DNA of 64,000 nucleotides from Sedimentisphaerales bacterium. GTDB lineage: Bacteria; Planctomycetota; Phycisphaerae; Sedimentisphaerales; Anaerohalosphaeraceae. The notes beneath the pieces were generated by a model, which did not search any database, was not told the DNA's origin, and was given only the letters and a program-made list of their open reading frames with translations. Positions 1 to 64,000 of the stretch are shown here, in pieces. Position numbers and translations under genes: made by a program. The stretch spans positions 16,013 through 80,012 of the forward strand of contig JANQGW010000220.1 in assembly GCA_028282905.1 (NCBI GenBank). The letters are read 5' to 3'. Position 1 is the stretch's first letter. Each line of letters opens with the position of its first letter.

Positions 1-279
1 ACTTTTCAGATGTACCTCGATCAGCGTCGCCGGCATCGGACCGGCGGGCACATCGCTCTTGCCGAGATAATAATCCTGACAAACCGGGTCGCTTAGCAGC
101 TCAACCGCCACCCGTTCAGCAAATTCCTGCTCAAAGTCCGCCTCAATCAGGAAAACCCGCTCAGAAATGACATCTTCAACCGACTCGATATTCAACTGCC
201 GGATATCCTCCAGCGTATCTTTACCGTGTACATCCAGAAAACCCTGCTTCGATGAGATTTCAAATCGCCACTGTTTCAC
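1..279 (-). CDS. purL: Phosphoribosylformylglycinamidine synthase, N-terminal PurS-like domain of PurL (partial, runs off window start)
   Basis: Reverse translation from GTG at 279: VKQWRFEISSKQGFLDVHGKDTLEDIRQLNIESVEDVFSERVFLIEADFEQEFAERVAVELLSDPVCQDYYLG...MPATLIEVHLK; resembles the PurS fold pattern. Confidence 0.7.
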   Translation of the reverse strand, partial: MKQWRFEISSKQGFLDVHGKDTLEDIRQLNIESVEDVISERVFLIEADFEQEFAERVAVELLSDPVCQDYYLGKSDVPAGPMPATLIEVHLKS

Positions 280-388
280 AATAAATCCTTTTATAGAAAT
301 CGTTTAAAATGGTAACGTAAGCCTTGCAATCAAAAGAAAATAAGCCGCAATAAGCACAAAATGACCACCCGGAAACCAAAGTAGTATT

Positions 389-415
389 GTCATTCCGAGC
401 GAAGTCGAGGAATCT
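389..415. repeat. Dispersed-type repeat GTCATTCCGAGCGAAGTCGAGGAATCT
   Basis: Sequence read directly; gives the spurious peptide '..RFLDFARNDN..' in ORF 260..505. Confidence 0.6.
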
Positions 416-619
416 ATCATAATAGCCTCGGGCAAAGCCCGAAACCGCATTTTTGTCTTTATTCCTCGCTTTTGATATATTGATCACTTCATGATCTTTA
501 TGCACTTCATGGTAAAATCACCGATCAGAGCATTTGCGGACATGTTACATAAAAATGGCAGGCTTCTCAATAAAGAATCAGCAGAAATGCAACATTCTGT
601 GCCAATCTGTGGTAAAAAA

Positions 620-1492
620 TCAGAACAGCTCTTTCTGCTCGATTTTATGCTGGATCATCTTGGCGCGTTTGTCGCCTGCCGCGGCGAGAAGTTTATCGAC
701 TTTTTTCTCGTCGCCGGCCTTCACGGCTTTGCGGAATTCTTTCAGTCGCTCGATCAGTGCATCAATCCCATCAACACACGTCTGTGGATTGGTCATCAGG
801 ATATCCGTCCAGACATTCGCCGGCCCGGAGGCAACGCGGGTGGTGTCCATAAAGCCCTTGCCGGAGAACTTCAAATCTGCGAAACTGGAAGCATTGACCA
901 ATGCCGCAGCGGCAATATGCGGCAGATGACTGACCCGCCCGAAAATCTTATCATGCCGCGTCGGGCTCATCACTTCTACAGAACAGCCTAGCTTCGTCCA
1001 GAACTTCTCCAGCAGCTCCACCGACGGCCTATGCGTGCCCCGCACCTTTGTAACGATACAATTGGCTCCGGTCAGCAAATCATCGCGGGCATACTCCAGC
1101 CCCCGCTTTTCAGAGCCGGCGATCGGGTGCGAGCCGACATAATGCACGCCCTTCGGCAAATGTTTGGCCGCCCACTGATGCGGCAGCGACTTCGTCGAAC
1201 CGACATCGGTCACAATGCAGCCGGGTTTAAGGTATTGGCCCATGTCTTCAAAATAGCTCTCAAATGTCTGGATCGGCGTCGCCAGAATCACCACATCCAT
1301 ATCCTCGACCGCCGCCGCCAGCGAATCGACAATCTCATCGGCCACACCATAGTCTTCCGCTTTCCGCCGCGTACTGTCACGATGACTGTAACCAACAATT
1401 TTTGTACTTGAAAGCTCCCTTTTTATTGACAGAGTCACACTGGCGCCCAAAAGCCCCATGCCGACCACGCTGATTTTCTTTAAGTTTTTCAT
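620..1492 (-). CDS. tyrA: Prephenate dehydrogenase
   Basis: GMGLLGASVTLSIKR nucleotide-binding motif, DVGSTK, VGSHPIAGSEKRG, SHLPHIAAAALVN motifs; start chosen at MKNLKK. Confidence 0.9.
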   Translation of the reverse strand: MKNLKKISVVGMGLLGASVTLSIKRELSSTKIVGYSHRDSTRRKAEDYGVADEIVDSLAAAVEDMDVVILATPIQTFESYFEDMGQYLKPGCIVTDVGSTKSLPHQWAAKHLPKGVHYVGSHPIAGSEKRGLEYARDDLLTGANCIVTKVRGTHRPSVELLEKFWTKLGCSVEVMSPTRHDKIFGRVSHLPHIAAAALVNASSFADLKFSGKGFMDTTRVASGPANVWTDILMTNPQTCVDGIDALIERLKEFRKAVKAGDEKKVDKLLAAAGDKRAKMIQHKIEQKELF

Positions 1493-1709
1493 AATTAAGC
1501 ACTTATCGAAATTTAATAACATTGCCACACCACTCCAAAAGTACCTTCTTGGACCGTCTGTGTCAATTTTTTTCTTTTATTTCAGCACGAAAAATGCTAT
1601 TATGTTGGCCGCTTTGAATATGGGCCGCCGGATGCGGCAACAAAATTGTGGATTCTAACTTCGCCGAAAGGCGGGTTGGATTTTTTTGTATAAGGGTATT
1701 AAACAGGAC

Positions 1710-2795
1710 ATGGCAGGACAAGAAACCAATAACGCGGTCAACCAGTACCTTCCGTTTGAGCAGGAAGTCGCTGACATTGACCGGCAGATTGAAACGCTTC
1801 GCGCCGAAGACGAAACCGGCTCGATCCAGGGCAAAAACGCCCTGCAGATTCGCCAGCTTCAGGTGCGTCAAACCGAACTGCTGAAAAACATCTATTCCAA
1901 CCTGACGCCGTGGGAGACGGTCCAGGTGTCGCGTCACCCGCAGCGACCGCTGTTGGGCGATTACCTGAATCGGATGTTCAAAGACGTCCGCGAACTTCAC
2001 GGCGACCGCTGTTTCGGCGACGACCCGGCGATTGTCACCGCGTTCGGACAGATCGGCCACCAGAAGGTGCTGATCGTCGGCCAGAACAAGGGCAAAGATG
2101 TTAAGGAAAAGGTCGCCTGCAATTTCGGCTGTCCCAATCCGGAAGGTTATCGTAAAGCCATCGCTAAAATGAGACTGGCGGAAAAATACGGCTTGCCGAT
2201 TGTCACGCTGATCGATACCCCGGGTGCATACCCGGGCATTGGCGCAGAAGAACGAGGCCAGTCTCAGGCGATTGCCTACAACCTGATGGAAATGTCGCGT
2301 CTGAAAGTCCCAATTGTCTGCGTGGTCATCGGTGAAGGCGGCTCCGGCGGCGCTCTCGGTATTGGAGTCGGCGACCGGCTGGCGATTCTGGAACACGCAT
2401 ACTTTTCAGTGATTTCGCCGGAAGGCTGTGCGGCCATTCTCTGGCACGACGGCACACAGGCCCCCATCGCCGCCGAAGCCCTGCGGCTGACGGGTAAGGA
2501 ACTGCTCAAGCTGAACCTGGTTGATTCGATCATCAAAGAACCGCTCGGCGGCGCGCATCGCAATATTCACGATACAATCTACAATGTTGAACAGTACATC
2601 ACCAAGTCGCTGAATCAACTGAAACGCACCAATCTCGACAAACTTGTTGACGCACGGTACCAGAAACTGCGAAACATCGGCGCCGATTGCGAAAAAGCCC
2701 ACAAACTCGTCGCCGAACGGAAAGATATCCCGGAACACTTGTCCGTCAAAGCACAACTCGAAAAAACACAAAAAGAAAAAATCCCCGTCAACTAA
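1710..2795 (+). CDS. accA: Acetyl-CoA carboxylase carboxyltransferase subunit alpha
   Basis: LPFEQEVADIDRQIETL, LHGDRCFGDDPAIV, IDTPGAYPGIGAEERGQSQAIA, GEGGSGGALGIGVGD motifs. Confidence 0.95.
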   Translation: MAGQETNNAVNQYLPFEQEVADIDRQIETLRAEDETGSIQGKNALQIRQLQVRQTELLKNIYSNLTPWETVQVSRHPQRPLLGDYLNRMFKDVRELHGDRCFGDDPAIVTAFGQIGHQKVLIVGQNKGKDVKEKVACNFGCPNPEGYRKAIAKMRLAEKYGLPIVTLIDTPGAYPGIGAEERGQSQAIAYNLMEMSRLKVPIVCVVIGEGGSGGALGIGVGDRLAILEHAYFSVISPEGCAAILWHDGTQAPIAAEALRLTGKELLKLNLVDSIIKEPLGGAHRNIHDTIYNVEQYITKSLNQLKRTNLDKLVDARYQKLRNIGADCEKAHKLVAERKDIPEHLSVKAQLEKTQKEKIPVN

Positions 2796-2817
2796 ACCAG
2801 GACATTATGATAAAACA

Positions 2818-2857
2818 GAAAAAGCCGCCGTGAGCAACTCACGCCGGCTTTTTTAAT
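2818..2857. terminator. Hairpin with A/T tracts on both sides, probable bidirectional terminator
   Basis: AAAAAGCCGCCGTGAG-CAA-CTCACGCCGGCTTTTTT between convergent accA and rpiB. Confidence 0.85.
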
Positions 2858-2876
2858 GTTTTGATATAACAATTAA

Positions 2877-3347
2877 CTACTGAGCCGTGGTGATTTCTCG
2901 TGGGTCTGCGCCTTCTTCGATGGCCTGGATCTTGCGGACGCGGCGTTGGTGGCGGCCGGCGATGAAGTCGGTCGTCAGCCAGGTTTCGACGATTTTACGC
3001 ATCATGGTCGAGCCGATCAGGTCGCCGGACAGGCATAGTACATTCGCATCATTGTGCTCACGCGAGAGCTTGGCGGCCAGTTCGTCAAAACACAGAGCCG
3101 CACGAATGCCTTTAAACTTATTGGCGGCAATGCTCATGCCGATACCGGTCCCACAGACCAGAATCGCCCTATCTGCCTTTTGGTCGGTGATCGCGGTGCA
3201 GGCCAGATAGGCCGTATCCGGATAATCCACCGGCTGATCGCTGGGGCTGGCAAAGTCCACACACTCCAAGCCCAACTGCGAAATGATCGCCTTAATCTGT
3301 TCAACTGCGCTGTGTCCTCGGTGATCGTTAGCCACTGCTATTTTCAT
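2877..3347 (-). CDS. rpiB: Ribose-5-phosphate isomerase B
   Basis: MKIAVANDHRGHSAVEQIK, VDYPDTAYLACTAI, AILVCGTGIGMSIAANKFKGIRAAL motifs. Confidence 0.92.
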   Translation of the reverse strand: MKIAVANDHRGHSAVEQIKAIISQLGLECVDFASPSDQPVDYPDTAYLACTAITDQKADRAILVCGTGIGMSIAANKFKGIRAALCFDELAAKLSREHNDANVLCLSGDLIGSTMMRKIVETWLTTDFIAGRHQRRVRKIQAIEEGADPREITTAQ

Positions 3348-4465
3348 AAAATCTCGCTCGCTCTTTGGCGTATCGCCTTATCAATTTGCTTAAAACACCG
3401 CTGATAGGTTTTCAGTCCCTGTCCAATCGGATCAGCAATGTCACCATGTCCATCCAACAAGAAGCATTTCGCTTCCGCCTGCGGATAATATCCTAAGATG
3501 GCCTGTTGATGGCCGCGGCCCATCACGAAAATAAAATCGGCCTCAGCTATATCCTGAGCTGTCAAGGGAGCGCTTCGATGCGCCTCAATCTCAATGCCCT
3601 GTTTTCGACAAACCTGAACGGATTCGGCACTGGCCGGGCACCCCGGCATCGCGGCCACTCCCGCAGACGCTATCTTATACCCGAAATGGTCCAGTTCGTC
3701 AACTGAACAGTCCAAAATGTTAGCAAAATGTTGCTTTGCGGCGCCTTCGGCCATCGGACTGCGGCAGGTATTGCCCGTACACACAAAAAGGATTTTTATC
3801 GTCGCCAAACTATGAATACGTTCGGCCTCGATGGCCCCTTCGCGAAGGATTTGGACGTCTTTTTTGCCGATTTTTACAACGGTACTGCTGTTTTTGTAAT
3901 CACAGCCGGAATCGGGCGCATCAACGATGGCATCAACCTGACCATCAAAATAGACCTTGACCTGCCCGGGTTCAGTCGCCGGGGCCTGGCCGGCTGGATT
4001 AGCACTGGGAGCGACCACCGGGCAGTCAGCCGCCGACAAAATCGCACAGGCAGCCGGATTATCCGGATAACGGACGCCAATGGTGTTATCCCGGTACAGC
4101 AAATCGGCGACATCCTCGCCTAATTCCTTTGTTTGATGAGCAATAAAATCATTATCAAACTCAAAAACCACTGTTAACGGGCCGGGCAATGCGTGGCGGA
4201 CCAGTTTTTCGGCCCGAGCCGACATCGTGGGCACAAAAGCCTCTAACTGCGCTAGATTACCGACATGCAGCGTATAGCGTTTATCCGGGGCACGGCCTTT
4301 GAGATGATTGAGCCGATCGATCGCCTGCGGTTCGGCTAGGCAGCCGACACCGTACACTGTCTCCGTCGGAAAAGCCACCAGTTTGCCGTCAACCAGCATT
4401 TGCGCGGCTTTTTGGATACTCTGTGTGTCGTTTTGGTCTGTGATCGTAATGATTTCTGTTTTCAT
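3344..4465 (-). CDS. Fusion: Sua5/YrdC/TsaC L-threonylcarbamoyladenylate synthase + low-molecular-weight protein phosphatase (YwlE-like)
   Basis: N-term KLVAFPTETVYGVGCLA...KGRAPDKRY; C-term IKILFVCTGNTCRSPMAEG (P-loop CX5R). Overlaps rpiB start by ATGA. Confidence 0.9.
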   Translation of the reverse strand: MKTEIITITDQNDTQSIQKAAQMLVDGKLVAFPTETVYGVGCLAEPQAIDRLNHLKGRAPDKRYTLHVGNLAQLEAFVPTMSARAEKLVRHALPGPLTVVFEFDNDFIAHQTKELGEDVADLLYRDNTIGVRYPDNPAACAILSAADCPVVAPSANPAGQAPATEPGQVKVYFDGQVDAIVDAPDSGCDYKNSSTVVKIGKKDVQILREGAIEAERIHSLATIKILFVCTGNTCRSPMAEGAAKQHFANILDCSVDELDHFGYKIASAGVAAMPGCPASAESVQVCRKQGIEIEAHRSAPLTAQDIAEADFIFVMGRGHQQAILGYYPQAEAKCFLLDGHGDIADPIGQGLKTYQRCFKQIDKAIRQRASEIL

Positions 4466-4568
4466 GGCGGCTAACTATTACCATATTTACTTTGTTAATG
4501 CCATAAAAAAGCCAAAAATCAAACTTTCTCGTCACTGACGTCCAAGACCTTACATTGCCAACGCCCTC

Positions 4569-5642
4569 TTATTTCGCAACAACCGCTTTATATTCAGCAA
4601 TTCTGCGCTTCATCAGGTCATAATAGTACCAACCGTGACCACCGTGCATAGGCTCTATATCAGCACTGTATTCAGCCTTCCATATATCGACAAATTTGGG
4701 TGTTTCGGGTGTCACGTCATCTAAATTCTGGGCCGCCCATTCGTTCCAGGAGTGGATGAACAAAAACGTCGGGGCCGCCTTCATGGCCGCATCCATATAT
4801 TTGTTAAAATATGCCCCGTTTTGCCGACCAATAGCTCCCTGGGCGGCTGTCATGCCATCACCGGTCATGACGCTGCGCTGCGTCGCCACGGGCGCACACA
4901 TTTGCTCCGGCCGGCCCTGATACATAAACGGCCCCGGCGGGGTTTCGGACGCCACTTTGAAAACCCAGATCGATGCATCATTTCTCAGGCCCCACATGCA
5001 ACGAACCGTGTAATTGGCCCAAATTCCAATTGTCGGAATAGCCGGATACGGCTTGCTTTCAGCGGTTTCATTGGCGCAGACCAATTTTTTGCCGAGATAC
5101 TCAAGAAAAATCTCCGATGGATAAACGTCAAAAATCATCTCCTCAACATGCCGCAGTGTTGACTCATCTTTCACCCATAACACAATTTTGGGGGTTGGCA
5201 AACCTGATTTCTGACGCTGCGCATAGTGTTTGCAGATTGCTTTGGCGCCATTGACAATTTTTGTCTGGGTTCCGTTAGTCAAATCCAGAACAATGCCATC
5301 AATGCCGGCTTCGGATAAAAGTTTCGCGTGCCAATCGAGTAATTTGCTATTGGGTGTCTCAGGCGTCCCAAAATACATCTTATAGTTATTTTTGACGGTG
5401 CCGTCACCGTTTGTTGCAGCATAGAGCGGTTTTGCCCACCAGTTCCATGCCGGATATCCGCTGTAATCAGGCATGATCCACACATCATTTGTTTTTGGAT
5501 TGATGCTCTGAGTCTCATTGGCCCAGCAGGAATAGAAAATCAGAACACTGTGCTGCGGGGTTTGAGCAAAAACCGGTGCGATGGTACAACAACCAATAAC
5601 TATAAGATTTCTTATCAGTGATGTTTGTTTCATACGATTCAA
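4569..5642 (-). CDS. Secreted glycoside-hydrolase-like protein (GH71/GH99-like TIM barrel suspected)
   Basis: Signal peptide; HAKLLSEAGIDGIVLDLTNG, FLFIHSWNEWAAQNLDD motifs. Confidence 0.55.
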   Translation of the reverse strand: MNRMKQTSLIRNLIVIGCCTIAPVFAQTPQHSVLIFYSCWANETQSINPKTNDVWIMPDYSGYPAWNWWAKPLYAATNGDGTVKNNYKMYFGTPETPNSKLLDWHAKLLSEAGIDGIVLDLTNGTQTKIVNGAKAICKHYAQRQKSGLPTPKIVLWVKDESTLRHVEEMIFDVYPSEIFLEYLGKKLVCANETAESKPYPAIPTIGIWANYTVRCMWGLRNDASIWVFKVASETPPGPFMYQGRPEQMCAPVATQRSVMTGDGMTAAQGAIGRQNGAYFNKYMDAAMKAAPTFLFIHSWNEWAAQNLDDVTPETPKFVDIWKAEYSADIEPMHGGHGWYYYDLMKRRIAEYKAVVAK

Positions 5643-5669
5643 TGGAATATTTCATTCACTCAGATTTGA

Positions 5670-6194
5670 TTATATCAGCAAACCCAGTCTGCGGGAAAAA
5701 ATATCACAGGTATTTTGGTCATAGAGGCAGAAAATCACTTTTTTCAGGCTGATAGTCCCTTTGAGATATCGGATAGTTTCGGTGAGCATGATACGGGCAC
5801 AATTTTCTTTGGGATAGCCGAAAATACCGGTACTAATAGCACAAAATGCCAAGGATGACAGATTGTATTCGTCAGCCAGTTTCAGGGTGTTTAAGGTTGC
5901 CTGCTGCAATTTATGTTCCTCGTCGCCTTCACCCATGCGCGGCCCGACGGCATGGATGACATAATGGGCCTTCAGATCACCACCCGTAGTGATAACAGCC
6001 TGTCCGACACCAATCGGGGCCCTGGTATTACATTCGGCCTGGATGGCCGGGCCGCCCTTCTGGCGAATTGCCCCGGCGACACCGCCTCCCAGAATAAGTT
6101 GGCCATTGGCGGCGTTGACAATCGCATCGACAGCCAAATCCGTAATATCGCCAACCATCAATTCAAGCTGTGTTTGGTTAATCGTTATTTCCAA
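5670..6194 (-). CDS. Macro-domain protein (O-acetyl-ADP-ribose deacetylase-like)
   Basis: DAIVNAANGQLILGGGVAGAIRQKGG, VIHAVGPRMGEGDEE, FCAISTGIFGYPKE. Confidence 0.9.
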   Translation of the reverse strand: MEITINQTQLELMVGDITDLAVDAIVNAANGQLILGGGVAGAIRQKGGPAIQAECNTRAPIGVGQAVITTGGDLKAHYVIHAVGPRMGEGDEEHKLQQATLNTLKLADEYNLSSLAFCAISTGIFGYPKENCARIMLTETIRYLKGTISLKKVIFCLYDQNTCDIFSRRLGLLI

Positions 6195-6216
6195 TATCCT
6201 GGAGTACTTTCTATTA

Positions 6217-8742
6217 TCAAATAAACATCGGATTTATTTTTTCGGGATCAATTCGCATTTGCTGCATGGCATCTTTCAAAACGTCCGCATTAATCTTTCC
6301 TTCAAGAACCAGTGCATACAAAGCTGACAATACTATAAATTTTGCGTCAACTTCGAAATAGTCTCGCAAATCGGCCCGTGTATCACTGCGGCCAAAGCCG
6401 TCGGTTCCCAGAGCGACTAATCGACCCGGCAGCCACTTGGCAATCGAACACGGCAAGGCTTTCATGTAATCGGAAGCCGCGACAAAGGGGCCGCTTTGAT
6501 CTTTGAAGCACTGCTGGATATAGGTCTCTTTCGGCGTTTCAGTTGGATGCAGAAAATTCCATCGATCCGTTGCGATGCCGTCAGAGTACAGTTCCTTATA
6601 GCTCGTCACACTCCAGACATCGGCGGCAACATTAAACTCCTGCTCCAGTGTTTTGGCGGCTTTGATTACTTCAGTCAAGATCGCCCCGCTGCCCAGGAGC
6701 TGAACTTTCGGACAGTCACTTTGCTGATTGGCGGCTTGGTATCGGTACATGCCCTTGAGAATGCCTTCGCGGGATCCCTCGGGGATGACCGGCATCTGAT
6801 AGGTTTCATTCATCATAGTGATATAGTAGAAGATATCCTCCTGCTTTTGATACATCCGCTCAAAACCGTCGCGAATGATGATCGCCAGTTCAAATGCAAA
6901 CGCCGGGTCATAGGCTTTCAGCGACGGAACCGAAAGAAATGTGTGGTGGCTGTGACCATCGGCGTGCTGAAGACCTTCACCAGCCAGCGTGGTTTTGCCC
7001 GCGATGCCGCCAAGCAGAAAACCTCGAGCCATCATGTCACCGGCAGCCCAGATCAAGTCAATCATTCTCTGGCAGCCGAACATCGAATAGAACAGATAGA
7101 AAGGAATGGTATTGACCCCGTAGCTTGCATAAGCCGTTCCGGCGGCGACGAATGACGACATGGAACCGGCCTCGGTAATACCTTCTTCAAGCACAACACC
7201 GTCTTTTTTCTCGTTATAAAACAGGAGAAATTCCTTATCAACCGGCACATAGTTCTGCCCAACCGACGAATAAATCCCAGACTTTCCGAAAATCGGCTCC
7301 ATCCCGAACGTCCGGCCTTCATCGGGGACAATCGGAACGATTTGCTCGCCGACATTCGGGTCTTTCAACAATTTCGACAGCAACCTGACCGATGCCATCG
7401 TCGTGCTGACCTGATGATCGCCGGACCCCTGATAAAATTCCTCAAATAAGGCATCATCCGGCATTTGAAAAGGCGGAGTCATCACGGTTCGACTGGGTAC
7501 GAAGCCGCCCAGCTTTTCCCGGCAGGATTTCAGATAGGCCAGTTCTTCGCTGTCTTCCATCGGTTTGTAGAATGGTGCTTCCTGCACTTCGTAGTCCGGA
7601 ATCGGAATCCCAAACCGGCTCCGGAATTTGAGCAATTGCTCTTCGTTGAGCTTTTTCTGCTGATGCGTGATATTACGGGCCTCACCGGCTTCGCCCATGC
7701 CGTATCCCTTGACGGTATGCGCTAAAATCACCGTAGGATTGCCGGTGTGCTCGACAGCGGCTTTGTAAGCAGTATAGACCTTCAGCGAATCGTGACCGCC
7801 GCGTTTAAGGTTTTCGAGTTGTTCATCAGAATAGTTTTTGACCATTTCCAGCAATTGCGGATCGGCGCCAAAAAAGTCCTGACGAATATAGTCGCCGCTG
7901 GAAACGGCATATTTTTGAAACTGACCGTCCACAACTTCTTCCATGCGTTTAACTAATAAGCCATCTTCATCCTTTTCCAGAAGAGGATCCCACTCTGATC
8001 CCCAGAGAACCTTGATGACGTTCCAACCTGCAGCAGTAAACGAGCCTTCCAGTTCCTGAACCATCTTGCCGTTGCCGCGAACGGGACCATCCAGACGCTG
8101 CAAATTACAATTGATCACCCATATAAGATTATCCAGCTTTTCACGACCCGCCAGGTTGATTGCCCCCAGGCTTTCCGGTTCATCCATTTCGCCGTCGCCC
8201 AGAAACGTCCATATCTTTTGGTCAGACGGCAGCTTGAGTCCCCGATGCTCCATATACCGCGTAAAACGTGCCTGATAAATCGACATAATCGGCGCCAACC
8301 CCATAGAGACGGTGGGAAACTGCCAGAATTCGGGCATCAGCCGCGGATGCGGATAGGACGGCAGGCCGCCTTCCGGATCAAGTTCACGCCGAAAATGGCT
8401 GAGGTCGAAACCGCTGAGTCGCCCCTCCAAAAACGCCCGGGCATAGATACCCGGCGCAGCGTGACCCTGAAAATAAATGATATCGCCCTCCTGCTGGTCA
8501 TTTCGTCCGCGGAAAAAATGATTGAATCCCACATCGTACAGTGTAGCCGCGGAAGCATAACTGGCAATGTGGCCGCCGATACCGCTCTCTTCTTTATTGG
8601 ACCGCACCACCATCGCCATTGCGTTCCAGCGAATAATATTTCGGATGCGTCGTTCGATTTCCTGTCGCCCCGGATACGGTGTTTGCCGGTCAGCAGGTAT
8701 GGTGTTAATATAGGGTGTTGTGGCAGGATTTCGTTGAGTCAT
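6217..8742 (-). CDS. aceE: Pyruvate dehydrogenase E1 component, homodimeric type
   Basis: 841 aa; HAAPGIYARAFLEGRLS, FLGDGEMDEPESLGAI, GHSHHTFLSVPSLKAYDPAFAFELA. Confidence 0.93.
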   Translation of the reverse strand: MTQRNPATTPYINTIPADRQTPYPGRQEIERRIRNIIRWNAMAMVVRSNKEESGIGGHIASYASAATLYDVGFNHFFRGRNDQQEGDIIYFQGHAAPGIYARAFLEGRLSGFDLSHFRRELDPEGGLPSYPHPRLMPEFWQFPTVSMGLAPIMSIYQARFTRYMEHRGLKLPSDQKIWTFLGDGEMDEPESLGAINLAGREKLDNLIWVINCNLQRLDGPVRGNGKMVQELEGSFTAAGWNVIKVLWGSEWDPLLEKDEDGLLVKRMEEVVDGQFQKYAVSSGDYIRQDFFGADPQLLEMVKNYSDEQLENLKRGGHDSLKVYTAYKAAVEHTGNPTVILAHTVKGYGMGEAGEARNITHQQKKLNEEQLLKFRSRFGIPIPDYEVQEAPFYKPMEDSEELAYLKSCREKLGGFVPSRTVMTPPFQMPDDALFEEFYQGSGDHQVSTTMASVRLLSKLLKDPNVGEQIVPIVPDEGRTFGMEPIFGKSGIYSSVGQNYVPVDKEFLLFYNEKKDGVVLEEGITEAGSMSSFVAAGTAYASYGVNTIPFYLFYSMFGCQRMIDLIWAAGDMMARGFLLGGIAGKTTLAGEGLQHADGHSHHTFLSVPSLKAYDPAFAFELAIIIRDGFERMYQKQEDIFYYITMMNETYQMPVIPEGSREGILKGMYRYQAANQQSDCPKVQLLGSGAILTEVIKAAKTLEQEFNVAADVWSVTSYKELYSDGIATDRWNFLHPTETPKETYIQQCFKDQSGPFVAASDYMKALPCSIAKWLPGRLVALGTDGFGRSDTRADLRDYFEVDAKFIVLSALYALVLEGKINADVLKDAMQQMRIDPEKINPMFI

Positions 8743-8815
8743 CGTTTATCCCCTCTAAATTGATCATTACAGAATATACGCACAGAACAATGTGAGATAT
8801 TCACTGAAAATCTAT

Positions 8816-9001
8816 TTATAATTTCACAGGCTTGCAGAGATTATTGGCACTGGCAGCCGCCCGGCCGCAATTTTTGCAGAAATACTGAGGTGCCTTAATA
8901 AGTTCTTTAAAGTCCTCCGGGTGACTATCCTGAAAGCGTAAATTATTCAGGTAACACAGGTGCTTATCGTGGCCCGGATGCGGCATATTTGAATCGGTCA
9001 T
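8816..9001 (-). CDS. Small Cys-containing conserved-type protein
   Basis: MTDSNMPHPGHDKHLCYLNNLRFQDSHPEDFKELIKAPQYFCKNCGRAAASANNLCKPVKL; CxxC plus two further Cys. Confidence 0.6.
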   Translation of the reverse strand: MTDSNMPHPGHDKHLCYLNNLRFQDSHPEDFKELIKAPQYFCKNCGRAAASANNLCKPVKL

Positions 9002-9395
9002 AGCAATCTCCTTTTCGATATACAATCTCAGTTTAACAATTCCTGCAACTGACGCCACCTAAATTTGAAAGCTGCAGGGTGTTTTCAGTTCCGAAAATAC
9101 AGTTCCCCGTTACAAACGGGTATAACATTATACTCTTATAGATGTTTATATGTTCGGTGCAATAATCGCAATGTTCCGAGCGTCTGTAGAACCAGTAATT
9201 TCATAAACTTAGCTTCATAATAGCTTTAAATGCAGATATTATTTTGCTTGAACAAGAAAAACAGGAACAGTAGAATGACGGTCACAGCAACATGTTCTGG
9301 TTGTTTTTTGTCGCAATTAATAAAACGGGGAATTGAAAGCAACTTTACACCTTACGGGGAAATTTAAAACGCAATGTTTTTTTGAAAGGCACGAG

Positions 9396-10940
9396 ATGAA
9401 ACGCAGAGACTTTATGAAGCAAGCGGCAATGGTGACAGCCGCAGCTGCGGTTGGCGGCTGTTTTGGCGGCACGAAAGGCAAAAACACTCCAAAGGCTGCG
9501 GATGCCGGGACTCAGAAAGCCCCGAATATCATCTATATTTTAACGGACGATCTGGGCTATGGCGATTTATCCTGCCTGAATGAAAACTCCAAAATCCAAA
9601 CCCCTTACCTGGATAAACTGGCTAAAGAAGGCATGATTTTTATGGATGCGCACTCCAGTTCGTCCGTCTGTACCCCAACTCGTTACGGCATCCTGACCGG
9701 ACGCTACAATTGGCGGTCCCGGCTAAAAAAAGGCGTTTTAAATGGTTATTCATCGCACCTGATCGATCCCGAACGTATGACTGTCGCCGATTTGCTGAAA
9801 CAGCATGACTACCACACTGCTTGCATCGGCAAATGGCACCTTGGCTGGGACTGGGCGAAAAAAGGCCCCAAGCCCCACGAAGTGGACTATACGGGTACGG
9901 TCAAAAACGGTCCCGACGTCAACGGGTTCGATTATTATTACGCCCACTGCGGCTCACTGGATATGGCACCGTATGTCTATGTGGAAAACGGCCGGGTTAC
10001 CGCACAACCAGACCGTGAAACCCAGAGTAAAGATAAATACGGCTGGTGGCGAAAGGGACCGACCGGGTCGGACTTCCAGCATGATGATGTGCTGCCGAAC
10101 TTTACCCGGCGCGGTGCGAAATACATCAAGGAACGCGCTGCAACCGGCGAGCCGTTCTTCCTGTATCTGCCGCTGCCGGCACCGCATACGCCGATTCTGC
10201 CGACCAAGGAATTTCAGGGCAAAAGCGGCATCAATCCCTATTGTGACTTTGTAATAATGGTTGACCACTGTATCGGCCAGATTACCAAAGCGATTGAAGA
10301 AGCCGGCGTCAAGGACAATACGTTGATTGTCTTCACGGCGGATAACGGCTGTTCACCCGCGGCGAAATTTGACGAAATGCACGCTAAAGACCATTATCCC
10401 AGCTATGTCTATCGCGGCCATAAAGCCGACATTTATGAAGGCGGGCATCGTATTCCATTCATTGTTCGCTGGCCGGACCGGGTAAAGGCATCTACAACAT
10501 GCGATGATACAGTCTGCCTGACGGACTTAATGGCAACATGTGCTGATATTCTGGGGACGAAACTCCCCGATAATGCCGGCGAAGACAGCGTGAGCATCCT
10601 GCCGGATCTGACGGGAACAGCCACCGGTCCGGTACGCGAGGCGACGGTACACCATTCTATCAACGGCAGTTTCTCAATTCGACAGGACAAATGGAAGCTG
10701 GAATTGTGCCCCGGTTCCGGCGGGTGGTCAGCCCCCAAACCCGGCAAGGCACCGAAAGGATCACCGCCAGTTCAACTGTATGACCTCAGCAACGATATCG
10801 GCGAGAAAAACAACGTGCAGGACAAACATCCCGACGTTGTCCAGCAACTGACATCCCTGCTGCAGAAATACGTTGATCAGGGCCGCAGTACACCCGGCGT
10901 CCCCCAAACAAACGAAGGCAAAACACCAATCATGCGGTAA
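9396..10940 (+). CDS. Sulfatase (arylsulfatase family), Tat-type lipoprotein signal
   Basis: MKRRDFMKQAAMVTAAAAVGGC; NIIYILTDDLGYGDLSC; C-T-P-T-R formylglycine motif; GKWHLG. Confidence 0.92.
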   Translation: MKRRDFMKQAAMVTAAAAVGGCFGGTKGKNTPKAADAGTQKAPNIIYILTDDLGYGDLSCLNENSKIQTPYLDKLAKEGMIFMDAHSSSSVCTPTRYGILTGRYNWRSRLKKGVLNGYSSHLIDPERMTVADLLKQHDYHTACIGKWHLGWDWAKKGPKPHEVDYTGTVKNGPDVNGFDYYYAHCGSLDMAPYVYVENGRVTAQPDRETQSKDKYGWWRKGPTGSDFQHDDVLPNFTRRGAKYIKERAATGEPFFLYLPLPAPHTPILPTKEFQGKSGINPYCDFVIMVDHCIGQITKAIEEAGVKDNTLIVFTADNGCSPAAKFDEMHAKDHYPSYVYRGHKADIYEGGHRIPFIVRWPDRVKASTTCDDTVCLTDLMATCADILGTKLPDNAGEDSVSILPDLTGTATGPVREATVHHSINGSFSIRQDKWKLELCPGSGGWSAPKPGKAPKGSPPVQLYDLSNDIGEKNNVQDKHPDVVQQLTSLLQKYVDQGRSTPGVPQTNEGKTPIMR

Positions 10941-10977
10941 ATTTGTATCTCAATTGACACATTGAAATAGCTCAGAA

Positions 10978-11020
10978 GAATTCTCTCCCCTTCATGTATT
11001 ACACGAGGGGGAGAATTTTG
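10978..11020 (+). terminator. Hairpin downstream of sulfatase
   Basis: AATTCTCTCCCC...GGGGGAGAATTTT. Confidence 0.7.
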
Positions 11021-11074
11021 AAAACTACCCATGTAAGTCTACATTTTTTCTGTAAAGTCACAGGGAAGTATAGA

Positions 11075-11968
11075 CTATTGTTTTTGCAGAAAACCAACGG
11101 TTGATTGCATAATCCGCTGCTGGAGTTTATCAGCACCTTTTTGCTGGTTCTGTTCCAACAAGTCCTGATAATTTGCCTGGCAAAAATGACATCCCAGTAC
11201 GTTCAGATGAAAATCAACATAATTCTGCCATTCAGGCTCCAACGTTTTCAACAGGAATGCCCCAATCGTACTGCGTTTTGGGCAGCTTGGGCGGTACTGT
11301 TGCCAGATTTGCACCAACAGCCCTTCCATGTCGGCCTCTGATAAGTCTTTGGTATCAGCCGCGGTTAGATTATCGTGGATCTGCTTGATCCAGCGGTGTT
11401 TTAACACACCCACTTTTCTCGCATCGATTTTCAATGTTTCCGCAATGTCTGAATTGGACAACTGGCAATAAAAAAGCAATTCAATCGTCTTTAAATGCTC
11501 AAAATTCAAAGTGGTTTTGATTCTGCCCAGCAATGACAAAATTTCACCGGCCAATGCCGCAGATAATGTTTCCTTTTGTTCATCTCGCCGGGCGTAGGAA
11601 CTGGCGGTCGATTCGGTGGACTGAAAGCCTGACAAGTAATCGGATTGCCCGCAGTTAGAACGGTACAAGTCCTGGATCAATCCGACACGCATCGCGCTTT
11701 TTCTCCGGTACGTATCGATAATCTTGCGTCGCAGAATGGTAAATAAAAATCCTTCAATACTGCTTTCAGGCCGAAGCGTATGCATTGTCCGAATGAAATT
11801 AATGAAAACCTCCTGAACAATATCCTCCGCATCGGCGGGCTGACTCACCTGCCGTCGCGCATACGCCAGCAGACGGCCGTTGTATCGCTGTATAAACTGC
11901 GACCACGCCCGATCATCGCCCTGCTGGATTTGATCCAGCAGATACTGTTCGGCTGGTGTCGTTGGCAT
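11075..11968 (-). CDS. RNA polymerase sigma-70 family (ECF-like) factor
   Basis: WSQFIQRYNGRLLAYARRQVSQPADAEDIVQEVFINFIR; C-terminal extension. Confidence 0.82.
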   Translation of the reverse strand: MPTTPAEQYLLDQIQQGDDRAWSQFIQRYNGRLLAYARRQVSQPADAEDIVQEVFINFIRTMHTLRPESSIEGFLFTILRRKIIDTYRRKSAMRVGLIQDLYRSNCGQSDYLSGFQSTESTASSYARRDEQKETLSAALAGEILSLLGRIKTTLNFEHLKTIELLFYCQLSNSDIAETLKIDARKVGVLKHRWIKQIHDNLTAADTKDLSEADMEGLLVQIWQQYRPSCPKRSTIGAFLLKTLEPEWQNYVDFHLNVLGCHFCQANYQDLLEQNQQKGADKLQQRIMQSTVGFLQKQ

Positions 11969-12080
11969 CTGATTTCTGCTCGAATATGGTACCGCTTCGT
12001 CTTACGCCGGTGTCATCACACTGTTGCTAAATTTCAGCCACACCATGGATTTGCGGCTTTCCATCTCAAACTCTACATCA

Positions 12081-13328
12081 CTATACTAAAAGATGGATTA
12101 AAAAGAAACCAAAAATCAATACAATTCCTATGACTGCAACAGTAATCAGAACCGAGTAATATCCCTTGGTTAACGCGTTGATAAAGGCCCCGACAATACT
12201 GATCAGAACAATCATGCCAATTAATGAAACAACATAGTAGGCCCAGTTTCTTCTTGTCTGACGCACGACGATAGTTCTGTCACGTCCTAACATCTGCAGG
12301 CGTTCAGGTGACATTTCCAGCAGGACCGCTGACCGCCAGATTGGCCCGGCCGATCCCTGGAGTCGCTGAGTGTACTCGTCAACGATAAATCCATAATCCT
12401 GCAGATCACTCTGTTGAACACTCTGCAAGCCAATTTTCCCGATCAGTTTCTGTCGGGCCGATTCCATCATCTGACTGCGAGCCTGTTCGGCTGTAACCGC
12501 CGTTTCCGCAGAGGTAATAACGGCCCACTGCCTGAGATGAACCAGTGTGCGAAAATATTCGCCATTGTGCAGCCAGGGGCGGTAGTCGTATTCAACCTGA
12601 TGAGCGTATTTATTGTCCGGCGTTTGAACAGCCGCCTGAAGCGTTCCTCTTTCATTGCCCGCATTAATCATTTGCGCCACACTGATGGTATCCCCATTTT
12701 GAAGCTTGGGGATTGTAAGTCTATGGGTCGGAAGTTTCTCATGTTTCAAAGAAATCCATACTGTTTCCGCGACCGGTTTTCCTGATGTTGTTTCCGCGGT
12801 AATAGCTATATCTATATCAGATAAAAAGAATTTTAATCCACGCCGCAGTTGTTCCAACCAGACAATATCAACGCTATCTTTGGTTTCAAATATCTGAATT
12901 TGTTTAGGTTTAGCGGGCAGGCCATTGAACGTTTCCTGCAATTGAACGCCCAATCCATAGGCCGCAAGTTGCGGTGTCGAATAGACATCCGGCGTCAATT
13001 CCTCTTCCAGACCCTCCTGCCACAGGACAGTTTCTTTAGTGGTATCAACAACTGCATTCTGAGTCATGGGAATAGAAGAGATGTATTCCGGCTGGGCTTT
13101 TATCTGTACGATAGATCCCTCTGAAGGCATAAGAGCAACTGGTCTGGCAAAATATGTAAATAAGCCCAAGAAAGCAACTAAGGCCAGCAGTAAAAAAATC
13201 CCCACGATCCACCGAACGACCGCTCCGCCTTTGACCAGAAGGATAATCAGCCCAGCAAGCAATGCCAGACCAATCAACAATATAATTGGTAATATTCCAA
13301 ATGCAATTAAAGACATCATGAACTCCAA
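12081..13328 (-). CDS. Hypothetical membrane protein of the kinase cluster
   Basis: N-terminal and C-terminal hydrophobic helices; adjacent to kinase, same strand. Confidence 0.75.
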   Translation of the reverse strand: MEFMMSLIAFGILPIILLIGLALLAGLIILLVKGGAVVRWIVGIFLLLALVAFLGLFTYFARPVALMPSEGSIVQIKAQPEYISSIPMTQNAVVDTTKETVLWQEGLEEELTPDVYSTPQLAAYGLGVQLQETFNGLPAKPKQIQIFETKDSVDIVWLEQLRRGLKFFLSDIDIAITAETTSGKPVAETVWISLKHEKLPTHRLTIPKLQNGDTISVAQMINAGNERGTLQAAVQTPDNKYAHQVEYDYRPWLHNGEYFRTLVHLRQWAVITSAETAVTAEQARSQMMESARQKLIGKIGLQSVQQSDLQDYGFIVDEYTQRLQGSAGPIWRSAVLLEMSPERLQMLGRDRTIVVRQTRRNWAYYVVSLIGMIVLISIVGAFINALTKGYYSVLITVAVIGIVLIFGFFLIHLLV

Positions 13329-13340
13329 AAATGGAAAATG

Positions 13341-15908
13341 TTATTGCGTTTTATTTGTTTCCGGATTCAGGGCTACGATCTGCGGCGGTTGCCGCTTGGG
13401 CGGCCATGCCAGCAGGATGATCGCCGGGATAAAAAAGAAAAGTGAGAAATAAATGCGATTGTTAACAGATGCAAACACTTTATCAAATACCACTCCCACC
13501 GGTTGACCAACAAGAGAACCTTCAATACTGATTGGGTAGACGGATTCAGTAATAACAGCAAATGCAAACGCCACCAGCGCAATCGCAATCAGAAAGCGAA
13601 TAATATGCGCACCACCAAAACGACGGCGGGTGAGCAGGAGTATCACCATTGATATCGCAAGTATCCCAAAGCCCACTCCCGTAGCCACTCTTTCCAAAGC
13701 TATCGGCCAGTTGGGAGTGCCCCAAAACTGCTCGATATCAGTAATCACATTAATGGGAAGGCAGGCTGTCAACACCGTCACTAAATTCATCGCGCAGCCG
13801 ACCAGCAACAGCACTGAAATAAACATCAAGACATAGCCCAAAAAGCCGAACAACCCCAACACAAATCCTGTCTTAGCAGTCGGATCCTGAATGACCACGG
13901 TCGTTGCCGGCGGCTGTACTGCAGATACGGCTGCGACTGCCTCTGCCGGTTGAGGTGACGGATTGGCCGGAGAAACAGATGCCGGAGGAGTATTATTAAC
14001 ATTAACCGGGGCAGCAACGGGCTTTGGTGGCGTTTGAGGCACCGCTTGCGGGTTTCCGTCCCAAGCCAGTACTTTCCGTCCCTGCACATCCCGAAACTCG
14101 CCTGCTAAAATCATGATAAAATCGATCAACTGGCCAATTCCGAATACGCCTGCGGTAAATAGCCACAATATTCCAGTGCCGATTTTCCCAACGTAAAAGC
14201 GATGCACGCCCGGAACGGGAATAAACAGAACCATGCCGCACAAAATGGCCGCAATGGAACGATTATAGCGGCTGGCACCGGCAGGCACCGTGGGAACAAC
14301 TTTTGGAGCTGCCGGAGGAACAGGTCTTGGCTTGGGTTGTTTGGGTTTTACCGCTGTCTTATCAGGGCCGGTAAAAGGACAGATCGCCTGCACATAAAGG
14401 CAAATCCCCGCCACCAACGCGATACTGATCGCAGGCACACCGTCAAAGACCAAAGCCAGCACAAATGCCGGAATTCCCAGACAGATTGCCGGAATGAGCG
14501 ATACCCGGTTTTTTCGCTTGGCATCCGTCATTGTCCACCAGCTGATGAAAACTAAGGGAATCATTGCAAAAAAAGTCCCCCGCATGCTCTGCTCTGCGCC
14601 GGAGCCAATAACCTCTTCAAACAAAAGAGCTGCCAGGCCGGCAAATGTAATTGCTACCGCCGAAACCGCCAGATTGCGGAATGTTTTGGCCTCCATACCG
14701 CAAAGCAGACGGTATCTTGCCAATAAGATACCGCCGGCACCGGCGACAATCATGACTAAAACCATCACGCCCCTTACCAGCGCATCATCAAAGTCACCGG
14801 AGGAAAATAATCCCGCTCCAAGTGACAGAATGGCGGCTGTTACCAGCGCGGTCAATAACCGCTGCTTTCGTTTCATAGGATCTTTTTCAGCGGCCTGGCG
14901 AACACCTTCCCATGATTCCTGATAAAAGAAATTCTGGATTTTATCGGCTTCCTGGTACAGTTTGTCTGCCGTTGTATTTTTCTTCTTTGCCGCGGTCTGC
15001 TTGTTCGGCTGCTCAGCGGCAGGGGCAGAGGCCGGCTGTCTCTGCATCTTCTCGGCCACTTTTTGAGCCACAACCGACAGTTCCATCGGGCTGAACTGCG
15101 ACATGCTCTGCTGTATCTGTTCGGCTCCGAAGACATCCTCGACCATCTCCTGAACCGTACTGTAGCGGTCATGCGGGTCGCGAGCCATCGCTTTTTTAAT
15201 CACTCGGGCAAAGGTTTCATCCAGCCCGGTCAGATCCGGTGTTGCACTCATGTGTTTCATCAGCACTTCGGCAGGGCTGCCCCCAACATAGGGAAGCTGG
15301 CCGGTCAGCATTTCATAGAGCATCACGCCCAGTGCATAAATATCAATGCTGCGGTCATATTTACCAACGCCAATCTCTGGCGCCATGTAATGAACGGTTC
15401 CGACGGTAATGGTCTGATTGCTGTAACGGCTGGTATTAATCACTTTGCTCAAGCCGTAATCGCCGATCTTGACCTGGCCGTTTTCATAAAAGATATTGCC
15501 GGGTTTAAGGTCACGATGGACAATGCCGCTATCATGCAGATAATTCAGCCCTTTCGCAATTTCACGCAGAAAGAATGCGGTTTTCTGAACACCCAGCCCG
15601 GTCGGCGATGACTGAATCATATCCGCCAGTGACGGGCCGGTCACATACTCCATGATCACAAACAGTTTGCCGTCGGCGTTATACTTTGCATCAAAGACAG
15701 AGACCAAGTGCGGGCTTTTAAGATTCATACACTGCTGGATACCGCGCAGTTCGATCTGCTCATATGTCTGAACCGCCTTTAGGGCAACTTGCCGGCCGGC
15801 ATCACTGGTCGCATAATAGACCTCGCCAAAGCCGCCCCTTCCCACGGCCCGCTGAATCGTATAGCCTTCCAGCGGTTTATCACCATATTGATACTGATAT
15901 TTCGCCAT
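13341..15908 (-). CDS. Membrane Ser/Thr protein kinase with C-terminal multi-TM region including a TM2 domain
   Basis: VGRGGFGEVYYATSD, IVHRDLKPGNIFYENGQVKIGDYGLSK; IPVPGVHRFYVGKIGTGILWLFTAGVFGIGQLIDFIMIL (TM2-like). Confidence 0.92.
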   Translation of the reverse strand: MAKYQYQYGDKPLEGYTIQRAVGRGGFGEVYYATSDAGRQVALKAVQTYEQIELRGIQQCMNLKSPHLVSVFDAKYNADGKLFVIMEYVTGPSLADMIQSSPTGLGVQKTAFFLREIAKGLNYLHDSGIVHRDLKPGNIFYENGQVKIGDYGLSKVINTSRYSNQTITVGTVHYMAPEIGVGKYDRSIDIYALGVMLYEMLTGQLPYVGGSPAEVLMKHMSATPDLTGLDETFARVIKKAMARDPHDRYSTVQEMVEDVFGAEQIQQSMSQFSPMELSVVAQKVAEKMQRQPASAPAAEQPNKQTAAKKKNTTADKLYQEADKIQNFFYQESWEGVRQAAEKDPMKRKQRLLTALVTAAILSLGAGLFSSGDFDDALVRGVMVLVMIVAGAGGILLARYRLLCGMEAKTFRNLAVSAVAITFAGLAALLFEEVIGSGAEQSMRGTFFAMIPLVFISWWTMTDAKRKNRVSLIPAICLGIPAFVLALVFDGVPAISIALVAGICLYVQAICPFTGPDKTAVKPKQPKPRPVPPAAPKVVPTVPAGASRYNRSIAAILCGMVLFIPVPGVHRFYVGKIGTGILWLFTAGVFGIGQLIDFIMILAGEFRDVQGRKVLAWDGNPQAVPQTPPKPVAAPVNVNNTPPASVSPANPSPQPAEAVAAVSAVQPPATTVVIQDPTAKTGFVLGLFGFLGYVLMFISVLLLVGCAMNLVTVLTACLPINVITDIEQFWGTPNWPIALERVATGVGFGILAISMVILLLTRRRFGGAHIIRFLIAIALVAFAFAVITESVYPISIEGSLVGQPVGVVFDKVFASVNNRIYFSLFFFIPAIILLAWPPKRQPPQIVALNPETNKTQ

Positions 15909-15925
15909 CGGTTTTTCCCGTCCCT

Positions 15926-17497
15926 CTAAAGGTTCTGCGTACTCAGAACCAATTGAACATCTCCTATTTCAATCCGCTTATCCATCGGTAGAACCGCCCC
16001 CGCAGAAACCGAACGCCCTTCGACGATTACCGGCTGCTGAGTACGGCATCGAATTTGTCCATCCTGTAAAAACAGTACCATCGCTTCCGGCAGTTGTCCA
16101 CTTTGGATATGGTTGTTACGTTCGGGTCCAATCAAAATTTCACGGCCCATGAGAATCACACCGGTAATATCGGCCCGGGGAAACCGGGCACTGGACGGTA
16201 TCAGGCAGGCCGTACTGCTGGCGGGATTCGACTGTGTAAATTTAAATCGACATCGCGGCGACAATTCCACACGGTCGCCATCACTGAGAAGTTGCCTGGA
16301 GCCATGTGAGGTTATACCGCCCGTCTGTCCGATGAAATAATCACCTTCGACACGCTCAATCTGCTTCGGCACAACATCCGGGGCCGTCACAAGCTCGATA
16401 TCTGATCGCGTTGTGGAACTAACCGGTCCCATCGTCACACGGTCACTGCCAAAAACATAATATGCCCCAATACCGTCCATTTGAAGTATAAATCGCATTT
16501 TCGTACCCATCGCATTGTGTCGGTCGATTTCAGGAGTTTTCAAAAACTCCGGAGCCGGTCGGGCCGTTTTTACAGGTGCCGGCACAATCTCCGGGCTTTC
16601 AGACAGATCAATTTGTTCGAAAATCCCCAGAGGGCCGGCCTGCAAATGTCGCTGAGTATCGGCCGTACTTTTGACCTGACCGATAGCTTCAGTCAGCCAT
16701 TTTGCTTTTGGTAATAATGTCTGAGCTCTCCGCAGGTTTATTTCGGCTTCACTAAAAGCACCCGCATTGATCTGTCCGACCGCCTTGTGGCAATATTCAA
16801 CCACCTTTTGCAGCGGCTGAATCATTTCAGACTGAGCTACATGGCCATTTATTTGTGCCAGAAACGAGGCGGCTGCATGAAGCCTCCCCTCTGCCAGACA
16901 GTCCTGTAATTTCTTCTGGGCCTGCCGCTGAATCAGAGAAAGGATGTCAGCAGACTCAGGACTCATATTCCCGCAAAGTGAACTGTTTTGATAAATTCGA
17001 GCCGCCAGTTCAATCTGACCGGTTTTCAGTGCTTGTTTGATGCGGCCGGCGGCAGAGTCGTTTTGCAATTCGAGCATGTCCGCATTTTTCAGCATATTCT
17101 GAGCCTGTTGATCCTCTGACTCCGCCAGGATTTTTCGACCGGCTGACAGCCAGCCGTTTTGCATTTGCTCCTGAGCCTTTGCCAACTGCTCTGACCGCTG
17201 GCGGGAACCGGCACGCTCTGTTTCGATTTGAGAGGCAATCATCGACCGCAATTCCACAATCTCCGGCAGATTCCCCGCGAGTTTTTCCGCCCGCAGGCAA
17301 TCATCCAGTGCCGGTGCCAGCCGCTGTGATGTCAGATGTCCCTGACCGCGGCGGATAAACGCCACCGACAGTTTTGTCAACAGTTTCTGGCCGGCGCGTT
17401 GCTCCTGAAGAGACGAATCTCTGAACAATTCAAAAGCTTCGTCCAGCCGACCATCCGCCAGAGCCACCTGAGCACGTTTTAATCGAAAATCAAGCAC
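15926..17497 (-). CDS. TPR-like / FHA-like domain protein
   Basis: Helical repeats N-terminal; C-term MGREILIGPERNNHIQ...GRSVSAGAVLPMDKRIEIGDVQLVL FHA-like. Confidence 0.65.
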   Translation of the reverse strand: MLDFRLKRAQVALADGRLDEAFELFRDSSLQEQRAGQKLLTKLSVAFIRRGQGHLTSQRLAPALDDCLRAEKLAGNLPEIVELRSMIASQIETERAGSRQRSEQLAKAQEQMQNGWLSAGRKILAESEDQQAQNMLKNADMLELQNDSAAGRIKQALKTGQIELAARIYQNSSLCGNMSPESADILSLIQRQAQKKLQDCLAEGRLHAAASFLAQINGHVAQSEMIQPLQKVVEYCHKAVGQINAGAFSEAEINLRRAQTLLPKAKWLTEAIGQVKSTADTQRHLQAGPLGIFEQIDLSESPEIVPAPVKTARPAPEFLKTPEIDRHNAMGTKMRFILQMDGIGAYYVFGSDRVTMGPVSSTTRSDIELVTAPDVVPKQIERVEGDYFIGQTGGITSHGSRQLLSDGDRVELSPRCRFKFTQSNPASSTACLIPSSARFPRADITGVILMGREILIGPERNNHIQSGQLPEAMVLFLQDGQIRCRTQQPVIVEGRSVSAGAVLPMDKRIEIGDVQLVLSTQNL

Positions 17498-17630
17498 GAA
17501 TTCTACTCCTGAGCATTTCGTCTCCGCTCCAACGTCGGAACCAAAGACAGATGTGGATTATACTCTATTCGACAACCAGACGCAAACATAAGAAGACTTT
17601 ATCCGTCTGCTTCACTGTACTATCAAAGCA

Positions 17631-18446
17631 TCAGTTTGAGACAATCACATCGGCATTATCTGCAGGCTTATCCTGCTGGAAGTACTCATCTACCTGTGAA
17701 ATGAGCTGATCGGCGGAAACCTGATCGATGGGGATGGTTTGAACGAACTTGCTTTCGTGTGCCAGAACACGTTCGGCCACATCCAGACGCTTTTTGATTT
17801 GCCCCAGAAGCTTTTCGGTTTGTGCCAGCTTGCTGTTATCAACCTGAATCCCGGTGCCGACGGCCGAAGCCTTCAGCAGACGATACTGCCCTTCCAGGCT
17901 CTCAATACGCGAAGCAAGGATGCGTTTTTGCGACTTGGTCTTTTCCAAAAGCTGCACGGCCGCCCGTAATGACTTCTCACGGGTTTCATAGAGCTTGTGC
18001 TTGCTGGCAAAAACCAACTCGGCTTCTTTGTAATTTTCGAATTGTGCCGCCAGTTCATCGGCCACTTCCTGTTGACTGTATTTACGATTACCAAACGTGT
18101 AAGTCGCCTGCTGCTTGCCAAGAGCCGCCCGCAGTTTCTCAACCCGCTGCTTTTGCTGAGCAATGGCTGCCTCGCTTTGCTCGATTTCCTTTTTCAGAGC
18201 CGCGATTTCGACTTCCTCTTTGGCAATCAACTGGATGTTGGCATGGATTTCAGGTAGAATATCTTCCAGTAAATCCTGTGCGCGATGCAGTTCAAACTCG
18301 ATGGGAACCGCGTCTTTGACCTTATTTTGGGTCATTTTTGCGGAACTGCGAACATAACTGGACAACTCGGTTCCAAATAACAAACCGCCAATTACCACAA
18401 ATAACACCAGCCCGACAGCCCCTCTTTTGATCCATTTCTTAGTCAT
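17631..18446 (-). CDS. Single-TM coiled-coil protein
   Basis: MTKKWIKRGAVGLVLFVVIGGLLFG TM then long heptad-rich helices; upstream in-frame Met at 18491 also possible. Confidence 0.7.
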   Translation of the reverse strand: MTKKWIKRGAVGLVLFVVIGGLLFGTELSSYVRSSAKMTQNKVKDAVPIEFELHRAQDLLEDILPEIHANIQLIAKEEVEIAALKKEIEQSEAAIAQQKQRVEKLRAALGKQQATYTFGNRKYSQQEVADELAAQFENYKEAELVFASKHKLYETREKSLRAAVQLLEKTKSQKRILASRIESLEGQYRLLKASAVGTGIQVDNSKLAQTEKLLGQIKKRLDVAERVLAHESKFVQTIPIDQVSADQLISQVDEYFQQDKPADNADVIVSN

Positions 18447-18565
18447 GATCTTTCTCCTATGAATGAAGTTCATCTTTCTTTTTTGAAACAACTCTCATAG
18501 GTATAGTCGCAGGCCGAATAACCGCATTTCACTGTTTTTGTGAAAAATCCCAGAAATGTAAGAAA

Positions 18566-18592
18566 AATACCCTACGGAATCTATAGGGTATT
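18566..18592. promoter_or_regulatory. 9-bp perfect inverted repeat upstream of coiled-coil gene
   Basis: AATACCCTA-CGGAATCTA-TAGGGTATT. Confidence 0.5.
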
Positions 18593-18762
18593 CATTGAAA
18601 ATGCTTGTCAGAAACCGGTAAACTCACGCAAATTTCCAGACTCTCAGGCTAAAATCGGCACACCTAAACCACAGATACACCTGTAACCACTTACCCCAAA
18701 AGGCCTTGTAGAAGCCTTTAAAATGCAATGACTAAACAGTAATTGATAATAATTATGAACAA

Positions 18763-21700
18763 TTAGCCTCCTGGTGTTGGGCTCGCAGCGTTCCAGTTTG
18801 AATAGTCTCGGCCGTAGGTGTTTTTGTTTTGTCTTTGGAGGCTATCTCCGTTGCCGTCCGGCGTGGTTGGCCAGGGCGATTCGTCGTCGTAGTCGATTTT
18901 TTCAATTGGAATCCAATACCGGTTTTGGCCGTATTCCTGATCGCCGGGGATTTGCAGTTCGATTTCTTCACCGCCGTTGTCAAGTTTGCCGTCGTAAGGG
19001 CCAAAGACCGTACAGGGAGCAGAACTGTACATCGCCGGTTTCTTTGCAACGAGGATATAGGTGTTGACCGGGATTGTTGTGTTCGCCGGGAATTCAAAGC
19101 CGGTTCCTTCCAGCCGCCATGGGAGGATTTCCGTGACAAAAGTGCCCGGCGAAGTTTCTGTGGTCACCTCAGACATCAGTGTGACCGGTGAGCCGGAGCG
19201 GTTATACAGTTCGACAAATTCATAATCGGTGCCGGTTGCCGGGTTGTAGTGAATCTCGGTGATCACAATGTCCGGAATCGCCGGGCCGCTGTTGATGGCA
19301 CCTTGTGTTTGTGAAATCTGCCGCACAAAATCATAGCCACCGGACAGTTCGGCTTTTTCATAGCGTCCGAAGGTCACACCGGTCTCCGAGGCATCGAATT
19401 TCTGCTGAGTCTGGTAGTAACCGGTCACCTGGTCGTTTTGACCGGAATAGAGATAGACGGTTTCGCCGGCTTCACTGAGACCGAACGGGATGTTGCAGCC
19501 GGGAGCTGTTGGATTACCGAAAGTCTGGTCTTCAACGAAGACATAATAGTCCCCCGCTTCAATGACCGTGCCGTCAGGAATCCGGTATTTCATGATATTC
19601 GCATCACTCGAATCATTGTCGGTCAAAAACCAGCCGCCGATATTGATGTCCTGTGCGGTGGTGTTGTATAACTCAAGCCAGTCAGGGGCGGAACTGTGCG
19701 AATGGGCCAGCAGCTCATTGATAACAATGCTGCCGGCAGGCAGAACCGTTTCCGCGGCCGTACCGGGCGTACCGCCGGCATACAAACTCGACCGCCAGCC
19801 GGCCTTGGTGTCCCACAGATTTGGATCAGTCGCCGCGGCATCAACTATCGACAGCGAAAAACCCATCCCGTCAGTCAGTTCGTACCAACCGTCTTTATAA
19901 GAAAAGCTCTGAATGGTCGAACCGGTTAAGTCTTCGAGTTTGATCGATTCGCCTGAATTACTCAGATTTCCGGTATAGTTGCCAGCTGCGATAAGAACAC
20001 CCGTTTCATTATACCGCTCGGCAAATGCCTCGACATTTTTACAAATAACAAGGTGTTGCCCCGGCTGAAGCTCTTGGCCAGCCGCCTGCGTTGTCACCAC
20101 CGCCTGTAAATGACAGCCCCATACAACATCACTGCTGCTGTCGGACTGCTGATGGACTTCAACCGCCAGCACGTTATCACCATGGAGCAAATTATCCGAC
20201 GGAATCACAAAAGGCCCTTCGACCACCGCATCCCCGACAACCCGGCTGGATAGAGAGCTGTGTGTCTGCCCTTCAGAAACGCCAAGGCGGAAAACCTCTT
20301 GGCCGTTTAAATAGAGCACCGCCCCATCATCCAGTATCGTTGTCAACTTCAGCTCAACAGACGCATAGTCAGACGGATCGGATGGAAAACTAAAATGCGT
20401 TCGGAAATAAAACGTCCTCGGCCCAAGCGTCAGGAGCGTATTCTTCGGCTCCGGCAAACCGGAAGGTTCAACATACAAAAGCCCCGACCCTGACGGCCAG
20501 CCTGCATCATTGTAGCCTGCCTGTCGCCAACTGGCACCCAAATCCGTATCAGTCTGATCATATTTCCACACATCCGTATAGCCCAGCAAGTCCAGTGTTT
20601 CTGAATGAGATGCAAGCGGGAAAGAATAGCTGACTCCATCAGTGAATCGAACTCCACCAAGTGCCAACGGCTCAGTCCCAACATTTGTCAGTTCAATATA
20701 CTCAAAATCGTCATCCTCAAAGGCAGTCACGCCGTCCGGACTCGAAGGATGATACATCATTTCACTGATTCGCAGATACCGCTGCTGGTCGCTGGGGTTT
20801 TCGGCATAAGAAAACGTATCAATAATGCTATCATCAGCCGCCAAAAGATTGATGGTCTCTCCCCAGTTGGACAGATGGCCGTCGTAACCGCCAACAACGA
20901 AGAGACTCTCGCCGCCGGTCGGGCTTTCATTCCGCCTGAGGAAGGCTTTAACATTAGGACAGACATACAGACTGTTATTCGCCGCAATGACCGTCCCCGG
21001 CTTGAAGGTAAACTCCACGCCGCCGGACAATTTCCAGCCGGAAATATCAACGGCGTAACTGTTGGGATTTTCAAGCTCAATGTATTCGCAATCCTGCGGA
21101 CTGATCGCCGGATCGCTGATAATATCCACATCAGGATTGACTTGGTAATCGCCAAAGACGATCGCCGGATTGCCAACCTGTGCTTCCGGCAGCAGACCTG
21201 TCCCCGACGGGCCATGCGTGACAAAAAGCATATTTCGCTTGGGAATCAGATAATTGTTGATCAGCATATCCATTTCCGCTTGGAAATAACGAAAACCGCC
21301 GAAGACAACGCCCCATTTGTCCTTATCGGCGTCCACTTCTGTACCGATTGCTGCAACGATTTCATTAATATAAGCTTCGATCTTTCGTTCGGCAGCCGGT
21401 GTGGCCGGTGACTGCAACTGTTCGTCCAAAACCGTTCGAAGCCGCCGCAGATACATCTGCCGCAGTGTCGCATCGGCCAAAACCGCTTCATCAAGCCGAT
21501 GCCATGCACCATAGGCACTGGGATGTTCCTGCTCGCCGTAAAGCGGATGCGACATGCCGCTGTGTGTGCCGCTGAGGTTTTCATTTTGCCACCGCAGATA
21601 ACCCCAGCCCAAATCCTGATCCCAAGGCAGGATATACCACTGCCCTGTGCCTTCGGTGTCACGATACATATAATAATTTTTCTCAAACCGATCCCAGCAC

Positions 21701-23985
21701 TGATTGATGATATTGCCGCACATCACATTAATCACTTCGGGGATATTGATGTTATCAAACAAAAATTGAGTCCGATTGGCCGGCGTTAATATTCCGTCCA
21801 CCAGGGTCTGAAGATCCGAATTGTCTTCCCACTTCCGTGTTTTCTTTTCAACGCCGTCCAGCGCGTCCGGATTGACGCCCGGCGACCAGGCGGGTCGATC
21901 TATTGAATTTGTCAGGTAATTGAATATCTTATAAAGCGCCCCATTAACAGGCAGGCCATTTCGTTTCAGATACTGTTTATCGACCTGCTCAACAAAATTG
22001 ACCACACTGTGGAACTGGCCGTTCTGATAACACAACCACATATCCGATGTCGAATAGGGACTGCCGCTGTCCCGAAAAACATTCATGGACAATTGATTTC
22101 GAATAAATCCTTTATCAACACTCAAAGCATTGACATTGATCTCATCGAGTTTGTCCATCTCCGGCGAATAATAAAAGCGGTTTTCCTGGTGGAATTCAAA
22201 TTTCAGACTCTGCTTGGGAAACTTTGATTTCACCGATGAAGCGCCGCGGATGCGGGTCGGAACATTATCATAAAAGCGTCCCTTGTAAAACACCGACGAA
22301 CCGGTGTATTCCTTGGTGAAACCAGCGGGGTTATAGGTATACCAGGCCGGGTCTTCGACAAACCACCAGAACAACTCCATTTGCGTATCAACTGTATTGC
22401 CGTCAATGACAGTGCCCCGGTACTGCTCGGAAAACTGCGGCGATTTATAAAGCGGCAATCTCGACGTATTCGCCTGCGTATCAGACGCGGTAATATAATA
22501 GCGAACCATTTCCCGGCTGGAAGATGCTGACGCGGGAATCACCGCGGTGAAAATATTGTCATTTGCCGTCACATCACTGCCGGTTCCGTCATCGGTCATC
22601 AAAACAGTTGTTTCCGGGCCGTACATCACCCGGTAATGCAGGCTGACGCTGGACAGATTGACCGCAGCAGCGGTTTCCGTAACAGTCGCCGTAACCACCA
22701 GATCATCCGTATCAGTCGGCGTCTGCGGGGTATGCGAAACATGACTGATCACCGGACCAATTTCGGTTTCAGCAATTCCATTCTCAACTCCGGGAGTCGA
22801 AGCAGTGAAATATCCCTGCATGGACTCTTTATTCGGCGACAACCGGGTCGTTTGCAGTTCAAAATCCACATAAAAATCACTGTCTTCGGCGGTAATATTC
22901 ATCGCCTGAACAGCAAAAAAATTGGTGCCAGATTGCAAAAGGCTGACATAATCCGACAGATTAATCTGCTCGGTCACCGCCGCGTCATGCGTCGCAGTGG
23001 CCGTACTGTTATAAGCGAGCGGGATCGGAGCGTTTCTGGAAGCGACTTCATGGCCATTCAGATAGGCCGTAAAACCATCATCATAGTTGATTTTCAGAAT
23101 CAATCGCATGATATCTTCGGGCGACGAAATATTAAAAATCCGGCAGATGCGTAGTGAAGCATTGACATTCAGCATCTCAGAAGAAACATCCGTTCCCAAA
23201 TCAAAACTAAGCGGCAGATTCCCCGCCCGCCAAGGTGACTGGCTATGTCCCAACATCGTCCAGAGCAAATCTTCCGGGTCAGCGGCTGTAGGAACTTTGT
23301 AGTATGCCAGTCCGCCGAACTCCAGCACAGTGTCAGTCTGCTGGGAAAGTCCGTAACTGATATCCCGGTATTGACGCGGATAATCATCGAATTCCTGAAC
23401 GACCGTCCCGCCGTCATCCATGGTGAGTGCCAGGTACTCCCCGTCTGGATCGAGTACAAAATTGGTATGAAGCTGCCCGGCCGGGTCATCACGATCTTTA
23501 TCGGAGGCAAACACGACAAGAAACTGACCGGCATCAAGCGTCATTTCGGGAAATGGCCATTTTGTCGGTTTATCCTTGTTATCCGTCAACGTCCATCCCG
23601 TCAGGTCAACGGCGTATGACAATGGATTATAGATTTCAATCCAATCCGAAGATTGGCCATCCTCATCCAGCAGCAAAGAGTCATTGGAAGCACAAAATTC
23701 CGTGATAATCGGCGTCGGCGTATCCATCATCCAGCGTTCCGCAATGACAATCAAATCCGCGAAGTTGACGCCTCCAAGACCATCCATATCCGCACAATCT
23801 TTCCGCCCCGTACAGCCGGAAGGCTCGAGCCACTGATCTGCGAAAACCATGAGATCCGACAAGTCAACTTTTAAATCACGATTCAGATCACCGTCAAAAA
23901 AGTTTCCATAACTGCCCGCTGCGCATATTAACAGGATTGTGATAAGTCCCAGTTGTTTCACAGTATCCCCCAAAACTATTTTCAA
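18763..23985 (-). CDS. Very large secreted protein: dockerin-like N-terminus, lamin-tail domains, CotH-like kinase region
   Basis: DGDLNRDLKVDLSDLMVFADQWLE; repeated ITEFCASN...DWIEIYNP and VINELLAHSHSSAPDWLELYNTT lamin-tail motifs; WYILPWDQDLGWGY (CotH-like). Confidence 0.85.
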   Translation of the reverse strand: MKIVLGDTVKQLGLITILLICAAGSYGNFFDGDLNRDLKVDLSDLMVFADQWLEPSGCTGRKDCADMDGLGGVNFADLIVIAERWMMDTPTPIITEFCASNDSLLLDEDGQSSDWIEIYNPLSYAVDLTGWTLTDNKDKPTKWPFPEMTLDAGQFLVVFASDKDRDDPAGQLHTNFVLDPDGEYLALTMDDGGTVVQEFDDYPRQYRDISYGLSQQTDTVLEFGGLAYYKVPTAADPEDLLWTMLGHSQSPWRAGNLPLSFDLGTDVSSEMLNVNASLRICRIFNISSPEDIMRLILKINYDDGFTAYLNGHEVASRNAPIPLAYNSTATATHDAAVTEQINLSDYVSLLQSGTNFFAVQAMNITAEDSDFYVDFELQTTRLSPNKESMQGYFTASTPGVENGIAETEIGPVISHVSHTPQTPTDTDDLVVTATVTETAAAVNLSSVSLHYRVMYGPETTVLMTDDGTGSDVTANDNIFTAVIPASASSSREMVRYYITASDTQANTSRLPLYKSPQFSEQYRGTVIDGNTVDTQMELFWWFVEDPAWYTYNPAGFTKEYTGSSVFYKGRFYDNVPTRIRGASSVKSKFPKQSLKFEFHQENRFYYSPEMDKLDEINVNALSVDKGFIRNQLSMNVFRDSGSPYSTSDMWLCYQNGQFHSVVNFVEQVDKQYLKRNGLPVNGALYKIFNYLTNSIDRPAWSPGVNPDALDGVEKKTRKWEDNSDLQTLVDGILTPANRTQFLFDNINIPEVINVMCGNIINQCWDRFEKNYYMYRDTEGTGQWYILPWDQDLGWGYLRWQNENLSGTHSGMSHPLYGEQEHPSAYGAWHRLDEAVLADATLRQMYLRRLRTVLDEQLQSPATPAAERKIEAYINEIVAAIGTEVDADKDKWGVVFGGFRYFQAEMDMLINNYLIPKRNMLFVTHGPSGTGLLPEAQVGNPAIVFGDYQVNPDVDIISDPAISPQDCEYIELENPNSYAVDISGWKLSGGVEFTFKPGTVIAANNSLYVCPNVKAFLRRNESPTGGESLFVVGGYDGHLSNWGETINLLAADDSIIDTFSYAENPSDQQRYLRISEMMYHPSSPDGVTAFEDDDFEYIELTNVGTEPLALGGVRFTDGVSYSFPLASHSETLDLLGYTDVWKYDQTDTDLGASWRQAGYNDAGWPSGSGLLYVEPSGLPEPKNTLLTLGPRTFYFRTHFSFPSDPSDYASVELKLTTILDDGAVLYLNGQEVFRLGVSEGQTHSSLSSRVVGDAVVEGPFVIPSDNLLHGDNVLAVEVHQQSDSSSDVVWGCHLQAVVTTQAAGQELQPGQHLVICKNVEAFAERYNETGVLIAAGNYTGNLSNSGESIKLEDLTGSTIQSFSYKDGWYELTDGMGFSLSIVDAAATDPNLWDTKAGWRSSLYAGGTPGTAAETVLPAGSIVINELLAHSHSSAPDWLELYNTTAQDINIGGWFLTDNDSSDANIMKYRIPDGTVIEAGDYYVFVEDQTFGNPTAPGCNIPFGLSEAGETVYLYSGQNDQVTGYYQTQQKFDASETGVTFGRYEKAELSGGYDFVRQISQTQGAINSGPAIPDIVITEIHYNPATGTDYEFVELYNRSGSPVTLMSEVTTETSPGTFVTEILPWRLEGTGFEFPANTTIPVNTYILVAKKPAMYSSAPCTVFGPYDGKLDNGGEEIELQIPGDQEYGQNRYWIPIEKIDYDDESPWPTTPDGNGDSLQRQNKNTYGRDYSNWNAASPTPGG

Positions 23986-24061
23986 TCAATTATCCAAGCA
24001 AGTTCACTTTTTTTGATACATTTAATCGCATTTCAACCAGCCTTTTTCAACTCTAAAATAC

Positions 24062-26593
24062 TCACTCCGTTTCGATATCGACCGAAAGAATGCCGACGCA
24101 GGTATTATCGTGACGCGGCTTCATCACGATACGGATTTTATCCGTCTTGAGCGTTTGGGCCGGATGGACCGTATTGTAATCATCTGCCAGCGTGCTGTAT
24201 TCATCGGTATTATAAATGGCAACCTCTTTCCAGCCGACAGTCGTCAGTGCTTCCAGATGCCACGAACCCGGCAACTGAACGCCGCCGTTGTCGTTATACC
24301 AGTACACGCCGACATTGCGAATCTGCTTGACTTTTCCAAGACCGATTTCGACCCACTGGGACTTACCCTTCTGCGGCCAACTGGTCCAGCGAGGAATTGA
24401 GGTATCAGCAGAAGATTTCGGCGATTGATCCATACGCACCGCATCGGTTGTATCGCCATCAAAGGTATGCGAAGCTGTAACGGAAGTAAATTTCATATTT
24501 GATGGATCACGCGGATCCGGTTTGGCTAACTCTTCTTTCGTACCGATCCAGGTCATCATTGAACTGCGATCCCGGTTACTCCAGGCAAAATACGGTATCA
24601 ATTTCAATGTCGAATCCGAATATTTGCGTCCGGACAACTCTTTAGCTGGAATTGCTACTTGTGTTAAGCCCGTCAGAGCACCAGAATCGATCATTTGGGC
24701 TTCTGCGCCGGCTTGTGCCGCTGTCGGGTTCACATAAAAACGCTGAACCGCCCCGCCGTTATCGATGCCTTCAGCACAATACACCAGCGGGCCGCGGGAA
24801 AATGCCACACGGTCGTGGTTGGCCTCGACCTGCTCAATACAGGTATTGACTTTCACCGGCATCGGCAGATGCAGGCTGACGGTATCGCCGCGTTTCCATT
24901 GGCGTTCAATGACGGTAAATCCCTTTTCCACTGTCGGTTCGACGGTTTTTCCGTTCACCTTCAGTGTCCAGCCGAATGACGGCTGTGAATACGCATAGAG
25001 CTTGCCCGGCACAAGTTGATCAGAAGCCCAAGTGGGAATCCGAAGATACAGCTTAAACCGCTTCGTCTTTGCCGGATTAATATTAAAACCAATTTCACCG
25101 GAGTAGGGATAGTCGGTGGTCTGCTTAACATCAATCTTGGTACCACCCAAGTCAATCGAAGTCTGGCTGCCGCCATAAAGCGTACAGTAAATCTGTGAGC
25201 CGTCCGTAGCGTACATATAACCCGATACCTGCGGAATCAGGCGCGCAATATTGGACGGGCAGCAGGCGGTGCCGAACCACCCTGAACGGGGCCGATGATT
25301 ATAGTCAGCCTCCAGCGGATTAGGATAAAAAAAGCTCCTGCCGTCGAGGCCTACGCCGGAGAGACAATTGTTCAGCAAGGCGATTTCCGCGACATCGACG
25401 TATTTCGCATCATGGTATTTCAGGAACATTCGCATATTGAAAAACACATTGCCGACCGCCGCACAGGTTTCCAGATAGGTGTGCTTATTGGGCAGTTCAT
25501 AGCTGGGACCGAAACCTTCGATACCATGAACAGCACCCAGACCGCCGGTAATGTGCATTTTGGTATCGACGATATTGTGCCAGATGGAGTCCAGTGCCCT
25601 GGTGAAATCAGTTGTGCCCATTAAACTGTCGATTTCGGCCATCGCGGCATATTGATAGGTCGCACGAACCGCGTGCCCGACAGCCTCGGTCTGCTCGGCA
25701 GCGGGTGCGTGCTGCTGAGCATAGGTCGGCGAGTTGGTGCCGCGACCATCAGGGATAAATGATACGCCGCGAATATCTAAAAATCGCTTGGCCATATCCC
25801 GATAGAGTGCTTTACCGGTATAGTTATAAAGTTTCATCAGGCCTAATTCGATTTCCTGATGACCCGGTGCCTGATTGACGGGCTTGCCGTCATTGTAGTC
25901 AGAGTCGCCTTCAAAAAAGACTTTGTTCACATGGCGAGCGTGTTTTTCAGCGACATCAAGCAGCTTCGTCTTGCCGGTTGCCTGTGCGTAGGCCACCGCG
26001 GCTTCATACAGATGGCCCATGTTATATAACTCATGGCTGTGGATAACATAACTGTACGGCCGCGTTCCCATTTCATTGACTCTCGGATTTCCGCAGATAT
26101 GTGAGATATACAGATAGCCGTCATCTTTCTGTGCTCGTGCAATGACATCAATAATCCGATCCATCAGCGATTCAATTCCCGGATTCGGCTCGGACTGAAT
26201 CATCAGTGCGCCGCCTTCCATAACCTTATAAAGATCGGAAGTATTGAACCGATGCGAGGCCGGCTTGGGACCGCCGTTATTTTCGAGATACTCGGCACAC
26301 ATACGAAGCCGTTTCTGGGCCACTTCCGTCTGCTTAAATGCATGGGGCAGCGTTTCATTGACCAGCAGCTTAATCCGCGGCCGCCAGATCGTATCATCCA
26401 TTGTCACCTGATGGAACGGAACCATCTTCACGGTTCTGGATTGTTCAGCCGCCGCAATGGTGTGTGCCGAGAGCAACAAAACCGTCAGCATAAAAAGATT
26501 TTTTACGGTCAGATTACAATTAAACACAACGCAATCCTTTCTGTAACAAAATTCCATAAAACTCACCTTAGTACTATTGTCTAAAAGCAACAA
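24062..26593 (-). CDS. GH127/DUF1680 beta-L-arabinofuranosidase-like
   Basis: FHQVTMDDTIWRPRIKLLVNETLPH; YLETCAAVGNVFFNMRMFLKY; GWFGTACCPSNIARLIPQVSGYMYA; start may be downstream of the listed Met. Confidence 0.88.
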   Translation of the reverse strand: MLLLDNSTKVSFMEFCYRKDCVVFNCNLTVKNLFMLTVLLLSAHTIAAAEQSRTVKMVPFHQVTMDDTIWRPRIKLLVNETLPHAFKQTEVAQKRLRMCAEYLENNGGPKPASHRFNTSDLYKVMEGGALMIQSEPNPGIESLMDRIIDVIARAQKDDGYLYISHICGNPRVNEMGTRPYSYVIHSHELYNMGHLYEAAVAYAQATGKTKLLDVAEKHARHVNKVFFEGDSDYNDGKPVNQAPGHQEIELGLMKLYNYTGKALYRDMAKRFLDIRGVSFIPDGRGTNSPTYAQQHAPAAEQTEAVGHAVRATYQYAAMAEIDSLMGTTDFTRALDSIWHNIVDTKMHITGGLGAVHGIEGFGPSYELPNKHTYLETCAAVGNVFFNMRMFLKYHDAKYVDVAEIALLNNCLSGVGLDGRSFFYPNPLEADYNHRPRSGWFGTACCPSNIARLIPQVSGYMYATDGSQIYCTLYGGSQTSIDLGGTKIDVKQTTDYPYSGEIGFNINPAKTKRFKLYLRIPTWASDQLVPGKLYAYSQPSFGWTLKVNGKTVEPTVEKGFTVIERQWKRGDTVSLHLPMPVKVNTCIEQVEANHDRVAFSRGPLVYCAEGIDNGGAVQRFYVNPTAAQAGAEAQMIDSGALTGLTQVAIPAKELSGRKYSDSTLKLIPYFAWSNRDRSSMMTWIGTKEELAKPDPRDPSNMKFTSVTASHTFDGDTTDAVRMDQSPKSSADTSIPRWTSWPQKGKSQWVEIGLGKVKQIRNVGVYWYNDNGGVQLPGSWHLEALTTVGWKEVAIYNTDEYSTLADDYNTVHPAQTLKTDKIRIVMKPRHDNTCVGILSVDIETE

Positions 26594-26929
26594 AAGACGA
26601 TATACAAGGATTAGATTTCCAAATCCCTATGAATAGAAACCACCCTGCATAGTACTATGAGAATTATTCTGGATTCTGGACGGTATTTTTTCCACCAAAC
26701 GCTGACTATCCCAGAAAATAAAACATACAACGTGTCATCCAGACTTATTTTGCCATGAATAATTAGACATAAGTTGTTTCGATAAAGAACGTTATAGTGA
26801 ATATCACAATGCCGTTTTCTTTCCTACAGCAATATTACTTACAGATCTTGAATTATAATTCAGATCAAAAGTTGAAACACAGTTATCTGATGGCTCAATC
26901 TCAAATAAACCTCTCCTAAATATTCAATG

Positions 26930-28894
26930 TCAATCGTTTACCACAGGAAGCATCGCCACCCAGCGGCTGTCATCACCTCGATTGGCACGGGTGTACCAGG
27001 GAACCAGCGGCAAATCTTTCGGCTTGCCGTCAACCTGCCCGGGGACATGGAGAACATGAACGCCTCCCAGTAAATCACTTCGCCATTCAGCTCTAACTTT
27101 GGTTGAACCACCCTGCGGCTTAAGCGATACTTTCGCCTGCTCAACCGGGAAATCCACATCCGGCTTTTCAAGACAATAAACCAGCGGACCCCGGGCAAAT
27201 GCGACCAGACCTTCCTGAGCCTTGATTCGCGGATCGGGCACGATCATCCGAACGGGCATCGGCAATGTCAGCTTAACAGTATCGCCTGTTTTCCACTGCT
27301 GATCGGCCACATAATAGTCGCCGCCCTTAGCAATCGAGGCCTTACTGCCGCCGGCAACAACTTCGGCATTACTGCACCAGCCTGGAATCCGCAAACGCAG
27401 TTTGAAGTGAGCCGGCTTGTCACCTTCATAACGAATCAGCACATTCCCATCGTGCGGATAGTCCGTCTCAACCGCCAGTTTAACCTGACGGCCGTCGGCC
27501 AGTGTGTGATTAACCGTCGCCGAGGTATAAAGATTCATAAACAACCCATCATCATCCGACGAGAAAATGTACTCGGGCATCCCCCCGAAGAAACGCCATC
27601 CGTTCGGCATACAGCAGGCCGTCGTATGGATTTTCGGCAGCCGGCATCGTCCCGTCATCGGCTTATAATCATGGTCACTCATCCCTGAAAGGTCACCGGT
27701 CACATTGATCGGGTTATAATAAAAATTCGCCATGTTATCCAGCGCGAACCCGCCCAGGTACTGGTTGTAAAGTGCCTTTTCGATCACATCAAAGCATTCG
27801 CTGCGGCCGGTAATCCCGTGCATCCGCCAACTGAACATAATCATCGACACGCACGCACAGGTCTCGGCCATATGCTTGCGTTTACTATAAGCGCCGGGCA
27901 CCAGCTGCAGCGTAAACGCCTTTTTATTGAAATGCTCGCCGCGAGGACCGATGGCGCCGGTCAAATACATGCGAGAATCCACAATTTCCCGCCACAACTC
28001 GGGCAGATGGTCAATCATGTCCTGTCGGCCGTTTTCAAGATAAACCCCGGCCATACCCGCCAGCAGATACCCCATCCGCACGGCATGATCGCCGCAGCCG
28101 GCGCGAGTATCGGCAATGGTCGGCCCAATCTTGCTCAGCTTTTGCGCAAGAGTGGCGGCAAAATCAATATATTCCTCGCTGCCGACTTCACGCCCGAGAC
28201 GCAGGAACCCCAACTCATATTCCGGATGCTCGCAGGTTCCGTCATAATAACTGTTGCCCTTTTTGTACTCGGCAATCAAATAATCCGCCCAAAGACAAGC
28301 GGCATCCAGCATTTCCGGACTTCTGGTCGCACGGTGATGAGCCACCGCCGCCTCAAAGAAATGTCCCGCAATATAAAGATCATGCTTGACACCCCGGTCG
28401 AAACGCTTTTTAGGCGGCACCTGGGTATTGATATAGCCGTCGGGCTTCTGGCACATGAGGATGTAACCGGTAATTCGATCGATTTCGGCACGAACCCTGG
28501 AATCTTTTGTCCGGGCATAGACATAACAGGCACCTTCGAGCCATTTATAGAGATCGGAATCGGCCGCCAGACGATTGCAGACCTTCGGCGGTTCTTTACC
28601 GTTAGCTCTCGCCTCAAAACCTGCCGAAATCGGGCTTTTCGCTCCCGCCAGAACGCTGTCCAAGTTCTGGTCGATCCGATTTCCCAAAAATCCGGAAATT
28701 TGCACATCATTCATAGGCACCGGTCGGCATTTTGCCCGCTCAGCAGGCCACCGAACAACCATATTTTGATGAGGTTCCGCACCGGCCGCTTCCGATACCA
28801 AAAGCGTCCCCAGAATCACCGCTAAAATCACCTGCATTGCAGCTCGATACAGTTTCACATTTCCGACACAAAATCCCATCCGTTTCATTTCCAA
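26930..28894 (-). CDS. GH127/DUF1680 family secreted glycoside hydrolase (second copy)
   Basis: ISGFLGNRIDQNLDSVL; HMAETCACVSMIMFSWRMHGITG; TTACCMPNGWRFFGGMPEYIFS. Confidence 0.88.
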   Translation of the reverse strand: MEMKRMGFCVGNVKLYRAAMQVILAVILGTLLVSEAAGAEPHQNMVVRWPAERAKCRPVPMNDVQISGFLGNRIDQNLDSVLAGAKSPISAGFEARANGKEPPKVCNRLAADSDLYKWLEGACYVYARTKDSRVRAEIDRITGYILMCQKPDGYINTQVPPKKRFDRGVKHDLYIAGHFFEAAVAHHRATRSPEMLDAACLWADYLIAEYKKGNSYYDGTCEHPEYELGFLRLGREVGSEEYIDFAATLAQKLSKIGPTIADTRAGCGDHAVRMGYLLAGMAGVYLENGRQDMIDHLPELWREIVDSRMYLTGAIGPRGEHFNKKAFTLQLVPGAYSKRKHMAETCACVSMIMFSWRMHGITGRSECFDVIEKALYNQYLGGFALDNMANFYYNPINVTGDLSGMSDHDYKPMTGRCRLPKIHTTACCMPNGWRFFGGMPEYIFSSDDDGLFMNLYTSATVNHTLADGRQVKLAVETDYPHDGNVLIRYEGDKPAHFKLRLRIPGWCSNAEVVAGGSKASIAKGGDYYVADQQWKTGDTVKLTLPMPVRMIVPDPRIKAQEGLVAFARGPLVYCLEKPDVDFPVEQAKVSLKPQGGSTKVRAEWRSDLLGGVHVLHVPGQVDGKPKDLPLVPWYTRANRGDDSRWVAMLPVVND

Positions 28895-28945
28895 ATCCCT
28901 TATCTTTTCTTATTTCTAATTTTGTCCATCATATGAACATTTACA

Positions 28946-31759
28946 CTAATTACAATCCGGAATTAAATTACAATTCTGCCAGCTTTCACACAGCATCGCC
29001 AGATCTTCCAGGTTAACGATACAATCCCGGTTAATATCCGAAGGCGGGTATTCCAGGCACACTGTCTCACCGGGAAGGACTTCCTGAACACGCTTCAGCG
29101 TGGGTGACGAAACAAGCAATGCCCCGTCCACATAGACCTTCAGACCGCTGCCCAGACCATACTTACTGCCGTCGCGGTCCCAGACAATCGTCAGAATCCG
29201 TCCATGATAGAGTACATTATCCAGACAGAACCAGTCCCACTGGTCTGTCGGCAGCAACGGATCCACCTCCACCATCGCATCGGCCCGCGGTCGAAAACCC
29301 ACCAGATCACTGATGATAATATCGCAATACGTCGAGTGGTTATACGCATAGCCCCGCGGCGTATCGGGAGCGCCCCGCTGTGTCCAGTGGCCGCTGTCAG
29401 CACCGCCGGAAGCCGACGATTCATCAATATAAGTATGAATCCGTGTTTCACCGTCGCGGGTAATGGTTTCGCGATGACTGTTCGTATAGATTTCAATCTG
29501 TTCATAGAAATCGGTCAGGTCGACATAATTTTGCTCATAGCCGCGAAGCAGATTGGCCATACCCTTCAGCGTAATCGAAGTCGCATACGGCCAGACGGGG
29601 CCGTCCCACTGACAGCATCTGCCGATCGCGCCGGGATTATAACCGTCTTCGTCGTGGGCACCGCTGGCCAGGCCGTACGGCGTGGTGAAGCTGTCCAGGT
29701 GACTCCAGGCTAGATCATAATCGACTTCTCCGCCGTCATCGGGAATATTGAAATACCACGGCGTAAACCCGTGTTCCTCGCGTTTGTCCTGCAAAGAGCT
29801 GTCGGCGGGAAAATCACCATAACCAACCTTGAAAAACTCATCCGCCGGATCCCACAAATGCGTCAGCATCGCCTGCTTAATACCGTCAGCCGTTGTGTCA
29901 AACTGTCTGGCCTTGACCAGATACGCGCCGGCATTGTCCTTATCATAACCGGCAAGAATTCGGAACATCTCCGCAATCGCCCGCGTATCGCCAACCATAC
30001 AGGAATTGAGCGTCGCGCGTTTACCGCTGCCGGCATAGCTGTTTTCCATCCCGTCACGGTCGTCATGCTGCCAGAACAAACCGTCGTGGGCATCCAGATA
30101 GGCGACTTGCCTTTCACCGCCGGGCACCGTATTGCTGACCCATCCGTAATAATTCGTCTCCAGGTTCAGTCGATTTGACGTATTGGTCAGAAGCTCGGCA
30201 ACAAGCCCGGCATCCGGACGTACCTTATGTCTCGCATAGACCGCATCCGCCAGCCAGCAAGTATAACGCCGCGGATTGGCCGCCGAATGAACCATCCAGT
30301 AACGTTCGTAATCGTTCATTAACTGAACATCATGAATCCAGCGCCCTTCGTAAATATGGTGAGACACCGGACAGGCCACCGTATTGGTCGAATCCGCATG
30401 GCCGACCGGGTCGATAAACTCAGTAACCACCAGGTTCGGCGCTTCCGTTGAACCGATATTCTTGATATGCTTGCGATAGGTCCACCAGCGGTAATAATAG
30501 GTCCGCACAAAATCCGCATCGGGCGCATCAAACAGGGGAATATTTTCCTTGAGATAGTCAAATGCGTCGGAGTGGCCGTTTTGGTCAAAGTCAGCATTTT
30601 TGATAAATTGGCCGCCATAGACCCCGTTATTAACCTGCGAGACTTCTTCATCCGTTGCCACTTGGAAGAACCAGCGGTCTTCAGCATTGAACTCGTTCAC
30701 AAAGGTTTCAATCAGATTGGGATCCAGCAGCATTGGAGACGCTTTTTCAACATCCTGATACGTCTGGAATGTCCAGATGCGTCCTTCAACAACCGACGGC
30801 GATGTCGGATGGTCATCGACAACATAATCAACCCGCCAGAAGTAATAGGAATCAATCGCCACTGGCCCGGAAAACACGGAAGTCATGGTCGCGGGAACAA
30901 TGGACAACAGTTCGGAACTGCCGGGGCCTGCGTCCGTAACCGCCTGCAGACTCCTGCCGAGATACACACGATATTCAAGAATATCATCTTCCGGCGACGC
31001 TGGAGCCCTCCATTGCAATTCAACGCCTTCCGCCGGAATGGAACCGGCACCATTCAGCGGTAGCGGATTCGAAACCGTTGATTCAAATGACAGTGAGAAA
31101 TTATCGAAGACAGCGCTGCCCTCATTATCGGAAAATGTCGCCTGGCATATCCCCACCTGAACCGTCTCGGGCATATCAGCCCGCGTTTGGGTTCCCAGCA
31201 GCATCCAGTCGTCTGTCTCATGTTCTTTGATATAGATTTCAAAAACGTCGCCTATCCGGACCAGCCGCAGATAGGGCCAAAGACTTCCACCGCTGCCAAA
31301 ACTGCTGGAGCCGCCGTTATCCGTCGAGCGTCCTCTCGTATATCCGCCATAGGCAAAATGACGCAGCATGATATAATCCTCACCCTCCGGCGCCCCCGGC
31401 ACGCGGACCATCAAACCCATATCATGATATTGCGGATCATTGGCGCTGACGACCTGCACCTGGGCGGAAAAATCCCCGGTGATATTTTTATAAATCAGCA
31501 AACCGTCCGCATCCGTTCTTTCCCAGTTGCCGTTCGTCGAGATCATTGACAATCCCCCGTCGGTCACGGTAACCGCCGCCACCGAACAATCACCGGATAC
31601 ACCATCTTCGCCGTTATAAATCAGTCCGTCCCAGATCGTTCCGGCTGTTCCCTCTGCCACATAATTATGAGCAGTATCAAAATTGTCCGTCACTGTTGAC
31701 GCCGGACTGTTTGAAAATATCACTGCTAACAGGATACACCCAATGAAATGTCTTTTCAT
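28946..31759 (-). CDS. Secreted GH63/MGH1-like glycoside hydrolase with C-terminal dockerin-like repeat
   Basis: Signal MKRHFIGCILLAVIFSNSPAS; GRCCQWDGPVWPYATSITLKGMANLL; C-term SDINRDCIVNLEDLAMLCESWQNCN. ORF-track start (32047) lies inside the palindromic element and is rejected. Confidence 0.8.
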   Translation of the reverse strand: MKRHFIGCILLAVIFSNSPASTVTDNFDTAHNYVAEGTAGTIWDGLIYNGEDGVSGDCSVAAVTVTDGGLSMISTNGNWERTDADGLLIYKNITGDFSAQVQVVSANDPQYHDMGLMVRVPGAPEGEDYIMLRHFAYGGYTRGRSTDNGGSSSFGSGGSLWPYLRLVRIGDVFEIYIKEHETDDWMLLGTQTRADMPETVQVGICQATFSDNEGSAVFDNFSLSFESTVSNPLPLNGAGSIPAEGVELQWRAPASPEDDILEYRVYLGRSLQAVTDAGPGSSELLSIVPATMTSVFSGPVAIDSYYFWRVDYVVDDHPTSPSVVEGRIWTFQTYQDVEKASPMLLDPNLIETFVNEFNAEDRWFFQVATDEEVSQVNNGVYGGQFIKNADFDQNGHSDAFDYLKENIPLFDAPDADFVRTYYYRWWTYRKHIKNIGSTEAPNLVVTEFIDPVGHADSTNTVACPVSHHIYEGRWIHDVQLMNDYERYWMVHSAANPRRYTCWLADAVYARHKVRPDAGLVAELLTNTSNRLNLETNYYGWVSNTVPGGERQVAYLDAHDGLFWQHDDRDGMENSYAGSGKRATLNSCMVGDTRAIAEMFRILAGYDKDNAGAYLVKARQFDTTADGIKQAMLTHLWDPADEFFKVGYGDFPADSSLQDKREEHGFTPWYFNIPDDGGEVDYDLAWSHLDSFTTPYGLASGAHDEDGYNPGAIGRCCQWDGPVWPYATSITLKGMANLLRGYEQNYVDLTDFYEQIEIYTNSHRETITRDGETRIHTYIDESSASGGADSGHWTQRGAPDTPRGYAYNHSTYCDIIISDLVGFRPRADAMVEVDPLLPTDQWDWFCLDNVLYHGRILTIVWDRDGSKYGLGSGLKVYVDGALLVSSPTLKRVQEVLPGETVCLEYPPSDINRDCIVNLEDLAMLCESWQNCNLIPDCN

Positions 31760-31875
31760 AATGTTCCCCAGAAATCTTCTCAATTCATATTTAGAATAAT
31801 GATGATGGTAAAAGAAATATCTTATTGTCGCGCTGAGAAGAAAAACATAATTCTGTCGAAACATCAGTCCCCTGT

Positions 31876-32041
31876 TTAGAAGCTGTTTCAAAACTTCTTT
31901 TGGAGTTGCAGCGCGGCATTTTTTCGCCTGATAAGGCGTTGTAAAGGGGCCATAGTCGAAACTATTGCCGCTTTTTCGCAACGCTGTCAGGCGGTAAAAG
32001 GACCGTTGCAAGCCAAAATTGAGTTTTGAAATGGCTTCTAA
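31876..32041. mobile_element. MITE-like 166-bp palindromic element
   Basis: Ends TTAGAAGCTGTTTCAAAACT ... AGTTTTGAAATGGCTTCTAA (20 bp, 2 mismatches); interior also an imperfect palindrome centred on ATAGTCGAAACTAT. Confidence 0.8.
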
Positions 32042-32101
32042 GCACATTTTAACTGCCCCCCGGCATACACTGTTTTAATATTCATCCTAAAACACAGGCC
32101 A

Positions 32102-32141
32102 AGGGGCTGCCCCGAAAAAGCAGGACAGCCCCTCGTTTTTT
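32102..32141 (+). terminator. Hairpin followed by T-tract
   Basis: AGGGGCTG...CAGCCCCTCGTTTTTT. Confidence 0.6.
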
Positions 32142-32165
32142 ACCACACACGAAACAATTTAGTAT

Positions 32166-34217
32166 TTACTCACTGCAGGCGGATTCCGGATAAAGATTGC
32201 AATCCAGCCACGAACCGGCCATAATAGCAAAGTCTGCCAGATTTACTCTACAGTCACCATCAAGGTCATTTTCGACATCGCCCAGGCAAACCGAAGCACC
32301 TGGTTTATCCGTTGTGTACTCAGCAGCAATCTGAATATCTGTCAGAGCATAGTTATAGATTCGGACTTCATCGATATCACCGGGGAAAAACTCAATTCCC
32401 GGTCTCGTACAACCGATAGCAAAATTACTCAAATCCGGAACTTCGTGCACACCCACGGTATCGCTGCCAATGGACTTTCCATCGTAATACAGGGTTCGGT
32501 CAGTCCCATCACACGTGGCAGCCACATAATGCCATTCGTTGAGACCATTTTCCAGATCGGTATCTGCATTATAGTCATCGCCCCACCAGTAGTTAAACAG
32601 GTCGTCGCCGTTGTCAATCTTCATCGCATTCACTTGTCGGCTGTCACCATAAGAACCCCAACCAATAATACCCTTATCATTAAGAGTACTGCTTACGCGA
32701 ATCCAGGCGGAAATTGTATAGGACTCATTACCCACCGGAATATCATTGGCATCGCCGCTGCCGTCCAGCGTCAGCATGTCGCCGTCACCGTCAAAACTCA
32801 TCGCGCCGCCAACCTGGCCGTCAACGATCCAGTTCGGATCTCCGTTAAAGACTGTGCCAATAGCATTCTCAGAATCAACTGCAGCCGTACCAGCACCTTC
32901 CTCGAAGGACCAGTGAGCCACCAGTATCCTAACGGTTAAACGACCTGTATCCGAAGGAGTTGAACCTGCCGAATTGGTTGCCACACAATGATAATCGCCG
33001 ATATCGCCGGCCTGTGCATCCAGAACCGTCAAGGTATCTGTCGCGGTACCGGTGAAGTCGTCACCATCGGCCAGCATCTGGTCATCTTTGTACCATTGAT
33101 AGCTTGCACCGGAAACATCTGTCAGTGCAACGGTAAAGACAGGGGCAGAACCGGCATCGACCAACTGATCAGCTGGGTGTTCGCTAAAGAACGGAACCGA
33201 CGGAATCGTGGTAAACGACCACAGGTCACCGGGGTGGGCAATGGAGTCAAGCCCGTTCGGCTCATAGGCATCAACGTACCAGTAGTAGGTGACATCGTTA
33301 TCCATGTCACCGGAGACCAGCGAATGCAGTGCCGGGTCAACCGTCAGAACATTCAGTCCGTCAACGATCTTTTCCATGTCGCCGCCCGTGACTTCATTGG
33401 GATCGGTACCGAACCAGACATCATATTTTGTGGGCACGTAGTCATCCGGCGCTTCCCAGACGAGGAAGCTGTCAATGGCAACACCGTCTTTACCGTTTGC
33501 CGGTGTCGGATTCTTTGCCTTAAGACTTGCAGGAATCACAGCGGCAATGTTATCGACCTGGTAAAATCCGGATTGAATAGCGGCACCATTCGGCGGCGTT
33601 TGGAGCATCAGGAAAAGGTTATCCGTGGCGTTGGCCGCAGATATATCGAGTAGGGCCTGTACCGCTACGGCATTGCCGGCATCCGCGGGATGAGCAGGTA
33701 AATGGACAATCACTGAGTCAATCAGCACTTCGTCCGTAGCCGCGTCCGGCAGATAGCCGCTCGAACCATCAGCGCCGGCATATGTGGCTGACTGGTACAC
33801 CGACACGATCACCGCGATATCCTCGGTGCCGCTTCCGTCAGTAGGCCGCCCCATCTCGAAATCGATTTGCAGGGCGGCATCCCCGGCGTCTTTCGTGGCG
33901 ATATTCTGGTAAATATACGCATGCTCGCCGCTGTCACCGAGTCGATCCGCTGCTGAAGAGGCCATCAGCGCAAACGCACCACCTGCGCCAAACGCATCGT
34001 TTCGAGTGGCGTGCATGGCGGAACGGTAGGTCCTGGTGTCATCAAACCAACCCGCTACGTCATCCACATCGCCAGATGCAGGGGCACCCGTCTCAAAATC
34101 CCCGTTGACCACCGTAATAGCGGCCTGCGACAGACCCGCAGTGACCAGCAGCAGTAAAACAAAAAGATTCACATATTTCATTGCTTCACCCTTTCTAATA
34201 ATAACATTCTCAATCAT
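32166..34217 (-). CDS. Secreted protein: N-terminal beta-sandwich module + fibronectin/Ig-like + LamG + dockerin-like repeat
   Basis: GDFETGAPASGDVDDVAGWFDDTRTYRSAMHATRNDAF; YQWYKDDQMLADGDDFTGTATDTLTVLDAQAGDIGDYHCVATNSAG (Ig); LamG region; DLDGDCRVNLADFAIMAGSWLDC. Start probably at MKYVNLF (34181). Confidence 0.85.
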   Translation of the reverse strand: MIENVIIRKGEAMKYVNLFVLLLLVTAGLSQAAITVVNGDFETGAPASGDVDDVAGWFDDTRTYRSAMHATRNDAFGAGGAFALMASSAADRLGDSGEHAYIYQNIATKDAGDAALQIDFEMGRPTDGSGTEDIAVIVSVYQSATYAGADGSSGYLPDAATDEVLIDSVIVHLPAHPADAGNAVAVQALLDISAANATDNLFLMLQTPPNGAAIQSGFYQVDNIAAVIPASLKAKNPTPANGKDGVAIDSFLVWEAPDDYVPTKYDVWFGTDPNEVTGGDMEKIVDGLNVLTVDPALHSLVSGDMDNDVTYYWYVDAYEPNGLDSIAHPGDLWSFTTIPSVPFFSEHPADQLVDAGSAPVFTVALTDVSGASYQWYKDDQMLADGDDFTGTATDTLTVLDAQAGDIGDYHCVATNSAGSTPSDTGRLTVRILVAHWSFEEGAGTAAVDSENAIGTVFNGDPNWIVDGQVGGAMSFDGDGDMLTLDGSGDANDIPVGNESYTISAWIRVSSTLNDKGIIGWGSYGDSRQVNAMKIDNGDDLFNYWWGDDYNADTDLENGLNEWHYVAATCDGTDRTLYYDGKSIGSDTVGVHEVPDLSNFAIGCTRPGIEFFPGDIDEVRIYNYALTDIQIAAEYTTDKPGASVCLGDVENDLDGDCRVNLADFAIMAGSWLDCNLYPESACSE

Positions 34218-34320
34218 TTAATTCCCATTCAACATACACTTTATCTCATTACTCAAAATTTTGTCATTCCCCTTTCTTGCCCCTCTCACCAAGCCCCAAA
34301 CACATCTTAAAAAGCCCGTA

Positions 34321-34366
34321 AGGGCCATGACTTCGGGAAAAGCCGTACCCCGGTGTCATGACCCTC
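34321..34366 (-). terminator. Nested hairpin downstream of PEP-CTERM gene
   Basis: AGGGcCATGAC...GTCATGaCCCT with inner CGGG/CCCG. Confidence 0.55.
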
Positions 34367-34380
34367 CAAAACATTCTCAC

Positions 34381-35127
34381 TTATTTACGTCGCCGCAGCA
34401 GCCCCAGGCCGCCGATGCCCAGCAGAACCATTGTTGCCGGTTCCGGGACAATCGCAGCGGAAATGTTATCCACTTGGAAAAACGACGGGGAACTCGCTCC
34501 CGTTTGGAGCATGAGGAACAAGTTGTCAGTGGTGTTCGCCGAAGCCAGGTCGAGCAATGCCTGAACCGACACGGCATTGCCGGTGCCGGCGCCCTGCCCG
34601 GCCAGCGTAATCGTCGCCGAATCAATCAACACTTCGTCCGTGGCGGCGTCCGGCAGATAGCCAGCAGAACCTTCGATGCCGACAAATGTAGCCGACTGGT
34701 ACAATGAGACGACCACTTGGATATCCTGGGTGCCGTCACCGTCAGTGGGTCGGCCCATATCGAAGTTGACTGCCATCTGGGCATCCCCGGCCTCCAGCGT
34801 ACCGATGTTCTGATAAATGTAGGCATGCTCACCGCTGTCACCAATTCGATCTGGAGCTGAAGAGGCAAACAGCACGAACGCAGTACCGGCGTCAAATGCA
34901 TCGTTTCGAGTAGCGTGCATGGCGGAACGGTAGGTCCTGGTGTCATCAAACCAACCCACCACGTCATCCTGGTCAGAACCGGCCGCAGGGGCACCCGGAC
35001 CGTCAAAATCCCCATTGACCACGCTAATGGCGGCCGTCGCCGAGCCGGCGGTCATCACAATAATCGCTAACATCAGAACCGACAACATTTGTAACGTTTG
35101 CTTTTTCATCTTTCTTAGTTTCATCAA
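34381..35127 (-). CDS. PEP-CTERM sorting-signal protein
   Basis: C-term VPEPATMVLLGIGGLGLLRRRK; N-terminal module paralogous to 32166..34217. Confidence 0.9.
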   Translation of the reverse strand: MMKLRKMKKQTLQMLSVLMLAIIVMTAGSATAAISVVNGDFDGPGAPAAGSDQDDVVGWFDDTRTYRSAMHATRNDAFDAGTAFVLFASSAPDRIGDSGEHAYIYQNIGTLEAGDAQMAVNFDMGRPTDGDGTQDIQVVVSLYQSATFVGIEGSAGYLPDAATDEVLIDSATITLAGQGAGTGNAVSVQALLDLASANTTDNLFLMLQTGASSPSFFQVDNISAAIVPEPATMVLLGIGGLGLLRRRK

Positions 35128-35320
35128 TCCACACCTCCAAAAAACTTTTAATACTTCTATTCAACTACCGCATACTTCAATATCACCCATGAGTGTTTTT
35201 CAAAACCTTACTTGTACTATCTCGCTCTAATACTACAGCATCTTGAAATCCAGCACCCTATCTGCGCGCACCGCCCCTGTTGTAAGTCAAAATATTTTTT
35301 CTGCCGATGAAATCGACAGC

Positions 35321-36181
35321 TTAACGGCTGCGTTTATAGGCCAGGGTATTCAGCATATAATCCATATCAGCATTCCGATTCGGCGACCGATGATTAATCG
35401 TCCGGTCGGGGATATTGCCGCCCTTGATCGGACTATTCTGCAGCCACTCAGTCGTGCGGCTGTCTCGCCATTTGTATTTTTCCACATGGCCGTCCGCAAA
35501 TGCCAGCGTCGCTCCCTTTGTATGCCAGGCCGCCACCGGATCATACCATCGCTCATTAGGAATGTCGATAATCCAGGAACCGGCGTTCCAGCCAAATTCC
35601 TCATCCGTTTCTTCCACTCCGATGTATTTGGCGCTGGGAACTTTCAAATCGGTCATCTTCCGGATATAATGGTCTGATGTAACATACCCTCTCCAGCCCG
35701 ACATAATACTGCCCACCAGCGAATAACTCCGATAGCCGACCCCCCTTTTGGTATCCCGTTTATCGCCCGGGCAGTGATAGGTTTTTTCTTCTTCGATATA
35801 GGGCCAGAGCCTGCCGCCCTTGATGCCGTTGATTTCGTATTCCGTTGTAGGCCCTTCGTCCGGATACTTAACCGGATTGCCGTCATTGTCAGTCGGACAG
35901 CCAACCCAATCGCGTCTTTTATTATTGGCAATTTGATCCGGCGTATGCCATGCATCCGCCGTCACCAGGTGCCCGCTGTTATCTTCCTGGTACATATAAA
36001 AAGCCTGCGCAATACCCCGCAGATTTGCGCCGCAGGGAATCTGCGTTGCCAGTTCCTTGGCCTTACTTAACGCCGGCATCACAATCGCCATCAGCAAGGC
36101 AATAATAGCGATCACCACCAATAATTCGATCAGCGTAAAACCGTGTTGAGCTTTCTGGCAATAAAATTTATTCTCTTTCAT
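35321..36181 (-). CDS. Prepilin-type N-terminal cleavage/methylation domain protein (type II pseudopilin)
   Basis: HGFTLIELLVVIAIIALLMAIVMPALSKAK; LAFADGHVEKYKW. Confidence 0.9.
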   Translation of the reverse strand: MKENKFYCQKAQHGFTLIELLVVIAIIALLMAIVMPALSKAKELATQIPCGANLRGIAQAFYMYQEDNSGHLVTADAWHTPDQIANNKRRDWVGCPTDNDGNPVKYPDEGPTTEYEINGIKGGRLWPYIEEEKTYHCPGDKRDTKRGVGYRSYSLVGSIMSGWRGYVTSDHYIRKMTDLKVPSAKYIGVEETDEEFGWNAGSWIIDIPNERWYDPVAAWHTKGATLAFADGHVEKYKWRDSRTTEWLQNSPIKGGNIPDRTINHRSPNRNADMDYMLNTLAYKRSR

Positions 36182-36259
36182 CGTACCAACCTTTTCACTA
36201 AAACCATATTATCGACATACAGCTCCGGCCTGCCGTCCTGGCAATAACCGGGAGATAAA

Positions 36260-37948
36260 TTACTCAACCGAAATCATCGGTTCGGCAAAGATGCACCAGT
36301 CACAGTTAGTGGACCGGCTTTTTTCCTGGGTGTCAGTGGCAAGAATGTCGGGATCGCCGCCGTCAGTAGCGATCAGTGTCAGGAACCGGTCGCTTTGACG
36401 CAGCCGGATTTCAATAGTATCACACAGCCCCTTTATGTTGACGTTACGATTCTGATAGCAAACCTTTCCGTCCAGCAAAACCCAGAAGTCTGCGTTACTG
36501 TCTTTCGGCGCCGTTTCATCAATACCGATCTTTGAACGGAAGATCAGTTCACTATCGACCGGCACACGACTGCGGAGTTGTTGAAGATCAAACGTCACGC
36601 CAATGTTGGCATGCATAAACAAGCCGGGATTGCCCGGACGCCCGTATTGGACGCCATCCAGAAGCATTGCCTCCGGATCAAGTGTCTCGGCCATATTCAT
36701 CGTCAGATCCGAACAGAACAGACCGTTGGTCGGCGGGCATTCTTCAAAAAGATGCCCCTGCGTCGTCACGGTCTGGGTCTGAGCACCGTTCGGAATGAAA
36801 ATACCATCCACGAACGTGTTCCATTTTACCGGGACATACGTATTAGCCACCTCGCGGTCTTTATGCAGCCGCTGCACCTGACGTCCCGTACGCGGATCGA
36901 TAGAGGTGGCAAAACCCTGTCTTGAAATCCCGTCACCACCGGTTGCCAGGTTCACCAGATCAAACGACTCACCCCGCCAGATGTGCTTATCCTTCGAAGA
37001 AATATGCCGAACAAATATCTTAGGCTCAACGCGAATATCCTGAATATCATCCGCATCAGAATCAACACGAACCGCCTGACCCTTGCTCACTTCACGGGCA
37101 GATTGACTGCCGCCGTCAATGCCGGCTGTCATAGAAGCACGCCCTTTGAACATGTGCAGGTCACTGGTTCCGTCAAAATCCACCTTAACGCCAAATTCAG
37201 TGCCGATGTCCACAATGCTGGAACAGGGAGTATTGACGGTAAACCCGCTGGCCTCGGAAGGCACGGTCGCATACAACCGGCCGTAACTGAGGTACATACT
37301 CTCAAAGCTCTTGAGGTCAAATTCCGCCGGCCCTTCAATAATCACTTCCGCACCCGTATAGAACTCAATCTTGACACAGCCTTTCAGTAAGTGTCGGGAA
37401 CCGTCATAATTATTCAAATGGTCGCCAACATTTGCCGGTAAATCAGGACTTGCCCATCTTGCCCCCACCGCATCAGTTATCTGCGCAACCATCTCGCGTG
37501 TCTGAGCGGGAGGAATAATTTTCACATAGGTAATGATCAGCAGCATTGCCGCAATCGATACAATCGCCGCTGTCAAACTGAACTTATTCACTTTATACAC
37601 TGTTTTCTCACGTACAACCTTTTGGATCAACTCTCGTTCAGGCAATTCTTCCGGAATGACAATCGTTGGGGCCGTTTTTTCATCTTCGGCCATCGCCCTT
37701 AAAGTTGACTCCAGCGACTCAGCGGAAGGATGATCAGTACCGCCAGGCGACCTGCCCATCGCTTCAGAAACCATCCCCAGCTTAAAATACGCATTATCCA
37801 TTAAAAATTCTGTGCAGTAATCGACAGCCTCTTTGCCGGTTGAGGCAAAGTCACGAATCTCCTGCATTTCAGTCTCATCCGCAACGCCTTCACACAAACG
37901 CAGAAGCAGTTGGCTGATACGGAATAGCTGTTTCTCGTCAAACGTCAT
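36260..37948 (-). CDS. FecR-like membrane protein with C-terminal NPCBM-like region
   Basis: TM VNKFSLTAAIVSIAAMLLIITYV; EVIIEGPAEFDL...GFTVNTPCSSIVDIGTEFGV; start shares ATGA with upstream sigma stop. Confidence 0.8.
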   Translation of the reverse strand: MTFDEKQLFRISQLLLRLCEGVADETEMQEIRDFASTGKEAVDYCTEFLMDNAYFKLGMVSEAMGRSPGGTDHPSAESLESTLRAMAEDEKTAPTIVIPEELPERELIQKVVREKTVYKVNKFSLTAAIVSIAAMLLIITYVKIIPPAQTREMVAQITDAVGARWASPDLPANVGDHLNNYDGSRHLLKGCVKIEFYTGAEVIIEGPAEFDLKSFESMYLSYGRLYATVPSEASGFTVNTPCSSIVDIGTEFGVKVDFDGTSDLHMFKGRASMTAGIDGGSQSAREVSKGQAVRVDSDADDIQDIRVEPKIFVRHISSKDKHIWRGESFDLVNLATGGDGISRQGFATSIDPRTGRQVQRLHKDREVANTYVPVKWNTFVDGIFIPNGAQTQTVTTQGHLFEECPPTNGLFCSDLTMNMAETLDPEAMLLDGVQYGRPGNPGLFMHANIGVTFDLQQLRSRVPVDSELIFRSKIGIDETAPKDSNADFWVLLDGKVCYQNRNVNIKGLCDTIEIRLRQSDRFLTLIATDGGDPDILATDTQEKSRSTNCDWCIFAEPMISVE

Positions 37949-38496
37949 CACAGCACCCCCCACTCAACCAGCGTCCTGCGAACACACCGGTAAATCAAAT
38001 TATGAATACGCCCAAACTGTCGGTAAAAATATTTGTCACTTTTCTCAGAGGAACGGGCAATATCGCTGATGGTCCGGTTGGATTCATAACGCATCTTCAG
38101 AAGTTTTTTGTCATTGGCTTCCAGCTTTTTTGAACACTCCCGAAGCGCAGTGAGCCGGTCTTCCTGGTTGTCATATTGTTCCATCGCCGAATCGACAAAC
38201 TGCTCAAAAAGCTTTTCATCCGACCAAATCGTGTATTTGCTTTTCTTGCGGTAGTAATACTTTGTATTCAGGTAGGCAATTCTCGACCCCCACGCACCAA
38301 AATTCGTCCCCGGCTCAAACTCTTCATACTTCCGCCACATCGTCGCAATGGTTTCCTGCATGATATCATCCGCATCCGCATAATTCGGCACAAGAACCGC
38401 GATATACGCCCTGATTTTGTACTGATGTTCCATCAGGAGACGGAGAAATTCCTCCGTGCGGATGCTGTTATTATCTTGTTCCGGATTTATGGACAT
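37948..38496 (-). CDS. ECF sigma factor (planctomycete FecR-associated type)
   Basis: PNYADADDIMQETIATMWRKYEEFEPGTNFGAWGSRIAYLNTKYYYRKK. Confidence 0.9.
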   Translation of the reverse strand: MSINPEQDNNSIRTEEFLRLLMEHQYKIRAYIAVLVPNYADADDIMQETIATMWRKYEEFEPGTNFGAWGSRIAYLNTKYYYRKKSKYTIWSDEKLFEQFVDSAMEQYDNQEDRLTALRECSKKLEANDKKLLKMRYESNRTISDIARSSEKSDKYFYRQFGRIHNLIYRCVRRTLVEWGVL

Positions 38497-38871
38497 TAGA
38501 ATTCGCCATCTTAAAACCTGTTATTTTTGATGCCTGACTACCTTAATACGACAGCAAAAACTCGTTTTCCCGCACTTTTTGAAAAAAGTTTTATAAAATC
38601 AGGCAGACGCTCTACTATAAAAAAGCACAAAAATATCACATTTTCAAGATACAACGATCCGAGTTACTGTGTTTATTGAGCAGCAAAACACCGTTTTCAC
38701 CACAAACTTAGAAGAATCAACACAGCACGTACAGTCGATACAGAATATTATTTATCGAAAACTAAGGTTTATGTATACCATTGATCAATATCGGTGATTC
38801 CACTTAATGGGGGGAGTATTAAGGCATGGAATGCCAATGGCAATATCAGCCTTATCGAGCATTCGCAACTG

Positions 38872-39714
38872 TTATCTGGGCAATTCCACTTCTCTGGGGC
38901 CAAAATTCTTGTGCCATCTCAGCATCCACAGCTTTTCCAGCTTCACCTTTTCCGTACTGCCGTCCACAAACCCGATGTTGACTCCCATGCTGTGCCGGTC
39001 GAGACAGAACCGTTTCATAAAGGCAGCCGGCGAATGTTCCAGGGACAACATATCAGATTCAAGCTCCCAAGCCTGCGGAACCAGGCTTTCAGCATACGGC
39101 CATGAACCCACCCACGCCGCGTCACTAAAGACCGGCACCCGGCCGTTCGCTTCTGTAAAGCGGGCAAAAAAGTTGTTTTGATCGGCTTCGGCAATGTTGG
39201 GCGGCTGCGACCAACTGCCCTTCGGTGTCAGCCACATATTCATCCCGAAACTGCCTTCCGTCCCCACAAACTCCCAGGTATATAACGCACTGCCGGAACC
39301 GGACGTTCTCGGATCAGGATCTTTGGTGACCGGACATCGCAGCACTTCCATTGTGCCGGAACTGTCGCCGGCGTTCACATTCGATTTGTCCGCGAATTCA
39401 CTGGCATTCAGATAAGGAGCGATTTTGTAGTACCAATATTCATATTTCGCGTCAATCACAGGAAACAAAAGTCCCTCATGGTCATCGGCATACAAGCGAG
39501 TTCCCAGGGTAAGCTGACGGACACGTGTCGCACAGACCATCGCCCTGGCCTGATTCTTCACTTTCTTCAATGCCGGCATAATGATCGCCATCAACAAAGC
39601 GATAATCGCAATAACCACCAGCAGTTCAATAAGCGTAAACCCTGATTTTGAATAACGTGTTGCTGCCTTTCTTTGATGTCCAGAAGAATTCATATTTATT
39701 GCTATGATTTTCAT
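38872..39714 (-). CDS. Pseudopilin, prepilin-type cleavage/methylation domain
   Basis: SGFTLIELLVVIAIIALLMAIIMPALKKVKN; GVNIGFVDGSTEKVKL. Confidence 0.9.
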   Translation of the reverse strand: MKIIAINMNSSGHQRKAATRYSKSGFTLIELLVVIAIIALLMAIIMPALKKVKNQARAMVCATRVRQLTLGTRLYADDHEGLLFPVIDAKYEYWYYKIAPYLNASEFADKSNVNAGDSSGTMEVLRCPVTKDPDPRTSGSGSALYTWEFVGTEGSFGMNMWLTPKGSWSQPPNIAEADQNNFFARFTEANGRVPVFSDAAWVGSWPYAESLVPQAWELESDMLSLEHSPAAFMKRFCLDRHSMGVNIGFVDGSTEKVKLEKLWMLRWHKNFGPREVELPR

Positions 39715-39770
39715 TGAACTTCCTCTTATCTTAGCTTCAAACAAACCAATAACCATTGAAGGCATCAACA

Positions 39771-42700
39771 CTAATGGCCCAACCCGATAAACCGAATCGA
39801 ACCGCGGATTTTGTCACCCGGCTTTAGGGGTTTATCTTCGAGAGCCGCATGTCCGCGGAAAAACCGTTCAGAACCGGGGTTATTGTATTCAGCGATCAGC
39901 ATCCGCGTTGTATCCCCGTCAACCCAGCAGCGAACATGTTGACTGCCGTCCGATACAACTATCGGTCCTTCAGTTTTGGTGTTTTTTAGATAAGCATGAA
40001 TAATGTTTTCTTTCGTTGAACGAAAATCATTGGTTCCCAGTTCATTCGTATCATGCCGCCAGGGATAATCCGGCTCAGCAACCGGGCCGGCAGTGCCGGA
40101 AAATTCAGCCCCGACAAACGCATTGGCGACACCTTCCAAACGGGCAATATGATCTGCGGGATAAACGCTCCACATCCCCTTTCGCTTCCAGTGCAGTTGA
40201 TTGAAGCTGCCGGGAAAAGTCATAACCATCCCGTATTGGCGAGGATTAACAGCAGCGGTCAACTCATACTCATAATTAATAACCACCCCCCCGCTCGCAT
40301 CAACTGTCAGGGCATAGCCGCCTTTGGCAATGTCATAGACATCAGTAACGCTAATCACTGCAGCAGTATCTTTCTGCGTCAGCGACACACTTTCAACCTT
40401 TCGGCCGGAACGGATGGACGTATCCGAAGAAACAGGTTTCATCTGTTTTGTCATTTGCGTATCACCGGCACTGTTCAGCGCCAGAATCATTAATTCCGGA
40501 CCCGCACCAAGAACAGTACTGCCGGTCTTGGTCATCCCGGAAATCTGGCCTGCATGCTTATCAAATGTTACGACAAAATCGCCGGCTGTAACGATGATCT
40601 GGTTATCATTGGATTGAACATCAACCTTATCAGTGCCCGTTTTTACAATCCGGTTTTGTATTAATTCCGGTTTGCCAATCGGCAGGCAATACTCATCAAC
40701 AAGAAAGCCCAATGGTGAATGGAACTGCAGATGAATTGTCTTTCCCTCTAAATCAGACACATCTGTACGGATTGCCATTTTCCCCTTGGTTCGCGGAGCA
40801 ATATCAGCAATCGCCTTGCCTTCGTTGTCGCCGATCTTCCAGCGAATGTCTAACTCACTGATATTCGTGAAGTTGTGGCGGTTTTCCAGCGGAATCATAA
40901 GGGTTGTGCCGGCTCCGGGAACATCGATAGTATCAACACTGATCCGGACAGGCGAATAGACCTTCTTGGCATGCCAGTGTTCGGGTTTGCGGCGGCGCCA
41001 GCCGTCAATCGGTCCCCAGGTACCATAGCCCACGGTATGCCCGCTCGGAAGATGAAACGTGTCATCCACGCCGGACCAGAGCGCGCCGCCCAATATGGCT
41101 TTAGTTGCGTACATCTTATCCCACATCGTCTTAAAACCACGTCCCCAAGCATCCCGCAAGCCCGGATCGGTCCACAACTCATAGCGGTTGTAGGCATCCA
41201 GGTGACAATATTCGCCGAACCACATGGGACGTTTGGAATCTGAAAAATTCTTTGCGCCATTGGGGCCGGGATAGTGATGATTTGCGATATCCGTCGAACT
41301 GCCGTTATTGTTCCACTGGCCGGCTGATTGGTCGTGGAACGTAAAGGGCCGGCTTGGATCATACTCACGAGCCGTGTCATAGGAATGCTGGAAATTGGGG
41401 CCCCAGGCTGACTCATTGGCAAGGGACCAGAAGATGATGCTCGGATGGCTGCGGTCGCGTTCGATCATCTCAAGGGCGCTTCGGACAATAATCTCCCGGT
41501 AGTGTTCACTTTGAGGATTCCATTTTTTCCATATCCCGTTGGCGCCGTGGCCCACCCAGCAAATCGCGGCCTCTTCTTCAACAAAAACACCCAATTCGTC
41601 ACACAAATCGATAAACTCCTCAGCAGGCGGATAATGAGATGTGCGGATGAGATTGCAGTTCGCCTCACGGAATAGTTCAACATCAGCTCGCCATTGATCC
41701 ATCGTCAGGCTGCGCCCACGTTTTGGATGCACCTCATGGCGATTGCTGGCCCGAAGCTTCACCGGATAGTTATTGACAAACAGCTCGTTACCCCGCACCT
41801 CAACCTGCCTGAAACCAAAACGTCGTTCAATTGTCTGGAAAGTCTTAAATCCTTTCGTGATTTTACATTGAAGCACATACAGGTTCGGATGCTCATTGTC
41901 CCACTTATCCGGAGAATCAACTTCAATTTCAATGTTTTCATTCAGCCATTGACCAGCATCAAGGTTCGGTAATTCAAAATGTTTTCTTTTAAGCTTGACA
42001 GTTTTCCGGCTCGGCCATTTCATCAGGGAAAATTTCAGTTTGGCTCCCTCCAGTACCGAATCGGTTTGGTTATTAATCTTCATCGCAATCTGCATCGTCG
42101 CATCATCAAATTCCTTGTCGAATTCTGTTGTTACATGATACGATTGGACATTCACCGGTGGGACAGCAAACAGGGTAACCTTGCGGACAATGCCGCCCAG
42201 TGGATGAACCGCGTATTGTGATGCACTGCCGAGAATATCCGACAGCGATTCGCTGGTCACCGCTACTGCTAAGGTATTTTCAGCCCCAAATTGGACTGCG
42301 TCGGTAATGTCAATCTCGAATGGTGTAAAACCGCCTTCATGAGAACCAACCCGCTTACCGTTTACATAGACATCGGCCATGCTGAAGACCGCATCAAAGC
42401 GAAGCTTGACCTGTTTATCGCCCCATCGCTTCGGAATCTCAAATGACCGCACATACCCCGCCGCCGTTTCCGGAACAACCTCAAAGCCCTGCATGACCCA
42501 TTCGCCGGGCACCTCGATATCCGACCACGCAGCACTCACTTTCGATTGCTTCCAGAAATCCGCCGGCGGCGCTTCATTAAATTTCCAAGTCCCGTTCAGC
42601 AACAGCATGTCTATCGGCTTTCCTTTTTTATTTACCGAAGACCGAGAAAGCCCCATACGTTCAAGAATGGCACTCGCGTCAAAACCGGTCTTTTTCAAAG

Positions 42701-43220
42701 GCGTCGAATCGCTCGAATACACGTCCAATGTTGAAACAACCGCATTGGGACCAGCCAGTTTTGTAACATTCACCTGAATTTTACCATCAGCATAGACAGA
42801 CTTATCCAGCGTATAAGTTCGCTCAATAATCTTTGATTTCGGAAGAGACAGTTTCTCTTCCAGCACCACATCATCAACACCGACACTCTGAACTCGCAGC
42901 GCATCATCCGAAAGAAAACGAAAGGCCAGTACATAAGTCTCATTGGACTTCAGCCCATCAAACGAGAAGACAACCGTCTCCCCAAAAGCTGCTGTGCGGG
43001 CAGGGTCATTCTTGCCAACAGAGCTTTCCGGAACCGCATCTACCGGATACGTCCACATACCGCCAATAACCAGATTAGGCTGCGTCGTAATATTACCGCA
43101 ATTGTTTGAACTAACCTTATGTAAGCCTTCCAGCGGTGATGTCGCAGCAGTTACCACTGAAACCAGTACACAAAAACAAAATAACATGACTACCTGACCG
43201 ATCATACGAGATTTTTTCAT
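39771..43220 (-). CDS. Secreted GH2 beta-galactosidase-like enzyme
   Basis: Signal MKKSRMIGQVVMLFCFCVLVSVV; RASNRHEVHPKRGRSL, IRTSHYPPAEEFIDLCDELGVFV, IIFWSLANESAWG, WFGEYCH. Confidence 0.9.
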   Translation of the reverse strand: MKKSRMIGQVVMLFCFCVLVSVVTAATSPLEGLHKVSSNNCGNITTQPNLVIGGMWTYPVDAVPESSVGKNDPARTAAFGETVVFSFDGLKSNETYVLAFRFLSDDALRVQSVGVDDVVLEEKLSLPKSKIIERTYTLDKSVYADGKIQVNVTKLAGPNAVVSTLDVYSSDSTPLKKTGFDASAILERMGLSRSSVNKKGKPIDMLLLNGTWKFNEAPPADFWKQSKVSAAWSDIEVPGEWVMQGFEVVPETAAGYVRSFEIPKRWGDKQVKLRFDAVFSMADVYVNGKRVGSHEGGFTPFEIDITDAVQFGAENTLAVAVTSESLSDILGSASQYAVHPLGGIVRKVTLFAVPPVNVQSYHVTTEFDKEFDDATMQIAMKINNQTDSVLEGAKLKFSLMKWPSRKTVKLKRKHFELPNLDAGQWLNENIEIEVDSPDKWDNEHPNLYVLQCKITKGFKTFQTIERRFGFRQVEVRGNELFVNNYPVKLRASNRHEVHPKRGRSLTMDQWRADVELFREANCNLIRTSHYPPAEEFIDLCDELGVFVEEEAAICWVGHGANGIWKKWNPQSEHYREIIVRSALEMIERDRSHPSIIFWSLANESAWGPNFQHSYDTAREYDPSRPFTFHDQSAGQWNNNGSSTDIANHHYPGPNGAKNFSDSKRPMWFGEYCHLDAYNRYELWTDPGLRDAWGRGFKTMWDKMYATKAILGGALWSGVDDTFHLPSGHTVGYGTWGPIDGWRRRKPEHWHAKKVYSPVRISVDTIDVPGAGTTLMIPLENRHNFTNISELDIRWKIGDNEGKAIADIAPRTKGKMAIRTDVSDLEGKTIHLQFHSPLGFLVDEYCLPIGKPELIQNRIVKTGTDKVDVQSNDNQIIVTAGDFVVTFDKHAGQISGMTKTGSTVLGAGPELMILALNSAGDTQMTKQMKPVSSDTSIRSGRKVESVSLTQKDTAAVISVTDVYDIAKGGYALTVDASGGVVINYEYELTAAVNPRQYGMVMTFPGSFNQLHWKRKGMWSVYPADHIARLEGVANAFVGAEFSGTAGPVAEPDYPWRHDTNELGTNDFRSTKENIIHAYLKNTKTEGPIVVSDGSQHVRCWVDGDTTRMLIAEYNNPGSERFFRGHAALEDKPLKPGDKIRGSIRFIGLGH

Positions 43221-43260
43221 TGTTGACTTTCCTGCTTTAAAGTTAATTGTACGTTTATTC

Positions 43261-44292
43261 TCAGTGAGTTCCGGCGGTTTCATAAAATGCCCGGATGTTC
43301 TCAAGCGATGTATCAGCCTGGATATGATGCGCGGGAGCGAGAATATAGCCGCCCCCTTTACCCAGTTCGGCAATCAGTTTCTTAACGGCATTTCTCACAT
43401 CTTCAACAGTTCCAAAAGGCATCACACGCTGAACGCACAGCCCGCCAAAAAGCGCCAGATGTTTTCCATACCGCTTTTTGATTTCAAACGGATCAATCGC
43501 CATCGGCTGCAAAGGATTTAAAACATCCAATCCGATTTCAATCATATCATCCAGAATCTCAGTACATTGTCCGCAGCTGTGATAAGCAATCTTGATATTT
43601 GGATTGAGTTTTTTGCATTCGGCAAAAAGTTCGGCGTACCGTCCCTTAAAAAAACGCCGCCACATACCAATCGACATCATCATCCCCGTCTGCATCGAAA
43701 TATCATCACCAAACCAGACCATATCCGCCCCCAGTTCGATATATTTTCGTGCGGCATTCAGCGGAAACTGCATGACCTTGTCCATCAGCCTTTCAGCATA
43801 TTCAGGCTCTAACGCCATATCCATCATAAAGGTATCCAGTCCACGCAGATACCAGCAGGCCTCGAAAATACTGATTTGAGAAGAACCGATCATCCATTTT
43901 TCATCGCCGTATAATTTCTTTTTTGCACGAAAATCATCGTATTGAGAGTCCTCACAGGGATCGGGAATTTCAAACTCATCCAGTTTGCCGCGATCACCGG
44001 ACAGCGGATGCTCGGCAATCTCGGTATAAACGCCGGAATCGTTTTTGACATATCGCCACCGAATCCCCCAGGCGTCCGTATATTCCGGTTCCGGCTGACC
44101 ATAGAAACTCATCTCCAGCCCCGCACAACACTTCACCATATCATTGCCTAACGCAACACCAATGTCCATTTCCGAAGTATCGATATCGCTTCGCAGCCGC
44201 TGTTCAATCTCCGGCACAAAGGACGCAAACACCGGCGTTCTGTCCGGCTGCTCAAAATTAAGTGCCATTTCAACACGTTCTCTGGAATTCAC
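43261..44292 (-). CDS. Uroporphyrinogen decarboxylase-like (UroD/MtaA superfamily) protein
   Basis: MNSRERVEMALNFEQPDRTPVF; GADMVWFGDDISMQTGMMMS; IAYHSCGQCTEILDDMIEIGLDVLNPLQP. Confidence 0.88.
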   Translation of the reverse strand: MNSRERVEMALNFEQPDRTPVFASFVPEIEQRLRSDIDTSEMDIGVALGNDMVKCCAGLEMSFYGQPEPEYTDAWGIRWRYVKNDSGVYTEIAEHPLSGDRGKLDEFEIPDPCEDSQYDDFRAKKKLYGDEKWMIGSSQISIFEACWYLRGLDTFMMDMALEPEYAERLMDKVMQFPLNAARKYIELGADMVWFGDDISMQTGMMMSIGMWRRFFKGRYAELFAECKKLNPNIKIAYHSCGQCTEILDDMIEIGLDVLNPLQPMAIDPFEIKKRYGKHLALFGGLCVQRVMPFGTVEDVRNAVKKLIAELGKGGGYILAPAHHIQADTSLENIRAFYETAGTH

Positions 44293-44409
44293 AATTTGTA
44301 TCCCTAAAAATCACAAACAACAACTCACCAATCCATCGATATGGGCCGATGATGATTATCGCATATAAAAAAGACAAAAGAACGCCAGTTTACGCAAAAC
44401 AACCGCCAT

Positions 44410-44452
44410 TATGCGCATATCAACTTGTTCTTTTAAATATATTTCATATAAT
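44410..44452 (+). promoter_or_regulatory. Promoter-like element with upstream palindrome
   Basis: TATGCGCATA (44410-44419), TTGTTC (44425-44430), 16-nt spacer, TATAAT (44447-44452), ~77 nt before CDS at 44529. Confidence 0.55.
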
Positions 44453-44528
44453 AGAGCTTAATCAAGAGATTTGACTCCTTGTGATTTCCGAACGTTTTTT
44501 GGCCACTATTCACCAGAATAATTGTATC

Positions 44529-45704
44529 ATGAAAATTCCAAAAGTAATATTGCGTATTGAAACCTCAAGAGCCTGCGGCAGAGGAATTCTTTTGGGTGTC
44601 AGCAAATATTGTCGCTTGTTCAGCCAATGGCGTCTTACTCAGAAAATGCCCTTTTACTTCGATTCCGCCAGCTTTAGTGATAACCCGTCCCGGCCGGAAA
44701 ACTGGATGGCCGACGGCATGATAGTCGCCCGCCCCGACATTCCCAAAGCTGTCAGAGAAATCGGTCTTCCCGTTATTGGAATTGATGTACTGGAACCTGT
44801 TGCCGATATGCCGAATATTGTCGGCGACAATGATTCCATTGCGGAAATGGGCCTCAAACATTTCATAGACCGCGGTTTTTCACGATTGGCCTACTGTGAA
44901 TTTAAAGGCATTCCATGGGCGATTGAACGAGGCACAAAATTCATCGCCGTCGCCAAAGAAAAAGGGCTGGAAATTGTGAAATACACCGTAGGAGACAGCA
45001 CCGGCAGATTCTCGTGGGACGAAGAACTCAATGCAATTGGAGCCTGGCTCAAAAGCATGCAATATCCCCTCGGAATATTCGCCTGCAATGACGACTGCGC
45101 CAAACTCATCAGTGCGGCCTGCCAGGCGGCCAATGTACGCTGTCCCGAAGAGGTGGCAATCTTAGGCGCCGATAACGACGAAATGATCTGTCTGCCGAAC
45201 GACCCGCCGCTGTCAAGCATTGTGCTGGACTTTGAAAAGGCCGGTTTTGAAGCCGCGGGTTTGCTGGATCGGATCATGAAAGACCAGGAAAAATCCGCCT
45301 CTCAAAGAATCGTCCTTCATCCAACCCATGTCGAAACACGAAAATCGACGGACGTTCTCGCAGTTAAAGATAACGAGGTGGCCGCCGCATTGCAGTATAT
45401 CCGGGACCACGCCGATCAGGCGATTGGTGTACCGGATGTAGTTGAAGCATCTTCTCTGTCACGCCGGGGATTAGAATGCCGCTTTAAAGCGGTTCTGGGA
45501 AAGTCGATCAATCGGATAATCCGACAGCAGCGGGCGGAAAAGGTTTCAAAGCTGCTCATCGAAACCAACCTGCCCATATCGCAAATTGCCTACAAACTTG
45601 GTTTTACAGACATTGAGCATATCAGCCGCTTTTTTCGAAGTATCAAGCAAATGAGTCCTTCCGAATTCCGAAAGCAGTATGGGCGTTACTCTATTGGTAG
45701 CTGA
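44529..45704 (+). CDS. XylR-type transcriptional regulator (PBP-like sensor + AraC HTH)
   Basis: KVILRIETSRACGRGILLGVSKYCRL; VAILGADNDEMICLPNDPPLSSI; AraC C-term SQIAYKLGFTDIEHISRFFRSIKQMSPSEFRKQYG. Confidence 0.92.
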   Translation: MKIPKVILRIETSRACGRGILLGVSKYCRLFSQWRLTQKMPFYFDSASFSDNPSRPENWMADGMIVARPDIPKAVREIGLPVIGIDVLEPVADMPNIVGDNDSIAEMGLKHFIDRGFSRLAYCEFKGIPWAIERGTKFIAVAKEKGLEIVKYTVGDSTGRFSWDEELNAIGAWLKSMQYPLGIFACNDDCAKLISAACQAANVRCPEEVAILGADNDEMICLPNDPPLSSIVLDFEKAGFEAAGLLDRIMKDQEKSASQRIVLHPTHVETRKSTDVLAVKDNEVAAALQYIRDHADQAIGVPDVVEASSLSRRGLECRFKAVLGKSINRIIRQQRAEKVSKLLIETNLPISQIAYKLGFTDIEHISRFFRSIKQMSPSEFRKQYGRYSIGS

Positions 45705-45756
45705 GCGATGATGCCGCCCGTTAAAGAGTGTTGAGACAAAAAGCGAAACCATATTA

Positions 45757-46242
45757 TTATGCTATCGCTGCAGTAAGATACTCCGGCGCGTTTTGAATGA
45801 TGATCTTGCGCTGTGTCTCAGCCACGTGCTCTAATCGCAGTTCGATACAGCCAAAGCCCTCCATTGCTCCGGCGACTTTATCGGCCCATTCCACCAGCAC
45901 CACCGAATCGGGGCGGCAGTACTCCTCAAAGCCCAGCGCCTCAAATTCGGCGAGGCTTTCAATACGGTAAGCATCTATATGATAGATATGGATCAGCCCC
46001 TCGCGGCCGAAATACTCGTTGACCATCACAAATGTCGGGCTGTTGACCTGGTCCGGGTCGTGCGCCTCCAGTCCCAGCGAAATGCCTTTAATCAGATGCG
46101 TCTTGCCGGTTCCGAGGTTGCCCACCAGCGCAAAGACCTCGCCGCCGCGCAAAGAAGCCCCGATCTGCTTGCCCAACTCAACCGTCTCAACCGCACTATT
46201 AGTAACAATCTCAATCATTCGTTCACTCATAACATTAATCAA
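45757..46242 (-). CDS. tsaE: tRNA threonylcarbamoyladenosine biosynthesis ATPase TsaE
   Basis: LVGNLGTGKTHLIKGISLGL; NSPTFVMVNEYFGREGLIHIYHIDAYR. Confidence 0.93.
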   Translation of the reverse strand: MINVMSERMIEIVTNSAVETVELGKQIGASLRGGEVFALVGNLGTGKTHLIKGISLGLEAHDPDQVNSPTFVMVNEYFGREGLIHIYHIDAYRIESLAEFEALGFEEYCRPDSVVLVEWADKVAGAMEGFGCIELRLEHVAETQRKIIIQNAPEYLTAAIA

Positions 46243-46265
46243 TCATCATTCATCAATAATCAATT
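46238..46265. repeat. Degenerate 7-bp tandem array, 4 units (ATCAWTM)
   Basis: ATCAATC|ATCATTC|ATCAATA|ATCAATT. Confidence 0.65.
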
Positions 46266-47177
46266 TCCAAGGTGGTCGTAGCCGCCTGCCGGCACATCCA
46301 CGATCCGACCGTCTGTCAGCCGGTTTTGAATCTTGCCGCTGTCGGTAATTTTGCCAACCGGCAGGACTGTCACATCGTCCAAATCCTTAATTTTCTTGTA
46401 TTCTGCCGGACTGAGCGTAAACAGCAGCTCAAAATCCTCACCATCATAAAAGACCGCGGTCATCGGGTCATCCGTTTTTTTGGCCGCTTCGGAAATCGGC
46501 AATTGTGCGGCTTCCAGCAGTGCCCCGACTCCGCTTTGAGTACAAATCCGGTTCAAATCAGTCACCAGCCCATCCGTTATATCCATCATCGCGTGGATGG
46601 TCGCCGCTTTGGTCAAGACAAGCGCCTCGGCTACCCGCGGCGTGAAATGCAGGTGCTTGCCGTGCAGCGAACCGCCCAGCGGGCCGGTCACGCAGATAAT
46701 ATCACCGACCTGTGCCCCGCTTCGCCGCACCGGCGGGTGGTGGCCGCTCGGTTTGCTGAGCATGGTCACGTTGATCGCGAAACTTTCCGCGTTCTCTTTC
46801 CATTTCGTAATATCGCCGCCGATCAGCTCACAGCCGAAACGCTGCCCCGCATCGACCACGCCCGCGTGAATCCGCCGGAGTTCATCGGCCCCGAAATCCG
46901 TCGGCAAGGCCACCGCGACGACTGCACAAACCGGAATGGTCGCCATTGCCGCACAATCGCTCAAACTGGCTGCCATCGCCTTGTAACAGGCCTCTTCCAG
47001 CGTACAGACAGACAGGTCGAAATGCGTGCCATCCAGCAGCATATCGGTTGTCACCAGCAGCGTCCCGTCCGCCCCGGCTCGAATCTGGGCCATATCATCG
47101 CCGATGCCGATGGGAAACGCGGAAGCATCGGCATTGCTTTGTGCGGCGAACCAGGATGTTATGTTGTCTTCATGCAT
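46260..47177 (-). CDS. thiL: Thiamine-monophosphate kinase
   Basis: IGDDMAQIRAGADGTLLVTTDMLLDGTHF; IHAMMDITDGLVTDLNRI; YDGEDFELLFTLSP. Confidence 0.92.
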   Translation of the reverse strand: MHEDNITSWFAAQSNADASAFPIGIGDDMAQIRAGADGTLLVTTDMLLDGTHFDLSVCTLEEACYKAMAASLSDCAAMATIPVCAVVAVALPTDFGADELRRIHAGVVDAGQRFGCELIGGDITKWKENAESFAINVTMLSKPSGHHPPVRRSGAQVGDIICVTGPLGGSLHGKHLHFTPRVAEALVLTKAATIHAMMDITDGLVTDLNRICTQSGVGALLEAAQLPISEAAKKTDDPMTAVFYDGEDFELLFTLSPAEYKKIKDLDDVTVLPVGKITDSGKIQNRLTDGRIVDVPAGGYDHLGN

Positions 47178-47186
47178 AGTTTTATT

Positions 47187-47226
47187 AAGAATACAGGAAT
47201 ACGAGAATTCAAGGACTCAAGAATTC
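47187..47226 (-). repeat. 8-bp-period degenerate tandem array, 5 units (inverted copy)
   Basis: AAGAATAC|AGGAATAC|GAGAATTC|AAGGACTC|AAGAATTC. Confidence 0.85.
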
Positions 47227-47576
47227 TGTATTTTTGACCTGTATAAAGTTAATAGTTTACTGACTTCTTCTACTTGTGCTTTCATTGCCACAGTATTGCA
47301 ATAAGCCAAATCCTGCGACAAAATCATATAATATCTTATTTCCTCAAGTGAACTGTGAGCAATCGTCAAAAAGCGGCATTTCTCTGCGGCGGTACGCTTC
47401 TTAAAGCCTTCGGCGATATTGGCCGGGACTGACACAGCCGCACGCCGCATTTGGCTTACCAAACCGTACAATTCCTCCTTCGGATACGCCTTGGTCGCCT
47501 GATACACCGACAAAACCAACTGATGCGCCTTTTGCCACACAAATAAGTCCTCGAATCGCTTTGCCGGCTCATTCAT
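47217..47576 (-). CDS. Four-helix-bundle protein (23S rRNA intervening-sequence S23 family)
   Basis: FEDLFVWQKAHQLVLSVYQATKAYPKEELYGLVSQMRRAAVSVPANIAEGF. Confidence 0.93.
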   Translation of the reverse strand: MNEPAKRFEDLFVWQKAHQLVLSVYQATKAYPKEELYGLVSQMRRAAVSVPANIAEGFKKRTAAEKCRFLTIAHSSLEEIRYYMILSQDLAYCNTVAMKAQVEEVSKLLTLYRSKIQNS

Positions 47577-47590
47577 AATCCGTCTCCTTC

Positions 47591-47630
47591 ATTCTTGAGT
47601 TCGTGTGTTCTTGAATTCTTGTATTCTTAC
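47591..47630 (+). repeat. 8-bp-period degenerate tandem array, 5 units
   Basis: ATTCTTGA|GTTCGTGT|GTTCTTGA|ATTCTTGT|ATTCTTAC. Confidence 0.85.
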
Positions 47631-49018
47631 TGACTTTTCAGCTTATCCTTCCAGTAAGCAATCTGTGCCCGCGCATTTTCCGGACCGGCGGCTCCTTTAC
47701 TCTGGTACGACCGGCAGACGCCTGTTGGGTCAAGGGTGTTATAGACGTCTTCTTCGATTTTTTCGCAGGCGGCGGTGAACTGCTCGATGGTCAGTTCGCC
47801 GAGCTTCTTTTTGCCCTCTTCTTCGCACTGGGCGACAAGTGAGCCGACGATGCCATGGGCCTGTCGGAACGGCACGCCCTTCCGCACCAGGTATTCGGCC
47901 AGTGCCGTCGCGTCCAGGAAACCCTCATCCAGTCCGTCGGCAATATGCCTGGTATTAAACGTCGTATGGCTGACGATCGCCGTGGTCATCTGCAGGCACG
48001 TATCCGTATAATCAGCCGCGTTAAAGACGTGAATCTTATCTTCCTGCAGGTCACGGTTATACGTTGACGGCTGGGCCTTCAAAATCGTCAGCATCGCCAC
48101 CAGCGCCCCGTACACCGTGCCGCTTTTGCCGCGGATCAGCTCCAGCATATCCGGGTTTCGCTTCTGCGGCATCATACTCGAACTGGTGCAGTATGCGTCA
48201 TCGGTCCGGATAAACGAAAACTCCGCGGACGTATAAAGTATCCAGTCCTCAGCCAGCCGGGTCAGATGCGACGAGATCAGCGAACAGCAGAAGATAAACT
48301 CCGCACAGAAATCCCGATCCGACACCGCGTCGATGCTGTTATAGGTAATATCCTTAAAACCGAGTGCCTTGGCCGTCATCTCCCGATCCAGCGGCAGCGT
48401 CGAGCCGGCCACCGCACCGGACCCCAGCGGCGAGACGTTCAGCCGGTCCCGGCAGTCCTTGAGCCGGCTGTAATCCCGCGCCAGCATCTCCACAAAGCTC
48501 AGCAGGTACGACGCAACCGTCGCCGGCTGTGCCCGCTGCAAGTGCGTATACGTCGGCATGATGTCGTCGGTATACTTCGCCGCCAGCCGGACAAACGCCA
48601 GCTGCAGCTGCGTAATCCGCGTCAGCAGCAGCTCGATCTCGTCCCGCATCCACAGACGGATATCCGTCGCCACCTGGTCGTTTCGGCTCCGGCCGGTATG
48701 CAGTTTTCGCCCGGCATCGCCGATTTTCGACACGAGTGCCGACTCAATCGCCATGTGGATATCTTCCTGGGCGACGTCAAAGACGAATTCGCCCGCCGCG
48801 ATGGACTCGCCGATCTCCAGCAGGCCCTTCTTGATCTCGGCCGCCTCAGCCTTGGTAATGATCTTGACCGCGCCTAACATCTCGGCATGCGCGATCGACC
48901 CGGCGATATCATATTTATACAGACGACGGTCATACGACAGCGACTCCACAAAATCAACTGCCAGCTCATCCACCGAGCCCGAAAGACGCTTCTCCCAGCT
49001 CTTTTCAGTATTTCCCAT
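47627..49018 (-). CDS. argH: Argininosuccinate lyase
   Basis: KLHTGRSRNDQVATDIRLWMRD; GSSMMPQKRNPD-type motif read as TSSSMMPQKRNPDMLELIRGK. Confidence 0.96.
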   Translation of the reverse strand: MGNTEKSWEKRLSGSVDELAVDFVESLSYDRRLYKYDIAGSIAHAEMLGAVKIITKAEAAEIKKGLLEIGESIAAGEFVFDVAQEDIHMAIESALVSKIGDAGRKLHTGRSRNDQVATDIRLWMRDEIELLLTRITQLQLAFVRLAAKYTDDIMPTYTHLQRAQPATVASYLLSFVEMLARDYSRLKDCRDRLNVSPLGSGAVAGSTLPLDREMTAKALGFKDITYNSIDAVSDRDFCAEFIFCCSLISSHLTRLAEDWILYTSAEFSFIRTDDAYCTSSSMMPQKRNPDMLELIRGKSGTVYGALVAMLTILKAQPSTYNRDLQEDKIHVFNAADYTDTCLQMTTAIVSHTTFNTRHIADGLDEGFLDATALAEYLVRKGVPFRQAHGIVGSLVAQCEEEGKKKLGELTIEQFTAACEKIEEDVYNTLDPTGVCRSYQSKGAAGPENARAQIAYWKDKLKSQ

Positions 49019-49160
49019 ACGAAGTTTCCTTGCAAAGTTAGGTTAGACAGGTAGTTATCACGAAAATACTACGCCCGGCATCCAAAAAAGTCAAGCAATT
49101 TGCGCATCGCCCCCATTCCCCCCAATATAGATATTGACTGTTCGATTTCAGCAAACAGGT

Positions 49161-49208
49161 AAGATAAGATTATTTTATCTTGACTTTATTTCGCCGATTG
49201 CCGATAAT
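49161..49208 (+). promoter_or_regulatory. Operator-like palindrome plus consensus-like promoter
   Basis: AAGATAA-N7-TTATCTT (49161-49181) abutting TTGACT (49180-49185), 17-nt spacer, GATAAT (49203-49208). Confidence 0.6.
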
Positions 49209-49213
49209 AATAG

Positions 49214-49274
49214 TGCGCCGTGACTGCGTCGCGTTGCAGGATTAGGAGCAATCCTAACACGGCGTCGTTTTTTT
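49214..49274 (+). ncRNA. Candidate small RNA ending in intrinsic terminator
   Basis: CGCCGTG...CACGGCG closing stem, inner AGGATT-AGGAGC-AATCCT hairpin, then TCG and seven T residues (49268-49274). Confidence 0.5.
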
Positions 49275-50013
49275 AATGAAGCGTGACAATCCCGTATCCT
49301 TCGATTTTCCCTTTTGGACTTGTCCTGACACGGTCTCGTATTTGCCTGAAATATCGGTCATCCCCCTTTGAGAACCACCGGTAAACTCCTCCGGCAACCA
49401 TATCCGCAAGTTGAATACCTGTGCTAAAATGAGATGGGACAATAAAAACTCCTTCGAGAATATTTGAAAACTTGGAAGTGTGCGATTCCTGTCCAAGCAT
49501 CATGCGATAGTGCATATTTTGCAGCCGTCTATCCTGCCGACGCTCCCGATGGTCACAAATCGCAATACCATTCATTTTGCCGCCTGCCTCACGACTCAAA
49601 TCCTGAAGATAATACTGAAATCGTTCAATCAACCGTTTATATGCAAACCAATATAAATCATCGTCACTGTTGATATGCGAACGACTGTAACACTGTGCAA
49701 CATCAGCGATGGTAGAAATAATTTTGATAGACTTATAACGGCTGATAATGGTATATAAATCTGTTCGGAACTGCTCTTTAACCGTTTTGTCAAGATGGCT
49801 CAAAGGTGTTTGTTTTTGTGGACTGGCAAAAAAATATCGCCATTTAATCTCACCAAGAACAGAGTATTTCTTTTTCAGCGATAAAAACTCTTCGTTGACT
49901 TTAAACCAGGCATGCTCCGAAATGATAATTCCGCCTAAAACAAACTTGTCCTCCGGACCGTGCTTTCCGATAGGAGCCAGCGAACCGGATTCATCAATAA
50001 ACAGCAAATGCAT
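49273..50013 (-). CDS. DUF3800 domain protein
   Basis: MHLLFIDESGSLAPIGKHGPEDKFVLGGIII; GIQLADMVAGGVYRWF. Confidence 0.85.
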   Translation of the reverse strand: MHLLFIDESGSLAPIGKHGPEDKFVLGGIIISEHAWFKVNEEFLSLKKKYSVLGEIKWRYFFASPQKQTPLSHLDKTVKEQFRTDLYTIISRYKSIKIISTIADVAQCYSRSHINSDDDLYWFAYKRLIERFQYYLQDLSREAGGKMNGIAICDHRERRQDRRLQNMHYRMMLGQESHTSKFSNILEGVFIVPSHFSTGIQLADMVAGGVYRWFSKGDDRYFRQIRDRVRTSPKGKIEGYGIVTLH

Positions 50014-50023
50014 CGCTTATTCC

Positions 50024-50281
50024 CTATTTTCTCGACTGTTTCTTTTTCTTTTGAATATCCCGCTCGTCTTCAAGTTGGCTAAATTCAACCCCGACACGAG
50101 TTCCCCACTCGTCGTTGCCGAGTTCTTTGGAATTGGCCTCAACAATAGCCTCCCGCGGCTGCTCGCCATGCTGAACGGCCCGATTCAGTTCTTCCCGAAC
50201 CTTATGCCGCTCCCGCCGCCGATGAAAAATCTCACGAGGCCGAGACACCCAATACAAAGCTTTCTTAAAAGAACGACTCAT
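50024..50281 (-). CDS. Small charged hypothetical protein, 10 bp upstream of DUF3800 gene
   Basis: ORF 85 aa, same strand, compact spacing. Confidence 0.55.
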   Translation of the reverse strand: MSRSFKKALYWVSRPREIFHRRRERHKVREELNRAVQHGEQPREAIVEANSKELGNDEWGTRVGVEFSQLEDERDIQKKKKQSRK

Positions 50282-50376
50282 CGTATTTTCTTTTCGTACC
50301 GAATGTTACAGATTTTCATTTACTGCAAAAAAAAGAAACATTAATACCAAAGAATTCTATATAATCACACCTAATG

Positions 50377-51405
50377 CTAGAAAGGGTCTGCAATACTTTC
50401 AAGTATTTTCCTTCTCTCGTTCTTATCAAGCATTTTAAAGGATTCAAATTTCATTCTCAATTCTTCATTTTCCTTTTTCATCAAATCTGGAACTCCCTCC
50501 TTCACTGGTCTGATTAATGTTTTCTTATGCAAAAGTACACTACTAAATCCTTCAGAAGATACTACATTATCTAAAATTTTAAAATCAGGTAACTTAGCCA
50601 ACCACTCAAACCAATCTTGATTAGTTGGTATTTTCATAACCTTATCAATATCAATGTCTAAAAGAATTGGTTTATCAGTCCAGTCTCGAATTGAGCGAAA
50701 GAAACTCAAAGCATCAGCCTTTCGATCAATGCTTTCAATGACAACGTCAGCCTGTGCTTTATCGACTTTTCTATAGATATTTTCAACCAACTCTTCAATC
50801 TTCCTGCTCATCGTATTCAATTGAGAAAGTGTTTGGTTCGCCGATTGCAGTTTCGATTTATTTGCCCTGTCTGCAAGAAACTCGTAAAACAATCCTGCCC
50901 ACTGCTTTTTAAGAATATCTTCAATGTCTCTTGAAAATTGAAAATCAAAAAAGCCATTGTTCGTTGGTGATTTCCTTACAGAATTTATGAATTCAAAAAT
51001 ATGTTTTGAATAAACTTGTTTATCTATGGAAGGGTAGCAGATACCATCCTTGTCTTTATTTCTTTCAAATAATTTATGGTCAGATAGGACATCTTTTTTT
51101 ACAAAAGTAAAAACAGGAATATTTAACTTTCTCGCTGCTTCATATTCCGCATTAACTATCGACTTACCAATTTCGGCCTTATAAGTACCTCCAAATCTTC
51201 CACCAATTATTAAAATCAGTAAATGGCAATTTGAAATTTCACGAATGCATGAGTCGTGGGTATGCAAATCTGGATGGTAAAAAACATCCCCTCTTTCGCT
51301 CAAGGCATCTTCAAAACCAAAACTATTAATAAAAGTCACTAAAGTGTCTCTTACTTCTGAGAGATCATAGCACGTGGAGCTAATAAAAACTCTTGGGATT
51401 GCCAT
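50377..51405 (-). CDS. DUF4062 domain protein
   Basis: IPRVFISSTCYDLSEVRDTLVTFI...HDSCIREISNCHLLILIIGGRFGGTY...VNAEYEAARKLNIPVFTFV. Confidence 0.88.
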   Translation of the reverse strand: MAIPRVFISSTCYDLSEVRDTLVTFINSFGFEDALSERGDVFYHPDLHTHDSCIREISNCHLLILIIGGRFGGTYKAEIGKSIVNAEYEAARKLNIPVFTFVKKDVLSDHKLFERNKDKDGICYPSIDKQVYSKHIFEFINSVRKSPTNNGFFDFQFSRDIEDILKKQWAGLFYEFLADRANKSKLQSANQTLSQLNTMSRKIEELVENIYRKVDKAQADVVIESIDRKADALSFFRSIRDWTDKPILLDIDIDKVMKIPTNQDWFEWLAKLPDFKILDNVVSSEGFSSVLLHKKTLIRPVKEGVPDLMKKENEELRMKFESFKMLDKNERRKILESIADPF

Positions 51406-51595
51406 TCTATATTCCTTTTCCTATCGTATCTTAAGAATTCATGAACTCAAATTAGTTAACTGCCCACTATCAACTTCTACATTCTTATTGCTACCTTCAA
51501 CCCACCGCGGCCCTCTGTACCGCGTACGACAGGAGTGCTGATTATACTGGACAAACTGACGATATAAAAGTGAAAATCAGGCCAAGACCATAAAA

Positions 51596-51707
51596 TTCCC
51601 ACATTCCTATATACCTACATACCGGTATTCCTACATTCCCGAGTCCTTGTATTCTTGTGTCCTTACATCCCTACATACCTGTATACATGTATTCTTACAT
51701 TCTTTTA
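51596..51707 (+). repeat. 8-bp-period degenerate tandem array, 14 units
   Basis: ATTCCCAC|ATTCCTAT|ATACCTAC|ATACCGGT|ATTCCTAC|ATTCCCGA|GTCCTTGT|ATTCTTGT|GTCCTTAC|ATCCCTAC|ATACCTGT|ATACATGT|ATTCTTAC|ATTCTTTT. Confidence 0.92.
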
Positions 51708-51780
51708 AAATTCCTGCCGCAATCAACACCCCAACCTGCTATAATACCCCCGGGCAGTAAAAAGCCTCAGGCCCAAAATC

Positions 51781-51815
51781 TGAGGACTGAAGACTATAGA
51801 CTAAAGACTGTAGCA
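51781..51815 (+). repeat. 7-bp-period tandem array, 5 units (TRWAGAC)
   Basis: TGAGGAC|TGAAGAC|TATAGAC|TAAAGAC|TGTAGCA. Confidence 0.8.
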
Positions 51816-51897
51816 AAAAGAAGGAGCAAACCATGGTCATTTCGACCGGAGCAGAGAAATCTATTCAAACAGCCATCTCGACAACGTCGAGATTCCA

Positions 51898-51930
51898 CAA
51901 TTCAACATTCAAAACTCATAATTCAAAATT
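51898..51930 (+). repeat. 7-bp-period tandem array (AWAATTC-like)
   Basis: CAATTC|AACATTC|AAAACTC|ATAATTC|AAAATT. Confidence 0.75.
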
Positions 51931-51939
51931 ACGCGTCGC

Positions 51940-52023
51940 TCTGGACAACTTTGGTTCCACTTTGGACAAAAATGGTTACGTTTCGGACAACTTTGGCAAC
52001 ATTTCGGCGCAGTTTCAGAACAC
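51940..52023 (+). repeat. 21-bp-period tandem array, 4 units
   Basis: TCTGGACAACTTTGGTTCCAC|TTTGGACAAAAATGGTTACGT|TTCGGACAACTTTGGCAACAT|TTCGGCGCAGTTTCAGAACAC. Confidence 0.8.
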
Positions 52024-52224
52024 AAAAACACCCCAAAACCCAATTTCCAGCCTAAAAGCAAGCATTTCCCCAAAAAGAATAACAATCAATGAAATCTGTG
52101 TAATCTGTGGACTTAAAAATATGCAAAACGAACCCAATTTCAAAACCTCCAAAATCGCCATAAGTCGTTTCGTATCAACCCCTAAAGCCTCATCCCTCAA
52201 ATAACGAACCCAAACGAACCCAAA

Positions 52225-52288
52225 ATTCCCGAGTTCTTGAGTTCTTGAGTTCCTGAGTCCTTGTATTCCTATATCCCTACATACCTGC
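52225..52288 (+). repeat. 8-bp-period degenerate tandem array, 8 units
   Basis: ATTCCCGA|GTTCTTGA|GTTCTTGA|GTTCCTGA|GTCCTTGT|ATTCCTAT|ATCCCTAC|ATACCTGC. Confidence 0.92.
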
Positions 52289-52386
52289 AAAAAAACTCGT
52301 TTTTTTGATATTTTTCCCTCACAGCTTGCGTTTTTGGGCGTTTGTACTTATGATGAGCGTACTAATAAAAGATATTTTGTTCAAGA

Positions 52387-52995
52387 ATGGGTGCTTTGGA
52401 AGCGACACAACCGGAATCTCAGGGCTGTCTGATCGAGCAAGCTCGAACGGACAAAACCGCCTTTGCGGCCTTATTTCGCCGTCACTACGACGAAATCTAC
52501 CGCTATTGCGCCCGTCGTTTGCCGGGGGCAGCCGTCGCCGAAGATGTGACATCGCAGGTTTTCTTAAAAATGGTCAAAAACTTTAACAGCTTTATGGGGG
52601 ACGAAAACGCGTTTCGCTGCTGGCTTTATCGCATCGCATGCAATGAGATCAACAGCCACTATCGCAGCACCGGCCGTCAGGCCAAGGCCTTTGAACAATT
52701 GAAGATAGATTGCGACACCGAACAGCCCGACACTATCGACGAATGCGACAATGCCGACGAAAACGAGGCCCAAAAGGCCTTTTTGCAAGAGGCTGTCAGC
52801 GAGCTATCTCCGGAACACCAGGACATTATCACCCTGCGGTTTTTCGAGGGGCTCAACAGCACCGAGATCGGCGAGATACTGGATATGAAACCGGCCACCG
52901 TGCGGAGCCATCTGGCCCGTGCGCTGGGAAAAATAAAAAACATTTATAAAACCCGACAACAGCAAACACCCGGAAAGTTATGCTGGTATGAATAA
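52387..52995 (+). CDS. ECF-type RNA polymerase sigma factor
   Basis: HYDEIYRYCARRLPGAAVAEDVTSQVFLKMVKN; LSPEHQDIITLRFFEGLNSTEIGEILDMKPATVRSHLARALGKIKNI. Confidence 0.92.
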   Translation: MGALEATQPESQGCLIEQARTDKTAFAALFRRHYDEIYRYCARRLPGAAVAEDVTSQVFLKMVKNFNSFMGDENAFRCWLYRIACNEINSHYRSTGRQAKAFEQLKIDCDTEQPDTIDECDNADENEAQKAFLQEAVSELSPEHQDIITLRFFEGLNSTEIGEILDMKPATVRSHLARALGKIKNIYKTRQQQTPGKLCWYE

Positions 52996-53695
52996 CGAAG
53001 AAGAAAAATTCGAACAATTTGTCGCGTCCATACGATTTGACGACACACCTTCTGACACGCACCGGGACCAACTGGAAAAACAGCTTCTGGAGGCCTGGGA
53101 CGAGGCACAGGCCGAATCTGAAGCCGAAACCGAAGCCGACAATATCGTCGTCGCCCCGGTTGAGCCGACCAGCCTGTACCTGCAGCGGCTGGCCATCGCG
53201 GCGTCGTTTCTGATTATCTGCGGCACACTGTTCTGGGGCATCGACAAGATGTTTATCGGCGAGCAGAGCTATATCGCCCGCCACCCCGACCGCCAGGCCA
53301 TCGAGCGGATTATCGAAGCTGAAAACGCCACCGGCGTCGAGAAAAAGAAGCTGCTCGCCCAGATCAAAGACGTCTGGAACCTGATCGACAGCAAAGATTC
53401 GGCCAGCCTGGTGACGGTTCTGCATACTGACGACAATGCCTATACCGTCCGTGTCTGGGCGGCGAAATACCTCGGCAAGCTCGGCGGCGAAGACACGCTT
53501 GAGATAATCGAAACCACCATCGACCAACTCGGCGTCACCGACCCGCAGGATCCGCTGATGATCGCCGCCGATAAAATCCGCGAGCGGCTGGGACTGGAAA
53601 AACCGGCCAAACCGGATACCGACAGTTCTAAACCACCCAAAACCAACGGCAGCTGGCAGGCGGCCCCGGACGATTGCGACCCAGAGCTGGACTGA
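52988..53695 (+). CDS. Membrane-anchored HEAT-repeat-like protein, putative anti-sigma partner
   Basis: Overlaps sigma stop; single TM LYLQRLAIAASFLIICGTLFWGI; YTVRVWAAKYLGKLGGEDTLEIIETTI HEAT-like. Confidence 0.7.
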   Translation: MNNEEEKFEQFVASIRFDDTPSDTHRDQLEKQLLEAWDEAQAESEAETEADNIVVAPVEPTSLYLQRLAIAASFLIICGTLFWGIDKMFIGEQSYIARHPDRQAIERIIEAENATGVEKKKLLAQIKDVWNLIDSKDSASLVTVLHTDDNAYTVRVWAAKYLGKLGGEDTLEIIETTIDQLGVTDPQDPLMIAADKIRERLGLEKPAKPDTDSSKPPKTNGSWQAAPDDCDPELD

Positions 53696-53702
53696 CAACA
53701 TT

Positions 53703-53730
53703 GTCGATTGACGATGGACGAGTGACGATT
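53703..53730 (+). repeat. 7-bp-period tandem array, 4 units
   Basis: GTCGATT|GACGATG|GACGAGT|GACGATT. Confidence 0.75.
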
Positions 53731-53736
53731 GCTTTA

Positions 53737-53834
53737 AACAGCAGCCGGAAGCGCCAGCGCCCGGATGGGATGCCCTGTGTATACGCCATTCACTGAGATA
53801 CCCCGTCGTGTCGCTGTCGCTCCACGCTGCTGTT
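53737..53834. repeat. REP/MITE-like palindromic element, copy 1
   Basis: AACAGCAGC...GCTGCTGTT 9-bp perfect terminal inverted repeat; matches copy at 54540. Confidence 0.75.
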
Positions 53835-54044
53835 ATTACATCGCTGATGGCGTTAATCACATTCACTAATTCCGTTTTTATCGGCTCCTTCCGTAAGGAA
53901 ATCCCCTGCTGCAAATTTCCTCGGAAAATAGCGGAAATTTCCGCTCCTGAATTTGCCCGATGCCGCTTTATAACGTAGATTATAAGTGACAAGGGAAAAC
54001 AATAATTCAACACCCCACTGGAACAGACAGAGAAGAGAATAACG

Positions 54045-54392
54045 GTGTTTTCCGTGGGAGAAAGACAAATGGGACGATGGCGAAGTAAACTCTTACTGAC
54101 GCTGATCGTGTACGGTGCGGGCTTTGCAACGGCTGTGTATGTGCTGTCGCCTCCAGAGGCGACGGCGGCGGGCGAGTCCAACAGTGTACAGCAGGTCAGC
54201 CAGTGGTTGAAACAAAAAACAGCAGCGCCGCAGACAGATACGCCGAACGCGGGTCTCGAAGCGAAACCGTGGGCCGAAACAGCCCATGCCGCAATCGGCA
54301 AAGCCGCGGCGTTTGCGAAAACACAATCCGTGCTTCTGGCCGAGGCGATCAAGGCCAAGGTTGAAGAGCACAAGCGTGATCGCGGCGAGTAA
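54045..54392 (+). CDS. Small exported/membrane hypothetical protein
   Basis: MGRWRSKLLLTLIVYGAGFATAVYVL signal/TM; start may be 54069. Confidence 0.6.
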   Translation: MFSVGERQMGRWRSKLLLTLIVYGAGFATAVYVLSPPEATAAGESNSVQQVSQWLKQKTAAPQTDTPNAGLEAKPWAETAHAAIGKAAAFAKTQSVLLAEAIKAKVEEHKRDRGE

Positions 54393-54539
54393 GCCGCACT
54401 TTGAACAGACATGGCGCCTGTTTTTTAGTATCGCTTATATGTTCGTGTGGTCCGGTATGAGGGGCACGTTTGACGAACATTACAAGTGCCGGCTGCACAC
54501 TGCGGGGGACGCGGCCGGCACTTGTTTCGGATTGTTTTC

Positions 54540-54638
54540 ACAGTAGCCCGTAGCGTCAGCGCCGGGATTAGAATACCATGTGCGTAATGCCTGCCACAGA
54601 GATATCCCATCGTGTCGCTGTCGCTCCACGCTTCTGTT
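54540..54638. repeat. REP/MITE-like palindromic element, copy 2 (direct orientation relative to copy 1)
   Basis: CAGTAGCCCGTAGCGTCAGCGCCGGGATT...GAGATATCCCATCGTGTCGCTGTCGCTCCACGCTTCTGTT. Confidence 0.75.
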
Positions 54639-54653
54639 GATTGAATCTCGCGC

Positions 54654-56378
54654 CTATGCCAGCAGCAGTAACAGGCCTAAGCCGACAAACAGCAATGCCA
54701 TGGTCAACTTGGCCAGTACGATATGGCGGCCCAGGAAGCCGCCCAGTGACTGCGAGCTGACACCATAGTACGTAATCACGAAAATCACCACCAGCGGCAG
54801 AATGAACATCAGGTTATAGACGAGCAGATATCCGATCGCATTCAGACGCAGCGTGGAAGATTTCGCGACAAAAATGATGACCGGCAGGTAAATCTGGCCG
54901 GTACAGACCGACTCCAGCAGCGCAACAATCACCCCGACGCTGATAGCGCCTGTCAGCAGGCCGCCGGTGCCCATGCCCACCCGGATCACCTTGTGGATTC
55001 TTGCTTTGATGCCTTTCGGCAGGCCCAGTGTCATGCTTTGGGTGTCTTTGGTCTTGAGGTATTTGAAAAGGTCCAGCAGGCTCCAGCCGGCCAGGATAAA
55101 CGTAAAGACCGCGATAATCAGAGTCACTCGTTCGGTAATACCCTGATCTTTAAAAAAGCTTTTAGCCGCCCCCAGAAGCCCCAGTCCCAACAGCAGGTAT
55201 GTGATAAAAATCGCAAAGGTAAAACCTGTGCCGACGATAATAATCTGGCGTTTGCTTTTGCCGAGATAGGCCAGCATCGAGATAAAAAATACAATGGTTG
55301 TAAACGCACAGGGATTGACACCATCCAGCAACCCGGCGACCGCAATCGCGCCCAGATTGAATTTCTTGAACTGTTCCAGCACTATTGTCTCAGCGGAACC
55401 GGAAGAAGTTTCGGGCTGGGTCTGCGAAGTTTCTGAAGAATCGCCTTCCGGTTCATCTGCAGGTATCTGATTATAAGATACTGTTTCAATTTCGGGGTCT
55501 TTAGGCTCGTTCGTTTCAATCGCACAATCATCACCGGAAAAATCCGATTGTTCACCTTCAATCACCCCTGTCGAGTTATCTTCCCGGGCAGTTTCATCTA
55601 TCACCGGTTCATCCGCAGGCGACTGATCGGATGAGGTCGTTTCAATCTCGGTGTCTTCTGGCTCATTCATATCAACTATCACATCGTCAGACGGAACATT
55701 CGCATCTTCAACTTCAACTCTATCCACAGGGATATCTTTTTGGATGATTTCATCAATTGCCGGGAGATTGGGGTCCTGAGCTTCGTCTTCGACTGGTAGC
55801 GGCTCCCCTTTATTGAGACTTTCGTCGGGCAGAACCGGTGGTGTCGGTGTTGTATCAGGTTCTGATACTTCTGTCGGTATATTGGGGTCTTCAGGCATTT
55901 CCGGCTCAATCGCAATTTCTGCCTCTGCTTCCGGTTCAGGCTTGCCGCTTATCGCTTCAATCAGGACATCTGTCAAGGTTTCAATAATCTTTTTATCACC
56001 GACAATCGATTTTTCGCCAATAAACATCACCGGCGGCGCTGTATCCTTCAGCTCGAATTTCTCCAGATACTTCAGAAGTTTTGCCAGATTCTCAACGGAT
56101 TTATCAATATCATATTTCCTGATATAAATAAAATCCTCCAAATCCAGAACCAACTCCGGCATCGCCTTTTTGACCTTCAGGCATTCATCGCAACTCGCTG
56201 ATGTGAAATAGATGATTTTCACCTTCGCAGGATCATCCGGCTGATCTTCTGGGATTTCAAGACGTTCAAATACAGCCATCGCTTCGTCAGTCTGTTCTGA
56301 TTGTGCCGAAACAACTTCAGCAAACAAAACCGATATCAACAGCAAGCAAAGGATATTCGCCCAATTCTTTTTTCTCAT
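54654..56378 (-). CDS. Thioredoxin-like domain + acidic linker + CcdA/DsbD-like transmembrane domain
   Basis: IIYFTSASCDECLKVKKAMPELV; LGAIAVAGLLDGVNPCAFTTIVFFISMLAYLGKSKRQ. Confidence 0.85.
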   Translation of the reverse strand: MRKKNWANILCLLLISVLFAEVVSAQSEQTDEAMAVFERLEIPEDQPDDPAKVKIIYFTSASCDECLKVKKAMPELVLDLEDFIYIRKYDIDKSVENLAKLLKYLEKFELKDTAPPVMFIGEKSIVGDKKIIETLTDVLIEAISGKPEPEAEAEIAIEPEMPEDPNIPTEVSEPDTTPTPPVLPDESLNKGEPLPVEDEAQDPNLPAIDEIIQKDIPVDRVEVEDANVPSDDVIVDMNEPEDTEIETTSSDQSPADEPVIDETAREDNSTGVIEGEQSDFSGDDCAIETNEPKDPEIETVSYNQIPADEPEGDSSETSQTQPETSSGSAETIVLEQFKKFNLGAIAVAGLLDGVNPCAFTTIVFFISMLAYLGKSKRQIIIVGTGFTFAIFITYLLLGLGLLGAAKSFFKDQGITERVTLIIAVFTFILAGWSLLDLFKYLKTKDTQSMTLGLPKGIKARIHKVIRVGMGTGGLLTGAISVGVIVALLESVCTGQIYLPVIIFVAKSSTLRLNAIGYLLVYNLMFILPLVVIFVITYYGVSSQSLGGFLGRHIVLAKLTMALLFVGLGLLLLLA

Positions 56379-56396
56379 CGGCTCCCCCTATCTGTG

Positions 56397-57524
56397 TTAT
56401 ATTTCGTCAAGGCAGGATTTCAATTCGTTGCAGACCAGCTCGACATCGCTTGCGGACAGGTTATTGTGGAACGGCAGCGCGATGGTGCCTTTGCAGACCG
56501 AGTCGGTCACCGGCATGTCGCCCTCTTTACAACCGAACTCTTCTGCGATAAACGGCTGCAGGTGCACCGGCGGGAAATAATTGCTGACCTGAATACCGCG
56601 GTCGAGCATCTTTTTCAAAAGTGTATTTCGCTGCTCCTGCGTATAATTTTCAGTTAGACGCGGTACAAACACAAACCAGCTCATCCGGCTGTTTTCCGGA
56701 GCTTTCGGAACAATCAGACGCTCGTCATCGCCCAGCAGTTGCAGGTACATCGCGGCGACTTTGGCCCGTTTTTCGATAAACTCCTCAATTCGCGATAACT
56801 GCACAATCCCCAGCGCACAGTTAATATCGCTGAGGCGATAGTTAAAGCCAAGCCGCTGATGGGCGAGCCATCCGCCGCCGCGACCGCGGCCCTGATTACG
56901 CATGGAAACGCACAATTCGGCCAGGTCATCGTCATCGGTCAAAACGACGCCACCCTCGCCGGTAGTCATCTGCTTATTGGGATAAAACGCGAAAGCACTC
57001 ATTTTGCCGAATGTGCCGATTTTTCTGCCGTCCAACGTCGAACCCAGCGCTTCGCAACTGTCTTCCAGTACGGTCAGGTTATGTTTTTCGGCGATTTCAC
57101 AAATTTTATCAATGCCCGCGGGATTGCCGAAGACTTCAACCGGGATAATCGCCTTCGTTCTTTCCGTAATCTTTTCCTCGATTTTCGAGGGGTCCATGTT
57201 CATCGTAACCGGGTCGATATCCACAAAGACCGGCGTGGCACCGACCATCATCGGAACTGTGACTGAACAAATGAATGTGAATGGAGTCACAAGGATTTCG
57301 TCCCCCGGTCCCCATCCCATGGCTCTGGCACACAAATAAAGGCCGCTGGTACCGCTGTTGACAGAAATCGCGTGTTTGACGCCGATATATTCCTCGAATC
57401 CCTGCTCAAATTCGCGGACTTTCGGGCCTAAAGACAAATTCGGCGTTCGCAGTACCTGGCAAACCGCCTCGATTTCCGCTTCTGTAATATCCGGACACGC
57501 TAAATTGACTCTCATTTCCATCAC
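56397..57524 (-). CDS. DegT/DnrJ/EryC1 family PLP-dependent aminotransferase
   Basis: LVTPFTFICSVTVPMMVGATPVFVDID; LEDSCEALGSTLDGRKIGTFGKMSAFAFYPNKQMTTGEGG. Confidence 0.93.
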   Translation of the reverse strand: MMEMRVNLACPDITEAEIEAVCQVLRTPNLSLGPKVREFEQGFEEYIGVKHAISVNSGTSGLYLCARAMGWGPGDEILVTPFTFICSVTVPMMVGATPVFVDIDPVTMNMDPSKIEEKITERTKAIIPVEVFGNPAGIDKICEIAEKHNLTVLEDSCEALGSTLDGRKIGTFGKMSAFAFYPNKQMTTGEGGVVLTDDDDLAELCVSMRNQGRGRGGGWLAHQRLGFNYRLSDINCALGIVQLSRIEEFIEKRAKVAAMYLQLLGDDERLIVPKAPENSRMSWFVFVPRLTENYTQEQRNTLLKKMLDRGIQVSNYFPPVHLQPFIAEEFGCKEGDMPVTDSVCKGTIALPFHNNLSASDVELVCNELKSCLDEI

Positions 57525-57666
57525 AATTGGCCTTAAATCATGTGTTATTAAAGACTGCTATTATACACATTCCTTCTCCAATCTCCAAATCAAATCCATG
57601 CAAGACGTCCACATATTAAAGACGGAACGCATCCCTTATGCTGGTTTCTGGAAAAGTATATTAAGA

Positions 57667-57708
57667 GTCATTCTGTGTCCGCTGGATTCCCGCCTTCGCG
57701 GGAATGAC
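57667..57708. repeat. Palindromic dispersed-type repeat (GTCATTC...ATTCCCGCCTTCGCGGGAATGAC)
   Basis: 8-bp perfect stem ATTCCCGC/GCGGGAAT around CTTC; outer GTCATTC/GAATGAC. Confidence 0.75.
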
Positions 57709-57793
57709 AAACTTCGCGGCATAGCAAAACGCACAGGGAGGACGTCAGATTCAATACTATAAAAAGACTAATCGATGATACAGTGCTAAGCTG

Positions 57794-58768
57794 TTAACGG
57801 GCTTTCCAGCACGCCACCTTGTGATCGGCACCCTCAAGTGTCTGGACCTCTTCTTTACACCGCTCTTCAGCCAGCGGACACCGCGGGTGGAACGGACAGC
57901 CTGATGGCGGATTGGACGGGCTGGGGACTTCGCCGCCCAAAACAATCCGCTTCTTATCCTTGTTGGGAATCGGCTCCGGAATCGCACTGAGCAGTGCCTG
58001 TGTGTACGGATGCAATGGATTGTCATACAATGTATCACGGTCGGCATATTCGACTATCCGGCCCAGATACATCACCGCGACATAATCGCTGATATGCTCA
58101 ACCACCGCCAGGTCATGCGCCACAAACAGATACGTCAGACCCAACTCGGCCTGTAAATCCTGCATCAGATTAATAATTTGCGATTGGATAGAAACATCCA
58201 GCGCACTGACCGGCTCATCACAGATAATGAATTTTGGCTCTAATGCCAACGCCCGGGCGATACCGATACGCTGACGCTGGCCGCCTGAAAATTCGTGCGG
58301 ATAGCGATTTAAGTGCTGAACCGACAGGCCCACTTTTTCAATCAGATTCGCGACACGGTCACGACGGTCCTTGCCGGACGCGACACGGTGAACGGTCATT
58401 GCTTCGCCGACAATGCTCTCGACGGTCATACGGGGATTCAGCGAACCGTACGGATCCTGAAACATCATCTGAATTTCACGACGCATCTGCTTGATCTGCC
58501 CTGCCGTTGTAAAGGCGAACATCTCTTCCCCGTCAAACGAGAAGCTACCGTCCGTCTTGGGAATCAACCGCATCATGGTTCGACCGACGGTGGTTTTTCC
58601 GCAGCCGCTCTCGCCGACCAGGCCCAGTGTCTTACCTTCTTCAATTGAGAAACTGACGCCGTCAACGGCCTTGACATGACCCACTGTTTTGTTCAGAAGG
58701 CCGGCGCGAATCGGAAAATGCGTCTTCAAATCCTTCACTTCAACCAGATTTTTTTTCGCGTCGCTCAT
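57794..58768 (-). CDS. oppF: Oligopeptide/dipeptide ABC transporter ATP-binding protein
   Basis: [40 protein letters not shown]-terminal [15 protein letters not shown]. Confidence 0.92.
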
Positions 58769-58794
58769 TGTCTATTTCTACATGCAATATGTTG

Positions 58795-59796
58795 TCATTT
58801 TGTTTCGGTGTACCCTTCCGCGTGCCAGCAGGCCACCTGCCGGCCGGGCGTGACCTCTTTCAGCGGCGGTTCCTGTGTACGGCACTTAGTATCTTTACAG
58901 CCAATCGGGCAGCGCGTATGGAACTTACAGCCTGACGGGAAATTCAGCGGATTCGGGACGTTTCCGCCAATCACGTCAAGGCGTTCTTTCTTTTCGCCCA
59001 GCCGCGGCAACGATTGTAATAGGCCCTGCGTATAAGGATGCAGCGGATTGTTGAACACGTTCTTGGCCGTACCGGTTTCCACCACACGGGAAGCGTACAT
59101 CACGACCACGTCGTCAGCATTTTCTGCCACGACGCCGAGGTCGTGAGTAATCATCATAATACTCATGCCGTTTTGTCGCTGGAGATCACGCAGCAAATCC
59201 AGAATCTGAGCCTGAATCGTCACGTCCAGTGCCGTTGTCGGCTCATCGGCAATCAGCAGTGACGGCGAGCAGCACAGCGACATGGCAATCATCACGCGCT
59301 GTCGCATTCCACCACTCATCTGGTGCGGATACTCCCGAACGCGCCGTTCGGGGTCGGCGATCCCGACCTTTTTCATCATATCAATCGCGATATCCCACGC
59401 CTGATCGGCCTTGTCCTTCTGGTGCAGTTTGACCGCCTCAACGATCTGGTTGCCCACGGTGAAGACCGGGTTCAGACTGGTCATCGGTTCCTGGAAAATC
59501 ATCGCAATGTCGTTGCCGCGAATTTCGCGCATCCGTTCATCGGTTGCCTCCAGTAGTGCTTCACCATCAAAGATGATTTCACCGCCGACAATCTTGCCGG
59601 GCGGCCATGGGATCAACTGCATTACAGACATGGCGGTCACACTCTTGCCGCAGCCACTTTCGCCAACGACCGCCAGCGTCTTGCCGCGGGCAATATCGTA
59701 ACTGACATCCTGAACGGCCTTGACGACGCCCTGTTCGGTAAAGAAATGGGTCGTCAGGTTCCGTATGGATAATAAATTATCGCCGTTTTGTGTCAT
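58795..59796 (-). CDS. oppD: Oligopeptide/dipeptide ABC transporter ATP-binding protein
   Basis: [47 protein letters not shown]. Confidence 0.92.
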
Positions 59797-59797
59797 A

Positions 59798-60850
59798 TTA
59801 ATCCACCCTCAGTTTCGGATCCAGGCAGTCCCGCAATGCGTCGCCGAAGATATTTAATGCCAATGAAATAAAGAACACCGCCAGTGTCGCGGCGGTCATT
59901 TCCCACCAGACGTCACGGGCCAGTTCCGTTCGGGCCGCGTCAATCATGCCGCCCCAACTGGGCTTATCCGTTTCGCCAAGGCCCAAAAAGCTCAGGATGA
60001 CTTCGGCCTGAATAAAGCCGACAAATCGCAGGGAAAAGTTAATAATGATAATGTGGAAAACGTTCGGCAGCAGGTGGAAGAAAATAATCCGCATATCGGA
60101 ACAGCCCATCGCCCTTGCCGCCAGCACATATTCACTTTCCTTCCGCTTGATCACTTCACCACGAATCAGACGGCAAATACCGACCCAACTGGTCAGCCCC
60201 ATTGCCAGATAAACGGCGGTCGCACCTCTGAGCGGTATACCAAAAACAGTCTTGCCCTTGAGAACCAAGGCAAAGGCCATTAAGAGAATCAGATATGGAA
60301 TCGTCGCCAGCGTTGTATAGAGCCAAACAATAATATCATCGGTCTTGCCGCGGTAGTAGCCGGCGATGGCCCCCAGTGGCACACCGATCAGCAGGCTGAT
60401 AAACGACGCGCAAACCGCCACGGTAATCGACGTTTTGGCCCCGTAAAGGGTTTTCCGCCAAGTGGACTGACCCAAAAAGTCTGTCCCGAAAGACGTCCAA
60501 CCGGTCTCTTCGGTATCTGAATCTTCCGGTGTCCAGGTAAATTGTCCCGGTTCTTCGGACCATAGGCTCTTCCAGACAGGCGGTGCATACGACGGACCTA
60601 CGGACTCTTTCCAACGGAACGCCGGAATGCCTTGATAGCCCTTTTCGCCAAATGATTCTTTCAACTGTTCATCGACAAAGATCACGCCGGCCAGCACAAA
60701 ATAGAGCATTACGATGAAAAAACATACCATCGCAAATCTGCGTTTGCGCAGGCGGCGAATCGCGTCGGACCAGAGACTGCGGCCTTTGATCGGTTTCGGG
60801 GCCGTTTTGGTTGTTGGTGTTGAATTACTCAAATTTAACCCTCGGATCAA
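59798..60850 (-). CDS. oppC: Oligopeptide ABC transporter permease (OppC-type)
   Basis: [48 protein letters not shown]; alternative TTG start at 60832. Confidence 0.9.
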
Positions 60851-61829
60851 CCCATGCGTAACAAATGTCCGTCAACAACGTAAATATCACGATCAGCAAT
60901 GCCATCATAAAGGTCATTGCATTCAGTACAAAGAAATCACGCCCGGCAATCGACTCGACCATCAGGTAGCCTAAGCCCGGGATGCCGAAAAAGCGTTCCA
61001 ACAGCAGCGAACCTAAGACCAGCCGCGGCAGAGACATGACTACGTTGGTTACAATCGGAATCATCGCATTTTTAAGCACATGCTTGAACAGTACCACGCG
61101 AGCGGTCAGGCCCTTGGCAAACGCCGTTCGTACATAGTCGCTGCGGATCTCATCCAGCATGACGGTACGATAGAACCGCAATCCCGGCCCCAAACTAGCG
61201 ACGATGCCAATGAGAATCGGAAGAATCACACTAAATGACATTGGCTCGGTGGGATTGTAATAAATGGGGAATAAGTCCAGCTTATAGGCAAAGATATACT
61301 GGCCGAAAATAATGAAACTCAGGTACGGCACGCTCATCAGAATCACGCATAAGACGACCGTCCCAAAGTCCCAGGCCGTGCCCCGCAAAAAGGCGACTGC
61401 CAGTGCCAGACTGATCGTAATGATCAACGATGCGATAAACATCGGTACTGTCAGCGATAGTGACGGGCCGACACCCTGGAGAATCTTTTCGCTGATTTTC
61501 TGACGGTCCATCGCCCGCCCGAAATTAAACGTAACCGCATTTTTGAAATGCCGCAGAAACTGACTGCCTTCAAAAAATGATTTCATGCCCGCCTTAAAAC
61601 CGTCTTCTTTGAAGCTCTCTCTGACCGGGGCCATCTCGACTTTGAAATAAGGCTTGTCGAACCCGTATTCAGCACGAATCTCGGCAACTGTTTCGGCATC
61701 AGCATTTTTACCGGCAATCTGCTGAGAAATGTCGCCTCCAATCACCGTGAACAACACGAATGTAATCAGCAAAACGCCAACAACAATCGGTATCATATAG
61801 AGCAATCTGCGTATAATATAGGCTGTCAT
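60825..61829 (-). CDS. oppB: Oligopeptide ABC transporter permease (OppB-type)
   Basis: MTAYIIRRLLYMIPIVVGVLLITFVLF; DYVRTAFAKGLTARVVLFKHVLKNAMIPIVT. Confidence 0.92.
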   Translation of the reverse strand: MTAYIIRRLLYMIPIVVGVLLITFVLFTVIGGDISQQIAGKNADAETVAEIRAEYGFDKPYFKVEMAPVRESFKEDGFKAGMKSFFEGSQFLRHFKNAVTFNFGRAMDRQKISEKILQGVGPSLSLTVPMFIASLIITISLALAVAFLRGTAWDFGTVVLCVILMSVPYLSFIIFGQYIFAYKLDLFPIYYNPTEPMSFSVILPILIGIVASLGPGLRFYRTVMLDEIRSDYVRTAFAKGLTARVVLFKHVLKNAMIPIVTNVVMSLPRLVLGSLLLERFFGIPGLGYLMVESIAGRDFFVLNAMTFMMALLIVIFTLLTDICYAWVDPRVKFE

Positions 61830-61831
61830 AG

Positions 61832-63703
61832 TTATTTCTTTTCTTTGAGTTCTTTGAGACGTTCCTTATACCCGCTGCGCTGGACCTCGTCAACCTTTCT
61901 ATACTTATTTAATCCATAGGAATAGACATGAGGCTTGTAATTCTCATACCACCCGTGAGCCAACGCATAGGAGACACGATGGCTGATAAAAACAGCAGGA
62001 TAATCATCCAGAATCATCCGTTCCATTTTCCGGTAAAGTTCCAGACGCTCTTCGCTCGGAAGCATCACTTCAGCCTTGTCATGAAGGGCATCTATTTCAG
62101 AATTGGAATAAAAGAAGGCATTACCGCCATTGGGGGCATGGTACTTGGTCACAAACATCTTCAGAAAATCAATCGCGTCCGGGTAACCGGCGCTGACACC
62201 GCTAAAGAACAACTGTAAGTCCCCGTTGACCATCTTGTCCAGATAGGTCGGCCAGTCCATGTATTCAACATTCAGTTCCAACCCGACTTTCGAAAACAGC
62301 CGCTGAGCATACTGGCCGGATTGGCGGTTAAACGTATCGGTCCCCGGCATCGACAGTGTCAGCGGCGGAATCGGCCCGCCGTGGACTTCCTCAGCCTCTT
62401 TAAGCAGTTCACGAGCCTCTTGTGGATCATATTTGGAATAATCATACTTGTGAATATCAGCGTCATAAGAGTCCAGACCCGGCGCCACAAAACCGTGGGC
62501 GACATGGCCGCGACCGTTGTTGAACAGGTCGATATATCGCTCGCGGTTATAGGCTCGGCAAATCGCCTTTCGAAGCGGCTTGTTTTTGCCCAGAACCGGA
62601 TCTTTCATATTAAAGCCAATCCAGAACACGGATGGGTCGTTAAATTTCTTCAACGCAACACCACGTCCGATCATTTCATCATTCAGTTCGTGTGTCTGGA
62701 CGTTAATTGTACCATCGAAGTTGTCTTTGAAAATGCCCATGCTGTCGAACTCGCCCCGCATAAACAACAACCATGCCGGCTGAGTTTCCTGAATCACCCG
62801 CCAGACCACGCGATCCGCAAACGGAATCGGCTTTCCGGCATCTTCCAGCAAGCCTGCTTCGCGGTCCCCCGGTGAACCTTCACTTGGGTATAACTCACCC
62901 CGCCAGTTTTCATTGCGCACCAGTTCGACATAACAGCCCCGCCGCCATGCTTTCAGGCGAAACGGGCCAGTTCCGACCGGATGTTGAATAATATCCTCCT
63001 TATAGTAATCAATCGCTTCATGCGGAATTGGTGACGTCATCGTATCCGTAAGAGCCGCATCGATAATCTGCGGCCACGGCTTGATCAGTTTAATTTGCAG
63101 AGTATGATTATCCAGTGCCTTGAAACCCTCAATCTCGCGGCTGTAATCAACATCCCATTCCTTTGTACCTTTGAAGGTCTTGGTATAGTCTCGAAAATTA
63201 TCCAGACCGATGATTTTGTCCTTAAAGCTCGCCCAGTTGCGACTCTTGGTTTTGACATTCGCGATCCGCTTAATAGCATACACAAAATCTCGAGCTGTCA
63301 GTTCACGGCCCTTGCCGTCAGGAAAACACGGATCGTCCTGAAAGCGGACGCCCTTCTTGATGCGAATAGTGTAGGTTAAGTTATCATCGCTAATTTCCGG
63401 AAGCCCATCAGCCAAAAGCGGCGTGATTTCATACGGCCGTTTAAGGGCATGATACCGGTAAAGAGATTCATACATCTCCGCACCGACAGACATGGAATAC
63501 ACATCACGCATATCACACGGGTCCAGAGTTCGCAGCTTGGACAACATGCAGCGGCGAAGGACCATACCTTCGTCTTCGGTCGGGACGTCTTTCTTCGCAC
63601 ACCCTGCCGGCAGGCACACCATCAGGCACATCGCCAGCAACAGGCCCCACCCGGAATGTTTCTGTAAAAAGCCGGTTCGATTAAAATTGTTGCTTGTAGT
63701 CAT
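61832..63703 (-). CDS. Peptide ABC transporter substrate-binding lipoprotein
   Basis: LLLAMCLMVCLPAGCAKK lipobox; SBP_bac_5-like TYTIRIKKGVRFQDDPCFPDGKGRELTARDFVYAIKRI. Confidence 0.9.
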   Translation of the reverse strand: MTTSNNFNRTGFLQKHSGWGLLLAMCLMVCLPAGCAKKDVPTEDEGMVLRRCMLSKLRTLDPCDMRDVYSMSVGAEMYESLYRYHALKRPYEITPLLADGLPEISDDNLTYTIRIKKGVRFQDDPCFPDGKGRELTARDFVYAIKRIANVKTKSRNWASFKDKIIGLDNFRDYTKTFKGTKEWDVDYSREIEGFKALDNHTLQIKLIKPWPQIIDAALTDTMTSPIPHEAIDYYKEDIIQHPVGTGPFRLKAWRRGCYVELVRNENWRGELYPSEGSPGDREAGLLEDAGKPIPFADRVVWRVIQETQPAWLLFMRGEFDSMGIFKDNFDGTINVQTHELNDEMIGRGVALKKFNDPSVFWIGFNMKDPVLGKNKPLRKAICRAYNRERYIDLFNNGRGHVAHGFVAPGLDSYDADIHKYDYSKYDPQEARELLKEAEEVHGGPIPPLTLSMPGTDTFNRQSGQYAQRLFSKVGLELNVEYMDWPTYLDKMVNGDLQLFFSGVSAGYPDAIDFLKMFVTKYHAPNGGNAFFYSNSEIDALHDKAEVMLPSEERLELYRKMERMILDDYPAVFISHRVSYALAHGWYENYKPHVYSYGLNKYRKVDEVQRSGYKERLKELKEKK

Positions 63704-64000
63704 CGCGTTCTTTTGCATCGATCTTGTAATATTTCAGATAACCATACCCCGTAGCATCGGGATGGTATGCTTCCGGCTTGACATTGTCAAGACATTTATG
63801 GTGAATGATGTAACTTTCTCGATGATAGGTAAAAGCGGCCGGCATTTCCCGCACCAGAATCCGCTGCGCCTGGCGGTAAAGCTCGGTCCGCTCGGGGCAA
63901 TCCTGCATTTTTGAGGCCTTTTCAAAGATCGCGTCGTACTCATCATTCCGAAAGTTGGTGCTGTTCGGCTGGGGGATACTTTTGCTGTAAAAGACCTGCA
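63681..64000 (-). CDS. Second peptide ABC transporter substrate-binding protein, C-terminal part (runs off window end)
   Basis: QVFYSKSIPQPNSTNFRNDEYDAIFEKASKMQDCPERTELYRQAQRILVREMPAAFTYHRES; SBP_bac_5 C-terminus; overlaps next gene start by ~23 bp. Confidence 0.85.
   Translation of the reverse strand, partial: QVFYSKSIPQPNSTNFRNDEYDAIFEKASKMQDCPERTELYRQAQRILVREMPAAFTYHRESYIIHHKCLDNVKPEAYHPDATGYGYLKYYKIDAKERDDYKQQF

Follow-up and report, generated by a model that had tools for sequence, protein, structure and literature searches.

The 160-bp hairpin at 31879-32038 is very probably (roughly 0.88) a non-autonomous MITE of the IS5 type that is moved in trans and belongs to a set of hairpin MITEs with one core and varied ends. 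The evidence consists of the copies of the element, their ends and TA flanks, transposase genes with matching ends, the core that the MITEs have in common, and the covariation of the hairpin arms. The window, i.e., the whole stretch of 64,000 nt that was analyzed, is from a Sedimentisphaerales bacterium (GCA_028282905.1, contig JANQGW010000220.1, positions 16,013-80,012 of the forward strand).

The hairpin element and its genomic context

The + strand of the element is defined as the one on which the 5′ arm carries the GGCAAGG-type loop. The following features were assigned:

31877..32040, + strand: complete MITE with flanking TA (inverted-repeat search; model R1, 148 bits; homologous full-length copies)
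31879-32038: MITE body without TA, 160 bp, with the ends GAAGC...GCTTC, each bordered by TA
31879..31894, + strand: left terminal inverted repeat GAAGCTGTTTCAAAAC, the same end as on a 902-bp IS5-family element of genome G016
32023..32038, - strand: right terminal inverted repeat (GTTTTGAAATGGCTTC on the + strand), which together with TA is identical at 18/18 positions to the right end of an IS5-family transposase locus in genome G010
31921..31997, + strand: hairpin core common to MITEs with other ends (model R2, 64.2 bits)
31930..31936, + strand: conserved mismatch loop, 5′ side, GATAAGG in the window and GGCAAGG in most copies
31981..31988, + strand: conserved mismatch loop, 3′ side, ACGCTGTC in the window, consensus ACGC-G-C
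31952..31965, + strand: apical stem-loop ATAGT-CGAA-ACTAT (sequence and fold)
28946..31759, - strand: glycoside hydrolase gene (MGH1-like), probable true start 31759, 117 bp from the element
32100..32135, - strand: terminator-like hairpin of the upstream gene 32166-34217 (consensus match only)

An earlier note on this DNA had described a TA-flanked, MITE-like element with terminal repeats mismatched at 2 of 20 positions, forming one long imperfect hairpin that closes in the apical stem-loop, and this description was confirmed. The repeats of 16-20 bp have two mismatches, as seen when TTAGAAGCTGTTTCAAAACT is compared with the reverse complement of AGTTTTGAAATGGCTTCTAA. The DNA fold has a predicted energy of -52.7 kcal/mol, compared to -21.9 +/- 3.0 for shuffled sequences (z -10.3). 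The RNA folds are also far beyond those of shuffles, with -85.0 kcal/mol for the + strand (z -10.6) and -64.9 kcal/mol for the - strand (z -7.8). The hairpin is the sole inverted repeat of at least 12 bp in the region 31700-32250.

The element lies upstream of the glycoside hydrolase gene, in agreement with the earlier note, which had placed it in the promoter region. The product of 28946..31759 matches MGH1-like_GH (PF22422, 136.7 bits) and a GH65 C-terminal domain. The longer open reading frame 28946..32047 starts 6 bp outside the element and then reads through the whole hairpin, and the suspicion that the element had misled the start at 32047 was thus correct. The true start is probably 31759 (MKRHFIGCILLAVIFS...), at which, judged by eye, the protein would have a signal-peptide-like N-terminus. 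Because of the terminator-like hairpin at 32100..32135, the element is placed between the putative terminator of the gene 32166-34217 and the start 31759. The copy in the window probably represents an old insertion upstream of this start. An orthologous empty site for it was not found; within the genus, the relatives of the glycoside hydrolase share only about 44% identity with it over their C-terminal half and are therefore not orthologs. Two adjacent GH127 (beta-L-arabinofuranosidase) genes at 24062-28894 lie beside the MGH1-like gene, forming a carbohydrate-utilization cluster. The MITE family explains misannotated gene starts such as 32047, and it probably also accounts for some contig breaks in these genomes.

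Copies within and across genomes

Covariance models (A1 and R1) were built from 25 full-length copies. Model searches revealed no second copy elsewhere in the 64-kb window. In the remainder of the same genome, BLAST found two short partial matches besides the full copy of the window, and the covariance model found about a dozen further distinct copies, including a subfamily B with GAAGTCATCCCAAAAC ends (GGGATG-type). About 20 strong copies were present in G016, which belongs to another genus of the same family and is a complete single contig, and several in G037, from another family of the order. At the covariance-model threshold, three genomes of the same genus (G005, G007, and G010) contained no MITE copy. 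The copies are very uniform in length (162-165 bp), and the end sequence matched about 90 times in G016, compared to one match for the reversed control. One G016 copy is absent from a divergent paralogous locus of the same genome, the flanks of which run on uninterrupted. The element is thus multi-copy, which rules out the single copy with conserved flanks that the earlier note had named as the opposing outcome.

Several additional observations were made with the copies. In G016, a T1-related copy (T1 denotes MITEs with window-type ends) is read in frame within an RHS/YD-repeat-like open reading frame (L299:1414-2103, also L228-L230), with three copies having identical flanks. Hairpin elements also occur as pairs inserted near each other (L043:1299-1459 and 1501-1665; C96:25116-25485 (L262) in the window's own genome). 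Moreover, about ten palindromes of 26 bp were found in G016 (TAGAAGCNGTTTCAAAACNGCTTCTA type; L061, L078, L083, L084, L086, L182-L184, L168, L069) and one in the own genome (L003:1506-1531, TAGAAGCTGTTTCAAAACTGCTTCTA). From their sequence, they might be two ends fused at 4-bp repeats, i.e., remnants of nearly precise excision by slippage across the hairpin.

Viral contigs contained no exact T1 or T2 matches (T2 is introduced below). A looser core pattern gave 25 matches there, which resembled ordinary coding sequence rather than hairpins. Plasmids did not match the element. No description of this MITE family was found in the literature, the coverage of which mostly excluded subscription papers, so that the absence there is weak evidence.

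Partner transposases of the IS5 family

The earlier note had regarded the TA-flanked ends as compatible with IS630/Tc1-type elements and had proposed a search for an autonomous transposon with the same ends. G016 contains a complete 902-bp element that carries both T1 ends around an IS5-family transposase (NF033580 transpos_IS5_3, 144.7 bits versus a cut-off of 110; Pfam DUF4096 and DDE_Tnp_1). In this copy, the transposase seems to be encoded in two overlapping frames. A protein search led to an IS5-family transposase locus in G010, from the same genus as the window, and its right end is the 18/18 match listed above, GTTTTGAAATGGCTTC followed by TA; its left end was not found. An IS5-family relative in G037 has the right end GTTATGAAATGGCTTC followed by TA. 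In the own genome, no complete IS with exactly these ends was found, only a transposase fragment at a contig edge with a B-type right end (GTTTTGGGATGACTTC followed by TA).

The ends vary together with the local transposase: GAAATGG occurs in G010 and G016, TATGAAATGG in G037, and in the own genome GGGATGAC is present on the transposase fragment as well as on the subfamily-B MITEs. The variants at the IS ends are those on the MITEs of the same genomes, with the exception of G010, in which no MITE copy reached the threshold. This genome-by-genome match is the strongest argument for mobilization of the MITEs by IS5-family transposases. The assignment to IS630/Tc1 was not upheld. Movement of a MITE of that type at TA by a DDE_3 transposase would fit the TA at both flanks and the about 30 DDE_3 transposase matches in G016; however, the transposases inside the matching ends are IS5_3, and the DDE_3 loci that were examined show T1 or T2 ends sporadically and never as a recurring boundary pair. 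We therefore regard this alternative as highly improbable.

Among 93 loosely collected T1 candidates, a set with many false hits, 25 had identical flanking dinucleotides, versus 15 expected. Because TA serves as the target and also belongs to the site, a 2-bp duplication is indistinguishable from a required TA. For the copies seen, an origin of the MITE by internal deletion of the IS was rejected, as the two have nothing but the ends in common and their interiors are unrelated.

A common hairpin core under different ends

Besides T1, three other end types (T2, T3, and T4) surround an alignable interior. About 25 further elements of 161 bp in G016 are of type T2 (AAGGGTAGCTCTAATAATT ends), and their ends are entirely unlike those of T1. 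The types T3 (TTAGAGCATTTCAAG) and T4 (TAAGAGCTTCTAAC) occur in other genomes. Invariant or nearly invariant positions are GGCAAGG in the 5′ arm opposite ACGC-G in the 3′ arm, which form the mismatch loop. Outer blocks of the interior are also common to different end types.

An exact core-motif pattern was too weak for a search of the 149 genomes, because it was swamped by coding matches in GC-rich genomes, and the profile R2 was used instead. RNAalifold assigned only four base pairs to R2, which is thus in effect a sequence profile. With R2, the core was detected in 44 of the 149 genomes of the order, representing 31 of 83 genera, and several genomes had at least 30 copies. In the rest of the phylum, scores were limited to two genomes of a single genus and were weak. 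In G181 and G302 (L384, L385, L388, L392), an element from outside the order was seen that is a long hairpin with TTAGACCTGTTCGATAACC ends and a similar AAGGA/TGACGC loop, by homology or convergence.

T2 has a target and a partner of its own. The same 4-bp AT-rich word was found at both flanks in 21 of 39 copies (4.8 expected), and a 1.3-kb IS with T2-like ends, present in two copies in G016, encodes an IS5_4 transposase (NF033581, 277.4 bits versus a cut-off of 140). Two end systems with unlike target duplications thus carry one core, and the sequences suggest that the core was repackaged more than once between different ends. When the genes of G016 were called by a simple ORF-based method, 18 of the 21 T2 copies fell into intergenic regions, and in none of these 18 cases did the two neighboring genes converge. 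At L165:1736-1999, the T1-type IS of G016 adjoins the transposase frame of a T2-type IS. Some T2 elements (L310, L335, L343) have an extra small hairpin (TCCCGAT...ATCGGGA) in the left internal loop.

Covariation and strand asymmetry of the hairpin

In the T1 alignment, 21 arm pairs were changed on both sides (14.1 +/- 1.7 in shuffles), with 103 double-change cells (33.9 +/- 5.7). The covariation score was 0.383, compared to 0.217 +/- 0.010 for shuffles and at most 0.101 for slid structures; the T1 structure was taken from the same alignment, and these values are thus biased in its favor. The T2 structure was defined from Watson-Crick pairs alone and gave 1756 Watson-Crick cells (1642 +/- 8 in shuffles) and 15 double-changed pairs (10.7 +/- 1.2). 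Template switching can correct palindromes, and such correction can also produce covariation.

As RNA, the + strand folds better than the - strand in nearly all copies (24/25 T1, 61/61 T2, 4/4 T3, and 3/3 T4), an asymmetry that may go back to a common ancestor. Across genomes, 82 G-U cells were counted versus 124 in shuffles and 18 A-C cells versus 56, and the depletion of A-C was about twice as strong. As both are below the shuffles, the strand bias is partly compositional. The changes private to individual T2 copies of G016 comprised 22 G-U and 18 A-C, i.e., no strand bias. Within one genome, the structure thus seems to be kept for propagation and not for a host role of each copy. In our reading, the structure is under selection in those lineages that propagate, and individual copies drift once they have been inserted.

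Four loci with T1 elements were compared to Rfam, and no match was obtained up to E = 1. The earlier note had named a conserved RNA leader as another opposing outcome. As the leader of this one gene, the fold is excluded by its recurrence at many unrelated sites, but the suspicion of a conserved structure was partly right with respect to element lineages, between which the arms covary.

Origin and possible role of the core

What keeps the core alike under different ends was considered in several ways. It is possible, albeit doubtful, that the likeness reflects plain ancestry, i.e., that an old MITE had its ends replaced or drifted, that its palindrome was kept by template-switch correction, and that the core is functionless. 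The known correction of palindromes and the outer blocks common to different ends would be in agreement with such a history, but the mismatch loop is invariant across end types and was never corrected to pairing, and A-C and G-U were treated unequally.

It is unlikely that the core is a structured RNA (a regulatory element or small RNA) that serves the host, is spread by MITE ends, and acts in transcripts, e.g., on the stability of mRNAs, as has been suggested for NEMIS and ERIC. The covarying arms, the more stable + strand RNA, the stronger avoidance of A-C than of G-U, and the mostly intergenic T2 copies would be expected for such an RNA. In contrast, the lack of an Rfam match, the absence of strand bias among the changes within G016, and the presence of many copies in some genomes while most genomes have none all argue against it, and one ancestor may account for the strand asymmetry. 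A REP-like hairpin moved by a RAYT/IS200-type Y1 transposase is barely credible: the loop, with AA facing GC beside a paired G-C (GCCTGATAAGGCGTT in the window), resembles the mismatch of GTAG-type REPs (PMC3733652), but T2 makes 4-bp target duplications, T1 and T2 both have IS5 partners with matching ends, the elements are about 160 bp versus hairpins of 20-40 bp, and no GTAG tag abuts the window hairpin.

For the preferred reading as IS5-type MITEs moved in trans, we infer the following course of mobilization, role of the core, and exchange of ends. A full-length IS with the same ends would supply a transposase of the transpos_IS5_3 subgroup in trans, which would bind the terminal repeat GAAGCYRTTTCAAAAC and then cut at the element ends, and insertion at TA would leave a TA on each side. 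The hairpin MITEs of the order combine one core with different terminal repeats and would use different IS5-subgroup transposases. In active lineages, the hairpin of the core stays base-paired and strand-asymmetric and its mismatch loop invariant, and the single-stranded core, as RNA or extruded DNA, may aid propagation or tolerance of the element.

We tentatively hypothesize, without regarding it as the probable case, that in this order the conserved core with its invariant mismatch loop is an independent module, which was packaged repeatedly between the terminal repeats of different IS5-subgroup transposons, and that a factor of the host or the element, required for propagation, recognizes the loop when it is single-stranded, either as RNA or as extruded DNA. 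MITEs are usually viewed as short-lived shells that are set by their ends, with an interior devoid of meaning. Here, the core outlasts the ends: across one bacterial order, it is combined with various kinds of ends and with target duplications of two lengths, while its arms covary and its loop is invariant. If this is true, the long hairpins in MITEs of bacteria have a role on which selection can act.

Comparison with known elements

The IS5-family ISs (NF033580 transpos_IS5_3, NF033581 transpos_IS5_4) resemble the MITEs in their ends and in the TA and 4-bp targets, whereas their interior is unrelated. RUP of Streptococcus pneumoniae is a 107-bp element with the ends of IS630-Spn1 (PMC2229807). 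Like RUP, the window family is non-autonomous, inserted at TA, intergenic, present in many copies, and has ends that match a full-length IS; it differs in its length of 160 bp, its IS5-family partner, and a core common to elements with other ends. Correia/NEMIS and ERIC are palindromic MITEs of about 105-155 bp, and a role in transcripts (RNase III, RNase E) has been proposed for their hairpins (PMC2229807). The window family is likewise palindromic and forms hairpins, but it has other sequences, occurs in other bacteria, varies its ends around a constant core, and is known from sequence alone. The Rickettsia palindromic elements form a long hairpin and are intergenic, occasionally in frame within ORFs (PMC2229807), and they are similar to the window family in the long hairpin and in the one G016 copy within an open RHS-like frame. 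The comparison is one of organization, and the window family differs in that an IS5-family partner was found for it.
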